Shown piece by piece: positions 1-53,106 of a stretch of 53,106 nt of DNA. The notes below the pieces were generated by a model, which was not told where the DNA came from, ran no database searches, and saw nothing but the letters and a program-made list of their open reading frames with translations. The number at the start of each line of letters is the position of its first letter. The first letter of the stretch is position 1. Made by a program: the position numbers and the translations under genes. The stretch is from contig SBGE01000192.1 of NCBI GenBank assembly GCA_006226755.1, positions 1-53,106 on the forward strand. Direction: 5' to 3'. The stretch comes from Deltaproteobacteria bacterium (GTDB lineage Bacteria > Bdellovibrionota > Bacteriovoracia > Bacteriovoracales > Bacteriovoracaceae).

Positions 1-890
1 GATGAATTAATAATACTTCCTCTTTTTAGTAGAAATGAAAGCCTCCTGACTTCACTTTCTACTTCTTGCACTAAAGATTGATCATCTACCAGTAGAATAG
101 CAGAAGAGTCTGGTCCATGCTCCAGTTGGGCGAGAAGATCAGCTGCGATAAAGGTAGGATTAGCTTTTTTATCTGCTATGATAAGAACTTCGCTTGGGCC
201 AGCATCCATATCAGTATCAGCACCTTTTGAGTTATTACGAACAAACGCCTTTGCTCTATCCACATATTGGTTACCAGGTCCAAAAATCTTTTCTACCGCC
301 GGTATAGATTCTGTACCGAAGCCTAGAGCCGCTATACCTTGAGCACCACCTATGCAATAGGCTTCGTTAATTCCGCATAATTTAAAAGCTGCTAACAAAA
401 TAGGATTTACAGAATCCATAGATTTTGCTGGAGTAATAGCGACGATCTCTTTGACACCTGCTATCCTGGCGGGAATAGCAAGCATTAGAACTGTTGAGAC
501 GAGAGGTGCAGTTCCACCTGGAATATAAAGACCTACCCTCTTAAGTGGCTTCCAACTGGTTCCTAGCTCAACTCCCTGTTGATTAATTGTTTTTTCGTTT
601 TTCGGTAACTGAAGCGAATGGAATTTTTCAATGTTATCCTTTGCCATCATCAAGGCATTTAATTCTTCTCTAGAGAGCTTTTCAACGGCGTCAGAAATGA
701 GCTGTTCATCAATTCGAAACTGACTTCCTTGAAAACAATCATATTTTTTGGCGTACTCACTAACTGCAAGATCTCCCCTTTTGAGCACATCTAAACATAT
801 TTTTTCAACAGACTCAGACACTTCAGCTGAATTTAAGGGACGTCTGCAAAAATCTTGAGTATTACTATTTCTTAAATCAAACTTGTTCAT
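1..890 (-). CDS. hisD: Histidinol dehydrogenase, 3' end truncated by the window start
   Basis: Minus-strand reading from ATG at 890 gives MNKFDLRNSNTQDFCRRPLNSAEVSESVEKICLDVLKRGDLAVSEYAKKYD...KPLKRVGLYIPGGTAPLVSTVLMLAIPARIAGVKEIVAITPAK...GPGNQYVDRAKAFV..., typical HisD. Start codon overlaps the hisG stop (ATGA). Confidence 0.93.
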   Translation of the reverse strand, partial: MNKFDLRNSNTQDFCRRPLNSAEVSESVEKICLDVLKRGDLAVSEYAKKYDCFQGSQFRIDEQLISDAVEKLSREELNALMMAKDNIEKFHSLQLPKNEKTINQQGVELGTSWKPLKRVGLYIPGGTAPLVSTVLMLAIPARIAGVKEIVAITPAKSMDSVNPILLAAFKLCGINEAYCIGGAQGIAALGFGTESIPAVEKIFGPGNQYVDRAKAFVRNNSKGADTDMDAGPSEVLIIADKKANPTFIAADLLAQLEHGPDSSAILLVDDQSLVQEVESEVRRLSFLLKRGSIINS

Positions 891-1759
891 TCTAACACCT
901 TTTCTATGGGTGTGACCAAAATGGAACTTGCACCACTCGCTTTGAGCTTCTCGATAGTTGACCACATATTTTTGGATTCAATAACACCATGAATAGCCAC
1001 CTTTGTGGCATCTGTGGAAAGTTGAATTATTGAAGGTGCCTCCATTCCTGGTACAAGCTCAACAATTTCATCTATTTTAGAAACAGGAGCATTCATCATG
1101 AGGTAACGAGAATTCTTTGCCTTCAAACTGGACTCTATTCTAAGTTTCAATTTACTAACAGATTTATAGATGAATTCATCAACAGGTGTATTTTTTTGGA
1201 AGAGCACAACTTTCGATTCATATAATGTAGTATATTCAATCAAACCGTGTGCTTTGAGTGTTGAACCTGAAGAAACAATGTCGAAAACGCCATCACAGAT
1301 ATCTAAGATGGGCCCAACTTCAATAGAACCTGAAAGCTTAATAATTTTAACTTCGATACCTCTCTGTGCTAGTTCTCGCTCGAGAATTCGAGGATAACTA
1401 GTAGCAATGACTTTACCGTTAATATCATTAAAACTTTTTGGTAATTTATTTTCAGGGAAAGCCAAAGAGATACGACATTGACCATATGGAAGTGTTGTAA
1501 TCACTTTTATATCATCAGTCTCATAGTATTCATCAAGAATGTTTCTTCCAACAATTCCAAGATCGCACTTATTCATCTGTATGTACTTGGGAATATCTTG
1601 ATTCCTAAGATAAATAAGATCTAAGGGTTCATTAGTTGCCGGCGAAATTAACTTTCTAGATGAGAGTTGAAAGTTAAAACCACAATCAGAGAGTAGCTCA
1701 ATTGATTTCTCAGTTAACCTTCCACTTTTTTGTATAGCTATTTTTAATCTTTTTGACAT
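887..1759 (-). CDS. hisG: ATP phosphoribosyltransferase, long form
   Basis: 290 aa ORF starting MSKRLKIAIQKSGRLTEKSIELLSDCGF, with NKCDLGIVGRNILDEY and a C-terminal regulatory-type domain. RBS AAGGAG upstream of ATG. Confidence 0.95.
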   Translation of the reverse strand: MSKRLKIAIQKSGRLTEKSIELLSDCGFNFQLSSRKLISPATNEPLDLIYLRNQDIPKYIQMNKCDLGIVGRNILDEYYETDDIKVITTLPYGQCRISLAFPENKLPKSFNDINGKVIATSYPRILERELAQRGIEVKIIKLSGSIEVGPILDICDGVFDIVSSGSTLKAHGLIEYTTLYESKVVLFQKNTPVDEFIYKSVSKLKLRIESSLKAKNSRYLMMNAPVSKIDEIVELVPGMEAPSIIQLSTDATKVAIHGVIESKNMWSTIEKLKASGASSILVTPIEKVLE

Positions 1760-1776
1760 ATTTACTCCTTCTCTTT

Positions 1777-1802
1777 GTTTTAGCGTGCTAACACGCTAAA
1801 AC
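1777..1802. promoter_or_regulatory. Perfect inverted repeat, candidate operator upstream of hisG
   Basis: gttttagcgtg-ctaa-cacgctaaaac: 11-bp perfect arms, 4-nt centre, 18 bp upstream of the hisG ATG. Confidence 0.7.
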
Positions 1803-1874
1803 GCAAGAAGAATGTAAAAATAAACCACATATGTTAATCAGAGGTTCGCCATCAAAAGTAAGGTACTGTAATTA

Positions 1875-2138
1875 CTAGGGTTTTAAATTAGACAAAGCTA
1901 CTTGATAGCCACTACCAGGGGCACTTAAACAGCGAGCGACTCGGGTGACGGTTGCAGTAGAGACTCCTGTTTTTTCTGATATTTCGCGATAAGACATCCC
2001 CTTATCCAGTAGTTGCACCACATTCCAGCGTTCTTTAAGGGATTCATATTCTTTGGGGGAAAGGAGATCATGAAGAAAATTTTTTAAGTTTTTTTCATCT
2101 TCAAGGGTCAATAATGCTTTCTCAAGGGAATGTTTCAT
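1875..2138 (-). CDS. TrpR-like / YerC-YecD family DNA-binding protein
   Basis: 87 aa; LSPKEYESLKERWNVVQLLDKGMSYREISEKTGVSTATVTRVARCL helix-turn-helix typical of the YerC/TrpR family. Confidence 0.9.
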   Translation of the reverse strand: MKHSLEKALLTLEDEKNLKNFLHDLLSPKEYESLKERWNVVQLLDKGMSYREISEKTGVSTATVTRVARCLSAPGSGYQVALSNLKP

Positions 2139-2142
2139 AAAA

Positions 2143-2162
2143 ATAGTCTATCAGTAGACTAA
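2143..2162. promoter_or_regulatory. Inverted repeat immediately upstream of the TrpR-like gene
   Basis: tagtcta-tcag-tagacta, 7-bp perfect arms, ending about 5 nt from the ATG at 2138. Confidence 0.6.
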
Positions 2163-2340
2163 TTTATGAACAAGTACCTAAGTCTTGTTATAACGAACAA
2201 CTTGTATTTCAACATCCAACAGGCAATCCTCTTCAAATTCTAGACACTCTTCTAGCTTCCTGTTTTTACACGAACTATTACTGATAATATTATCCTGGCA
2301 ACATTTCTCGAGTGTTAATATATCAATGCCTGGAGGAAAC

Positions 2341-2526
2341 ATGTTTAAATTTTTAAAATCTGATCCAATTAAAAAACTTGAAAAAGAATATTCAAGACTA
2401 ATGGAGCAAGCGGTAGAGGCCCAACGAAATGGAAACATTGAGCTCTACAGCAAATTGAGTTTTGAATCAGAAGAAATTTTGAAAAAGATTGATTTACACA
2501 TTAAGGACAAGAATGAAACCACTTAA
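2341..2526 (+). CDS. Small conserved protein, DUF6435-like
   Basis: MFKFLKSDPIKKLEKEYSRLMEQAVEAQRNGNIELYSKLSFESEEILKKI; likely start is the internal ATG at 2341 rather than the ORF-track start at 2326. Confidence 0.75.
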   Translation: MFKFLKSDPIKKLEKEYSRLMEQAVEAQRNGNIELYSKLSFESEEILKKIDLHIKDKNETT

Positions 2527-2893
2527 AGTATTTTACGATGGAGCATGTGTCTTATGCTACAACGAAATCAATCATTATAAGCAAAAAGATGAATTAGATC
2601 TTTTGGAATTAATCGACATCTCTGCTGAAGATTTCAGAGCTGATTACTATGGACTCGATACGGAAAAAATCAATCTACACATGCACGTTATCGATTCCGA
2701 TGGGAAAATATTCACTGGTATAGATTCATTCATTGAAATTTGGAAGAGAATCCCCCCCTATAATCGACTTGTTCCTTTCTTTAAAAATTGCCTTCTTCGA
2801 ACTGGGTTAGATGTAGGCTACGAAGTTTTTGCTAAGTACATACGCCCACGACTGCCTAAAAGGGACTGTAAAAAAGGAGTTTGCACTGCATGA
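2513..2893 (+). CDS. DCC-family thiol-disulfide oxidoreductase (DUF393)
   Basis: MKPLKVFYDGACVLCYNEINHY contains the YDGxCxxC motif; start at 2513 overlaps the end of the previous gene. Confidence 0.88.
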   Translation: MKPLKVFYDGACVLCYNEINHYKQKDELDLLELIDISAEDFRADYYGLDTEKINLHMHVIDSDGKIFTGIDSFIEIWKRIPPYNRLVPFFKNCLLRTGLDVGYEVFAKYIRPRLPKRDCKKGVCTA

Positions 2894-3615
2894 GTCTAAG
2901 TCACATAAACCGAGTATTAATTCTTGGAGATGGTGGGATTGGATATGCTCTAGCTGAAGAGATTAAGTCAAGAAACCCTAAGGCCCAAATACATATTTCC
3001 TCGAGAAGGATAAAGAAAAGCTCTTCTAAATTTAATTTACATTTTTTAGACCCATTGAAGGAGTCTTCATGGCAAAAATTTATTTTGGAATTGCGAGAGC
3101 AAACTACGACTCTTGACCTGGTTATTTCGACCTACGGTGTCTTACATAATCTTGAGGGCATTAAGCCTGAAAAGTCCCTACGAGAGATGGACATTGATAA
3201 AATGATCGAAGTATTTTCCATAAATGCTTTCACTGCTCCACTTGTAGCTAAAAATCTAGAGCCTTTTCTTAATTCTAGTAAAGAATCTCATCTCATTTTT
3301 TTGTCTGCGAAGGTAGGTAGCTTGCAGGATAACAGAATGGGAGGCTGGTATAGTTATAGGGCGTCGAAAGCCGCTCTAAACATGTTTATGAAGAATATCT
3401 CCATAGAATTTTCTAGAAAGAATCTTAAAACTAAGGTTTTTTCAATACATCCTGGAACAACAGTGACCAAACTTTCCGAACCATTCCTAAAGAGCTCTAA
3501 TCTCAAAATTTGGTCATCTGAAGAAACCGCAAAGCATATTTTAAACACAATCTATTCTACAAACTCAAGTACAGGTAGTTTTCTTAACTGGAACGGAGAA
3601 ATTCTTCCTTGGTAA
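2890..3615 (+). CDS. SDR-family oxidoreductase
   Basis: VLILGDGGIGYALAEEI nucleotide-binding motif and YSYRASKAALNMF active site; ATGA overlap with the DCC gene. Confidence 0.85.
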   Translation: MSLSHINRVLILGDGGIGYALAEEIKSRNPKAQIHISSRRIKKSSSKFNLHFLDPLKESSWQKFILELREQTTTLDLVISTYGVLHNLEGIKPEKSLREMDIDKMIEVFSINAFTAPLVAKNLEPFLNSSKESHLIFLSAKVGSLQDNRMGGWYSYRASKAALNMFMKNISIEFSRKNLKTKVFSIHPGTTVTKLSEPFLKSSNLKIWSSEETAKHILNTIYSTNSSTGSFLNWNGEILPW

Positions 3616-3660
3616 TCTAGCGACCATTATTCGACAATGCTAACAATTAAACTTTGATAA

Positions 3661-4584
3661 TTAATTGATTAGCTTGATTCCCTTGTTCGGCCCTTTAAGA
3701 ATCTCGATTTTCTTATCCTTAAAAAGCATTCCAATAGCAGATTTGAAGGTATTTTTGCTCATAGAAAGAGCCCGTTTAATTTCTTCTGGTGAACTTTTAT
3801 CATGCAGGTCACATTGCCCACCACTGTCTTTCAAATATTGAAGAACTTTTTCTTTAGAATCCTCAAGGTTTTGGACTCCATGGGCCTGAAGAGCGACATC
3901 GACAAGACCATCTGTTCGTATCTTCTTCACAATCCCTTCATATGGTCTATTCAAAAGAATCTCTTGGAAGATCTCATTGTTGTAGATCATTCCAACAAAT
4001 CTCTTATTGATAACAACTTTGTACCCTAGATCAGTGATCTTCACTGGTACAACTGTTACTTTGTCTTTTTCTTCAAAATCAAAAACCGAACTTTCAATAT
4101 ATTTGCCGAGTTTGGTTGTTCCATAGACTCGATCTGTCCCTTCTTCAAGACAGACTCTGACCAGATAACGTTCGTGTTTTTTGACTTTTACTTTCTGTTC
4201 ATTACCAGGAACCAAAAGATCTTTATCTATTCCCCAATCAAAGAAAGCACCAAATTCTTCTACTGCAACGACACGCATATCTGCGTACTCTCCAACTTGA
4301 GCAAAGGGAGTCTCTGTCGTCGCGATTAATTTATCTTTAGTATCCACATAAACGAAAACCGTGATTTCCTGCCCTCTTCTAACCTTCAAATGGGTCAATG
4401 ATGGAGGCAAAAAGACTTCCTCTTCTTCATCATAATCGTCGATATCGACATCCGTAGAAACTAAATAGAAACCATGTTTGGTTTCTCTGGCGACGATCAT
4501 TCTATTTATTTTGCCTATTTCAATCACATTATTTCCGTTTTTGAAGATGAAGATGACTTGTACCTCAATGACGCTACAATTCAT
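3661..4584 (-). CDS. cvfB: CvfB/YitL-family S1-domain RNA-binding protein
   Basis: Repeated S1-like segments (GEYADMRVVAVEEFGAFFDWGIDKDLLVP; RPYEGIVKKIRTDGLVDVALQ) and C-terminal winged-helix FKSAIGMLFKDKKIEI. True start may be internal, at MIVARETKHGFY. Confidence 0.85.
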   Translation of the reverse strand: MNCSVIEVQVIFIFKNGNNVIEIGKINRMIVARETKHGFYLVSTDVDIDDYDEEEEVFLPPSLTHLKVRRGQEITVFVYVDTKDKLIATTETPFAQVGEYADMRVVAVEEFGAFFDWGIDKDLLVPGNEQKVKVKKHERYLVRVCLEEGTDRVYGTTKLGKYIESSVFDFEEKDKVTVVPVKITDLGYKVVINKRFVGMIYNNEIFQEILLNRPYEGIVKKIRTDGLVDVALQAHGVQNLEDSKEKVLQYLKDSGGQCDLHDKSSPEEIKRALSMSKNTFKSAIGMLFKDKKIEILKGPNKGIKLIN

Positions 4585-4628
4585 AGAGATCGACTGTATA
4601 AATGTATGGGGGCTTATTAAGATTTAAA

Positions 4629-4713
4629 TGGTGCTCGGGACTGGACTTGAACCAGCACGTCTTGCGACACACGCCCCTCAAGCGTGCGTGTCTACCAATT
4701 CCACCACCCGAGC
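4629..4713 (-). tRNA. tRNA-Leu (anticodon GAG)
   Basis: Minus strand GCTCGGGTGGTGGAATTGGTAGACACGCACGCTTGAGGGGCGTGTGTCGCAAGACGTGCTGGTTCAAGTCCAGTCCCGAGCACCA: acceptor stem, long variable arm, TTCAAGT, encoded CCA. Confidence 0.95.
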
Positions 4714-4810
4714 ACGGATTGAAGAAAAGTCTTCAGTAGGCCATGAATATTACTGACCTATCCTCAATTTGTGAAGTGATTTTCTAGCTAAAATTTAAGA
4801 GAATTATGAC

Positions 4811-5143
4811 TTAGCGTTTCTTAGGAAGATACAGCTCAATCTCATCGAGAAGATACTTCATTCGCATAGAGGTCTCTTCTAGAAGGTTCATCTGATCTCT
4901 CAGAAGCTCATTTTGATGCTGGTTTTTCTTGAGTATATCCTCGACCATCAAGGCCTCGGCCTGCATAGCATTTTCGTAGATATCATCATCGTCTTCAAAG
5001 TCTTCATCTTGGAAATGGGAAAATTCTAAAAGCAGTTCCTCTAGTGGATCTTCAATACTCAATTCTTCGACGGGAAAGTTCTTGCTGGCAGGAAACATCA
5101 CTAGCAGGTTGTCGTCAGTCAATTTTTGTTTTTCTTTATTCAC
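4811..5143 (-). CDS. Hypothetical acidic coiled-coil protein
   Basis: 110 aa ORF with helical, heptad-like C-terminus; no family recognised. Confidence 0.6.
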   Translation of the reverse strand: MNKEKQKLTDDNLLVMFPASKNFPVEELSIEDPLEELLLEFSHFQDEDFEDDDDIYENAMQAEALMVEDILKKNQHQNELLRDQMNLLEETSMRMKYLLDEIELYLPKKR

Positions 5144-5356
5144 CGAAATTCCAAGTTGTTAAAATCATGGACACCATGTCCTTGTACAATCTATTTGCAC
5201 TCTTTATGCCAACTAACCTACCTAAAAATCCTCGTAAATTCAAAAGCTTATATGTAGTTCTTACATACCCCTCTGACAGGAATCCATCTGGCCGTAAAAA
5301 AATTGGGCAATATTTCCCTCCTAAAACCGGAGACTTGGACTTGATAAAATGAGTTT

Positions 5357-5581
5357 ATGAGCGAAAAAGTGAATTGCCTCAAATGTAAGTACTATCACAA
5401 TACCTGGGACCCCAAGGCCCCACGTGGGTGCTCGCTGTTTCGCTTCAAAGGCCCACAATTCCCTTCTCTGGCAGTTAAAAGAGAGACTGGAGATGAATGT
5501 AAGGGATTCGTGCCAAACGGCAGAGAGGCAAAAAAACAGGCCAAGGACAAGCTAGATTTGAACCGAGACGACCTCTGGTAA
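5357..5581 (+). CDS. Small cysteine-containing conserved protein, putative metal-binding
   Basis: MSEKVNCLKCKYYHNTWDPKAPRGCSLFRFKGPQFPSLAVKRETGDECKGF; CxxC...C...C spacing. Confidence 0.75.
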   Translation: MSEKVNCLKCKYYHNTWDPKAPRGCSLFRFKGPQFPSLAVKRETGDECKGFVPNGREAKKQAKDKLDLNRDDLW

Positions 5582-6721
5582 ATCAAGACCTCTTTCATAA
5601 TAAGTAGCTCCACCTCTTTCAATCATCCCCCCACCCAGACAAATACTGTCTTTATAAAAGACAACAGATTGTCTCAAAGTGACGGCCCTTTGAGGTTCGT
5701 CAAATACGACATGGGCGATACCATTTTCGATGGATTGAATAGTGCAGTCCTGGTCTTTTTGACGGTAGCGAATTTTGGCCTTGCATCTAAAGGGGGTTTT
5801 AAAAGGGACTACTTCTTCCACCCAAGATAGCTCATTGGCCCAAAGTTCATCTCTATATAGAGCTGGATGTTTCTCACCTCGCTCAACATAAACAGTATTG
5901 GTTTCCACATCTTTATCAACTACAAACCACGGCTCTCCTGGTCCACCCAGACCTAAACCTTTCCGTTGGCCGATGGTATAAAAAGAAACACCAGAATGTT
6001 CACCAACAACCTCGCCATTCAAAAGCTTAAATGGTCCATTTTCAAATGTGATGTAATTTGAGAGGAAGTTTTTGAAATTTCTCTCCCCGATAAAGCAGAT
6101 TCCGGTGGAGTCTTTTTTATTTTTGGTAGAGAGGTCATATTTTTCGGCCAGTCGTCTGACTTCCGCCTTAGGAAGATGTCCAATTGGAAAGAGCACTTTC
6201 TTTAAAATTTCACTTTTGTTGGTATAGAGAAAATAGGTTTGATCTTTACCGGGATCATTTCCTTTGACCAATTGATGGACACCATTCAAAAGCATATTCT
6301 GACAATAGTGACCTGTGGCCAGGTAATCTGCTCCAAGCTCCAATGCCTTATCCATGAAAACTTTGAATTTAATCTCTCTATTGCACAGAATATCTGGATT
6401 TGGAGTGTGTCCGGCCTTATATTCTTCAACAAAATGTTTGAAGACGTTTTCACGATATTCCTCAACAAACTCTACTGAATAATAAGGAATATCGAGTTTC
6501 TCACAAACCTTGACCACATCTTCATATTCTTTGGAGGCCTGACAAACGCCATTTTCATCTGTTTCTTCCCAGTTCTTCATGAACATGCCGATGACGTTGT
6601 AACCTTGTTCTTTGAGAACTGCTGCAGTGACAGAGGAATCCACCCCACCAGACATGCCGACGATGACAGTGGCCCCGACTTCTGGGGCAAAGGGAATAAG
6701 TGAATCCGACCATTTACTCAT
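5552..6721 (-). CDS. mnmA: tRNA-specific 2-thiouridylase MnmA
   Basis: VIVGMSGGVDSSVTAAVL PP-loop, NPDILCNREIKF and STGICFIGERNF catalytic cysteine motifs. Confidence 0.96.
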   Translation of the reverse strand: MSKWSDSLIPFAPEVGATVIVGMSGGVDSSVTAAVLKEQGYNVIGMFMKNWEETDENGVCQASKEYEDVVKVCEKLDIPYYSVEFVEEYRENVFKHFVEEYKAGHTPNPDILCNREIKFKVFMDKALELGADYLATGHYCQNMLLNGVHQLVKGNDPGKDQTYFLYTNKSEILKKVLFPIGHLPKAEVRRLAEKYDLSTKNKKDSTGICFIGERNFKNFLSNYITFENGPFKLLNGEVVGEHSGVSFYTIGQRKGLGLGGPGEPWFVVDKDVETNTVYVERGEKHPALYRDELWANELSWVEEVVPFKTPFRCKAKIRYRQKDQDCTIQSIENGIAHVVFDEPQRAVTLRQSVVFYKDSICLGGGMIERGGATYYERGLDLPEVVSVQI

Positions 6722-6767
6722 GGCCTTGATATAGCAAGAAATCCTTTATGGGACAAGCGGACAGGTC

Positions 6768-7913
6768 TTATCTTATCAGGTCGTAATTCCAGCCCAAGAC
6801 ACCGCTCGTAAGCGATCTAAATGCGTAATAAAAGCTCTTCTGATTAACGGTTTCAGCAAAATCATTGGAAGTGTGATGTTTTTCCGAATTATAGTCATTT
6901 TCAAGGTCTTGAGTAAAGGCCACAGCTGTAAGACCTTTTCTCCAAAAATTAGAGTGATCAGAATTGTCATAACTATTGGCCATAATCTCCCATCTCATGG
7001 CCGAACCACCTTGCTTGCCACCTTGGATAATGGTCTCAGCGATTTTTTTATCTTTGGCATGTCCAATGTCATTCGTTTTTCGAATATAGGCCTTGTAATT
7101 TCGAAGCTTCTTTGTCTTATCAAACAACTTAGTATCGTTTCCAAGCATCTCAACATTGAGGTAGGCCGCCATATTTTTCTTGAGATCGGCCTGGTTTTTT
7201 TCGACATAGGCCCGGCTTCCGAGGAAGGCCAATTCTTGAAAATCAAAGAAGATGATTCTAACGGTTTTGGCCAAATTCAACTCACTGAGAATTTCAATCA
7301 TCGACAGAAGCGTTGCCACTCCAGTTCCATTATCATCGGCACCAGGCATGTCGGCACGCGGATCAACTTGGAAGGTTTTAGAGTTGTAAACAATCGTATC
7401 GTAATGAGCTCCTAGGACAATCACTTCATCAGGAGTAAGAAGCCCTTTCTTTTCCCAAATAATATTTTTACCTTTAAGACCTTTGAAACTTTTCAAAGTC
7501 GTGAGTACAGAATCAGTGAAGCCTTTCCATTTTTTATATTCAGGAGAATTTGCCTGATAGCGTGAAGCGATTTTGGTTTGAAAATCGTTATTGTAGAACT
7601 CAATGGCATAATCAATATCAGGATCAAACTCTTCAACAGTCAGGACCGACTCTCCAGAAGTGTCCATTTGTTTGATTTTTGAAACTATCCAATCAGCACT
7701 TTTCTTGTGTCCATCAGTTCCTGGAAGTCTTGAAGGACGACAACAAGAAACAAAATCACGCAGGTTTTTCATCACCTTCTTCTGATTGTATCTGGAGACA
7801 ATATTTGAAATAGTACTCATCGACTTTGGAGTCTTTTCATATTTTTTGACTACAAAGGCATTGGCACATGGATTGAACAATATAAAACTAAAAATGAAAA
7901 TCAGGAAGCGCAT
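6768..7913 (-). CDS. Secreted M28-family zinc peptidase
   Basis: VIVLGAHYDTI, MPGADDNGTGVATLLSMIEI, FFDFQELAFLGSRAYVE, NSDHSNFWRKG. Start at MRFLIFIFSFILFNPCANA (signal peptide) is more plausible than the 8033 ORF start. Confidence 0.88.
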   Translation of the reverse strand: MRFLIFIFSFILFNPCANAFVVKKYEKTPKSMSTISNIVSRYNQKKVMKNLRDFVSCCRPSRLPGTDGHKKSADWIVSKIKQMDTSGESVLTVEEFDPDIDYAIEFYNNDFQTKIASRYQANSPEYKKWKGFTDSVLTTLKSFKGLKGKNIIWEKKGLLTPDEVIVLGAHYDTIVYNSKTFQVDPRADMPGADDNGTGVATLLSMIEILSELNLAKTVRIIFFDFQELAFLGSRAYVEKNQADLKKNMAAYLNVEMLGNDTKLFDKTKKLRNYKAYIRKTNDIGHAKDKKIAETIIQGGKQGGSAMRWEIMANSYDNSDHSNFWRKGLTAVAFTQDLENDYNSEKHHTSNDFAETVNQKSFYYAFRSLTSGVLGWNYDLIR

Positions 7914-9219
7914 TAGCTTTCTTTTCCTTTTCTCTTTTCTTGGCTTCTTCCTCATCCATTGGAACAATCTCAGGTGGAACATAAGTTTTGATTTTATTAT
8001 TCTCAAGAACTCCAGCAATCGATATAAATCCACTCATGATAAGCTTCCCCCCAATTGATTGCTTACTGTAGAGAGCAACGACCAGTCCTTTTGACAACAT
8101 TCCTGGCTGGGCTTTTTTGAAGCGCAATATAGCTGATCTGCTATTTTTAATAAAGACCGTACAGGCCAACAATTCTTTTGAGCTACCAATCTTGGCAAAC
8201 AACTCTATCGGTTTGGTTATATCCATTTCATTATCATATCGAATTCTCTGAAGCTGACAGTGTGTGAAGGCCAGCTCTGCTGAGTGAGCGAGATAAACTG
8301 TTCCACTTGAAGGAGCAATGTCGATGATATGAAAATCCGGATCAATATTTTTTTCACTGGCAAGTTTCAATTTGTTTTGACCGAGATAAAAATTATGGAT
8401 GCCTTTATGATCTGCTAAGATTGTATCTTCAGCTGCAATTGATAGATGTCCAGGCTTGAACAAACTTTCAGAGGCACAATACTCAACTAACAATGGTACA
8501 CGAGGGTCTGAGCCGTAACACATCTTGGTTCCTTCAGAAGAAGGCTGTGTTTTTATATCAATCAGCTTCAAAAGTTTTTCAACTTCTTCCACTCTCATTT
8601 CAGCAAGAGGGAGCATCAGCTTTTGAAGTATGTCTTGATTGACTCGAGAAAGTAGATAACTCTGATCATTTTCTGGATCGTTCCCCTTGGCAATATTAAA
8701 AAAACCAGTCGTTTGATTCTTGATCACTTTTGAATAGTGACCAGTAGCTATGAAATCTGCACCAAGAGATTCTGCTTTCTCCATCAAAACAGAAAGCTTT
8801 ACCTGATTACAGTTTATACAAGATTGAAAAGAACTCCCACCCAGACGACAACTGATCACATTATCCATTACTTCTGATTTAAAAATCTCTTGTGCCTTCA
8901 CTCCGTAAAAGGGAATGTCCAAGTGATCACAAACATCTTTTACTTTTTCAATATCAGAAATATGACAACGACTATAGAGAGGCTCTTTTGGCATTTTTCT
9001 TTCAGCATAGGAATCATTCAAGTTAAATTCTTCGGCCTCAATCGCTTTTTTTTCAGCTGCTTTTTGTGCTTTTATTGGAAGAAGTTCATCATTGAGAAGT
9101 AAGGCAAGGCCAATACAATCGTAGCCTTGTTTTTTTAATAAATAAGCAGCTACCGTGGAGTCTCTTCTCCCGGTCATACCAATAACAACTTTGATATTTT
9201 TCTTTTTACTCGATTCCAT
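7888..9219 (-). CDS. MnmA-like paralog with altered PP-loop
   Basis: MESSKKKNIKVVIGMTGRRDSTVAAYLLKKQGYDCIGLALLL...CINCNQVKLSVLMEKAESLGADFIATGHYSKV...GNDPENDQSYLLSRV...EGTKMCYGSDPR; MnmA architecture but TGRRDS in place of SGGVDS. Confidence 0.82.
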   Translation of the reverse strand: MESSKKKNIKVVIGMTGRRDSTVAAYLLKKQGYDCIGLALLLNDELLPIKAQKAAEKKAIEAEEFNLNDSYAERKMPKEPLYSRCHISDIEKVKDVCDHLDIPFYGVKAQEIFKSEVMDNVISCRLGGSSFQSCINCNQVKLSVLMEKAESLGADFIATGHYSKVIKNQTTGFFNIAKGNDPENDQSYLLSRVNQDILQKLMLPLAEMRVEEVEKLLKLIDIKTQPSSEGTKMCYGSDPRVPLLVEYCASESLFKPGHLSIAAEDTILADHKGIHNFYLGQNKLKLASEKNIDPDFHIIDIAPSSGTVYLAHSAELAFTHCQLQRIRYDNEMDITKPIELFAKIGSSKELLACTVFIKNSRSAILRFKKAQPGMLSKGLVVALYSKQSIGGKLIMSGFISIAGVLENNKIKTYVPPEIVPMDEEEAKKREKEKKANALPDFHF

Positions 9220-9352
9220 AATCTCAAGTTCTATTATACATGGTTTAACTGCCCGAAAAAACAAGGGCAAATAGGTATTCCATCTCTGACACAGAAGCTC
9301 GGTTATAGGATAAATCTTTTAAATTAAAGAGGAGTCTACCGATAAGGTAACA

Positions 9353-10045
9353 ATGGATAAAAAGAATCAGATTAACAGATCCGACATCCTGCTGTTTAAA
9401 AATGAAGAAAACAGATATGGACACAGCCAGCTAAAAAACTTTCTAAGTTTTTTGAGCTCTAATGGCGTGAAAAGGCCTTACAAGTTTGCTTATATTGAAA
9501 GCGAAGGCCCACTGATTTCAAATATGTCGCTAAGGGAAAACATTCATCTGGACAGTGTTCCCCTTTCCCTATCAACAACCAAGGAAATGGAGCTCAAAAA
9601 TCTCCTTAGCAAAATTGGTAATAATGATCTTTTGGAACTCTTCGCTAAGATAGATAATCTTGAAATCAAAGTTTCTGAAGTTTGTGACCAAACCAGAAAA
9701 ATGGCGGCCTTAATCAAGGGTCTGATTCAAGAAGCAGATTTTCTGTTTCTCGAAGCTCCTGAAAAGCATTTAACAGAAGAAAACCTGAGATTATTCGTTA
9801 ATGCGCTCAATTATCAGGTTCAAGAAAATGGTCAAATGGTTTTTATCTCTTCACCGGCCACATTGTTTTGGCAGGGGAAGGTTTCTAAAATTATCACCCG
9901 TGGACCTAAAAAAGAATTTCTCATCACTCCAGTCATCAAGCATATGGGCAATAACGTCATCGCCACAGATAAAGCTCCAGTACGGGCCGAAAACGTTTTT
10001 GGACTCGATAGGACAGTCAAAAACGAAGATAAAAAAGCCTCATAA
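9353..10045 (+). CDS. Degenerate ABC-ATPase-like protein (predicted pseudo-ATPase)
   Basis: EENRYGHSQLKNFL at the Walker A position, YIESEGPLISNMSLRENI resembling the Q-loop, VSEVCDQTRKMAALIKGLIQEADFLFLEAPEKHLTEEN at signature/Walker B, MVFISSP at the H-loop. Confidence 0.6.
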   Translation: MDKKNQINRSDILLFKNEENRYGHSQLKNFLSFLSSNGVKRPYKFAYIESEGPLISNMSLRENIHLDSVPLSLSTTKEMELKNLLSKIGNNDLLELFAKIDNLEIKVSEVCDQTRKMAALIKGLIQEADFLFLEAPEKHLTEENLRLFVNALNYQVQENGQMVFISSPATLFWQGKVSKIITRGPKKEFLITPVIKHMGNNVIATDKAPVRAENVFGLDRTVKNEDKKAS

Positions 10046-10132
10046 AATCCTTTTAATTTCCAAGCCTTAAGTTGACAATTTCACCCAATTACTTGGATAA
10101 TTTTAAAGACACACTTTAATCATGGATGACAC

Positions 10133-11275
10133 ATGCCTAAATTGAATTTTATTGATGTTTTTGCAGGTGCGGGTGGTCTCTCTTGTGGGATGGAAATGGC
10201 AGGGATGCGATGCCTCCTCGGAGTTGATCACGACAAGCATGCAATGGCGACTTTTGCCAAAAATCACAAACACGCCGATGTTTACTGCGGCGATATCACC
10301 AAGCTTACAAAAAAGAAATTGTTTGAATTAATTGGTGACAACAAAATTCACGCTGTTGTTGGTGGTCCCCCATGTCAGGGATTTTCGACTGTCGGAACTG
10401 GTGATCCAGGAGATCAGCGAAACTCACTCTTTTTGCAATTCGTAAGAATCGTCAAACTGACTGAGCCAGAATTCGTTGTTATGGAAAATGTCACTGGTCT
10501 ACTGGCCAAAAAGAATGAGAAGACTCTTCAAGCAATCTTCAAGAAGTTTTCTTCACTTGGTTATCATATGGGCGTTCAAGTGATGTCCGCTGAGCAATAT
10601 GGTGTTCCTGAAAAAAGACGTCGAACTATTATTATGGGAACGAAAATCAACGAAAAACCGATTTTCCCAAAGCCTAGCCACGATACCATATTGGCCAATA
10701 CTTTCGTAGAGGCCAGAACCGTTGGTGATGCTCTTAAAAATCTTAAAGCACCTAATGGTGAATTGTATAATCACGACCTGGATCTTGCGAAAGTATCAGA
10801 TCCTCTAGACGAAAAACGTCTGATGAAAATCCCTGAAGGTCAGGGTATTCGTTATGAAAAAGATGAAAAGAAGTTTCTCCCTCCGAAACTCAGACTTGGA
10901 GTCGATTGGAAAAACCTCAGAGAAAATAGGTTCAGACAAACCAAATATTTCAGACTCGATAGGAAAAAACCTAGTCCAACGATCATGACCCACAGGCATT
11001 CTTACTATCATCCAGTTGAGCCACGCTTTTTAACTCAAAGAGAAGCTGCTGCCCTTCAAAGTTTTCCAAATGATTTTGTTTTTGAAGGACCTCTCAGTGC
11101 TCAATGGAGACAAATCGGAAATGCTGTTCCTCCACTTCTTGGGAAGGCCATTGGAAAGGCCCTTATGCACATGCACAAGAAGAGAGAAGAATCACTTTTG
11201 AGTAAAAGCAAAGGCAAAGTAGAGACTGATATCCATTCTATAAGAGGCAAGGCCTTCGTTTATGGAGAAGCCTAG
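10133..11275 (+). CDS. C5-cytosine DNA methyltransferase
   Basis: FIDVFAGAGGLSCGMEMAG (motif I), VVGGPPCQGFSTVG (motif IV), VMENVTGL (VI), QYGVPEKRRRTIIMG (VIII), LTQREAAALQSFP and WRQIGNAVPPLLGKAI (IX-X). Confidence 0.95.
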   Translation: MPKLNFIDVFAGAGGLSCGMEMAGMRCLLGVDHDKHAMATFAKNHKHADVYCGDITKLTKKKLFELIGDNKIHAVVGGPPCQGFSTVGTGDPGDQRNSLFLQFVRIVKLTEPEFVVMENVTGLLAKKNEKTLQAIFKKFSSLGYHMGVQVMSAEQYGVPEKRRRTIIMGTKINEKPIFPKPSHDTILANTFVEARTVGDALKNLKAPNGELYNHDLDLAKVSDPLDEKRLMKIPEGQGIRYEKDEKKFLPPKLRLGVDWKNLRENRFRQTKYFRLDRKKPSPTIMTHRHSYYHPVEPRFLTQREAAALQSFPNDFVFEGPLSAQWRQIGNAVPPLLGKAIGKALMHMHKKREESLLSKSKGKVETDIHSIRGKAFVYGEA

Positions 11276-12152
11276 AACACCTAGTACTCTTGGAGTCAAA
11301 GAACTTCCCTTTGAGTGGGTGAAAAACCGCCATGCCAACAAGAATGAAGGCTCAAAATTCGTCACAATCGATGGAATTGATGTTCATTATCGAGAGGAAG
11401 GGGAAGGCCCAACGATCCTCTTTCTTCATGGTATTTGCGACTCTCTTCACACATGGGGTCCGTGGGTAGAAGAACTCAAAAAAGACTTTCACGTCATTCG
11501 ATTTGATCTCCCCTTTTTTGGTCTCTCCAGAGTTCTTGATGATAAAACAATCACTAAAGAATTCTATCCAACTTTTTTGGAGAGCTTGGTTACTCATTTC
11601 AGGCTGAAAGATTTTTATTTATGTGGACATAGCTTAGGAGCTTGGATCAGTTGGAATTATGCCATCAAGAACCAGTCTCTGTTAAAAAAGCTAATCCTCA
11701 TCTCTCCTCCTGGTCACCCAGTAAAACCTCCTTTTCTTGTCAGGGCCACAGGTAATGGTTTCATCAAGAAACTAGCATCTCTCTACACACCTAAGTTTCT
11801 GGCAGATATGGCCATTGAAGAAATTTTCTATGACCCAAGTTTTATGACAGAAGTTCAAAGAAGCCGCTACTACGAAATTTTGATGGTAGAAGGTAATCGC
11901 AAAAACTATATGAATGTTTTTTCCATGATGGTGAAATTCGCCCATGAATGGCCAGAAGGACTTCACACAATTGAAACTGAAACGCTGATCATTTGGGGAA
12001 AAGAGGACCGCTGGATCCCGTCAAGTCATGCCAGCTATTGGACTAAAACACTTCCTCATGTCCATCTTGAAGTGTTTGATAGAGTTGGACACGTTCCCCA
12101 AGAAGAAAACGTACAGGACACTCTTAAATCATTTAAACAATTTCTCAAATAA
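11262..12152 (+). CDS. Alpha/beta hydrolase
   Basis: FLHGICDSLHTWGPW, LCGHSLGAWISW nucleophile elbow, HVPQEEN. Confidence 0.9.
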   Translation: MEKPRTPSTLGVKELPFEWVKNRHANKNEGSKFVTIDGIDVHYREEGEGPTILFLHGICDSLHTWGPWVEELKKDFHVIRFDLPFFGLSRVLDDKTITKEFYPTFLESLVTHFRLKDFYLCGHSLGAWISWNYAIKNQSLLKKLILISPPGHPVKPPFLVRATGNGFIKKLASLYTPKFLADMAIEEIFYDPSFMTEVQRSRYYEILMVEGNRKNYMNVFSMMVKFAHEWPEGLHTIETETLIIWGKEDRWIPSSHASYWTKTLPHVHLEVFDRVGHVPQEENVQDTLKSFKQFLK

Positions 12153-12153
12153 A

Positions 12154-12176
12154 AAAGGCCCTCATTGAGGGCCTTT
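12154..12176. terminator. Rho-independent, possibly bidirectional, terminator between convergent genes
   Basis: aaaggccctca-t-tgagggccttt, 11-bp arms, A-rich 5' side and T-rich 3' side. Confidence 0.85.
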
Positions 12177-12200
12177 AGTTTGTTCAATTTTGAATCAACT

Positions 12201-13910
12201 CTATTCCGGAATCGCTCGCTTATACTGCTCTTGTCCAGAAAGTACCTTGATGAAGTATTCTTTGAGCATTTTTTCTTCTTCTGGCTCAAGTTGATTTTCA
12301 TCAGAAGGAGGCATTTGCTTCTTCTCAGGTAGTGACTTGTTGAAAGTATGCTGTGCCCACATGTTAATATCAGCAATTGATGGATTGGTGAAATCAATAA
12401 ATGGTCTGTCTTCTCTGGCCGATTCGTGACAACCAGCACACTTGGCCTCAAGAATTTCAGGTCCAGTTTTCGGTTTTCTGTCTCCAAACATACCAACCAT
12501 TTTCGGATTTCCATTTGGATTTTTCTCGAATTTTGGAGGACATACGGCTATTAAATCTTGCTCAGATAGATCTTTAACAGTGTTGAGCTTTAGTTCTCCA
12601 CCAGATCCTTTTGACTGACCAGCTTCAGCAACCTTTGACTTCATAGAACCTTTCCACTTATCTTTGATCAGCTTCACACAACTATCATGATCCATTCCAA
12701 AAGGAATCTTCATCATGTCCTGGAATCTCATGTCTTTATTATAGTTTCCACAAATCTGAGACCAAAGTTCTCCAAGAGCATAAAGACTCTTAATTTCTTT
12801 TTTCTGATCAGCATTACAAGTGGCGTACATATCTGGGTTGAATAGATATGCTTTGAACGGTTGCCATGCGATATCGTTTTGAGTCACAACATCCAATGAA
12901 TATGACTGAAGTCCTGATTTGTGCTGAACCACAGTTACAATGCTTCCATCTTTTCTGAATCTTGGATAATAAGTCCCCGTCCCAAGATCGGCTTTACCAT
13001 CAGTCAGGTTCATTTTAGTGAAAGATCTTGGAACCCATTTTTCTTTTCCACTAGCATCTTTGCCCTTATCTATTTTTAGAACAAAAGAATCTTTTCTCAT
13101 ACGAGAAGAGATACCAGAGAAATAGTCATCTTGAGTCTGAACACTGTCCACATGGAAAGCGATTTGACTATTACTATAATCAAATGAAACTTTACCAGTT
13201 GGGAAACCTAGATCGAGAACCATCTGACAAGGTTTTCCACTTTTAACGTTTTCTTCGATATTATAGATTTGAGTGGTTCCTGATTGTTCGTTATAGATGG
13301 ATAGGTATTTTCCGTCTTTAGAGAGCATGGGTGTATCAGTTTTGATACCATCACAAAGACGTTTGGCCGATCCCATCTTTTGTTTCACACCATTATCATC
13401 GTGATCAATAGTGTAATCTTGAAAAGATACTCCATTTTCATCATCAATCATTCTATAGGTGGCCTTATTTCCATTACCTGCACTTGGAGACTCTACTGTA
13501 CCAAGAGACTGATAAACACCTCTCATCCCACCATTATGAATTGGACTCATACTCTGTGCAGAACTATTGGCCTTGGCCTTTTTACGTACATCTTCAGCGT
13601 TATAAATAATCCCGCCAGGTCTCGTAAGATATTTCCCATCTGGAGTAAATACAGGGTCGTATGGACCAGGGAATCGAATACTTTTTCCAGTATCCAGGTC
13701 GACAATTGTGTTTCCTCCAGTTGTAATTACCCCTACAAATTTTCCATTAGGATCAGGAGAAATAAAGTAACTGGGAGCATCTTTCAATGCTGTCGATGAA
13801 CTGGCCTTCGTTTGAAACAACTTACAAACATCTTCATTAGCTGCTTGAACAGAGAAGCTCAGAGATACTGCCAATAACGAAATCAATTTTTTACTCATTT
13901 TTATTTCCAT
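12201..13910 (-). CDS. Secreted beta-propeller-like protein with C-terminal c-type cytochrome motif
   Basis: Signal peptide MSKKLISLLAVSLSFSVQA; PD40/WD-like strands; CAGCHESAREDRPF (CxxCH) and QMPPSDENQLEPEEEKMLKEYF typical of a cytochrome c domain. Confidence 0.75.
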   Translation of the reverse strand: MEIKMSKKLISLLAVSLSFSVQAANEDVCKLFQTKASSSTALKDAPSYFISPDPNGKFVGVITTGGNTIVDLDTGKSIRFPGPYDPVFTPDGKYLTRPGGIIYNAEDVRKKAKANSSAQSMSPIHNGGMRGVYQSLGTVESPSAGNGNKATYRMIDDENGVSFQDYTIDHDDNGVKQKMGSAKRLCDGIKTDTPMLSKDGKYLSIYNEQSGTTQIYNIEENVKSGKPCQMVLDLGFPTGKVSFDYSNSQIAFHVDSVQTQDDYFSGISSRMRKDSFVLKIDKGKDASGKEKWVPRSFTKMNLTDGKADLGTGTYYPRFRKDGSIVTVVQHKSGLQSYSLDVVTQNDIAWQPFKAYLFNPDMYATCNADQKKEIKSLYALGELWSQICGNYNKDMRFQDMMKIPFGMDHDSCVKLIKDKWKGSMKSKVAEAGQSKGSGGELKLNTVKDLSEQDLIAVCPPKFEKNPNGNPKMVGMFGDRKPKTGPEILEAKCAGCHESAREDRPFIDFTNPSIADINMWAQHTFNKSLPEKKQMPPSDENQLEPEEEKMLKEYFIKVLSGQEQYKRAIPE

Positions 13911-13918
13911 AGCTAAAA

Positions 13919-14668
13919 TTAGAGTACGTTTTCTTTCAAATAATTCATGGTCTGGGTTTCATCTTCGTAACCCAACTTTGGTCCACGGCTTGGCTTCCCA
14001 TCCTTAAATGGAATAAATGCCGGAAAGTGAATCAAAGCACCTCTGTTGATGAGATCAAAAGATTCCATCGGCTGAGTCCATTCTTCTTTAATCTTTCCTT
14101 CTGCTACATATTTTTTAATCAAGTCTTTAGGTGTAGCAGGATCAACTGTGACAACCAATTTGATTCCTAGTTCCTTTGCTTGCTTTGAAAGGTACTGAAG
14201 ATTGGTGATTGAAAGTGGCATGTGTGGTGACCACATGTAGATCACCCCTTTTTTGGCCGCATTCAAAGTTCTACTAAGATTTTCATCTGTATAGGCCGTT
14301 TTAAGATAGGCATCATTATATCTGTAGTTTTTAACAACTGATTCTGACTTACATGAGCCCGAGGTTTGATCGAGAGTCACAATCAGAGAAGTTTTGGCGC
14401 TCATTTTAGTTAATTGAAAGATCTCAGCACTAACCGCCTTGAACTCAATCCATGAACCGATCGTTCCAGTTGGTGTTTTGTAGGCCTCTTGATCAGGTTG
14501 ACTCGGAGGTGTTCTTTGCCAAGAATCAAGTGATCCCCACTCTGCAGTCATGAGACTTACTCTTCCCCAACAAGCATGCTGTCCGTATTTATCACCAAGA
14601 TCAGTGATCTTGTCGTAAGACCATGCCGGTGAAGTCATAAGTAATGTCAAAAGTATTGTCTTTATCAT
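13919..14668 (-). CDS. Secreted thioredoxin-like protein lacking CxxC
   Basis: Signal peptide MIKTILLTLLMTSPAWS; KKGVIYMWSPHMPLSITNLQYLSKQAKELGIKLVVTVDP resembles the TlpA/AhpC active-site region with no cysteines. Confidence 0.5.
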   Translation of the reverse strand: MIKTILLTLLMTSPAWSYDKITDLGDKYGQHACWGRVSLMTAEWGSLDSWQRTPPSQPDQEAYKTPTGTIGSWIEFKAVSAEIFQLTKMSAKTSLIVTLDQTSGSCKSESVVKNYRYNDAYLKTAYTDENLSRTLNAAKKGVIYMWSPHMPLSITNLQYLSKQAKELGIKLVVTVDPATPKDLIKKYVAEGKIKEEWTQPMESFDLINRGALIHFPAFIPFKDGKPSRGPKLGYEDETQTMNYLKENVL

Positions 14669-16203
14669 TGTTGTGATCCTGTTGAGCCTTCTCCTGCTCC
14701 GAAGAAGTTCATGATTGAATTGAAGAATCCACCTTCGTTGCTTCGACTTCCGTCTTCAACAGCTGTTGGGTTTGTGTTTGGAATCAAATACTCAGGAGTA
14801 CACTTCTCCATGTAGTATTCAACATTGTTGTCTGCATACTGAGATGTGTTTCTAAGATCACCATTCATCTTTTCATAAGTTTTCTTGATACCGATGAAAC
14901 AATCTGGCTCACCTAAACAGTTTGGATAGTTTGGATGTCCATTAAGAACAAACTTAAGTTGTTTGTGTTTGGCTGCATCGATCTTTCCAAGCTCTTTCAA
15001 CTTATCGATGGCCCACTCATTTTTCTCTTCTTGTCCTACTCCTCTGATTCCAGCTTGAAACTTTTTAAGTTCAGCATCACTCAAAAGGTATGGAATTTGA
15101 TCAATAGTCTTTTGAAGTTCTTTCTCTGGATCGAGAGAAGTTACAGGCATTGAAAAGTCAGCATTCATTTTGTGAGCGATGTGTGACTTTTCAGTTCTGT
15201 AGTTTAGAGCACCTCTAGACTGGAGGTGTGTTCCTTCAAAGTTGTTGTGACACTTGGTACAGCCTTGTTCTTTACCCATTGGAGCGCCATAGGCTTCAGG
15301 GGTTAAAGCTCCGTTGAATTCAATTTTTCCGTAACCACCCATCTTCTTCTTAAGATAAGCATACGTATCAGCATCTTCTTTTGAATACGATCCCGGTTCT
15401 GGAGAAAGTTCTCTTACTCCGTTAGGGTGACAAGAATAACAGCTATCATGAGTCATGTGACCGTGAGAATTGTTTCTTGAAATATCAAGTTTGTTTCTTG
15501 GGTTTTTACCGTTTTGGTCACGCCAAAATTGAGCGAAGTGAATTTGAGGATTTTTACCAGGATTATTCTTATTATGTTCAACTGAAAGATAGTCGATCAA
15601 CTGCTCTGGCTTATCTGGGTTACTTGGATCATCGCTGACTGTGAACTGAATATACTTATCATCTTTATCCCCTTCAACGACAATCAAAACTCTGGCGAAT
15701 GATCTATTTGGGGGGTTTGGAACTGTTCTTGATCTGTATTGTAAAACCTTCCAGCCTTTTTGTTTGGCAATTTCTCTGTAGTTCTTTGGAAGTCCATCCT
15801 TCAATTCGGGAGGAAGAGTTTTAAACTCTTTTGCCATTCGATCGCCATATTCCTTATCAGACATCTCCCAACCCATTGAGCCTTTTCTAGCAGCATCTGC
15901 TCTTTTTGCTCTGGCCTGGGCCGAAACAACCAGACGTTGAGAACAAGTCGATAGGCCTTTCAAGTTCCATGTTGGTCCACAATCTTTGGCGTATTCAATG
16001 ACTTCTTTTTCATATGTATCCACATTACGAGACATCAGCTTGGCCTTCTCTTCAAACCATTCAAGCCATTGTTCTGTAGATTTTGTGGGACATGAAGCCG
16101 CGATTAACACTTGGGGAACCAGCATTAGAACTAATGCTAGGGGTAGTAATGAACGTTTCAAATTCCAAATCCTTGTTAGGTTAGCTCTCACACCAACTTT
16201 CAA
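14665..16203 (-). CDS. Secreted di-heme c-type cytochrome
   Basis: Two CxxCH motifs: HDSCYSCHPNG and QGCTKCHNNF; N-terminal signal; ATGA overlap with the next gene. Confidence 0.75.
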   Translation of the reverse strand: MKVGVRANLTRIWNLKRSLLPLALVLMLVPQVLIAASCPTKSTEQWLEWFEEKAKLMSRNVDTYEKEVIEYAKDCGPTWNLKGLSTCSQRLVVSAQARAKRADAARKGSMGWEMSDKEYGDRMAKEFKTLPPELKDGLPKNYREIAKQKGWKVLQYRSRTVPNPPNRSFARVLIVVEGDKDDKYIQFTVSDDPSNPDKPEQLIDYLSVEHNKNNPGKNPQIHFAQFWRDQNGKNPRNKLDISRNNSHGHMTHDSCYSCHPNGVRELSPEPGSYSKEDADTYAYLKKKMGGYGKIEFNGALTPEAYGAPMGKEQGCTKCHNNFEGTHLQSRGALNYRTEKSHIAHKMNADFSMPVTSLDPEKELQKTIDQIPYLLSDAELKKFQAGIRGVGQEEKNEWAIDKLKELGKIDAAKHKQLKFVLNGHPNYPNCLGEPDCFIGIKKTYEKMNGDLRNTSQYADNNVEYYMEKCTPEYLIPNTNPTAVEDGSRSNEGGFFNSIMNFFGAGEGSTGSQQ

Positions 16204-16394
16204 CTTTACTAAAAATATTTTACCTAATCACAGACTGAACTCTAGGGTTATTTTTTTGCCCTTCATTATTAATAGTGGACTTCCGAAGTGGGTTAAGGGA
16301 GTCAAGTGTATAGAAACTGGACTCAGATAGGCGGATAAAGGCCCTCGACAACGGTTTGAAGGACACAAAAGTAATTTTTTTTAAGGTTACCTGA

Positions 16395-18230
16395 CTAATT
16401 CAGGAGGTGAGGATTTTTCTTGGCAGCTTCGTGTAAATTTCTGAAATGTCCGTCCATTTGCATCAACTGATCACGAGTTCCATGCTGAATGAGCTCACCT
16501 TTTTCAAATACAAAGATCCGATCACAGTGATCGAGAGTATCGAGTCTATGAGCAATCATGAGACAAGTTCTCTCTTCCATGATCTTATCCACAGCAGTAT
16601 GAATGATCCGCTCAAAATAAGGATCAATATTGGCCGTAGCTTCATCGAGAACTAAAATAGCAGGATTGCGAAGAAGTACTCTGGTAAGGGCAACCAACTG
16701 TCTCTCTCCTATTGAAAGGTTGCTTCCCCCTTCAAGAATCAAAGTATCTAAGGTCATGCCTGACTTTCTCATAATGTCGTAAAGGCCAGTCTTTTGACAG
16801 CCTTCAAGGATCACTTCATCTGAAAGGTTATCTGTGGTGAGATTGTTTCTAAGAGTTGCTCTGAAAATGATGGCATCTTGAGAGACAAATCCAACTCTCT
16901 TTCTTAAAAACTCACGATCGTAATAACGGATATTGTGATCATCAAGGATAATCTCCCCTCTTTGAAATTCATAAAGTCTGGAGATCAAACTGACGGTTGT
17001 CGTTTTACCACAACCTGTTGTCCCAACCAGACCGATTTTTTCTCCACTGTGAATAGTGAAATTCAGTCCTTTCAAAACATAGTTTTCATCTTGATAGGCC
17101 ATCCAAACATCTCTGAACTCAATCTTACCTTGTAGATTGAAATCTGCGTCGCCTCCTAGTTCTCCATTACCATCAAAGTAGACATACTCGTCTTCTTCAC
17201 GAAGAAAATTCGCTACTCTTTCAGCTGAAGTGAAGGCCTGTTGAATAACGTGAATCTCTCGGGCCAAAACCATGATGGGCATGAAGAAGCGTTCGCAGTA
17301 TCGAACGAAGGTCACAAATAAACCTACACCCATCGCTCCAGTCAATACGGCCTGTCCACCAAACCATACCAAGCCGATCAAAGGCAGTGTACAAAGGAAG
17401 CTCACCAGAGGTCTTGACCAACTAAAAAGAAGGTTGGCATCCAAAGTACTGTTCAAATGTTCATCAACTGCTCTATCGTAATTATCTTTTGACCATCTCT
17501 CCAAACCGAATGATCTGATCACTTCTATACCATTTATGTACTCACTGAGTTTGGCGTTCAAGGCGGAATTCAATCGCGACATTTTACGGTTGATTCTTCT
17601 CACCATATTTCTAGTGCCAAAAACAAACAAAGCGGCAGGAATCATTGAGACAATTAAAATTGAACCGAGTTTGAGATCAGTGGCCAACATAGCTGAAGAA
17701 GCTACGATCGTCATAAAGAGAGCATTAAAAAGTCTACCAAGAGATGAAGTAAAGAATTGTTCCAAACTCTCAACATCATGAGTAATACGAGTAACAACTC
17801 TCCCTTGAGGTTGCGTGTCATAATAAGTCATTGGAAGGAGTTGAACATGTCTGAACAATCCTTTTCGAATCTCATAAATTGATGAGAGTGAGTATTTGGC
17901 CAGTAGACTTCGCCCAACCCAACCTGTGAAGATTGCAAAGACTTCAAGACCCAGAATCAGACCTGCATAAAACCAAGCTTTATCAAAGTCATTAGGAATA
18001 AGTCCTTGGTCTACTAAGTGTCCCATTGCCCTGGCAGAGACAATCACAATAATCGAAGTAGAGACCAACAGAACCAATGACAAGATTATTTTCCATTTAA
18101 ACTTAGAAGAAAACTTCAACAAATAAAGAAGGCTCTTGTAATCAGGAGTGAGGTTTTCATCAACATTACTTTCGTGTTGATCGTCTAACTTAAGATAGGT
18201 CTTTTTTACCTTTTTCTTTTTTTCAGACAT
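16395..18230 (-). CDS. ABC exporter half-transporter (TMD+NBD), consensus Walker B subunit
   Basis: GLVGTTGCGKTT Walker A, NLSIGERQL signature, AILVLDEATANID Walker B, AHRLDTL H-loop. Start likely at MSEKKKKVKK (18230). Confidence 0.93.
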   Translation of the reverse strand: MSEKKKKVKKTYLKLDDQHESNVDENLTPDYKSLLYLLKFSSKFKWKIILSLVLLVSTSIIVIVSARAMGHLVDQGLIPNDFDKAWFYAGLILGLEVFAIFTGWVGRSLLAKYSLSSIYEIRKGLFRHVQLLPMTYYDTQPQGRVVTRITHDVESLEQFFTSSLGRLFNALFMTIVASSAMLATDLKLGSILIVSMIPAALFVFGTRNMVRRINRKMSRLNSALNAKLSEYINGIEVIRSFGLERWSKDNYDRAVDEHLNSTLDANLLFSWSRPLVSFLCTLPLIGLVWFGGQAVLTGAMGVGLFVTFVRYCERFFMPIMVLAREIHVIQQAFTSAERVANFLREEDEYVYFDGNGELGGDADFNLQGKIEFRDVWMAYQDENYVLKGLNFTIHSGEKIGLVGTTGCGKTTTVSLISRLYEFQRGEIILDDHNIRYYDREFLRKRVGFVSQDAIIFRATLRNNLTTDNLSDEVILEGCQKTGLYDIMRKSGMTLDTLILEGGSNLSIGERQLVALTRVLLRNPAILVLDEATANIDPYFERIIHTAVDKIMEERTCLMIAHRLDTLDHCDRIFVFEKGELIQHGTRDQLMQMDGHFRNLHEAAKKNPHLLN

Positions 18231-19965
18231 GAGCGGCCTCCACATGTTGTTCATTATCAAAATCGAGAATCTTATTGCAATATTTCAACGTAGACTTTCG
18301 ATGGGCCACCCATACAAGTGTTGTATCCTCGAGTTCTTTATCAAGATTTCTAAGAATCTGCTCTTCAGTGACAGTATCAACAGCACTCAAGCAGTCATCC
18401 AAGAAAAGAAGCTTGGGCTTTCTCGCCAAAGCTCTGGCAATAGTGAGTCTCTGCTTTTGTCCCCCACTCAAGTTGATTCCCCACTCTCCAAGAGGAGTAT
18501 CAATTCCATCTGGGAACTCTTTCACATCTTTAGAAAGTCCAGAAACTTCAAGAATTCTCCAAACTTCATCATCTGATAATTTCACATCCATAGTGATATT
18601 ATTTTTAATACTTTCAGCGAAGAGAAACGGTTTTTGATGGACATGCCCTATGTATTTTCTAAGATTGACATGTCCATATTGATCAAAAGATTTTCCGGCC
18701 AGAACAACTTCACCTTCATAATTTCTAATCAAGCCACTTAAAATTTTAACCAAAGTACTCTTACCTGTTCCAATTTTACCGGTAATACCAAGTCGGTCAC
18801 CGCGATTGAGGGTGAATGACAAGTCCTTGATGATTTTTGGACCATCAGCGTAGGCAAACGAGAGGTCATTTATCTTGAGAAGTTCGTTGGCATCATTAAC
18901 TTCATCACCTTCGATCAATAAAGTCTCATCATTTTCTGTAGTATAAATTTCAGAAAGTCTTTCCAATGAAGTGAAACCTTTTTTCATCTCTGAGATGATG
19001 AATCCAAGTTCCATCAATGGATCCTGTAAAAGAAAGATCAAACCCTGCATGGCCACAAAGTCCCCTATGGAAAGTGAACCATTAACAACGGCAGTGATTC
19101 CCATAACAAAAAGAACCGTGTAACTGACGACGGAGCTCGATCCCATTACAGGAATATAGCGAAGTGAAGTTTTGAGCAGTTCATATCTTTTATTCTGGTA
19201 ATCTTTGGCTGATTTTTTTAGACGTTGTTCCCAGTAATGCCCGGTTTGAGTTAGACGCTGAAGTCTAATGGTACTGATAACCTGAGAAGAGATATCGTTG
19301 AAATCTGAAAGTTTGTCCTGAGCATCTCCATATCTTTTGATTTCCAGCTCAGAGAGCTTTTTGACTGCGATCGGTAGAAAAATCATGACGACTAAACTCA
19401 TTAGAGTCAAAGGTACATTGATTAAAAACATCGTAACCAATGTCAAAACACCCAGGAATAGCACATCGAAAACTGCAACCAATGTGAAACCAAAAATGAA
19501 TCGCCCAGATCCAACGTCTGAAGTCGAGGCATTCATCAAAACACCCTTGGTCCACTTATTGGCCAAATCTTCTTGTTTGAAAAAGCGGACTTTGTCCCAG
19601 ACTCTTGATCTGAGCATGCCGCCGGCAAAATGAGTTTGTCTGGCTAGTGTCATACGCCAACCAAAGCGACCGACAGTCAAGAGAACCTTACTCCCAAACA
19701 TGATGCCAAAAAGAATGTAAAAAGTGTCAAGACGATCTATCCCCGTCATGACTTTTGGAAGTGGCTTATTGGTAAAAAAATCCAAGATCCAACCCATCAC
19801 TCGAGTGGAAAGGACCTGCATTCCATTTGTCAAAACCACCATCAAAGCACCCAAAACATACATCGTTTTGTGTTCCATGATGTAGTCCCACCAAAGACGG
19901 CGAGCTTCTTTTTTTAAGAGGTCGTTTGTTTCAAAATTTTCGGATGTTTCGGAGGCTTCAGGCAT
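18223..19965 (-). CDS. ABC exporter half-transporter (TMD+NBD), degenerate Walker B subunit
   Basis: GITGKIGTGKSTL, INLSGGQKQRL, LLFLDDCLSAVDT, VAHRKSTL; overlaps the downstream partner gene. Confidence 0.93.
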   Translation of the reverse strand: MPEASETSENFETNDLLKKEARRLWWDYIMEHKTMYVLGALMVVLTNGMQVLSTRVMGWILDFFTNKPLPKVMTGIDRLDTFYILFGIMFGSKVLLTVGRFGWRMTLARQTHFAGGMLRSRVWDKVRFFKQEDLANKWTKGVLMNASTSDVGSGRFIFGFTLVAVFDVLFLGVLTLVTMFLINVPLTLMSLVVMIFLPIAVKKLSELEIKRYGDAQDKLSDFNDISSQVISTIRLQRLTQTGHYWEQRLKKSAKDYQNKRYELLKTSLRYIPVMGSSSVVSYTVLFVMGITAVVNGSLSIGDFVAMQGLIFLLQDPLMELGFIISEMKKGFTSLERLSEIYTTENDETLLIEGDEVNDANELLKINDLSFAYADGPKIIKDLSFTLNRGDRLGITGKIGTGKSTLVKILSGLIRNYEGEVVLAGKSFDQYGHVNLRKYIGHVHQKPFLFAESIKNNITMDVKLSDDEVWRILEVSGLSKDVKEFPDGIDTPLGEWGINLSGGQKQRLTIARALARKPKLLFLDDCLSAVDTVTEEQILRNLDKELEDTTLVWVAHRKSTLKYCNKILDFDNEQHVEAAHV

Positions 19966-20019
19966 GGGAAGAGTCTAGAGAAAATGAGACACTTTTGAAA
20001 GTAAACAAATAGTCAGTTT

Positions 20020-21042
20020 TCAAACAATTTGTGACTTCATCCAAGTGCAGAATTCATGCAGCTCGTGTTCAAGAAACGGCATTTCACGAGTTATTTTCTC
20101 AACCACCAAATCCACGGTTTTTGTCGTGTAAGGATGACCAGGAAATTCATTGGCCAAGGCCTCGACTAGTTGAGGATGCAGAGAGTCTGAAAACAAAGTA
20201 CATTTTTCGATCATTCCTTTGTGGGCATCGATATGAACATCCATCTCCCCCCAATCAAATCTTTCTACTAAATTGTGGGTAAACTTTGGTGTTTCACCAA
20301 AGCGCCATTTCCAATCTTTCAAGGCCTCATAATAACGATTAAGAGGTTCAATCGTTTCAAGAACTGAATGGTCCAAATGCTCTATAGGTCCTTCTACTTG
20401 ATAATAATTGAAAAACTCCTCGATTACTTTTTGGGTCAAAGAGTCATGAGTAATTTCTGGGTTGAGAAGAGAAAGATTAGTCACCCGAGAACGAACTGAC
20501 TTGATCCCTTTACTCACTAATTTTTTCTTATTGGGATTCAGATAATTTCCAAGCCTGGTGAGATCAGCGTCAATGAGAAGCGTCCCATGATGAAAGGAGC
20601 GATCTTTTTTTTCCTTAAAAGCACTTCCACTGATTTTCTTAGGCCCTTCTAGATCATCAACCAAAATATCATTACGACCTGACGGATAGCTTTTAAGCCC
20701 AAATGAATTGATCGCTCTGGTGATAATGGTATTATTGGCAGATTTATCAAATCCTTCTTTACCTGAGAGAAAGGTGAAATTGGTATTACCCAGATCGTGA
20801 AAAACAGCTCCACCGCCACTTTGTCTTCGAGCGAGTTTGATGCCATCTTTTTCCATCATGCCAGTATTGCATTCAATCCAAGGGTTTTGAAAACGTCCAA
20901 TCACGACAGTCTCTTCGTTTCTCCACAAAAAAAGAATTTTGGTATCCGGATTCATATCCTGAAAGATCCAATCCTCTGTGGCCAGGTTGAACCAAGGATC
21001 AAAGGTAGATGAAATAAGAACTTTAACTGAAGTTTTGGACAT
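20020..21042 (-). CDS. lplA: Lipoate--protein ligase A family
   Basis: FNLATEDWIFQDM, LWRNEETVVIGRFQNPWIECN, LARRQSGGGAVFHDLGNTNFTFL. Confidence 0.93.
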   Translation of the reverse strand: MSKTSVKVLISSTFDPWFNLATEDWIFQDMNPDTKILFLWRNEETVVIGRFQNPWIECNTGMMEKDGIKLARRQSGGGAVFHDLGNTNFTFLSGKEGFDKSANNTIITRAINSFGLKSYPSGRNDILVDDLEGPKKISGSAFKEKKDRSFHHGTLLIDADLTRLGNYLNPNKKKLVSKGIKSVRSRVTNLSLLNPEITHDSLTQKVIEEFFNYYQVEGPIEHLDHSVLETIEPLNRYYEALKDWKWRFGETPKFTHNLVERFDWGEMDVHIDAHKGMIEKCTLFSDSLHPQLVEALANEFPGHPYTTKTVDLVVEKITREMPFLEHELHEFCTWMKSQIV

Positions 21043-21175
21043 GGAAGGCTTTTAACTTTTTTGACATGAAATGTCTTATTCAAATCTGATATCCCCTCAC
21101 AGTAACGCATCATATCTAGAAGAAGTGTGACAAGGAGTTCTAAAATTTTAGTTCTACGCGAAATAGGAGTTTCAC

Positions 21176-22183
21176 ATGCCCGTTAAGACAGGATTGTTAC
21201 TGGTTTTATGCTTTTTTACATTTAACGCATACGCCAATTTTGAGGCCATCAAAATTCCAGGTGCTGTCTGTGGTAACGGAGGAAGCTTCAGTGTCTTTTA
21301 TAAAAAAGGTGATCAAAAAAAATTGGCCGTCGAATTTATGGGTGGTGGGGCGTGCTGGTCGGCCTCAACCTGCTATGGTCCCAATCTTCGCGCTTGGTTT
21401 CATCAACTCCCAAAGGCCATCACTAACGCCTCACTGGCCGCGACAGGATCAAAAAAAGATAATCCCTTTTACGGGCATTCTTTCCTCTACATCCCCTATT
21501 GCACAGGAGATGTCTTTGCCGGAAAGCATACGGCGAAATATCGCTTTGGTATCAAGGCCCATCATCAAGGCTACAGCAATACCAAATTGATCTTTGATCA
21601 TTTAATAAAAGAAAAAATCATTGAGCCTAATGAGGTTCAAGATCTAGGTCTTTTTGGGGCCAGTGCCGGAGCTCTTGGAGCTTTGATTCATGGAAAAGAT
21701 ATTGAAGCACGCTTCCCAAATGCCATCAAAAAAACCTTGATCGCTGATTCTCCAGGTCTCCATTGGGGACAAGACTTCTGGAATAAATTCTCTCCGAGGA
21801 TGTTGGAAGATATTATCGATGCCTTGGCCAAAGTGAATTTGGAAATTGATACTCACGATGGATTTATTGCAGAACTACTTCCTGAGGTTTGCTCATTATA
21901 TAGAGACTTTAATATTGGATTTCTTCAGGGAAGCAAAGATGTGATCATGACATTAATGTTTGGAAATATCTCAACCAAAGATCACGAGAAGTTAATCTAT
22001 AGTGAACGTGGACTCTATGGAGTGACCCAACGAATACGCAATTGTAAGGCCTGGGTTCCTCAAACTCATATGCACACTTTCCTTCTCTCCAAACCAAGCG
22101 GGGACATCAAAGCTGGAAATAAAACGGCCATTGAATTTTCTAAGGAAATTTATCGTGGAAATATGATCACCAACTATCGCTAA
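21176..22183 (+). CDS. Secreted pectinacetylesterase / Notum-like family hydrolase
   Basis: Signal peptide; AVEFMGGGACWSASTCYG, YIPYCTGDVFAG, LGLFGASAGALGALIHG. Confidence 0.85.
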   Translation: MPVKTGLLLVLCFFTFNAYANFEAIKIPGAVCGNGGSFSVFYKKGDQKKLAVEFMGGGACWSASTCYGPNLRAWFHQLPKAITNASLAATGSKKDNPFYGHSFLYIPYCTGDVFAGKHTAKYRFGIKAHHQGYSNTKLIFDHLIKEKIIEPNEVQDLGLFGASAGALGALIHGKDIEARFPNAIKKTLIADSPGLHWGQDFWNKFSPRMLEDIIDALAKVNLEIDTHDGFIAELLPEVCSLYRDFNIGFLQGSKDVIMTLMFGNISTKDHEKLIYSERGLYGVTQRIRNCKAWVPQTHMHTFLLSKPSGDIKAGNKTAIEFSKEIYRGNMITNYR

Positions 22184-22203
22184 TACGATAGTGGTGATCT
22201 TTT
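22165..22203 (+). terminator. Terminator overlapping the 3' end of the pectinacetylesterase-like CDS
   Basis: gatcaccaactatcg-ctaata-cgatagtggtgatctttt: about 14-bp stem with one bulged A, followed by a T-tract; contains the TAA stop. Confidence 0.75.
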
Positions 22204-22213
22204 ATTGCATAAA

Positions 22214-23170
22214 TTATTGATCAATTGAAACTTTTAGAGGCATCAATTTTTCTTTGAAATAAAGAACTGTTGTAGGAAGTGGTTCTTCACCATCTTTGAA
22301 CCCTGGAACAGAATAAGCTTCTTTCAATTTGAAATCGATATGCTTGAATATTGAATCAGTCTTGATAAGGACATTGATTCCTTTAAATTCAACTCGAAGA
22401 GGAGTAATAATACTCTCCTTATTCATATGAAATTCGATATTTTTAGGAATTCCTGAGAAGACCTGGTTGATCGAAGAAATATTAAATCCAACAAAACGGA
22501 CTTTTTCTTTGAGAAACTTTAAAAGTCCTCTTTTCTCAGCTTTGGTATTGATATCTTCGAATGTGAGCTCTGCCCCATTTTGAATATTCATATGCTTGAC
22601 TTGATTGCCACTGACATTCTGATTGATTAGATAAAGGATTCCATTTTTTTCGTCTTTGGCAAAAATCTTTACCCAAAACTTTCCACTCTTTTTACCAAAT
22701 TTCAATTTTCTAATTTGATTGATGATGGTCCAAACATCTTCACTTAATTGATAATCAGCAAGCTTTAGGAAACCATTGATCAAAGTCACAATATCTTTAT
22801 GAACGATTTCATACTCTCCAATTTCAGAGAGATATCTCAAGATATAAAAGGTCAATCCAATAGAATCAGAAACAAAATATTTTTCTGACATATTGTTGAT
22901 GACACCGAAAATACCACGTGCGAGCTTTTCATATTGTTCATCTGTTAGTTGAAGATCAGTATAGGCCGTCGTCTGATCGTCGCCATCGTTATCAGTCACA
23001 TCGGTATTGTCACCATTACTGCCATTTGTAGTCGAGTTATCTGTATCTGATGTGACGACTGAACCGTTGTCTCCACCAGAAACATCCTGTTGTGACCAGG
23101 CAAAACTTCCCAAACTTAAAACCAGAATCAATAAAAGTGTTGAAATTGATTTCAAAACTTTAACCTCCAA
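22214..23170 (-). CDS. Hypothetical secreted protein with Asp/Asn/Ser/Thr-rich linker
   Basis: Signal peptide, then DVSGGDNGSVVTSDTDNSTTNGSNGDNTDVTDNDGDDQTT low-complexity linker. Confidence 0.65.
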   Translation of the reverse strand: MEVKVLKSISTLLLILVLSLGSFAWSQQDVSGGDNGSVVTSDTDNSTTNGSNGDNTDVTDNDGDDQTTAYTDLQLTDEQYEKLARGIFGVINNMSEKYFVSDSIGLTFYILRYLSEIGEYEIVHKDIVTLINGFLKLADYQLSEDVWTIINQIRKLKFGKKSGKFWVKIFAKDEKNGILYLINQNVSGNQVKHMNIQNGAELTFEDINTKAEKRGLLKFLKEKVRFVGFNISSINQVFSGIPKNIEFHMNKESIITPLRVEFKGINVLIKTDSIFKHIDFKLKEAYSVPGFKDGEEPLPTTVLYFKEKLMPLKVSIDQ

Positions 23171-23176
23171 AAATTA

Positions 23177-26100
23177 TTATCTTCTCTTAAACAACTGACT
23201 CGCTAATTTGTAAACGGCATCTGAAAATCTTGCATCCGGATAGTATGTGTGATTCCAGTCAGTTGGCCCCTTTTGTATAATCTTTTCATTGTGCTCCCTG
23301 TAACCCGCTTCATATTGCTGAAGAAGAGGGGCAATAAAGCGCTTTTCAAATTCAATCGCACGCTTTTGGAAGTCAGCAAAGTAAGGAACTTCATCCTCCA
23401 CTCCAAATTCTTTGATCTTATTGATAAGAAGATCAAGATGCCCTTTCAAAACCATTGCCGAAGAAAGAAAATACATCAGTTCCACTCCTGAAGCCGTAAT
23501 TTCTCTTGAACCAAGTTTTTCTTGTGGCATTTCCAAGTCACGCCCTATAGCGTTTGCAATATTTTGAGCAACTGTGAAGTCATTATGAGTATTGCTGATC
23601 ACCCCATCGTACTGAGATAAGACATGAATAAATCTGTGAAAGAGACTCATTTTCTTATAGTCACTGTTGTACAGGAACTGGTCAAACAAAGTGAGATCTT
23701 TTAATTTCTTCAAGAACTCTTCTTTATTGCTTTCCATGTAGTAAGGGTCCATGATCTTTTTGGCCTTGGCCATGATCTGATAAAGTTCACCCTTATCAAC
23801 TGCGGCCATGTTTCCAACAGTCTGGAAATTCACTTCTAGAATATTCTGGGCCTTTGAAACTACGAAACCAACATCTCTTCCTCTGAAGTTCTGGTTTGCG
23901 AGCAATTTGACATCAAATGCTGTTCCAAGAATATGTGGATTCAACTGAATCAAAATTTCTTCATCATGCGTGAGGAGTTTTGCATATCTGTTGATTTTGA
24001 CTCCGCCTAGCTCAGTATTTCCATTTTTGTTTGGATCTTCAGAGTTCAAAAAGCCTCTAAGCGCTCTTAGAACCAATACTTTTACTTTTTTAGCAAGTGT
24101 GCTGTTTTTAAAATCAAGATTTCCAACCGCAAGAAGAAGCATTTTATCAACAATACCAGTATCTCCACTCATGGTGAATTTGGCATTGTAGAGATCAACT
24201 TTCAAAAGCTCATCTCCAAAGAAAACTTCATTTTGTGAAAGTTTCAAACCTTTCTGATATTTGGCAAGTCTATCGACAGAGATTCCAATTTGTGTTTTGA
24301 CTCCAATTGTTTTTCTTTTAACTGGCCATCTTTCACCAAACCATCGAGCTGGGTTTAGTGCTCCACGCTCTGTCTTTGAAATATGAGTCATTGTCGCATT
24401 CAGCTCAAGAAGTCCATTTTCAGCTGCCTTGATATGGACGTCTCGGATCATATAGTGCTCAGACTCTTTGTCTCTTCCAAGTTCAGCTTCTACCAGTTTT
24501 GACTGTTGAGTGTAGGCATCTGAAAGAATCGTGTTGATGAGATTTTCGAATGAACCAAGATCCATCTTGATACCAAGGTCAACAATTCCACCTTCATCTC
24601 GCGTTCCAACAAAGTTTTCACTATCTCTTCTTTCTTGTCTGTTAAAGACTTCTTGAACATAAGTTTTTGATCTGGTTTTATTTCCAAGAGCAAGATCGAG
24701 ATATGTCTCATCCATTTTCTTATCGAAAAGGGCCTCGACATTCCATACTTGAACGTCGTTTGGTGAACTTAGAATAGACTCACTAACGACTTTAGGATCC
24801 ATTTTGAACTTGATGAGTCCACTGGCCTCGTTGTATTTAACTAACTCTTTAAAGAAAAGTTCCATCTTTCCTTCTACAAATGCTTGTCCAGTCTTGAGAA
24901 ATGGGTTGTTTTCAATATCGACTTTAGCCACATTGATAAGAGCTTCTAGTCCTAGATCTCTTCCAGAAAAAAGACTAGCGTAAGCACTGTTTTGACGGTT
25001 GATATTTTCTCTGAGGACCAAATAAGTATCAGTCGTCTCACCTTCGTCTCCGGCATCGGCTGTTGGAGGCACTGGCTGCTCAATCAAAGTTGTGGCAAGC
25101 GTGTTTACAATCGCCATTTTGACGAAGTTGATAATAAACTGTCCGTGGTCTTGGTAATTTGAGAAGACCATCTTTTGAGAGCCTTTGAACAAACTGACAG
25201 ACTTCACGTCAAGCCCTAGCCAACCGCCATCTTCTACAGAAATCCTAATGGCCGTTTCAAAAGGAATACCGGCACCATAAAGATCATCAGCAAAGTGAAT
25301 AGGCATATCTCCAAAGTCAACAGGAGCACCTTCAAGTCCCATGGCCAGAACCCAATTCATATCAAGGTTCATGATACCTTTCATAACTAGTCCTGGAAGA
25401 GCAGGATTAAGATAGACATCCAGTACCGGGAACATGTTGTCCCCTTCAAATTCGAAATCTCTGAAGAATCTTACCGCTTGAGAAAGAGTTTTTTGCGAAA
25501 TTCTCTTTTGTAGAAATGGACGATCGTTGCTATTGCGTCCGCCACGGGCCATTCCTTCTTCTAAAAGTTTTCTTCTCTTGATATCTGAAAGACCAGTGAT
25601 CACATATTCCTTGGCTTCATTTTTAATCGACTCATGGACGTATTCTGGATCTGACAAGAATTCAGGATTTTTCTTATCTAGAGCTGTTCTGATTTTGGAT
25701 CCAAGGTAGGCCCTAAGATCACTGACCTCTTGCTCGTACCTTGGATTAAGTTTTTGAAGGTTCATCTGCTCTCTAGAATCATCGAGATATTTTTCCACTT
25801 CTTCAGTAAGTTTTTTGGCATTTCCAAGTTCGACATAAAATTGTTCACGTACTTCTTGAAGCGTTCTCTCATCATGCTCAGAACGAGCAGAGATATCTTC
25901 AACCCATGCCTGTCCAGGTTTTCCAAGTCCTGCTTCCATTCTGAAAACCATTTGATTGCTTCCACGAAGTAGAACTGGGCTGAATTGCCAAATTCTGAGG
26001 TCAGTTATCTCTGCAAATCTTGAAAAGTCTGCAAAAGACTTGAGATCAAGTTTGAAAGAAATGGTTTCACCTCTAAAACGTACACCTTTCTTTTGGATCA

Positions 26101-26692
26101 GATCGCGAACCATGATCACCGGATCATTCTGATTTACTTCCATTTCAGGCTTCACATCGAGCATGTAATTATAAAAAGAAGTATTGGCGATCAAGACAGA
26201 AGAAAACTGTCCAAGGACATGCAGACTAGGTTTCCAGTCAAGCCCATCGAGTTTGAACTCTTCAATCTTGATTTGAAACCAGCTGGTGTTCGCCAACATT
26301 TTTGACGAAGGAAGCGAGATAACAGTTTTAAATTTATGCTTGGCCTCAACATCTCCACCAGCTAGGTCTGTCAGATCTAGCATAATGTCAGCTGGAACAA
26401 CGATATCACCTTCGAGCATGATCAATCTGTTGATTGGATCAAAATCCAGACGGTCAATTTTCGTGATTGGAGAATCCTTATGGAGAAGAATAGCTGAGAG
26501 CTCTCTTTTCACCAGTTCAATGGGAAGATTAACCACAACCAACGCTTCTTCAGGTCTTTCTCCATTTTCTGCACCTCTTACCTTCTCACGGTATGGGTCC
26601 ACATCTGTCAAAATAGCTGAATAAGACGGAGAAACTGTCAAAAGAGTCAACAGAATCAAGGCCAGAAGCCTGAATGTTTTCATGATTTCCAT
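23177..26692 (-). CDS. Very large (about 1170 aa) secreted protein of unknown function
   Basis: Signal peptide MKTFRLLALILLTLLTVSPSYS; long ORF with no recognised family; 6-nt gap to the downstream gene. Confidence 0.75.
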   Translation of the reverse strand: MEIMKTFRLLALILLTLLTVSPSYSAILTDVDPYREKVRGAENGERPEEALVVVNLPIELVKRELSAILLHKDSPITKIDRLDFDPINRLIMLEGDIVVPADIMLDLTDLAGGDVEAKHKFKTVISLPSSKMLANTSWFQIKIEEFKLDGLDWKPSLHVLGQFSSVLIANTSFYNYMLDVKPEMEVNQNDPVIMVRDLIQKKGVRFRGETISFKLDLKSFADFSRFAEITDLRIWQFSPVLLRGSNQMVFRMEAGLGKPGQAWVEDISARSEHDERTLQEVREQFYVELGNAKKLTEEVEKYLDDSREQMNLQKLNPRYEQEVSDLRAYLGSKIRTALDKKNPEFLSDPEYVHESIKNEAKEYVITGLSDIKRRKLLEEGMARGGRNSNDRPFLQKRISQKTLSQAVRFFRDFEFEGDNMFPVLDVYLNPALPGLVMKGIMNLDMNWVLAMGLEGAPVDFGDMPIHFADDLYGAGIPFETAIRISVEDGGWLGLDVKSVSLFKGSQKMVFSNYQDHGQFIINFVKMAIVNTLATTLIEQPVPPTADAGDEGETTDTYLVLRENINRQNSAYASLFSGRDLGLEALINVAKVDIENNPFLKTGQAFVEGKMELFFKELVKYNEASGLIKFKMDPKVVSESILSSPNDVQVWNVEALFDKKMDETYLDLALGNKTRSKTYVQEVFNRQERRDSENFVGTRDEGGIVDLGIKMDLGSFENLINTILSDAYTQQSKLVEAELGRDKESEHYMIRDVHIKAAENGLLELNATMTHISKTERGALNPARWFGERWPVKRKTIGVKTQIGISVDRLAKYQKGLKLSQNEVFFGDELLKVDLYNAKFTMSGDTGIVDKMLLLAVGNLDFKNSTLAKKVKVLVLRALRGFLNSEDPNKNGNTELGGVKINRYAKLLTHDEEILIQLNPHILGTAFDVKLLANQNFRGRDVGFVVSKAQNILEVNFQTVGNMAAVDKGELYQIMAKAKKIMDPYYMESNKEEFLKKLKDLTLFDQFLYNSDYKKMSLFHRFIHVLSQYDGVISNTHNDFTVAQNIANAIGRDLEMPQEKLGSREITASGVELMYFLSSAMVLKGHLDLLINKIKEFGVEDEVPYFADFQKRAIEFEKRFIAPLLQQYEAGYREHNEKIIQKGPTDWNHTYYPDARFSDAVYKLASQLFKRR

Positions 26693-26864
26693 AAGTTATC
26701 CCTTATATTTTTCTACACTATTTATATGTACAAAAGGGATGCCAAGGGATTCGAATACATAGAATCAGTTAGTTGGAAATGAACGAAAGAGATGGGATTT
26801 TTCAGCTGTCAAAAAGATAAACACCCGGAATTCACTCCAAAGAGCAAACTCCGGATGACATACA

Positions 26865-27338
26865 TTAAAGTCTGGTTGCTTCAGTATAAAGCCACGCTCT
26901 CATCCCACAGTAAGTCTGGCAGGATTGTGTACTTTCCATAGTGGCCTTTTTGCCTTCTTCGCTAAATGTGATTGTCACGACACAATCTTCTTCACGGTCT
27001 TCGCCAAATAGATAGCCTTCAGCTACTGCTTTAAGGACGACATCAGATTCTGCAGTTGCCTCACCTTCAAAGGTACAACTGTGAGCATTGTGCCCCCAAG
27101 TCATGGCCTCAACCTGGAACTTCCCTTCTTCTTTGTTGGTGATAGTGATTTCATCAGTTGCAGTGAAAAAGCAAAATTCCATCTCAGCTTCCCATTTACC
27201 ACCGTCTACAAGACAGTCAGCTTCCTGGAAATACCCCATCATGGCAATATCGTGCTCATAAGCGAATTTACCGGTCATTTCAAACGAATGTGCGGTCCCA
27301 ACAGACAGCAACAAGATCAACAGAGTGATCACTCTCAT
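26865..27338 (-). CDS. Hypothetical small secreted protein with several cysteines
   Basis: Signal peptide MRVITLLILLLSVGTAHS and several Cys. Confidence 0.65.
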   Translation of the reverse strand: MRVITLLILLLSVGTAHSFEMTGKFAYEHDIAMMGYFQEADCLVDGGKWEAEMEFCFFTATDEITITNKEEGKFQVEAMTWGHNAHSCTFEGEATAESDVVLKAVAEGYLFGEDREEDCVVTITFSEEGKKATMESTQSCQTYCGMRAWLYTEATRL

Positions 27339-27447
27339 AACATTTCCCCCCGAAATTTGTGAATTTGGAGAGAATTATCTGATCGTTCACGCTTTGGCCA
27401 CGGCTTTTACCGGTCAGGTAATAATGACAAGGTTAGAGCTGCTAGTG

Positions 27448-28524
27448 TCACCAGACATAGCCGATTTTAAGAGTGTAGGCGGTTGACTCAACCTCGGTAT
27501 CTTGAGGAGGGACTGAAGCATTATAATAAGGATTCTTTTCCTTTGCCGTCACTTTTGAAGTACTAAAAGAACCCCCGATAAGAATTCCACCACTGGCCCC
27601 ATAAGCGAAATTAAAAACATTTTCCAAGCGTGATTCATTGACCTGTTCCGGGTAAACCATTTCGTTATAAACTAGGGTTTCGTTACTTTGAAAGCCATCC
27701 TGATAAATTCGTCCGGTATAACCCAAAGCAATTTTCCAGATTTGATATTCAATCGTTCCCGACAATCTTGTTGGTGATCCGTTCAAATCATCAGAACTCA
27801 AAATCATTTCATAACCAGCTTCCATATGAAACTTCTTGGATTCAAAACCAATACCCGCACCAATCATAGAGGCTTTTCTACTGGCGGAATATCTATTGAT
27901 CCCTGTCATAAGTACGAACTCATCGACCTCTTCAGATAGGCTTGCTTGTTCATAAAATGCTGCAATCTTTAAAAACTTAAGAGGAAGGGCCCCTCCAACT
28001 CTAATAATAGAACCCTCAATATCCTGATTTTTTCGTTCTTCGAAATTATTACTACCAATGGTGAATTTAAAACTATAATTCAAATTGTATTCTTGGCGAG
28101 CGTAAGAAATACCAAAGTATTTCCCAATTCCCAACCCAACTTCCATATGAGTGAAATCAATATCGTTTTGAGTAGTCGTTGGCTCAACAGAATTGGCCGT
28201 GTATTGGGATTTTCTAAAACCACTGTTCTTCAAATATTGAATCTCGGGATTAAACCAGCTTTTCCCTTTTCCAGCTTTTCCTCCATAAAAGAAAGAGTTG
28301 GTATCAACTTCAATCTCCCAAGTGGTTTTTTCGTTATATGCACTGTCTCCCACCTGCAATTTATCGATGGAATCTTTTCCCTTGAGAAAACTAACTTGAC
28401 CGTGACTTCTTTGATTAAGAGTCGCCGGATTGATGGATTTCATATCGGGAAAAAAAGAGGCTGAGACCATTTGAGCATGGACCTGAGCCGTAAAAAATAA
28501 GGGGATGATATACTTAAGTTTCAT
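27448..28524 (-). CDS. Predicted outer-membrane beta-barrel protein
   Basis: Signal peptide, SFFPDMKSINPATLNQRSHGQVSFLKG, alternating amphipathic strands, aromatic C-terminus (LKIGYVW). Confidence 0.65.
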   Translation of the reverse strand: MKLKYIIPLFFTAQVHAQMVSASFFPDMKSINPATLNQRSHGQVSFLKGKDSIDKLQVGDSAYNEKTTWEIEVDTNSFFYGGKAGKGKSWFNPEIQYLKNSGFRKSQYTANSVEPTTTQNDIDFTHMEVGLGIGKYFGISYARQEYNLNYSFKFTIGSNNFEERKNQDIEGSIIRVGGALPLKFLKIAAFYEQASLSEEVDEFVLMTGINRYSASRKASMIGAGIGFESKKFHMEAGYEMILSSDDLNGSPTRLSGTIEYQIWKIALGYTGRIYQDGFQSNETLVYNEMVYPEQVNESRLENVFNFAYGASGGILIGGSFSTSKVTAKEKNPYYNASVPPQDTEVESTAYTLKIGYVW

Positions 28525-28539
28525 TCCGTCAAAAAGCGA

Positions 28540-29571
28540 TTAATCAACGCGGAATTCTTCTTCAAGACCAGACTCATCCTCAATCAAGGCATCTGGATCA
28601 TAATCAGGCTCATCACCAATTATGGTTTCTCGGTCTTCACGATATTTCTTTTCGAAAGTTTCTCCAGGTGGAAGATTCTTTTTGACCTGTTCTGTAGTAT
28701 TTTCGAGTTTGTCTCTGAGTTTCTCATGAATAGTTCCACCTTCGGCGCCACTCATCTCTTCAGAAGAAGTTTCAATTGGATTGCCTTTAGAATCCAATAT
28801 AGCAGCAGCTCCTGTTCCAGATCCGACTTTTTCCCAAAAGAATGTTTGTGAAGCTTGGGATTCGAGTTCATTTTCATCGATGAACTTGGCCATTTTCATT
28901 TTTTGAAGGACATCATCGACAATTTTTTTAGCAAATGGTGTGAGAGATTTTTTTCTGAAGCTTTCAGCGTGCCTTTTCGGATTCGGCAACAACATAGCAA
29001 GAAATGCACCTTCTCTGGCAGAAAGCTTGTCGGTTGGCTTGTTAAAATAGAGCTGAGCTGCCTTCTTGATACCGTATGTTCCTTCTCCGTATTCGATAAT
29101 ATTCAAATAAACTTCGAGGATTTTTTCTTTTGAAAGATTTTGTTCGAGATAAAGTGTGATTAATACTTCTTTCAACTTTCTGGTCATGGTTTTTTCAGGA
29201 GTCAAAAAGAGGTTTTTGACAACTTGCTGACTGATAGTACTGGCCCCACGTGTTCGTTTGCCTTCAACCATATCTTGAGTGGCCTTTTTCAATTGATTAA
29301 CATCCACTCCATCGTGATTGAAGAAGGCCCAGTCCTCAGATATGACGATGGCCTGATAACTTTTTTTGGAAATTTGATCTAGACTTACCCAGCTGGCAGG
29401 TTTTTTATCTGTGATTGTGTAATTGACCTGTCCATTTTCCCATTTAATTTCAACATATCCTTTGGACAGTTTTTTAATATCTGATCTCGGAACAATCATC
29501 AACCAAACGATCAAGATCATCAGAAGGAGGGAAACAAAACTTGTAAGAGGTATCATATATTTCTTAGACAT
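28540..29571 (-). CDS. mtgA: Monofunctional peptidoglycan glycosyltransferase (GT51) with acidic C-terminal extension
   Basis: ISEDWAFFNHDGVD, RGASTISQQVVKNLFLTPEKTMTRKLKEVL, LEVYLNIIEYGEGTYGIKKAAQLYF. Confidence 0.88.
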   Translation of the reverse strand: MSKKYMIPLTSFVSLLLMILIVWLMIVPRSDIKKLSKGYVEIKWENGQVNYTITDKKPASWVSLDQISKKSYQAIVISEDWAFFNHDGVDVNQLKKATQDMVEGKRTRGASTISQQVVKNLFLTPEKTMTRKLKEVLITLYLEQNLSKEKILEVYLNIIEYGEGTYGIKKAAQLYFNKPTDKLSAREGAFLAMLLPNPKRHAESFRKKSLTPFAKKIVDDVLQKMKMAKFIDENELESQASQTFFWEKVGSGTGAAAILDSKGNPIETSSEEMSGAEGGTIHEKLRDKLENTTEQVKKNLPPGETFEKKYREDRETIIGDEPDYDPDALIEDESGLEEEFRVD

Positions 29572-29616
29572 AAGAATATTATAGTCAGATATGAATAAAA
29601 AATAAGCTGCCGCGCG

Positions 29617-31248
29617 CTAGGAATAAGAAAATTTTATTTCACGAGTTGAGTACTCTTCTTGAGTACACATTAATGGAAATTTCGAAGTAAATCTTTCGGC
29701 CAAAGCTGTAATGGTGAGACTAGGATTGACTGCCAGATTTGAAGGAATAACACTGGCATCCATTACATATAAACCTGGATAGTTGAATACTTGATGGTTC
29801 ACATCAACCACACCTTCTTGTGAGGAATCAGAAAGAACAGCTCCCCCTAGAATATGAGCGGTAGCCGGCATACCTAAACCTGCTTCAAAAAGAATATTCA
29901 AGGGCATACCTTTCATATTTTTGGCCACAATTTCAGAACTCTTTTGGGCAATGGGTATGAAAGATGGTGGTGGTTCATTCCCTTTAAAATCACCAACGAG
30001 ACCACGTTTAAAAAAAGTAAACGGGCTTCTTCCAAGTTTGAGGTTCATCCTTGTTTCTAAACTCTGCATGACAAGAAGAATAAGTCCATTGGCCGCCCAG
30101 TCTTTATGTAACAAAATTCGAAGATACTTCGGAGCTGATAAAAAGAGATTAGCAAGCATCTTAAATGGTCTGATTAGTCTGTTACCGTCTCCAGTAAGAG
30201 GAAGTGCAAGAAATTTGAAAAAATCGGATCCTGAAGGATAACGAACTCCTTCGATTTTTGTGTTGGAGTCAGGTTTGATCTGAGCGCCAATTGCAATTCC
30301 CTTATCCATACCGCCTTTATTATCAAAAGCAACTGAACCCAATAGGCTTTCACCATTGGTTCTAACGATGGTTCCAAGTTTAGTAGAGATTTTATCTAAA
30401 GTGCGATGAACAACCGCATTTTCCAATAAAAGCTCCATCGTTCCCATCACTCCAGCGCTTACAATAACTTTCTTTGCACTGAAAACAGGACCGGATTTTT
30501 TAAACCAAGAAGTCGACGACAGAGTCTCAACTTTGTAAGTGCCATCATCCTGAGGGAGAATCTTCCTGGCCTTGAGCTCAGGGTGAACTTTCGTTCCCCA
30601 CTTTCGGGCGAAGTAGAGATAATTTTTCACTAATGTATTCTTGGCGCCTACTGGGCAACCAATCATACAAGCACCACATAAAGTACATTCATTTCTCTCT
30701 GGCCCCGCCCCTGAAAAATAGGGATCGGCTACTTTCTGTCCAGGATTTTTCTTGTCTCCAAAATAGACTCCAACTGTGGTGGGTTTGAATGTTTCACTAC
30801 ACCCTAATTCTTCAGAGAGTTTTTTTATTTGATTTTCATTTTCACATAAATGAGGGTTTTCAACAGCTCCAAGCATGCTGAAGGCCAAATGATAAGGATC
30901 TTTTAATTCCTGAGTCCAATTCACCTGCTTTGGCCATGATTCAAATATTTTATCTTCCGGCCTTAAAAGAGTATTGGCATAGACAAGACTTCCGCCTCCA
31001 ACGCCAATTCCATGAAGAACCATGACTTTATTGAGAACTGATATTTTTTGAATACCGAAACATCTAGCTAGAGGCGCCCAGAGATACTTTTTCACATCCC
31101 AATTTGTTCTAGGATATGAAGATTCATCATACTCCTTACCCATCTCAAGTAAACCGACTCTGTAGCCTTTCTGGGCCAATCTCATGGCCGAGACAGACCC
31201 TCCGAAGCCACTACCAATGATTAATACGTCATATTCAAAATTATTCAT
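29617..31248 (-). CDS. GMC-family FAD-dependent oxidoreductase (cholesterol-oxidase-like)
   Basis: DVLIIGSGFGGSVSAMRLAQKGYRVGLLEMG, GVGGGSLVYANTLL, NECTLCGACMIGCPVGAKNTL, C-terminal NPSLTITALAER. Confidence 0.9.
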   Translation of the reverse strand: MNNFEYDVLIIGSGFGGSVSAMRLAQKGYRVGLLEMGKEYDESSYPRTNWDVKKYLWAPLARCFGIQKISVLNKVMVLHGIGVGGGSLVYANTLLRPEDKIFESWPKQVNWTQELKDPYHLAFSMLGAVENPHLCENENQIKKLSEELGCSETFKPTTVGVYFGDKKNPGQKVADPYFSGAGPERNECTLCGACMIGCPVGAKNTLVKNYLYFARKWGTKVHPELKARKILPQDDGTYKVETLSSTSWFKKSGPVFSAKKVIVSAGVMGTMELLLENAVVHRTLDKISTKLGTIVRTNGESLLGSVAFDNKGGMDKGIAIGAQIKPDSNTKIEGVRYPSGSDFFKFLALPLTGDGNRLIRPFKMLANLFLSAPKYLRILLHKDWAANGLILLVMQSLETRMNLKLGRSPFTFFKRGLVGDFKGNEPPPSFIPIAQKSSEIVAKNMKGMPLNILFEAGLGMPATAHILGGAVLSDSSQEGVVDVNHQVFNYPGLYVMDASVIPSNLAVNPSLTITALAERFTSKFPLMCTQEEYSTREIKFSYS

Positions 31249-31261
31249 TTATAAAGGATAA

Positions 31262-31291
31262 AGAAAAAAAAGGGCCGGTTCAAGCCGGCCC
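31262..31291 (-). terminator. Rho-independent terminator downstream of the 691-aa secreted protein gene
   Basis: Minus strand GGGCCGGCTTGAACCGGCCC followed by a T-run. Confidence 0.88.
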
Positions 31292-31297
31292 TGCATA

Positions 31298-33373
31298 TTA
31301 ATTTGTTTCTTCCATTGTGACTTTGTCACATTGGTAGGCCTCAATCAGCTTTTGAAGCACTCCGGCCTTCGTTCTAGAAGCATCAACATCAAGCATGACA
31401 GCTCCCAGAAATTTCTTCTGCTTTGAACCATATCGAGCTTCGATATAATTCTCATAATTGTCACGACTTACACGTTGTCCACCAATGATCTTTTTGGCAA
31501 AGATACTCGATTTATGATGCATCTGTAATAGTCTAAACTTGGATCTGATACCAAACAAACCACTTGGAACATCAGCATGAAAAAGTCGCTTATTTGTTTC
31601 GATGAAGTCATATCCTTGCTGAACAAGTCCATCTGCATATTTGTAAACTCGTCTAAATGGCATGGCATCCTGACAAGCATACATGATTCTTAATTCAGAG
31701 AGCTCTGAAGGATGACGAACAAGGTATTCAGCTTTTCCGTTGTCCATGACAACTTTATCAAGATGATTTCTTGCGAATTTTTCAAATTTACTGTGGAAGT
31801 CATCATTCTTTTTAACTGCTGTTTGAGTCGTGTAATCCATGAACTCATAGCCCCACTTCCCATAAACTTGAGAAGCTATTTCTTCGTACTGAGATAGAAT
31901 ATTAACAACGTTTTCTGAACCGTCATCAGAGCTCGTGAAATCAGACTCTCCAAGAGCGGAAGCCAGTCTTTTCTCAGTCGTCATCATCTGCTTTTGTGCC
32001 TCAGTCAATTTTTTGCTGGTTTCTAGAACTCGCTTATCCAGATCTTTTAAGTAAGCGGCTACATCCTTTCCATGAATCAAAGTATCTTTGAGCCATTTCT
32101 TAGCAATGGCCTCTCTACTGGCTGCGATATCTCCAGTAACTCTTTCAAAATGAAATAGTAGATTTGCTCTGAAGGTATTATTGAATTCTTTAACATCCAT
32201 TCCAATCAAATTTTGGAATTCTGTTGGATTTGTAGCGAAATCCAATTTGGACAACTCCTGCTTCATCATGATGTCCATAACTGGAATTGAATTCAATCCA
32301 CTATCAAACCATGCATCGAGCTGACTTTTCATGGTCAAATAAAGCTTTGCCAAATTGTTTATGGCCCTTAGTTTGATGGTAGTTGCAGGAACACCATCAG
32401 TATCGGCCACTGGGATTTGAACTTGAGACAATGCTTTTTTAACACTGTCTTCTAAAGGCACAAGATCATCGAGGGTTTTCTTGATGTGTTCTGCCTTTGC
32501 AGTTTCGATTTCCTTTTGAATTTTTTCTTTATTGGTTGTGACTTCCTTGATTTTGGCCTCAACACTCTTGATAAGAGCTTTGGCCGTTTCCAAGTCGTCT
32601 TTGTGTTGATCTGTCCCAACATCCATCAAACCAGCATTTTGAACATCTTGTCTCAGGTCGTAGAAAGCACAATTAAGTTTGATAAATGTTTGTCTGTCTT
32701 TGATTTCATCAAAGTTGAATCTATCTGTAAAAATACTATCGATTGCTCTTAGGATTGATGAGAGAGCAAGACCACCGCCAGCAATAACAAGTCCATTTTG
32801 GTTAGGAACCAAAAGACCCATTTGGGCAAAGCTTTGAATAATGTCTGCAGTTTGCTCTAGGAATGAACCTTTGTTCAGCTTACATTTACCATTAAGAAAA
32901 ATATTATTGATGTTATTGAATACGTTGGCAATTTGAGCACCACTAACAGTCGTCCCATCCCCTGCCGGAATATCTCCGTTGATCAAGGTGTTAACAGTCG
33001 TATTGCTGTCAGCATCCACTCCAAGTTCATTCAAACTATTTTGGATTGATTGCGCTCCAGTTAGAATCGCATCTAGCCTGGCCTGATCCTGGTCCATACA
33101 GTTGTCTTTGAACAAATTTCTGATGTTTTCAATTTTAGAAAGAATCTCTTTATGGTGATTGGACTCCAAAGGACAGGCCTTAGGTTTCTCACTATAAGGT
33201 CTATAGAGTTTAAAAAGGGCATCTACTCGACTCTGGTCTTGTGCTGAAATACCTGTAACAGGTAATTTTGTTTCAATTTGAGTCAAGTCTGTTTCGGCCG
33301 AGAACGCCGGAAGAATCAAGCTTTGCAAGAATACAAGACTGCAGACTGCAGAAGTCATGGTTCGTTTTTTCAT
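31298..33373 (-). CDS. Hypothetical secreted helical/coiled-coil protein (691 aa)
   Basis: Signal peptide MKKRTMTSAVCSLVFLQSLILPAFSA; long helical segments. Confidence 0.65.
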   Translation of the reverse strand: MKKRTMTSAVCSLVFLQSLILPAFSAETDLTQIETKLPVTGISAQDQSRVDALFKLYRPYSEKPKACPLESNHHKEILSKIENIRNLFKDNCMDQDQARLDAILTGAQSIQNSLNELGVDADSNTTVNTLINGDIPAGDGTTVSGAQIANVFNNINNIFLNGKCKLNKGSFLEQTADIIQSFAQMGLLVPNQNGLVIAGGGLALSSILRAIDSIFTDRFNFDEIKDRQTFIKLNCAFYDLRQDVQNAGLMDVGTDQHKDDLETAKALIKSVEAKIKEVTTNKEKIQKEIETAKAEHIKKTLDDLVPLEDSVKKALSQVQIPVADTDGVPATTIKLRAINNLAKLYLTMKSQLDAWFDSGLNSIPVMDIMMKQELSKLDFATNPTEFQNLIGMDVKEFNNTFRANLLFHFERVTGDIAASREAIAKKWLKDTLIHGKDVAAYLKDLDKRVLETSKKLTEAQKQMMTTEKRLASALGESDFTSSDDGSENVVNILSQYEEIASQVYGKWGYEFMDYTTQTAVKKNDDFHSKFEKFARNHLDKVVMDNGKAEYLVRHPSELSELRIMYACQDAMPFRRVYKYADGLVQQGYDFIETNKRLFHADVPSGLFGIRSKFRLLQMHHKSSIFAKKIIGGQRVSRDNYENYIEARYGSKQKKFLGAVMLDVDASRTKAGVLQKLIEAYQCDKVTMEETN

Positions 33374-33431
33374 GGATCTTTTCCTTAATTGCGTGTTCTA
33401 TTTGGCGCTATTCTAAGGAAAAGAGGCCTTA

Positions 33432-33469
33432 GACTCAATGTAAGTTGTAATACTTACAGGCCTTGAGTC
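33432..33469. promoter_or_regulatory. Nested inverted repeat (structured intergenic element)
   Basis: gactcaa-tgtaagt-tgtaata-cttaca-ggcc-ttgagtc: two stacked inverted repeats (arms gactcaa/ttgagtc and tgtaagt/acttaca). Confidence 0.45.
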
Positions 33470-33496
33470 CAAAAGACTTGATGTAATTTCGGCTAA

Positions 33497-33835
33497 TTAT
33501 TGCTGTTTGATATAAAGACTTGTGATTCCAAGAGTACCTTCAGAACAAACCTGATAAGCCGCAATGATTTTTTCAGACTGATCTGGAAATTGATCATCAC
33601 GGGCCTTGATACCATCGAGAAGTAGATCAAGGGGGGCACAGCTCTTTTTCAAAAGTTGATAGGCAAAATAGTCTTTGAATGAAAGTCGACTCTCTTCAAT
33701 ATTAGATTGCATGTACTCTTTCACAGCAGCGGTTTTTTTGAGAGGAAGCAAAACCAATTGTTCCTTTGGCGTCAGTTCTCGCGCCTCCAAATTGGCAAAC
33801 AAAGAAAAAAGAATAATTAAAAGTGAATATTTCAT
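33497..33835 (-). CDS. Hypothetical small secreted protein
   Basis: Signal peptide MKYSLLIILFSLFANLEA. Confidence 0.6.
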   Translation of the reverse strand: MKYSLLIILFSLFANLEARELTPKEQLVLLPLKKTAAVKEYMQSNIEESRLSFKDYFAYQLLKKSCAPLDLLLDGIKARDDQFPDQSEKIIAAYQVCSEGTLGITSLYIKQQ

Positions 33836-33887
33836 TACGACCTCAATTTAATAATTTTTAAAATGATCCCCACCAAAGCAGCGATTT

Positions 33888-34793
33888 TCAAGATTTTAAG
33901 TATGGAATGATCTTACAAAGATCGTCATGAATCGGTGCATCTGCACCTTGAAGGTCATAATTGCCCTGTAACAGGTGGTATTCAGGACCCGGCAAATGAA
34001 GAATATCAGTCTTCTTATCACCCACCATCAAGGCCCCTTCAATTTCTAGGTTAAGTTCACTAGCAGCCTGAAGCATCATTCCAGGCCATGGCTTACGGTA
34101 ATAACTTTGTGCCTTAAGCTCTTCGATCAGGCCTTGATTGTGACAAAGAGAATAATACCAGCCATCCACACCACAACCTTTTGCTTCAAGATATTCATTC
34201 ATCTGTTTATGAACTTCAATCACATCAGATTCCTGGTAATAGCCTCTGGCGACACCACTTTGATTAGTTAATACAACAACTTTCCACTTGGATTCTTTCG
34301 CTGCCTTGATCAATTCGAAAATTCCAGACACCCATTCAATATCTTCAAACTTATGAACATAAGACTTGTCTTTATTTACAATTCCATCGCGATCCAAAAA
34401 CAAAGCACGATGAAAAAGTTGAGCTGGGTTGGGTTTTTTATACCGAACAATAGGAATTCCATGGGCTCCGACAGCAGGACTTGTGGGTTCAGCTCTCTCT
34501 GGAGTGAAACTGATTCCTGAGTAAGACCAGTTTTCTCGACAAACACCTCGATCATTAATCTTGAAATTTTTGTCGAACTGATGGCCCTCAACTCCTTCAT
34601 CTTCAAGGTAGTAAAAATGAATACAATTTTTTGCATTTTTAACTGATCCAAGAATGGATCTGAGTGAAAAGTTTACTTCATCTTGCTCAGTGAAAGTTAG
34701 AACACCTGAACCTTGTGGGTTAAAGTCTCCAAAACTTTCTTCAAGAAAATTTTCAAACTCTTTTGAACAATTATGAGTATTGACGCCAATCAT
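33888..34793 (-). CDS. HAD-IIIA phosphatase (GmhB/histidinol-phosphatase-like) with extra N-terminal domain
   Basis: HRALFLDRDGIVNKDKSYVHKFEDIEW, VLTNQSGVARGYY, RKPWPGMMLQAASELNLEIEGALMVGDKKTDI; about 125 extra N-terminal residues. Confidence 0.85.
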   Translation of the reverse strand: MIGVNTHNCSKEFENFLEESFGDFNPQGSGVLTFTEQDEVNFSLRSILGSVKNAKNCIHFYYLEDEGVEGHQFDKNFKINDRGVCRENWSYSGISFTPERAEPTSPAVGAHGIPIVRYKKPNPAQLFHRALFLDRDGIVNKDKSYVHKFEDIEWVSGIFELIKAAKESKWKVVVLTNQSGVARGYYQESDVIEVHKQMNEYLEAKGCGVDGWYYSLCHNQGLIEELKAQSYYRKPWPGMMLQAASELNLEIEGALMVGDKKTDILHLPGPEYHLLQGNYDLQGADAPIHDDLCKIIPYLKS

Positions 34794-34828
34794 ACCTAAA
34801 GCCTACATGGCATGATGGTGAATGTCAC

Positions 34829-35848
34829 TTAGTGGTTTTTTATTGAACAATTTATTTTGTGGGCCATGGAAGTGAACTTGTTCATTGGCTTGACTCTAAT
34901 TTGAAGACTGACCTCTCCACAATTGATCTGGAACGAAGAGATGTCTGGGTTTTCTTGTTCAAATATGCAATCCGTCATGTCATTTTCTAAATTCTCACCA
35001 GAAGACATATCTATAGAATACAGTTGATACTTCTTGCCATCTTTCACTTGGTGATAGCAAGTCAATTGAACCAAACCTTGTTTTCCAAAGCCCAATAAAG
35101 GTCTTAAACAACGTTGAAACAGGACGGGGTCTTCTTTATGAAAAATTAAGAGAATTTCTCTGATCTTTGCGATCACAGGCCTGTAACTTTCAACCACAAC
35201 GGCATTCATTTCTTTTTCTAATTGTCCAGGTAGCTCAGGAAGTCCGGCATCCTTCCACCTTTGATCAAATCCATTTTGGTAATTAAGTCCGGCCATGTCG
35301 TGTAGAGTTTTTGCCATCGATAAAAAAGAGAGTTCTACTCTTTGGTTGAGTTCCGTTTGAAACTCCAAGGCCCTTCTAAAAGGTGTGAAGTATTTTTCAA
35401 TGAAACTTTTAACTCCAGCACTCTTGGTATTCACAAAACTATGGGCCTTACAAAGTTTGAGAGAGACTGGAATGACTTTTTCGTCTTCCGAAAGAATCAA
35501 AAGATCGGCCTCTTTAAAATGGTCATTTCCCCCAGCTGAACCAATTTTTCCCATGACCAGAATATTTTGTATTTTAGTATCCCCTAACAGTTGATCCAAC
35601 TTAGCACTGCAGGCCTCGGCCAATGTAGGAAGAGCATAAATCAACTCTTGATCGTGAACCCTAAGCCATGACTCATATTCACTGAGACGGGACCTTAACT
35701 CGCCGCCAAAGGATTGGATGAAGCGAGACTCGATACCCCTTTTTCGCGCCATGGAGTGACCCAAAAGATATTCAAAGAGATTGCCTTTGAACTCATTGAT
35801 CAGGGCCTCTTTTTGACTTGATGAATCATTGAAATAAGTCTGTTTCAT
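34829..35848 (-). CDS. Hypothetical protein with PD-(D/E)XK-nuclease-like signature
   Basis: EFKGNLFEYLLGHSMARKRG helix, then HFKEADLLILSEDEKVIPVSLKLCKAHSFVNTKSAGVKSF (D...SxK pattern). Confidence 0.45.
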   Translation of the reverse strand: MKQTYFNDSSSQKEALINEFKGNLFEYLLGHSMARKRGIESRFIQSFGGELRSRLSEYESWLRVHDQELIYALPTLAEACSAKLDQLLGDTKIQNILVMGKIGSAGGNDHFKEADLLILSEDEKVIPVSLKLCKAHSFVNTKSAGVKSFIEKYFTPFRRALEFQTELNQRVELSFLSMAKTLHDMAGLNYQNGFDQRWKDAGLPELPGQLEKEMNAVVVESYRPVIAKIREILLIFHKEDPVLFQRCLRPLLGFGKQGLVQLTCYHQVKDGKKYQLYSIDMSSGENLENDMTDCIFEQENPDISSFQINCGEVSLQIRVKPMNKFTSMAHKINCSIKNH

Positions 35849-35936
35849 AAAATTCTATTTCCCAAATGGATTACTCTGTTTTAGACTAAGCCGAAGCAAA
35901 TTTCAAAGCCCTTATGGGTCTGGGAAAAAGGTTGAA

Positions 35937-36899
35937 ATGAACAATTTTCCTTCCGTTTTCGAAGCTATCAACGACTTGAGCAAGGATCAAATCGAAGGGC
36001 TTCTTATTCTCGCAAGGAAATTTAAAGAACGCGACCACGATAAGCCCCAATTCCCCAACAAACTTCCGATTGTAGCCAATAGCTTTCTAGAAAATTCTAC
36101 CAGAACTAAAAACTCTTTTGCCATTGCTATCAAGAGACTCGGTTGCCATTATTTGGATTTCAACACAGAAACTTCAAGTTTGAATAAGGGTGAATCACTA
36201 GAAGAAACGCTTTTAACTCTCTATGCCCAGGGAGTCGATCTATGCATAATCAGAACATCTGTCAGTAATCAATTGAGCGAATTTAAAAATAACACTCCTG
36301 TTAAAATCATTAACGGAGGAGATGGAACAAATCAACATCCCACTCAGGCACTTCTCGATCTCTTCACCATGCAAGAAATCGGAATTGAACTTGAAGGAAA
36401 AACCATGGCCATCATTGGTGATTGTATCCATTCCAGAGTCGGCCACTCACTTTGTGAATTACTTCCTCAATTTGGTTGTAACATCATTTTGTGTGGACCT
36501 TCTGATTACGTACCTAAAACACCTGAATATGAAGGTGTTGAAATTTCCAATGATTTGGAAAGTACTGTGAAAAGAAGTGATTTCCTCTACACACTTAGAA
36601 TTCAAAAAGAGCGTCACGCTGGTTCAACAGAAGCGGCTAAGCACTACGATACATATCACGACAAATATGGAATCAGTCGTGACAAACTCAAAGCATGGAA
36701 TAAAGAAGTCCCAGTTTTTCATCCGGGACCTGCTAATATTGGAGTCGAGATTTCATCTGACATCATCAAATCCTCTCTCTATAAAGGATATGATCAAGTC
36801 GTGAACTCAATCTATATGAGAATGGCAATCATCACAGCTATTCTTTCAAATAACGATAAAAATATAGGAATTATTGATGGGACGAGGATCAGAGACTAA
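35937..36899 (+). CDS. pyrB: Aspartate carbamoyltransferase catalytic chain
   Basis: ANSFLENSTRTKNSFAIAIKRLG, INGGDGTNQHPTQALLDLFTM, IIGDCIHSRVGHS, VFHPGPANIGVEI. Confidence 0.93.
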   Translation: MNNFPSVFEAINDLSKDQIEGLLILARKFKERDHDKPQFPNKLPIVANSFLENSTRTKNSFAIAIKRLGCHYLDFNTETSSLNKGESLEETLLTLYAQGVDLCIIRTSVSNQLSEFKNNTPVKIINGGDGTNQHPTQALLDLFTMQEIGIELEGKTMAIIGDCIHSRVGHSLCELLPQFGCNIILCGPSDYVPKTPEYEGVEISNDLESTVKRSDFLYTLRIQKERHAGSTEAAKHYDTYHDKYGISRDKLKAWNKEVPVFHPGPANIGVEISSDIIKSSLYKGYDQVVNSIYMRMAIITAILSNNDKNIGIIDGTRIRD

Positions 36900-36982
36900 T
36901 TTTATTTTCAAGTTTTCTATGATCTCGGCCCCATTGCCTTCACTTTTCTTCTTTTCTCATTTCACACATAAAGGAACCTGTC

Positions 36983-39900
36983 ATGTCGAGAGAACTTGAA
37001 TTCAAACGCACACTCAAAACAACTAAAGCTTGGTTGCATTTCGAAGATGGAACTTCTTTTCAAGGTTGGATTAATAAGAAAGCCGACGATCCCATTTTGA
37101 AAAATGGAATCTGGGGAGAAGCGGCCTTTACCACAGGGATGTCTGGATATCGCGAAACCATGACTGACCCATCCTTCCTAGGGCAACATATCATTTTCAC
37201 AAATTCTCATATTGGAAATTACGAAAGTGATGAAAGAGCAGATCAATCAAACAAGTGTCACGCTACATGTTTGATAGCGAGAAACTTCAGTTACAACAAC
37301 TTTCTAGACAAAACAGAAACCCCTATTTTCAGCGGGCTCGACACCAGAGCATTGGTCAAGTTCATGACCAGCGCAAAGTGCTCACACAAAAGTGTTATCA
37401 CGACCGAAGAAAAAACTCCTGACAAAAAGACATTTCAAGAAGCGACTCTAATTTGCAATGAGCTCGCCTTGGTCAGTCAAAAAACGGCGAATGTTGAAAT
37501 TCCTGGAGATAATCCAATCGTGCTAGTTAACTATGGATGTAAGCAATCCATTATTAATAATCTCAAAGACCTTGGTCACCCACTGGTCACATTGCCATAT
37601 AACGTCACAGTTCAAGAAGTTCAAAAATATAATCCACGAATGATCTTCCTTTCAAACGGTCCTGGGGATCCTAGATTGATGAAGGATCAATTTGAAGAAG
37701 TGAGAAAGTTTCTTGAATTGGATATTCCGGTTAGAGGGATTTGTCTTGGACATCAACTTTTAACAAGGGCGCTAGGAGCTGAAATCATCAAGCTCCCTTT
37801 CGGACAACGTGGAGTCAATCACCCGTGTTTGGATCATGTGAGTGGAGAAATTCTCATCACTTCACAAAACCATGGGTATGCCTCTGATGAACAGTCGCTT
37901 AAGAAAATTGAAAATGACAATCCACTTGGAAAGAGACTGATCATTCAATCTCGTTCGCTCTTTGATCTCTCTGTTGAAGGAATTTCAACCACCGATCACC
38001 ATTTGAAATCAGTCCAATTTCACCCGGAATCAAATCCAGGACCGAGTGATGCTTTTGTATTCTTCGAAGAAATTAGAGACTTCCTATCAGGAAACAAGCA
38101 TCCGGATATTGATCCAGAAAAGCTTCATCCAATGATTGATGTTCAACAAAAAATTGAAAAAGACATTCCGTATAAGAAAATCCTACTTGTCGGTTCCGGC
38201 CCGATTAAAATCGGTCAGGCTTCAGAATTTGATTACTCAGGAACTCAGGCCTGTAAATCACTCAAAGAATTAGGGGTTGATGTTGTTCTGTTGAACTCAA
38301 ACCCTGCAACGATCATGACTGATCCTGAGATGGCCTACAAAACATATATTGAGCCAATCACTAAAGATACGATCAAAAAAATCATCGAAAAAGAAAATGT
38401 AGATGCCGTACTTTCAACAATGGGTGGCCAAACGGCCCTCAATATATGTGTTGAGCTCGAAGAAGAAAGTTATCTTAAAGAAAAAGGAGTGGCCCTTCTT
38501 GGAGCTAATGTAGATACAATCACTAAGACTGAGGACAGACAACTTTTTGCCAAGGAACTAGATGGCCTTGGTTATCAGACAGGTAAACGTTTCATGGCCA
38601 ATAGTGCAGATGAAGCAATGGAACTTGCCACAAGTAAAGTTGAATTTCCTCTAATCATCAGAAGAGACTTTGCTCTAGGTGGTAAAGGTGCGGCCCTGGT
38701 CTACAATATCGACGAACTCAAGGGTGTATTTGATGAAACCGACATCAAATTCCCTGTGACGATGGAAAAAAGTTTGATTGGCTACAAGGAAATCGAACTT
38801 GAAGTGATGGTCGATAAAGAAAGAAATGGAGTCATCATCTGCTCAATCGAAAACGTCGATCCATGCGGAATTCACACTGGAGACAGTATCACTGTTGCCC
38901 CGGCGCAAACTATTAGTGACCGTTGCTACCAGAAACTTAGAACCATGTCGTTAACTATCGCCAAGCATATGGGTGTTGTTGCTGGAGGGGCCAATGTCCA
39001 ATTTGCCATCAATCCTGACAATGAAGATGATATTGTCGTAATTGAAATGAACCCAAGGGTTTCAAGATCATCTGCTCTAGCAAGTAAGGCCACAGGTTAT
39101 CCAATTGCTAAAATTTCGGCCCTACTCGCGGTTGGTTACACGCTCAAAGAAATTCTTAACGATATCACCAAAGCTTCCCCTGTAGCTTTTGAACCGACAC
39201 TAGACTATGTCGCCCTGAAAATACCAATATTCCCATTTAATAAATTTCCAACTTCCTCTCAGATTCTTGGACCACAAATGAGATCTGTTGGTGAAGTACT
39301 GGCCTTAGGAGGTAATTTCAACGAAGCTTTCTTCAAAGCTCTTAGAAGTTTGGAAATGGGTCTTGAAATTCCAAGTCTGGCTCAACTTAAGACAACACCA
39401 TTGGATCTCGATAAAGACTATATCGTAAAACGACTGACAAATCCTCTTCAGCTGAGCCTCCTGAGTACTCTCGAAGGTCTTAGAAAAGGATTAAGTGTCG
39501 ATGAGATCTATAACCTAACTGGAATCACTCCTTGGTTCATTGAACAAATGAACCTATTCTTAGAAAAAGAAAATGCGCTCAAGAATAATGAAATTGATAT
39601 TTTTGAAAGTGCTGAAACATTCAGAGATTACAAAGAAAATGGTTTTTCGGATAAATACATCGCTTTGTTAACAGGAAAACCTCAACAACAAATTCTCAAC
39701 TACAGATTTGAGAATAATCTCTTTCCGGTCTACAAAGCTGTTGATACCTGTTCAGGGGAATTCAATGCTCAAACTCCTTACTTCTATTCGACCTACAGTA
39801 CTGTAAATGAAGCCCATACGTTAGCCGATCAAGGCCGCTCGATGGTCATACTAGGCTCAGGTCCAAATAGAATCGGGCAAGGAATTGAATTTGATTACTC

Positions 39901-41404
39901 ATGTGTAAAGTCATGTCAGCATCTCGCCACCAGAAAGATTCAGTCAATCATGGTGAACTCAAACCCAGAAACAGTATCAACTGATTATGACAGTTCAGAC
40001 AGACTCTATCTAGCACCACTGTTTTCTGAAGACTTGTTTGATATTCTTTTAAATGAAAATCCTGATGGAGTTATCACCTGTTTCTCAGGACAAACCGGAA
40101 TCAAAGTTCGTGCCCACCTAGAAGACAGTTTTAGAAAAGAATTTAAAACATTCAACTTCCTGGGCTCTTCGCTTGAGACATTGGATTTGACTGAAGATCG
40201 AAAAAGATTCTATGAGGTCACAAAAAATGTTCCTCTCTCACATACGAAATCAAAAATAGTCAAAGGTTATAAAAATCTCGTCAATGCGATGACTGAAATT
40301 GGTATGCCAGTGATTATCAGACCTAGTTATGTGATCGGTGGTGAATCGATGTATATCTTCTACAATAGCGATGACATCAACCAACTTCCAGAGGAACTAA
40401 AGTCACAATTGAAAAACTCTTCTACCGAGTTTCAGGTTGAAACCTACCTAGAAAACTCTCTCGAATACGATGTGGACTTGGTAAGAGATAAATACGGCAA
40501 CACAATCTTCACAGTCTGTGAGCATATTGAATATGCCGGAGTTCACTCTGGAGATTCAGGAATGATCTCTCCTCCAGTTGTCTTGACGAGTGCACTCTAT
40601 GCCCAAATGAAAGAGATTTCGAATAGATTGGCCCAAGAGCTTGATGTAATTGGACCTATCAACTTTCAATACGCTGTAAAAGATGGAAGTATCTATTGTA
40701 TCGAGGCTAACCCAAGGGGATCACGAACACTGCCTTTCCTTTCCAAGGCCTATGACATTTCTCTTCCAAGTTTGGCCACAGATGCCATGCTTGGAGAAAA
40801 AATCAAGCCATGGCATAGAGAAACAGCGAAGCATTTCTGCGTAAAACAAAGTACCTTTCCATTTGACCGCTTTGTTCAAGACAATATCATTCTTGGACCG
40901 AAGATGAGATCAACTGGTGAGACAATGGGAATTGATGAAGACAAAGATCACGCTATCTTGAAGTCCTACCTTGGAAATTATCCAAAGATCAGTCATGTTG
41001 GAAAAATTTTGATATCAATGGCCGACAAGACCAAAGATGTACTTCTTCCTTACCTAAAAGGACTGCATAAGATGGGTTACACTTTCTGTGCGACAAGTGG
41101 GACTCAACACTATATCAGTAAACAAGGAATACCTTGTGAACTGGTTGCCAAGATTAACGAAGATGGAAAAACCATTCTTGAAGTTCTGAAAGATGAGAAT
41201 ATGGTTCTTGTCTTCAACACTCCAATGAATATGGGGAGTTCAAAATCTGACGGTGAAAATATCAGAAACACCGCTATTCAATATGGTATCCCTTGCTTCA
41301 CTAGAGCAGAAAACATCAAAGCAGTAATCGAGTCTCTAGTCGGCCACAGTTCTGCTGAACTCATGCCAGTAAGTCTTCAAGAAATGCATGGAGATAAAGC
41401 GTGA
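36983..41404 (+). CDS. carAB: Carbamoyl-phosphate synthase, glutaminase (CarA) and synthetase (CarB) fused in one ORF
   Basis: CarA part: AWLHFEDGTSFQGW, TTGMSGYRETMTDPSF, VRGICLGHQLLTRALG, VQFHPESNPGPSD. CarB part: KILLVGSGPIKIGQASEFDYSGTQACKSL through the second ATP-grasp domain and MGS-like allosteric domain. 1473 aa, no internal stop. Confidence 0.96.
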   Translation: MSRELEFKRTLKTTKAWLHFEDGTSFQGWINKKADDPILKNGIWGEAAFTTGMSGYRETMTDPSFLGQHIIFTNSHIGNYESDERADQSNKCHATCLIARNFSYNNFLDKTETPIFSGLDTRALVKFMTSAKCSHKSVITTEEKTPDKKTFQEATLICNELALVSQKTANVEIPGDNPIVLVNYGCKQSIINNLKDLGHPLVTLPYNVTVQEVQKYNPRMIFLSNGPGDPRLMKDQFEEVRKFLELDIPVRGICLGHQLLTRALGAEIIKLPFGQRGVNHPCLDHVSGEILITSQNHGYASDEQSLKKIENDNPLGKRLIIQSRSLFDLSVEGISTTDHHLKSVQFHPESNPGPSDAFVFFEEIRDFLSGNKHPDIDPEKLHPMIDVQQKIEKDIPYKKILLVGSGPIKIGQASEFDYSGTQACKSLKELGVDVVLLNSNPATIMTDPEMAYKTYIEPITKDTIKKIIEKENVDAVLSTMGGQTALNICVELEEESYLKEKGVALLGANVDTITKTEDRQLFAKELDGLGYQTGKRFMANSADEAMELATSKVEFPLIIRRDFALGGKGAALVYNIDELKGVFDETDIKFPVTMEKSLIGYKEIELEVMVDKERNGVIICSIENVDPCGIHTGDSITVAPAQTISDRCYQKLRTMSLTIAKHMGVVAGGANVQFAINPDNEDDIVVIEMNPRVSRSSALASKATGYPIAKISALLAVGYTLKEILNDITKASPVAFEPTLDYVALKIPIFPFNKFPTSSQILGPQMRSVGEVLALGGNFNEAFFKALRSLEMGLEIPSLAQLKTTPLDLDKDYIVKRLTNPLQLSLLSTLEGLRKGLSVDEIYNLTGITPWFIEQMNLFLEKENALKNNEIDIFESAETFRDYKENGFSDKYIALLTGKPQQQILNYRFENNLFPVYKAVDTCSGEFNAQTPYFYSTYSTVNEAHTLADQGRSMVILGSGPNRIGQGIEFDYSCVKSCQHLATRKIQSIMVNSNPETVSTDYDSSDRLYLAPLFSEDLFDILLNENPDGVITCFSGQTGIKVRAHLEDSFRKEFKTFNFLGSSLETLDLTEDRKRFYEVTKNVPLSHTKSKIVKGYKNLVNAMTEIGMPVIIRPSYVIGGESMYIFYNSDDINQLPEELKSQLKNSSTEFQVETYLENSLEYDVDLVRDKYGNTIFTVCEHIEYAGVHSGDSGMISPPVVLTSALYAQMKEISNRLAQELDVIGPINFQYAVKDGSIYCIEANPRGSRTLPFLSKAYDISLPSLATDAMLGEKIKPWHRETAKHFCVKQSTFPFDRFVQDNIILGPKMRSTGETMGIDEDKDHAILKSYLGNYPKISHVGKILISMADKTKDVLLPYLKGLHKMGYTFCATSGTQHYISKQGIPCELVAKINEDGKTILEVLKDENMVLVFNTPMNMGSSKSDGENIRNTAIQYGIPCFTRAENIKAVIESLVGHSSAELMPVSLQEMHGDKA

Positions 41405-42120
41405 GTATGGAAAAAGTTTTTTGCGCCCTGGATAACATGACAAAAGATGAAGTCTTGAGCTTCATCGAAAAATCCAATGGAAAACTTAAAAACATCAAAG
41501 TTGGGATGGAGCTCTACTACGCCGAGGGACCCAAATTTCTTCAAGAACTTCAAGAAAATTACGATCTAAAAATTTTCTTGGACCTGAAGTTACACGATAT
41601 TCCGAATACCGTGGCCAAGGCCATCTCCTCTTTGAAGGATCTACCGGTTCATTTTTTAACAATTCATACCAGTGGCGGCACACAAATGATCAAGGCCGCC
41701 ATTGAATCAGCGAGAAAGAATCTTCCTTCCGCTAAGATTCTGGGGGTGAGTTACTTAACAAGTCTTGCTCCACATGATTTAAAAGAAATGTGGGGTATCG
41801 AAGAATCAGAAATTCCCAAGGCCTTTGAAAGATTTTTCAAAGTTGGAATTGAGGCAGGAATTGATGGGTTTATTCTAAGCCCACTAGAATTGAATATCCT
41901 AAGTTCCGTAGAAAAAGAGATGAAGGCCAATGTCTTAAAGGTGACTCCAGGCATCCGTTTTGCTGATGAAATTGCAAGTGGCCAGACTCAGGATCAGAAG
42001 CGAGTTCTTAGCCCAGAAGAAGCAATCGCCAACGGTGCGGATTATCTAGTGATGGGAAGATCATTGAGTCAGGCGAATGATTTGATGGCGAGAATCAATG
42101 AGATCGAATCTATTCATTAA
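41401..42120 (+). CDS. pyrF: Orotidine 5'-phosphate decarboxylase
   Basis: FCALDNMTKDEVL, IKVGMELYYAEGP, IFLDLKLHDIPNTVAKA, TPGIRFADE; GTG start overlaps the carAB stop (GTGA). Confidence 0.94.
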   Translation: MSMEKVFCALDNMTKDEVLSFIEKSNGKLKNIKVGMELYYAEGPKFLQELQENYDLKIFLDLKLHDIPNTVAKAISSLKDLPVHFLTIHTSGGTQMIKAAIESARKNLPSAKILGVSYLTSLAPHDLKEMWGIEESEIPKAFERFFKVGIEAGIDGFILSPLELNILSSVEKEMKANVLKVTPGIRFADEIASGQTQDQKRVLSPEEAIANGADYLVMGRSLSQANDLMARINEIESIH

Positions 42121-42649
42121 TTAATTGAACAGGTTTTCCTTTCCTCGTAAGCTTTCTTTTTGATTGTGAAGGTTTTTGATTTTGTTGTGCAATCTTCCTG
42201 ACATAGAGTTCTTTTGGGAGATTACCAAAGCTCGAAGTTCCTGGGATAGGTACTGTGATTGTTTTCACTCTTGGAAACTGATGAACCTTTCCTTCAACTT
42301 GAACCGCAACATAGGCCAGATGCTTCGTCGGCCTTACCTTCAATTCGACAATCATCTCTTCCCCTTCATCCAAATCTTTTTCGATATTTTCAGGAGGAGT
42401 GACAAATTCCAAATCATCGACCGCCATAAAATTGATTTTAGCCTCTTGTATATTATGAATCGCCTTGATCGTCACGATGACATTAGATCCAGTTCTACTT
42501 GAAGTTATTTCAACAGGTGCATTGTTTTTTGCCCGACATTTTTGATGAGAATCCCCAAAGTCCACTGGTTTGTCAGAAGGCACGATAGCATTCCCTGAGA
42601 ATGCAGGATAAACATAAAAAATGGTGATCAATAGAATTAAAGACTTCAT
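42110..42649 (-). CDS. Hypothetical secreted protein
   Basis: Signal peptide; Ig-like strand pattern; overlaps the start of its operon partner (ATGA). Confidence 0.6.
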
Positions 42650-44670
42650 TCTTGAGTGACCTCCACATTATTGATGACTTTGAATCCAGATATAGACTGA
42701 AGTGAGAAGAAATGAACTATGTACTCTTGTCCTGGAGTAATTGGTACTTGTAGGTACAATAAGCTGTTTCCTCCTGGATAACTTCCTCCAGTTACATAGG
42801 TATCTCCTCCAGAATTAATACTGTAGACCTGAATATAAAACAGGTCATTACTTTGTACCCAAATTCTGGCATCAGTCATTCCTGAAGCACCTGTAAATCT
42901 GACATAGCGATTTCTGGCCAAAGCATTGGTCTCAGAGTCGTCAAACAAATAAACAGAACGAGTTACTCCTGAGGTCATGTTTTGAAAGACGGGAAGATAG
43001 TTTGCATTTCCACCATTATTGGTCATTCCAGTTCCATAGGGATCTGTAATAGACTGGATACTATTATCTGAAAGAACATTGTCAATTGCCGTCAAAAGAG
43101 TTGAGTTCCCAGAATTAATACTTTTGACATAACTGACCAAAGAAAAAATTGTAGTCAATGGTGCATCTGATTTTTGATTTGTCGTCAGCGCAGTCACAAG
43201 ACTAGAGACAGGAGCACTCATCGTATCCACTCCATCTGTAGCACTGTCAAATAGGTCATAGACAATGAGTCCAATTGAATCTTCGCTGAACCAACCTGGA
43301 TTGGTTTTTTGAAAAGAGGCCCTGGTTTCCATATCAAAGCCAAAGCCCGATTGTTGATTCGTCCCATAAGAGTCCTTGTAGAACGAGTCGGGCTGGTGAA
43401 CTAAGGCCGAACTTGCATTGGCAAAACCTTCTCCAAAAGCAATAGTTGGATCTTTCTTATCTCCAATTCCATGAGCTCCCCCCAACGAATCACTTCTCGA
43501 TAGATTAGCTTCCATAAAGTGAGTCCACTCGTGAGCAATCACATGAGCATCGAACTCATCAGTATCCACACCTGCATGACCAAGAATATAAAGTTCTTTA
43601 GTATCAGGTCTGTAATGACTGGTTCCAATTTGTCCAAGAGAATAGTTTCCAGAACTAGGAGTATTTGAAGGAGACCAGTTAACTTTGAGATGAGGTAAGG
43701 AGGCCACGTTCATACTTCCATTATCTTTGTACCATTTCATTGATTGATATACTGTATCAAGAATGGCAAAAGGAGCCGATGCTCTCGAGGAAGAATAAGA
43801 TCCTCCTGCACTCGAACCAATCCAGCCTGTTGGTATGTCAAAATTGATTGGTAGTGAATTTGAAAAGCTTCGATTGTTCGATTGCCACGCCCATACTCCA
43901 CCAATCAAACCGGTGTCTCCTGTGACATTGGTTTTTACTGATACTTTTGGATATCCTGCCAAACCGTCGATTTCAGCATAGATGACAAAATAGACAACGG
44001 CTCCATTATAAATTGTGAAACTGGCTTGTCCGTTTTCATCCAAAAGTTTTGATTCAAGACTTAACCCATTAGAGTTATCAAAGGCCTCAATGACTGCACG
44101 TCTGACCGGCATTGGAGTGGTTCCTTCGTAATTTAAAGCTCCAGCACTACACAACCCACCACTGCAAGAAGAAACAGTAAAACCTGGTCTTCCGTACGTG
44201 ACTGTTACTGTTTTTGTATACGTCGCCGGAGCTGTTCCAGTAGGAGTAGGCGTTGGTGTCGGCGTCGGTGTTGGCGTCGGTGTTGGAGTCGGAGACGGCG
44301 TAACAATCGGAGTTGGAGTTGCCGTCGGAGTAGGACTTGGAAAAGGTGTCCCAAATGGTGTTGCCGTTGCGGTTGGAGTTGGAGTCATCGTAGGTGTAGG
44401 TGTAACGGTCCCAGTCGGAGTTGCAGTAGGCGTTTGAGTTGGTAAAGGAATAGTTGGCGTCGCCGTTACCGATGCCGTTGGTGTTGGTGTTGCTGTAATC
44501 AAAGGCGTCGATGTGATGAATGGAGTTGGTGTTGGCGTCCCTGGAGTTTCTTCATTTTTAACGGACGACTTGGCAGTTGCGTTTGATTTTGGTTTTTCGA
44601 CACCAGGAAGACAGCCCACTAAAAAAGTGGAAACCAAAAACCATGTAATGATTTGGACCGTCTTTAACAT
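42646..44670 (-). CDS. Lipoprotein metalloprotease-like protein with long Thr/Pro linker
   Basis: Lipobox FLVGC; (TP)n linker; [15 protein letters not shown] (HExxH) and [13 protein letters not shown]. Confidence 0.8.
44227..44544. repeat. Imperfect hexanucleotide repeat encoding the (Thr-Pro)n linker
   Basis: Plus strand ggagtaggcgttggtgtcggcgtcggtgttggcgtcggtgttggagtcggag...; degenerate GGNGTN units. Confidence 0.85.
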
Positions 44671-44940
44671 ACCTTTTCCCAGACAATAAATGTCGACTCT
44701 TTATCGTCATTTCAAGGAGTTTGATTGAGTTATTATATCCCAGTAATATACTCAGCCTTTGTTTCGAGAGATCACTTCTTAGTTAAATCAAGTAGTTGAA
44801 GTTACATCGAATAAAAATTAATGAGACAATATAGAGGTGAAGAACGACCAAAACTGCCCACAACAGGCCTCACCTGCACAGGAAAAGAATGGCCGTTCTG
44901 TCTTTGCTTGGAAAATCCGCCTTTAACGCTATAATAATAA

Positions 44941-45825
44941 GTGATGTATCTGAAATTATTGGCCTTACTCACCCTATTATTTTCAAGTGCGCTCTATGCT
45001 AGCCGCCCCGCTATTGTTGTCTCAACGAGGGCCGTTATTTACGCAGATCAGGAACTCAAAAGTCCAATTGGTTTTGTCTCAGCAGGTAGAAAAGTCGTCG
45101 TTGGAGATGTCGCCAGAAAAAATGGAAGCATACTTCCCATTATTGTCATTGGAAGAGTTGCTTGGATAAAGGCCTCTGACTTAGCACTCAATACGGAAGA
45201 GTTAAAAAATGTAACGACTTCTAGGTTTAAAGTGAATGAAGAACAATTCAAAAATGCAGAAGAAAAATTTGATGACAATCTTTTTGAAAATAACTACGCC
45301 CAATTTTCATTTGGGAGTCTTGCTGTAGATAATAGTTACAAAGAATTTGGAGAGACAACTGGATACACAACAGGAGATACAGCAACCGCTTTACGCTTTC
45401 ATGTTTTTCATCGACCACCATTTAAAAAATCGGTCTGGAGTGTTGGAGTTGGTTACTATGCTCAGTCAGAAGAAGAATATGAATGGGAAACCATAACTGT
45501 TGAAGCTAAATATGGTTACTCTCTCCTTCAAACGAATGCATTTGCTCTCGATGCTTTTGCAGGAGTTTTTATCGGCGGAGATTTTAGATACCAGAGACAG
45601 GAAGATGGCGAAACAGTTGCAGACAACGGTAGTACCTACGGTTACATGTATGGTGGCCAACTCAAACTCTTTACGTGGGCCAAATTCGGTCTAGTTGGAG
45701 GATTGGTTAGACAGACTTTCTTTTTATCTGGTTTAAGTCCGTTTCCGACAACCGGTGGTGGTCGAAGTGATCTGCAAGAAATTTCTGGAACTAATTTTTA
45801 TTTTGGACTTTCAGTAAAACTTTGA
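44941..45825 (+). CDS. Predicted outer-membrane beta-barrel protein with N-terminal SH3-like region
   Basis: Signal peptide; SPIGFVSAGRKVVVGDVARKNGSILPIIVIGRVAWIKASDL; C-terminal amphipathic strands ending NFYFGLSVKL. Confidence 0.6.
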   Translation: MMYLKLLALLTLLFSSALYASRPAIVVSTRAVIYADQELKSPIGFVSAGRKVVVGDVARKNGSILPIIVIGRVAWIKASDLALNTEELKNVTTSRFKVNEEQFKNAEEKFDDNLFENNYAQFSFGSLAVDNSYKEFGETTGYTTGDTATALRFHVFHRPPFKKSVWSVGVGYYAQSEEEYEWETITVEAKYGYSLLQTNAFALDAFAGVFIGGDFRYQRQEDGETVADNGSTYGYMYGGQLKLFTWAKFGLVGGLVRQTFFLSGLSPFPTTGGGRSDLQEISGTNFYFGLSVKL

Positions 45826-47106
45826 TCATTCGACCACAAGGACGTCTTCATCTTCATCTGAATTATCCCCTTCTTTGGCCTTATCTAAAAAATACTCGAT
45901 CTTTTTTTCTTCAGTTTCAAATTTCGAGTCATCGATTTCACTATTACTATTACGTTCTCGTTTCAATTCTGCTTCAAGTTCTTCTTTGATTTTTCGTTCA
46001 AGTCTAGCCTTGGCATCTTCCTTCAATTTATCTTTCAAACTAAATGTTGTACCAAATTTCTTATAAGCAAATTTATAGAGAGGTGTAAGCTGCATGCTGT
46101 TCTCTTTACCTCTTTCTAGAAATTGAATCATTTCTTTTAAAAATTCTTTTTTCTGAAGTTCATGAGACCACGCTGCAAAGAGATAAAGCATCCCTTCTTG
46201 ATCAATTCTCTTAGTATATTCAAGTTCACGATATTCTCCATATATAGGAACACTTGAATCACCACTTATACTTTCTTTCCATCTGAGATTTTGTAGCAAT
46301 CGTCTACGATAAGCCTCGGCCTCTGAGGTGTAACGCCTGGACTTCAACGACAAACTATAGACAATTCCCCGATGGAGAATGAAAACAATTTCTTGTAAGT
46401 ACTTCTCGCCTTCTTTTTCGATATCTATTTCGGCAACGCCAAATCCTTTATCTTCGTAAAAGGCAATTTTCCTGGCACTCTTTGGGAGATAGTCATTTCG
46501 AAGTTTAAGAATAAAAAGATTGTAAACCAGCTCATCATATTCATATTGCTTTTTAATTTTCAAAATATAATTCAGCATTCCCATTTCTTTATAATTAGGA
46601 ATTCGAATATCTTTTTCAAAAACATCGCGAAATACTTGTTCCTGTGACTTGTCTAAAATCATTTTTTTGTAGACAGGAAGATTGAACAGTTTGTGTTTAC
46701 CTAGCTCCAGTTGGAACTTGAAATGATCCCTGTTAAGGAACTCTGCCAACATTTTGTTTTTTGTATCCATCAATCGAAGTCCAAGATTAGGTTTGTCCTT
46801 TGAAAGATTTTCAACTAGAGGCATGGCCCTGAAAAGCGGATGCCGAAAAGGGAAAGGGAGCGTGAAAAAATCAAAATGAAAATTTTTGTAGAGAGATTCA
46901 TCTTCGACAAAGACTGCTTCAAGTTTTTCAAATGTGTACTTTCCACCCTTGTACATACTTTCAGGCATCGTTTGGGTCTTGATAAAATCTGTATCAACCC
47001 CCTCACTCAGGGCCAATGTATAGATATGGTAAGGCACCAAAGAGACGGCAAAAAAGCCCCCTGCTATCAGTAGAATGATTAAAAGTATGGGTATAATGAT
47101 CCTCAT
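45826..47106 (-). CDS. Hypothetical membrane-anchored protein
   Basis: N-terminal TM MRIIIPILLIILLIAGGFFAVSLV; acidic coiled-coil C-terminus. Confidence 0.65.
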   Translation of the reverse strand: MRIIIPILLIILLIAGGFFAVSLVPYHIYTLALSEGVDTDFIKTQTMPESMYKGGKYTFEKLEAVFVEDESLYKNFHFDFFTLPFPFRHPLFRAMPLVENLSKDKPNLGLRLMDTKNKMLAEFLNRDHFKFQLELGKHKLFNLPVYKKMILDKSQEQVFRDVFEKDIRIPNYKEMGMLNYILKIKKQYEYDELVYNLFILKLRNDYLPKSARKIAFYEDKGFGVAEIDIEKEGEKYLQEIVFILHRGIVYSLSLKSRRYTSEAEAYRRRLLQNLRWKESISGDSSVPIYGEYRELEYTKRIDQEGMLYLFAAWSHELQKKEFLKEMIQFLERGKENSMQLTPLYKFAYKKFGTTFSLKDKLKEDAKARLERKIKEELEAELKRERNSNSEIDDSKFETEEKKIEYFLDKAKEGDNSDEDEDVLVVE

Positions 47107-47226
47107 AATACGACTTTTCGGACACTTAAGGGCACAACATGAGTGAAATTAGAAAGTTCTTAATTTTTTTCCGAGTAATACCGATATGTTAGACTGAAAT
47201 AGTTAATTATAAGCAGGAGCTTATCA

Positions 47227-47949
47227 ATGAAACCTTTGTCGGCATTGTCCCTCGTTGTTCTTTTTCTACTGGTCTCTTGTGATCAACCAAGAGATAGAAG
47301 AACGGCCTATCGTTCTAAAGGGCTCAATAACAATGAGGCATTTACGTACAACTATTATAACAATGAAGGCGATGGCGGAAACAATACAGGTTCAAGTGGA
47401 TCAAACGGTACAACAGGAACAAATGGTGACGGTGGAACAACAGGAACAACCGGAACTAATGGAGAGAACACACAGAACCTTCCAAATTGCTCAACTTCAG
47501 TTTCTTGGAGTACTGACGGTAGTACAGGTTTTGATAAAACCCATAATCATGTTGGAGCTTATTCATTTTGTAGAGATCAAGCAACAGACACAGATGTTTA
47601 TATTCAACTTCAAACGCCAGTTACAGATGCTCAAGTTTGTGTAATTCCAACATATCATTCTGGAAACAGAGCTATCTATGTTGGAGAACCTAGATGTTTG
47701 GTTATTCAAGACAATAAAAGAATCTACAAGCTAACACTTCTCAAAAACAGAACAGGTTACCAGAATTTTCAAATCACTGGTGCCATGATCATGAAAGACA
47801 AGGCCTTCTTCTACCCAGCGCCTTTCTATCAATACCTATTGAGCCCAGATGCTTTTCTCTTCTGTTCTCAATGGCTTGATCAAACTGGAGATAGCTCGTA
47901 TTGCTACGCTTTTGATAGCGTAGGACAATACGTTTACCACCAGTTCTAA
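47227..47949 (+). CDS. Lipoprotein with Gly/Thr/Asn-rich low-complexity linker
   Basis: MKPLSALSLVVLFLLVSCDQ lipobox; GGNNTGSSGSNGTTGTNGDGGTTGTTGTNGENT. Confidence 0.75.
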   Translation: MKPLSALSLVVLFLLVSCDQPRDRRTAYRSKGLNNNEAFTYNYYNNEGDGGNNTGSSGSNGTTGTNGDGGTTGTTGTNGENTQNLPNCSTSVSWSTDGSTGFDKTHNHVGAYSFCRDQATDTDVYIQLQTPVTDAQVCVIPTYHSGNRAIYVGEPRCLVIQDNKRIYKLTLLKNRTGYQNFQITGAMIMKDKAFFYPAPFYQYLLSPDAFLFCSQWLDQTGDSSYCYAFDSVGQYVYHQF

Positions 47950-47960
47950 AAACTAAGAGC

Positions 47961-48839
47961 TTATAATACTTGAGGATCTGTAGACAGTGAGCCAATTGGA
48001 TTGGCATTGAAATGCTCTATGATCTTATCCCAACTTGGAACTTTGATTCCATCTGGATGTATAACTTCACCTTGCTTACCAATATAGTATGAACGCAAAC
48101 CATGATCACGATATGCTCTGATGTCATGTGGCTTATCCCCAAATCCAATCAGAATGTTATCAAATTTCTCTTTCATCTTTTCAATGATCCAACTTTTGAA
48201 ATCACCATGATCACTTGGAACGTCACCATTGGCAAAATCCCAAAAAAGACTCGGAGCTTTAACAAAATCATACATGGCCAACCATTCTTTGGTTTTATTG
48301 ATGAAGGCATCATCTCTAGCAGTCAAATACACGATTTGGAATTTGTTAGAAAAATACTTAATCGAAGATGCTGCATTTTGAAGAGGCTTGAGTTTTGAGT
48401 TTGGTTTAACCAGAACTTCCCAAGGGGAAGCATCGCTAATGGTATGATCGATATCAGAAATGGCAATTGGTGTACTTCTAGAAAGCACCAGAGTTACAAC
48501 TTCGGCCTCATTAGACTGATAGTCACTTTCCCCAGGAAGAGAAGCAACCACCAAATATTGACCCACTTCTTTTGCAGGAATTTCAAGCTCGGCCACGCCA
48601 TCACCATCAGTTAGAGCGTCTCCAAGTTTTTTTCCATTCAAATGGAACTGAACAATTTCACCTGGAATATCCATTCTATAAGGAATAACTCTTGAGCTTT
48701 CAAGTTTGGCCTTGACGACAATCGTCTCTTGATCAGTAAAAACGCCGTCTATTCCTTGAAGAATTGCACCAAGTTTTGATGCAGCTTGAACTGAGAAAGT
48801 TATCAAAAATGAAGTTGTGAGAATCAATAATGATTTCAT
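47961..48839 (-). CDS. Secreted App1/DUF2183-like HAD-type phosphatase
   Basis: AISDIDHTISDASPW (DxDxT), QIVYLTARDDAFINKTKEWL, LIGFGDKPHDIRAYRDHGL. Start at MKSLLILTTSFLITFSVQA (48839). Confidence 0.8.
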   Translation of the reverse strand: MKSLLILTTSFLITFSVQAASKLGAILQGIDGVFTDQETIVVKAKLESSRVIPYRMDIPGEIVQFHLNGKKLGDALTDGDGVAELEIPAKEVGQYLVVASLPGESDYQSNEAEVVTLVLSRSTPIAISDIDHTISDASPWEVLVKPNSKLKPLQNAASSIKYFSNKFQIVYLTARDDAFINKTKEWLAMYDFVKAPSLFWDFANGDVPSDHGDFKSWIIEKMKEKFDNILIGFGDKPHDIRAYRDHGLRSYYIGKQGEVIHPDGIKVPSWDKIIEHFNANPIGSLSTDPQVL

Positions 48840-48846
48840 AAACGAA

Positions 48847-48874
48847 AACCCCCGCATTGGATTGCAGGGGTTAT
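48847..48874 (-). terminator. Terminator-like hairpin between the SSS transporter and App1-like genes
   Basis: Minus strand AACCCCTGCA-atccaa-TGCGGGGGTTTTCGTTT, one mismatch in the stem. Confidence 0.7.
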
Positions 48875-48884
48875 TAAACTAAGA

Positions 48885-50348
48885 TTAGGCTTCTTGGTCA
48901 ATGACGCTCTGTGGCGTCTGGGACTTTTTTACAATGCTCCAAATCTCATATGTTCCCCAAATTGTAAGGGAAACCAAAATCGCCCAAGTTCCACTTACGG
49001 CCGGATTTGTGACTCCTGCAAATAAATTTAAGTAGAAATGGACAAAAAGAGCACTCAAAGAAGCTGTAAAAACCACTGGAACAGGGAGAATTTTCTTTCT
49101 CATCACTCCCGATAAAAATGGAACCAAGCTGGCAGCTGCCAAAGCGTAGACACCTTTTTGAGCAAAGAGTCCCACATATTTTGGAGGATTCCACGCCAAA
49201 ATAAGACCAACAACTCCAACAACGACTAGAATATATCTTGAAATATCCAGTCCTCTTTTATCGTCAAACTTCATCATCGGTCCTAAAAAATCTGTTGTAA
49301 TCATCGAGCTTAGTGAAACTAAAATTCCATCTAGAGTTGAGAGTCCCGCTGCAAGAAGACCAATTGAAAGCATACCTTTGAGATATGGTCCCCACCAAAA
49401 ATCAGCGAATTTCTGGGTGATATATGTCACAACGACAGCATCCTGTGACGTGACTGGTAGATCGATAAGTCTGGCATAAAAACCAATAAACAACATCAAT
49501 CCAAAAATCCCTCCAGTGATCATGGTGGTCCAGAGGAATACTTTTGTATCCTTTTCACTTCTGAGAAAAAGAATCTTGGTCAAAATATGAGGCTGTAACA
49601 TCAGTGCAAATGTGATGAAAAAGCTTGATATGAAAACAGAGAAGAAATCATGATAAAGAACACTGCTAGAATTGAATACCGAAGCATAATCCATGGAAAC
49701 ACTCTGAAGTGTTGTAATAAAACCATCTGCAAACAATGGTAATCCGTCCACAAACAAGAAAACACTGATGATGATCATAAATACACTTTGAAGTGCATTG
49801 GTATAGGCATGAGCGTAGCTTCCCCCAAACAAGATATAAGAAAAGACAAAACCTATACAAAGCATCAAGGCAACTTTTTGAGTGATTCCAAATAAAGAAG
49901 CAAGAATCAAACTACAACCCACAAGAATTAAAACAATAAATGTCAAACTTAGTAGGTTCAAAAAGGCAAAGAACAGTGAAAGACTTCTACTTTCATAGTG
50001 ATGATATAGCCATTGAGCAAGAGTCAAACTTCCATTTTTCTCTCCTAGCGCTTTAAATTTTCGAGTGAGTAAGATGAACGCCCCTGCAATTCCAAAAAAC
50101 GCAGCTACTCCATAGTGCAACCAAGCAGAAAGTCCATGAGTATATACGAATCCCGGATTAATAACGAAAGTCGCTGTTGAAGAAATGCTTGAAGCAAGTG
50201 TTACTCCAACCAGTACTGGCCCCATTTGTCCGCCAGCAATAGCGAAACCTTTAAGTCCACTGGTTTTTTTCATACCCTTGATGGAAAGCCAGTACGTTGC
50301 GACCAGCATGATTCCCATAAGAATCAAATTGAAAGTCATTGGTGTCAT
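48885..50348 (-). CDS. Sodium:solute symporter family (SSS) transporter
   Basis: Multi-TM ORF; KGFAIAGGQMGPVLVGVTLASSISSTATFV, GLLAAGLSTLDGILVSLSSMITTDFL. Confidence 0.88.
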   Translation of the reverse strand: MTPMTFNLILMGIMLVATYWLSIKGMKKTSGLKGFAIAGGQMGPVLVGVTLASSISSTATFVINPGFVYTHGLSAWLHYGVAAFFGIAGAFILLTRKFKALGEKNGSLTLAQWLYHHYESRSLSLFFAFLNLLSLTFIVLILVGCSLILASLFGITQKVALMLCIGFVFSYILFGGSYAHAYTNALQSVFMIIISVFLFVDGLPLFADGFITTLQSVSMDYASVFNSSSVLYHDFFSVFISSFFITFALMLQPHILTKILFLRSEKDTKVFLWTTMITGGIFGLMLFIGFYARLIDLPVTSQDAVVVTYITQKFADFWWGPYLKGMLSIGLLAAGLSTLDGILVSLSSMITTDFLGPMMKFDDKRGLDISRYILVVVGVVGLILAWNPPKYVGLFAQKGVYALAAASLVPFLSGVMRKKILPVPVVFTASLSALFVHFYLNLFAGVTNPAVSGTWAILVSLTIWGTYEIWSIVKKSQTPQSVIDQEA

Positions 50349-51790
50349 TTTAAAGCCCCTTCCTTGAGTTGAACTCGATTGATTTTGCCATTGGGTAGCA
50401 ATGGAAACTCATCGAGCTTTTCAAGATGTTTTGGCCATTTGTACTTGGCCAGTTTTCCTTTTAACCATTCATTTAGTTCATCGAGTTCAATCTCTTGATG
50501 AGCGGAATAATACATTTTTCCAACCTCACCCCATTTTTCATGAGGTCTGGCCACTACAACCGCCTCATCAATACCTGGATGATCTCTTAAAACTTTTTCA
50601 ACTTCACCGGGATATACATTCTCTCCCCCGCTGATATACATATCTTTGATTCTTCCGACGACATAGAAGTATCCATCTTCATCGAATTGCACTAAGTCTC
50701 CGGTTTTAAAATATCCTTCTTCATCAAGTGAGTGCTTAAATAACTCTTCTTTTTGAAAATAGCCTTGGCAAAGATGATCACCTTTGATCAGAAGTTCACC
50801 CGGTTGACTGGTTCCGACTTTATTTCCTTCACCATCAACAACTTTGACTACCGAGTGAGGCATTGGTCTTCCTATACTGCCAAGCTTTAGTAATGCTTTG
50901 TCTTCTTCTAGTACAAAACAATTCGGACCTACTTCAGTAAGTCCAAATCCTTGCTTGAACATAATGCCGAGCTGTTGATAGCCGAGGATTGTTTCTTTTG
51001 CAATCGCAGCTCCACCAGAGACACAAAATCTCAAGGAGTTAGTATTCTCTTCTTTCACACCATGTGAATAGATGTTTTGAAACATGGTCGGAACACCAAA
51101 ATACACGCTAACCTTTTCATTTTTCCAAGTATCCACAACATTTTGAGGGTCAAATTTCTCTGCCAAAATAGCGGTTCCACCAAGCCATAAAAGAGGCAAG
51201 CAAAGAACGTTATAACCACCTGTATGGAAAAATGGAGTTTCAACCATTGTGATATCACTTGGAACAAGGTTCCACATTTTACAAGTCATTTGAATATTCG
51301 TTTCAAGCATTTTTCCATGAAACAAAACACCCTTGGGCTCACCTGTACTGCCACTTGTAAAAAGCATTAATGCTGCGTGATCATTGTTTGAAAGATCAGT
51401 CTTGGAAACATTTCCAAGTTTGATATCATCAATCAAGAACGAACGTTGAAAAATACCATCAAACTCTTTGTGAGTAATGATGACTTTTGGAGTTGAGAAG
51501 GCCACTTGATGTCTCAACTCACCTTCAGAAAGTCTGAAGTTCATGGGATTAAGAATGGCGCCCAGTCTGGCGCAGGCAAAAAGCAATAAAAGGTGTTCTT
51601 TAGAATTGCAAGAAAGGTATGCCACTCGGTCACCTTTTTTAACACCTAGATTTTCCAACCAGTAAGTCCACTGGTCGACTTGAGTTTCCAATTCTCTATA
51701 AGTCAGAGACTGTCCAGTCCCTTGCTCAATTATGGCAATTTTCTCGGGGTACTCAAGAGAGTTGCGACCCAGAAATGAAATCCAGCTCAC
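50345..51790 (-). CDS. AMP-dependent acyl-CoA synthetase/ligase (ANL superfamily)
   Basis: ALMLFTSGSTGEPKGVLFHG, QGFGLTEVG, YFKTGDLVQFDEDGYFYVVGRIKDMYISGGENVYPGEVE, PNGKINR. GTG start at 51790 preceded by AGGAG. Confidence 0.92.
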   Translation of the reverse strand: MSWISFLGRNSLEYPEKIAIIEQGTGQSLTYRELETQVDQWTYWLENLGVKKGDRVAYLSCNSKEHLLLLFACARLGAILNPMNFRLSEGELRHQVAFSTPKVIITHKEFDGIFQRSFLIDDIKLGNVSKTDLSNNDHAALMLFTSGSTGEPKGVLFHGKMLETNIQMTCKMWNLVPSDITMVETPFFHTGGYNVLCLPLLWLGGTAILAEKFDPQNVVDTWKNEKVSVYFGVPTMFQNIYSHGVKEENTNSLRFCVSGGAAIAKETILGYQQLGIMFKQGFGLTEVGPNCFVLEEDKALLKLGSIGRPMPHSVVKVVDGEGNKVGTSQPGELLIKGDHLCQGYFQKEELFKHSLDEEGYFKTGDLVQFDEDGYFYVVGRIKDMYISGGENVYPGEVEKVLRDHPGIDEAVVVARPHEKWGEVGKMYYSAHQEIELDELNEWLKGKLAKYKWPKHLEKLDEFPLLPNGKINRVQLKEGALK

Positions 51791-52562
51791 TGAGTTTCTC
51801 CTTTCGACAGAAATGCTTGATAATTTCAACCGCTTCACCAGGGTGTTCCAATAGACAAGCATGCCCACCATTCATGACTCCAAACTTCGCTTGTTTGACT
51901 TTATCGGCCATCTCTCTTTGAAGTGTCGGAGTCGTTAATATATCTTCTTCACCAGTTAAAAACAGAGTGGGAACGCTGATTTCATTTAGCTCCAGCTCTC
52001 CTTCCATTCCCGAGGCGATAAGGGCCTGCACATTTTCTTTTTTCCAACTGTGAGACAACGATCTATAACGAGGAATCAAGTCAACATTTGCTTCTAAAGT
52101 ACTTCTTCCCCAAATCCAAGGTAGAGCAACATCAAAACGATGTTCTGGGCCTCCTTCAAGATGGGCCTTTTTCCAAGAATTTAATACAGAATTGATAAAC
52201 GGACTGGTATTGGCATAACTAGCAGCTACAATTTGTCCTCGAACAATCTTAGGGTTTTTAAGAGAAAGCCCCATGGCAACTCTTCCTCCATTTGATAGAC
52301 CAACCAAGAACGCAGATTTGATTCCAAGCTTCAAAAGCAGGGAATCAAGAACATCAACCTGTTCTTCAAGCGTTACTTTTTGTGCGATATCCGGAGACTT
52401 CCCTTGACCAGGTCCATCGTAGCGAAGGATATTGAAGTCCCTGGAAAGCTCTGACACATGAATATCCCAGCTTTCCAGGGTGGCCAATAGGCCGTTAATC
52501 AGGACCAGCCACGGGGCCATCGGGCCTGGTCCTGAATTAATTTTGTAGTTGATACCTCTCAA
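51753..52562 (-). CDS. Alpha/beta hydrolase
   Basis: LVLINGLLATLESW, RYDGPGQGKSP, FLVGLSNGGRVAMGL, MNGGHACLLEHP. Confidence 0.9.
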   Translation of the reverse strand: MRGINYKINSGPGPMAPWLVLINGLLATLESWDIHVSELSRDFNILRYDGPGQGKSPDIAQKVTLEEQVDVLDSLLLKLGIKSAFLVGLSNGGRVAMGLSLKNPKIVRGQIVAASYANTSPFINSVLNSWKKAHLEGGPEHRFDVALPWIWGRSTLEANVDLIPRYRSLSHSWKKENVQALIASGMEGELELNEISVPTLFLTGEEDILTTPTLQREMADKVKQAKFGVMNGGHACLLEHPGEAVEIIKHFCRKEKLSELDFISGSQLS

Positions 52563-53106
52563 AGCGAAATTCCCCCATCAACATTAAGACAGGTTCCAGT
52601 AATAAAGGAGGCTTGATCAGAGGCCAAAAAGCGATAGGCCTTTGCAATTTCTGTAGGCTCACCCATTCTTCCTAGAGCAGTTTTTTCTCTGATCATATCG
52701 ATTACTTTTTCAGGAATTGTTTCGACCATTGGTGTTGCAATAAAACCTGGAGCAACCGCGTTCACTCTAATTCCGTAGCGACCAAGTTCCTTGGCCATGG
52801 TTTTTGTCATTCCGATAACGCCGGCCTTAGTCGCGACATAATTTGTCTGACCGAAATTACCATTATGTGCGACAACTGAAGCAGCATTTAAGATACTTCC
52901 GCCTTGTCCCTGATCTTTCATGGCAATAGCTGCCATTTGAGAGAGAAGGAAAACTGACTTAAGATTGACATTAATCACGGCATCCCATGCATCCTCAGTC
53001 ATTTTTACTAAAGTTGCGTCTTTAGTAATTCCCGCATTATTAACGAGAACATTAATACCTTTTTTCATTTCACCATTGATAATATCAAGATCTTCTTTGC
53101 GTGTGA
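52559..53106 (-). CDS. SDR-family reductase, FabG/PhaB-like, N-terminus beyond the window
   Basis: INVLVNNAGITKDATLVKMTEDAWDAVINVNLKSVFLLSQ, YVATKAGVIGMTKTMAKELGRYGIRVNAVAPGFI, FITGTCLNVDGG; reading frame continues to the window edge. Confidence 0.92.
   Translation of the reverse strand, partial: TRKEDLDIINGEMKKGINVLVNNAGITKDATLVKMTEDAWDAVINVNLKSVFLLSQMAAIAMKDQGQGGSILNAASVVAHNGNFGQTNYVATKAGVIGMTKTMAKELGRYGIRVNAVAPGFIATPMVETIPEKVIDMIREKTALGRMGEPTEIAKAYRFLASDQASFITGTCLNVDGGISL

Follow-up and report, generated by a model that had tools for sequence, protein, structure and literature searches.

To our knowledge, bacterial MnmA (TrmU), the tRNA 2-thiouridine(34) synthase, acts alone, without a pseudo-subunit. 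A C-type class of this enzyme, with a CxxC motif and a dependence on Fe-S, was described by Shigi, as cited in PMC11784392. The eukaryotic protein Ctu2/Ncs2 is degenerate, but Ctu1 needs it for thiolation (PMC10067955, PMC4014090); the CTU2 loop reads SGGXXS and Ctu2 is devoid of the cluster cysteines (PMC10067955), and CTU2 evolves faster than CTU1 (PMC4014090). A literature search for an MnmA pseudoenzyme, or for mnmA in Halobacteriovorax, found no report of either among the papers it covered. The window analysed here (the whole stretch of 53,106 nucleotides) carries a paralog with the MnmA fold (PAR) close to a canonical mnmA.

Locus and fold of the MnmA paralog

PAR, the main gene of this study, encodes a protein of 443 aa at 7888..9219 on the minus strand, as judged by its translation, its Pfam and NCBIfam matches, its fold and its orthologs; all features of the gene given below share this strand. 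The coordinates of the first-pass annotation stand and its strand is corrected to minus, since the plus strand over this interval contains many stops while the minus strand is open. The start is the ATG at 9219, and the frame remains open up to a TTG at 9270. The protein carries the segments described earlier, namely MTGRRDST, CINCNQVKL, EGTKMCYGSD, a charged insertion and a charged tail, and the canonical mnmA was likewise found where it had been placed, with its SGGVDSS loop. The charged insertion (residues 50-80; 8980..9072) is present as reported and is not a conserved feature of the orthologs: it is lineage-specific, and part of it is of low confidence in the structural model (pLDDT ~50 around residues 61-80).

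The match of PAR to PF03054 reached 135 bits, against a Pfam cut-off of 20.6, and its score with the NCBIfam MnmA model was 194.8 bits, under the equivalog cut-off of 284. An AlphaFold2 model built from 31 orthologs (pLDDT 86.8, pTM 0.84) displays a fold that is confident from family covariation; Foldseek matched it across its whole length with PDB entries 2hma and 2det (E 1e-29 to 1e-26), and its TM-scores by target length to 2hma, 2det and 2deu were 0.82-0.86, with the three-domain MnmA fold present. The Foldseek matches to TtuA were much weaker than those to MnmA folds, which places PAR outside the TtuA/Ncs-type PP-loop subfamily. The relationship between PAR and MnmA is far above chance, and Pfam, NCBIfam and Foldseek agree with the earlier proposal of a genuine MnmA-fold paralog having an altered catalytic loop.

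The canonical mnmA (5552..6721, minus strand), which is of the D-type (DxxC, SGGVDS), is located two genes downstream of PAR. Between the two lies a gene for a secreted-type M28 peptidase (6768..7913, minus strand; assigned by PF04389 and synteny), whose likely start, the ATG at 7913, falls within the 3' end of PAR, and a small acidic protein of unassigned family (4811..5143, minus strand) is conserved downstream of mnmA. The divergent neighbour of PAR encodes a degenerate protein with an ABC-ATPase fold (PSABC; 9353..10045, plus strand) ending in KKAS, and is followed by a C5 DNA cytosine methyltransferase gene (DCM; 10133..11275, plus strand), which is found beside PSABC in many genomes. This gene order, acidic protein-mnmA-M28-PAR and, divergently, PSABC-DCM, is conserved through the class. 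A scan of the divergent intergenic region for promoters and terminators found none. Membership of PAR in a defence system was considered and rejected, as PAR had no PADLOC match; DCM matched type II methyltransferases in PADLOC, a result that fits any C5 methylase.

The fold of PSABC is that of an ABC nucleotide-binding domain (NBD; Foldseek E ~1e-8 to ABC ATPases). Its likeness to ABC proteins is weak at the sequence level (NCBIfam LsrA, E=4e-6, also seen in the class search), and a Pfam search of the PSABC family gave no ABC match. Neither the Walker A motif nor the signature motif was found in its members (0/82 for each), and a standard Walker B is missing as well. Wherever contigs permit checking, PSABC was not seen without PAR (two genomes have PSABC at a contig edge), and about 20 genomes have PAR without PSABC beside it. 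The locus also points to a linked, dead ABC protein kept throughout this class, whose members are mostly predators.

Distribution, motif content and origin

The class set comprised 129 genomes of the Bacteriovoracia, all of one family, with Bacteriovorax, Halobacteriovorax and Bacteriovoracaceae as named relatives. PAR is present in 112 of them: 107 genomes with 108 long proteins (one genome having two loci), one genome with an interrupted gene (G025), and four recognized by reading the loci. Four genomes that are more than 90% complete (G030, G034, G107 and G109) are without PAR, so the gene is not essential in all members. In G025 the paralog (L045:6672-8156) is broken by an in-frame stop, as in a few other loci. 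G085, with 6% contamination, has two copies of the locus (L225 and L226), one of them near-identical to the locus of G088, and the second copy is likely a contaminant. The mean pairwise identity of PAR orthologs is 30%, versus 60% for mnmA from the same 94 genomes, and dN/dS between close pairs is ~0.07 (G113/G119), 0.04 (G142/G143) and 0.06 (G010/G146). With these values decay is excluded, and the orthologs together with dN/dS also dispose of a sequencing error.

Motifs were compared between 108 PAR orthologs and 98 mnmA proteins of the class. The PP-loop reads SGGVDS in 98/98 of the latter versus 3 of ~106-108 of the former, which display more than 50 forms. The loop TGRRDS (residues 16-21; 9157..9174), previously singled out as a rewritten motif, is shared by 4 of the 108 orthologs (three genomes of the genus, and G022), and as the loop drifts it cannot be regarded as a conserved new motif. 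The opposite expectation, that the orthologs have SGGxDS, did not hold either: a loop of the form [ST]GG[VILM]DS occurs in 19/108, and other catalytic residues are missing there too. Within the loop, G17 (93%) and S21 (99%) are kept, G18 is kept in 55% (R in 21%) and D20 in 58% (E in 25%); overall, position 3 is R, S, K or N in ~40% of the orthologs and the Asp is replaced in ~40%.

Because TGRRDS is not conserved, the case for an altered enzyme rests on losses elsewhere. The Lys of the KDQ motif is present in 100% of class mnmA proteins versus 0% of PAR orthologs, and FMKNW, TPN, KDSTG, GQRKGL and RYRQ, which show little or no variation in class mnmA, are gone in all or nearly all PAR orthologs; the Gln of LRQSVVFY is lost as well. 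Going by general knowledge of E. coli MnmA, we take the lost residues to be contacts of tRNA and ATP, with the KDQ Lys, RYRQ and the Gln of LRQSVVFY presumably touching tRNA. Other parts of the pocket remain. ATGH is kept in 87-96% of the orthologs, here within ATGHYSK (residues 158-164; 8728..8748), whose Lys164, the Lys after GHxx, is found in 96%; at the KDQ[ST] site, where PAR has NDQS (residues 184-187; 8659..8670), the Asp is kept in 99% and the Gln in 83%. No new invariant set of catalytic-looking residues was found in the orthologs beyond those inherited from MnmA. Since residues handling ATP, tRNA and sulfur are gone, even where the loop is near-normal, adenylation and thiolation of U34 are not expected, and PAR is predicted to be devoid of thiolation activity. 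The non-adenylating paralog suggested by the first-pass annotation remains the best reading, now on the losses of the KDQ Lys, FMKNW, KDSTG, GQRKGL and RYRQ.

The cysteines follow a different pattern. Cys85 (8965..8967), the first of a C-CxxC-C set, accompanies the other three wherever these are kept (61/61 orthologs). The other three are Cys134 and Cys137 of the CxxC motif of the C-type (8809..8820) and Cys234 (8518..8520), the counterpart of the second catalytic cysteine (E. coli Cys199). All four are present in 61 orthologs, PAR of the window included; the last three are all absent in 43 orthologs, from about three lineages, in which the gene is retained. Four cases are intermediate, and independent loss of each cysteine was rejected, a single mixed pattern having turned up among the 108 orthologs. 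On the paralog tree, parsimony required ~3 changes of the set, versus ~35 with shuffled labels. The all-or-none pattern can thus be traced to a small number of events, and the persistence of the set at 30% mean identity indicates constraint where it is kept. The cysteine described earlier as extra belongs to the CxxC that C-type MnmA normally carries, and is probably an ancestral C-type trait. CxxC occurs in 61/108 orthologs and DxxC in none. The 61 four-cysteine proteins, that of the window among them, may have a site for binding a cluster. Since the gene stays whether a lineage has kept or lost the four cysteines, the family offers a natural test of the purpose of the MnmA cysteine site apart from thiolation.

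In a tree of 83 MnmA proteins the PAR orthologs form one clade (support 100), and the mnmA proteins of the class lie inside the D-type clade with those of E. coli, Legionella and Listeria (support 99). Joining PAR orthologs and class mnmA was rejected by the AU test (p=2e-6), which rules out a recent tandem duplication of mnmA; a single class-level duplication, suggested by an early FastTree of class sequences and a few from the phylum, was corrected by the larger tree. Two placements are compatible with the AU test, one with the C-type proteins of the phylum (p=0.18) and one as sister to all D-type proteins (p=0.22). A search of the phylum beyond the class found MnmA matches, and all 25 of those read, from other families, are C-type. 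This result, together with a CxxC that is never DxxC, favours descent from a superseded C-type enzyme, and PAR is likely, though with branches this long not proven, to be a displaced C-type MnmA beside a working D-type enzyme. The D-type mnmA of the class versus the C-type in 25/25 samples from other families is itself a possible gene displacement.

A putative non-catalytic partner and its alternatives

The C-termini provide a further conserved feature. After an acid-rich stretch, PAR orthologs end in Phe in 85/109 cases and in F, L, Y or W in 102/109; mnmA proteins end in Phe in 2/103. In PAR of the window an acidic/basic linker precedes DFHF (7891..7902), and the last four residues are unplaced in the AlphaFold2 model (pLDDT <50). 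PSABC mostly ends in K-K-A-A/S or a variant thereof. That PAR and PSABC both have a conserved end which the models leave unplaced suggests that these ends may be docking motifs. Partial tree-distance correlations were 0.39-0.52 for PAR-PSABC, 0.37-0.60 for PAR-MnmA and ~0 for MnmA-PSABC, and are suggestive only, the 38-61 genomes being related and few.

We consider it reasonably probable that PAR is a class-wide MnmA pseudoenzyme, a superseded C-type copy that is kept as a non-catalytic partner. In this view the ancestor had an old MnmA, most likely of the C-type, whose place was taken by the D-type mnmA. The old copy would have shed the residues it needed to adenylate and thiolate U34; its three-domain fold would remain, as would a remnant of the base/nucleotide pocket (ATGHxxK, DQS, G17, S21) and, in many species, the site formed by the four cysteines. 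Selection on a gene whose catalytic site is dismantled points to a non-enzymatic partner rather than a second thiolase, and the retention of PAR to a binding role. The protein would bind others through its fold and its conserved, usually Phe-ended tail, with PSABC and MnmA itself as the most likely partners, in the manner in which Ctu2/Ncs2 serves Ctu1/Ncs6. By this analogy, a scaffold or regulator is the best reading. Linkage and co-variation suggest, more tentatively, who the partners are, bearing in mind that neighbouring genes may also co-vary from unrelated causes, and the direction of any effect on them is equally tentative. It is doubtful, if conceivable, that the locus encodes a heteromeric module for tRNA thiolation or translation control, in which D-type MnmA would be governed by two linked pseudo-ATPases, the displaced C-type MnmA scaffold and the dead ABC-fold protein, joined via their C-terminal tails, as a convergent counterpart of Ctu1-Ctu2.

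The conserved polar pocket and the four cysteines of many species make a remodelled enzyme the main rival, unlikely as we judge it. Such a protein might bind a nucleotide or base in the pocket, hold an Fe-S cluster in the cysteine-bearing species and perform a different reaction, be it another sulfur transfer or one on another tRNA or a metabolite. The four cysteines are kept together in 61 orthologs of which 44 have a drifted PP-loop, related thiolases need no more than three cysteines to hold a [4Fe-4S] cluster (PMC10067955), and G17, S21, T159-G160-H161, K164, D185 and Q186 are conserved at 83-99%. Some chemistry by PAR is conceivable, given that it still has the four cysteines, ATGH and DQS. 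However, about three lineages dropped the cysteine set and kept the gene, the loop varies at position 3 and at its Asp, and the orthologs show no new invariant, catalytic-looking set in addition to what was inherited from MnmA.

A tRNA reader or chaperone, binding flipped U34 or the anticodon arm without modifying it and so regulating thiolation or the fate of the tRNA, would explain the retained ATGH and KDQ Asp and Gln as well as the MnmA-like three-domain fold. We consider this role improbable, as the presumed tRNA contacts are lost, and in eukaryotes tRNA binding was reported for CTU1 only, not for CTU2 (PMC4014090). Moreover, the central domain between the HUP and last domains (model positions ~220/238 to 298) is absent in two orthologs (G123 and G135; L287:3465-4505 and L289:3395-4516).

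A redundant, active second s2U34 synthase is very unlikely: a few orthologs do combine SGGVDS or TGGVDS with all cysteines, but even these are without the KDQ Lys and GQRKGL, and the canonical mnmA is intact next door at every PAR locus whose contig reaches that far. A decaying relic, retained only through linkage to mnmA, would account for the fast divergence, the many loop variants and the in-frame stops, but is scarcely credible and is refuted for most lineages by a dN/dS of 0.04-0.07, the presence in 112/129 genomes, the conserved C-terminal residue and the confident fold.

Comparison with known systems

With MnmA/TrmU (PF03054, NF001138; 2hma, 2det) PAR shares the full three-domain fold, ATGH and DQ[ST], and 61 of its orthologs also have the C-CxxC-C set. 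It differs by the loss of the PP-loop, the KDQ Lys, FMKNW, KDSTG, GQRKGL and RYRQ, by a score under the NCBIfam equivalog cut-off, and by a tail that usually ends in Phe. Like C-type MnmA it has CxxC and not DxxC; in contrast to that class, its catalytic apparatus is gone and a single Cys mostly stands in place of the CC in the first motif. PSABC stands in a comparable position towards ABC-type ATPases, having the NBD fold and, in all 82 members, neither Walker A nor signature motif.

By analogy, Ctu2/Ncs2 is the closest precedent. PAR resembles it in a degenerate loop that retains its last Ser, in a partial loss of the cluster cysteines, and in evolving much faster than its catalytic relative. 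Ctu2/Ncs2 belongs to the TtuA-like PP-loop subfamily, so the resemblance would be convergent; PAR, moreover, is not derived from the neighbouring mnmA, and its partner role is putative. A class-wide pseudo-MnmA would show a displaced tRNA-modifying enzyme turning into a non-catalytic component, in parallel to eukaryotic Ctu2.
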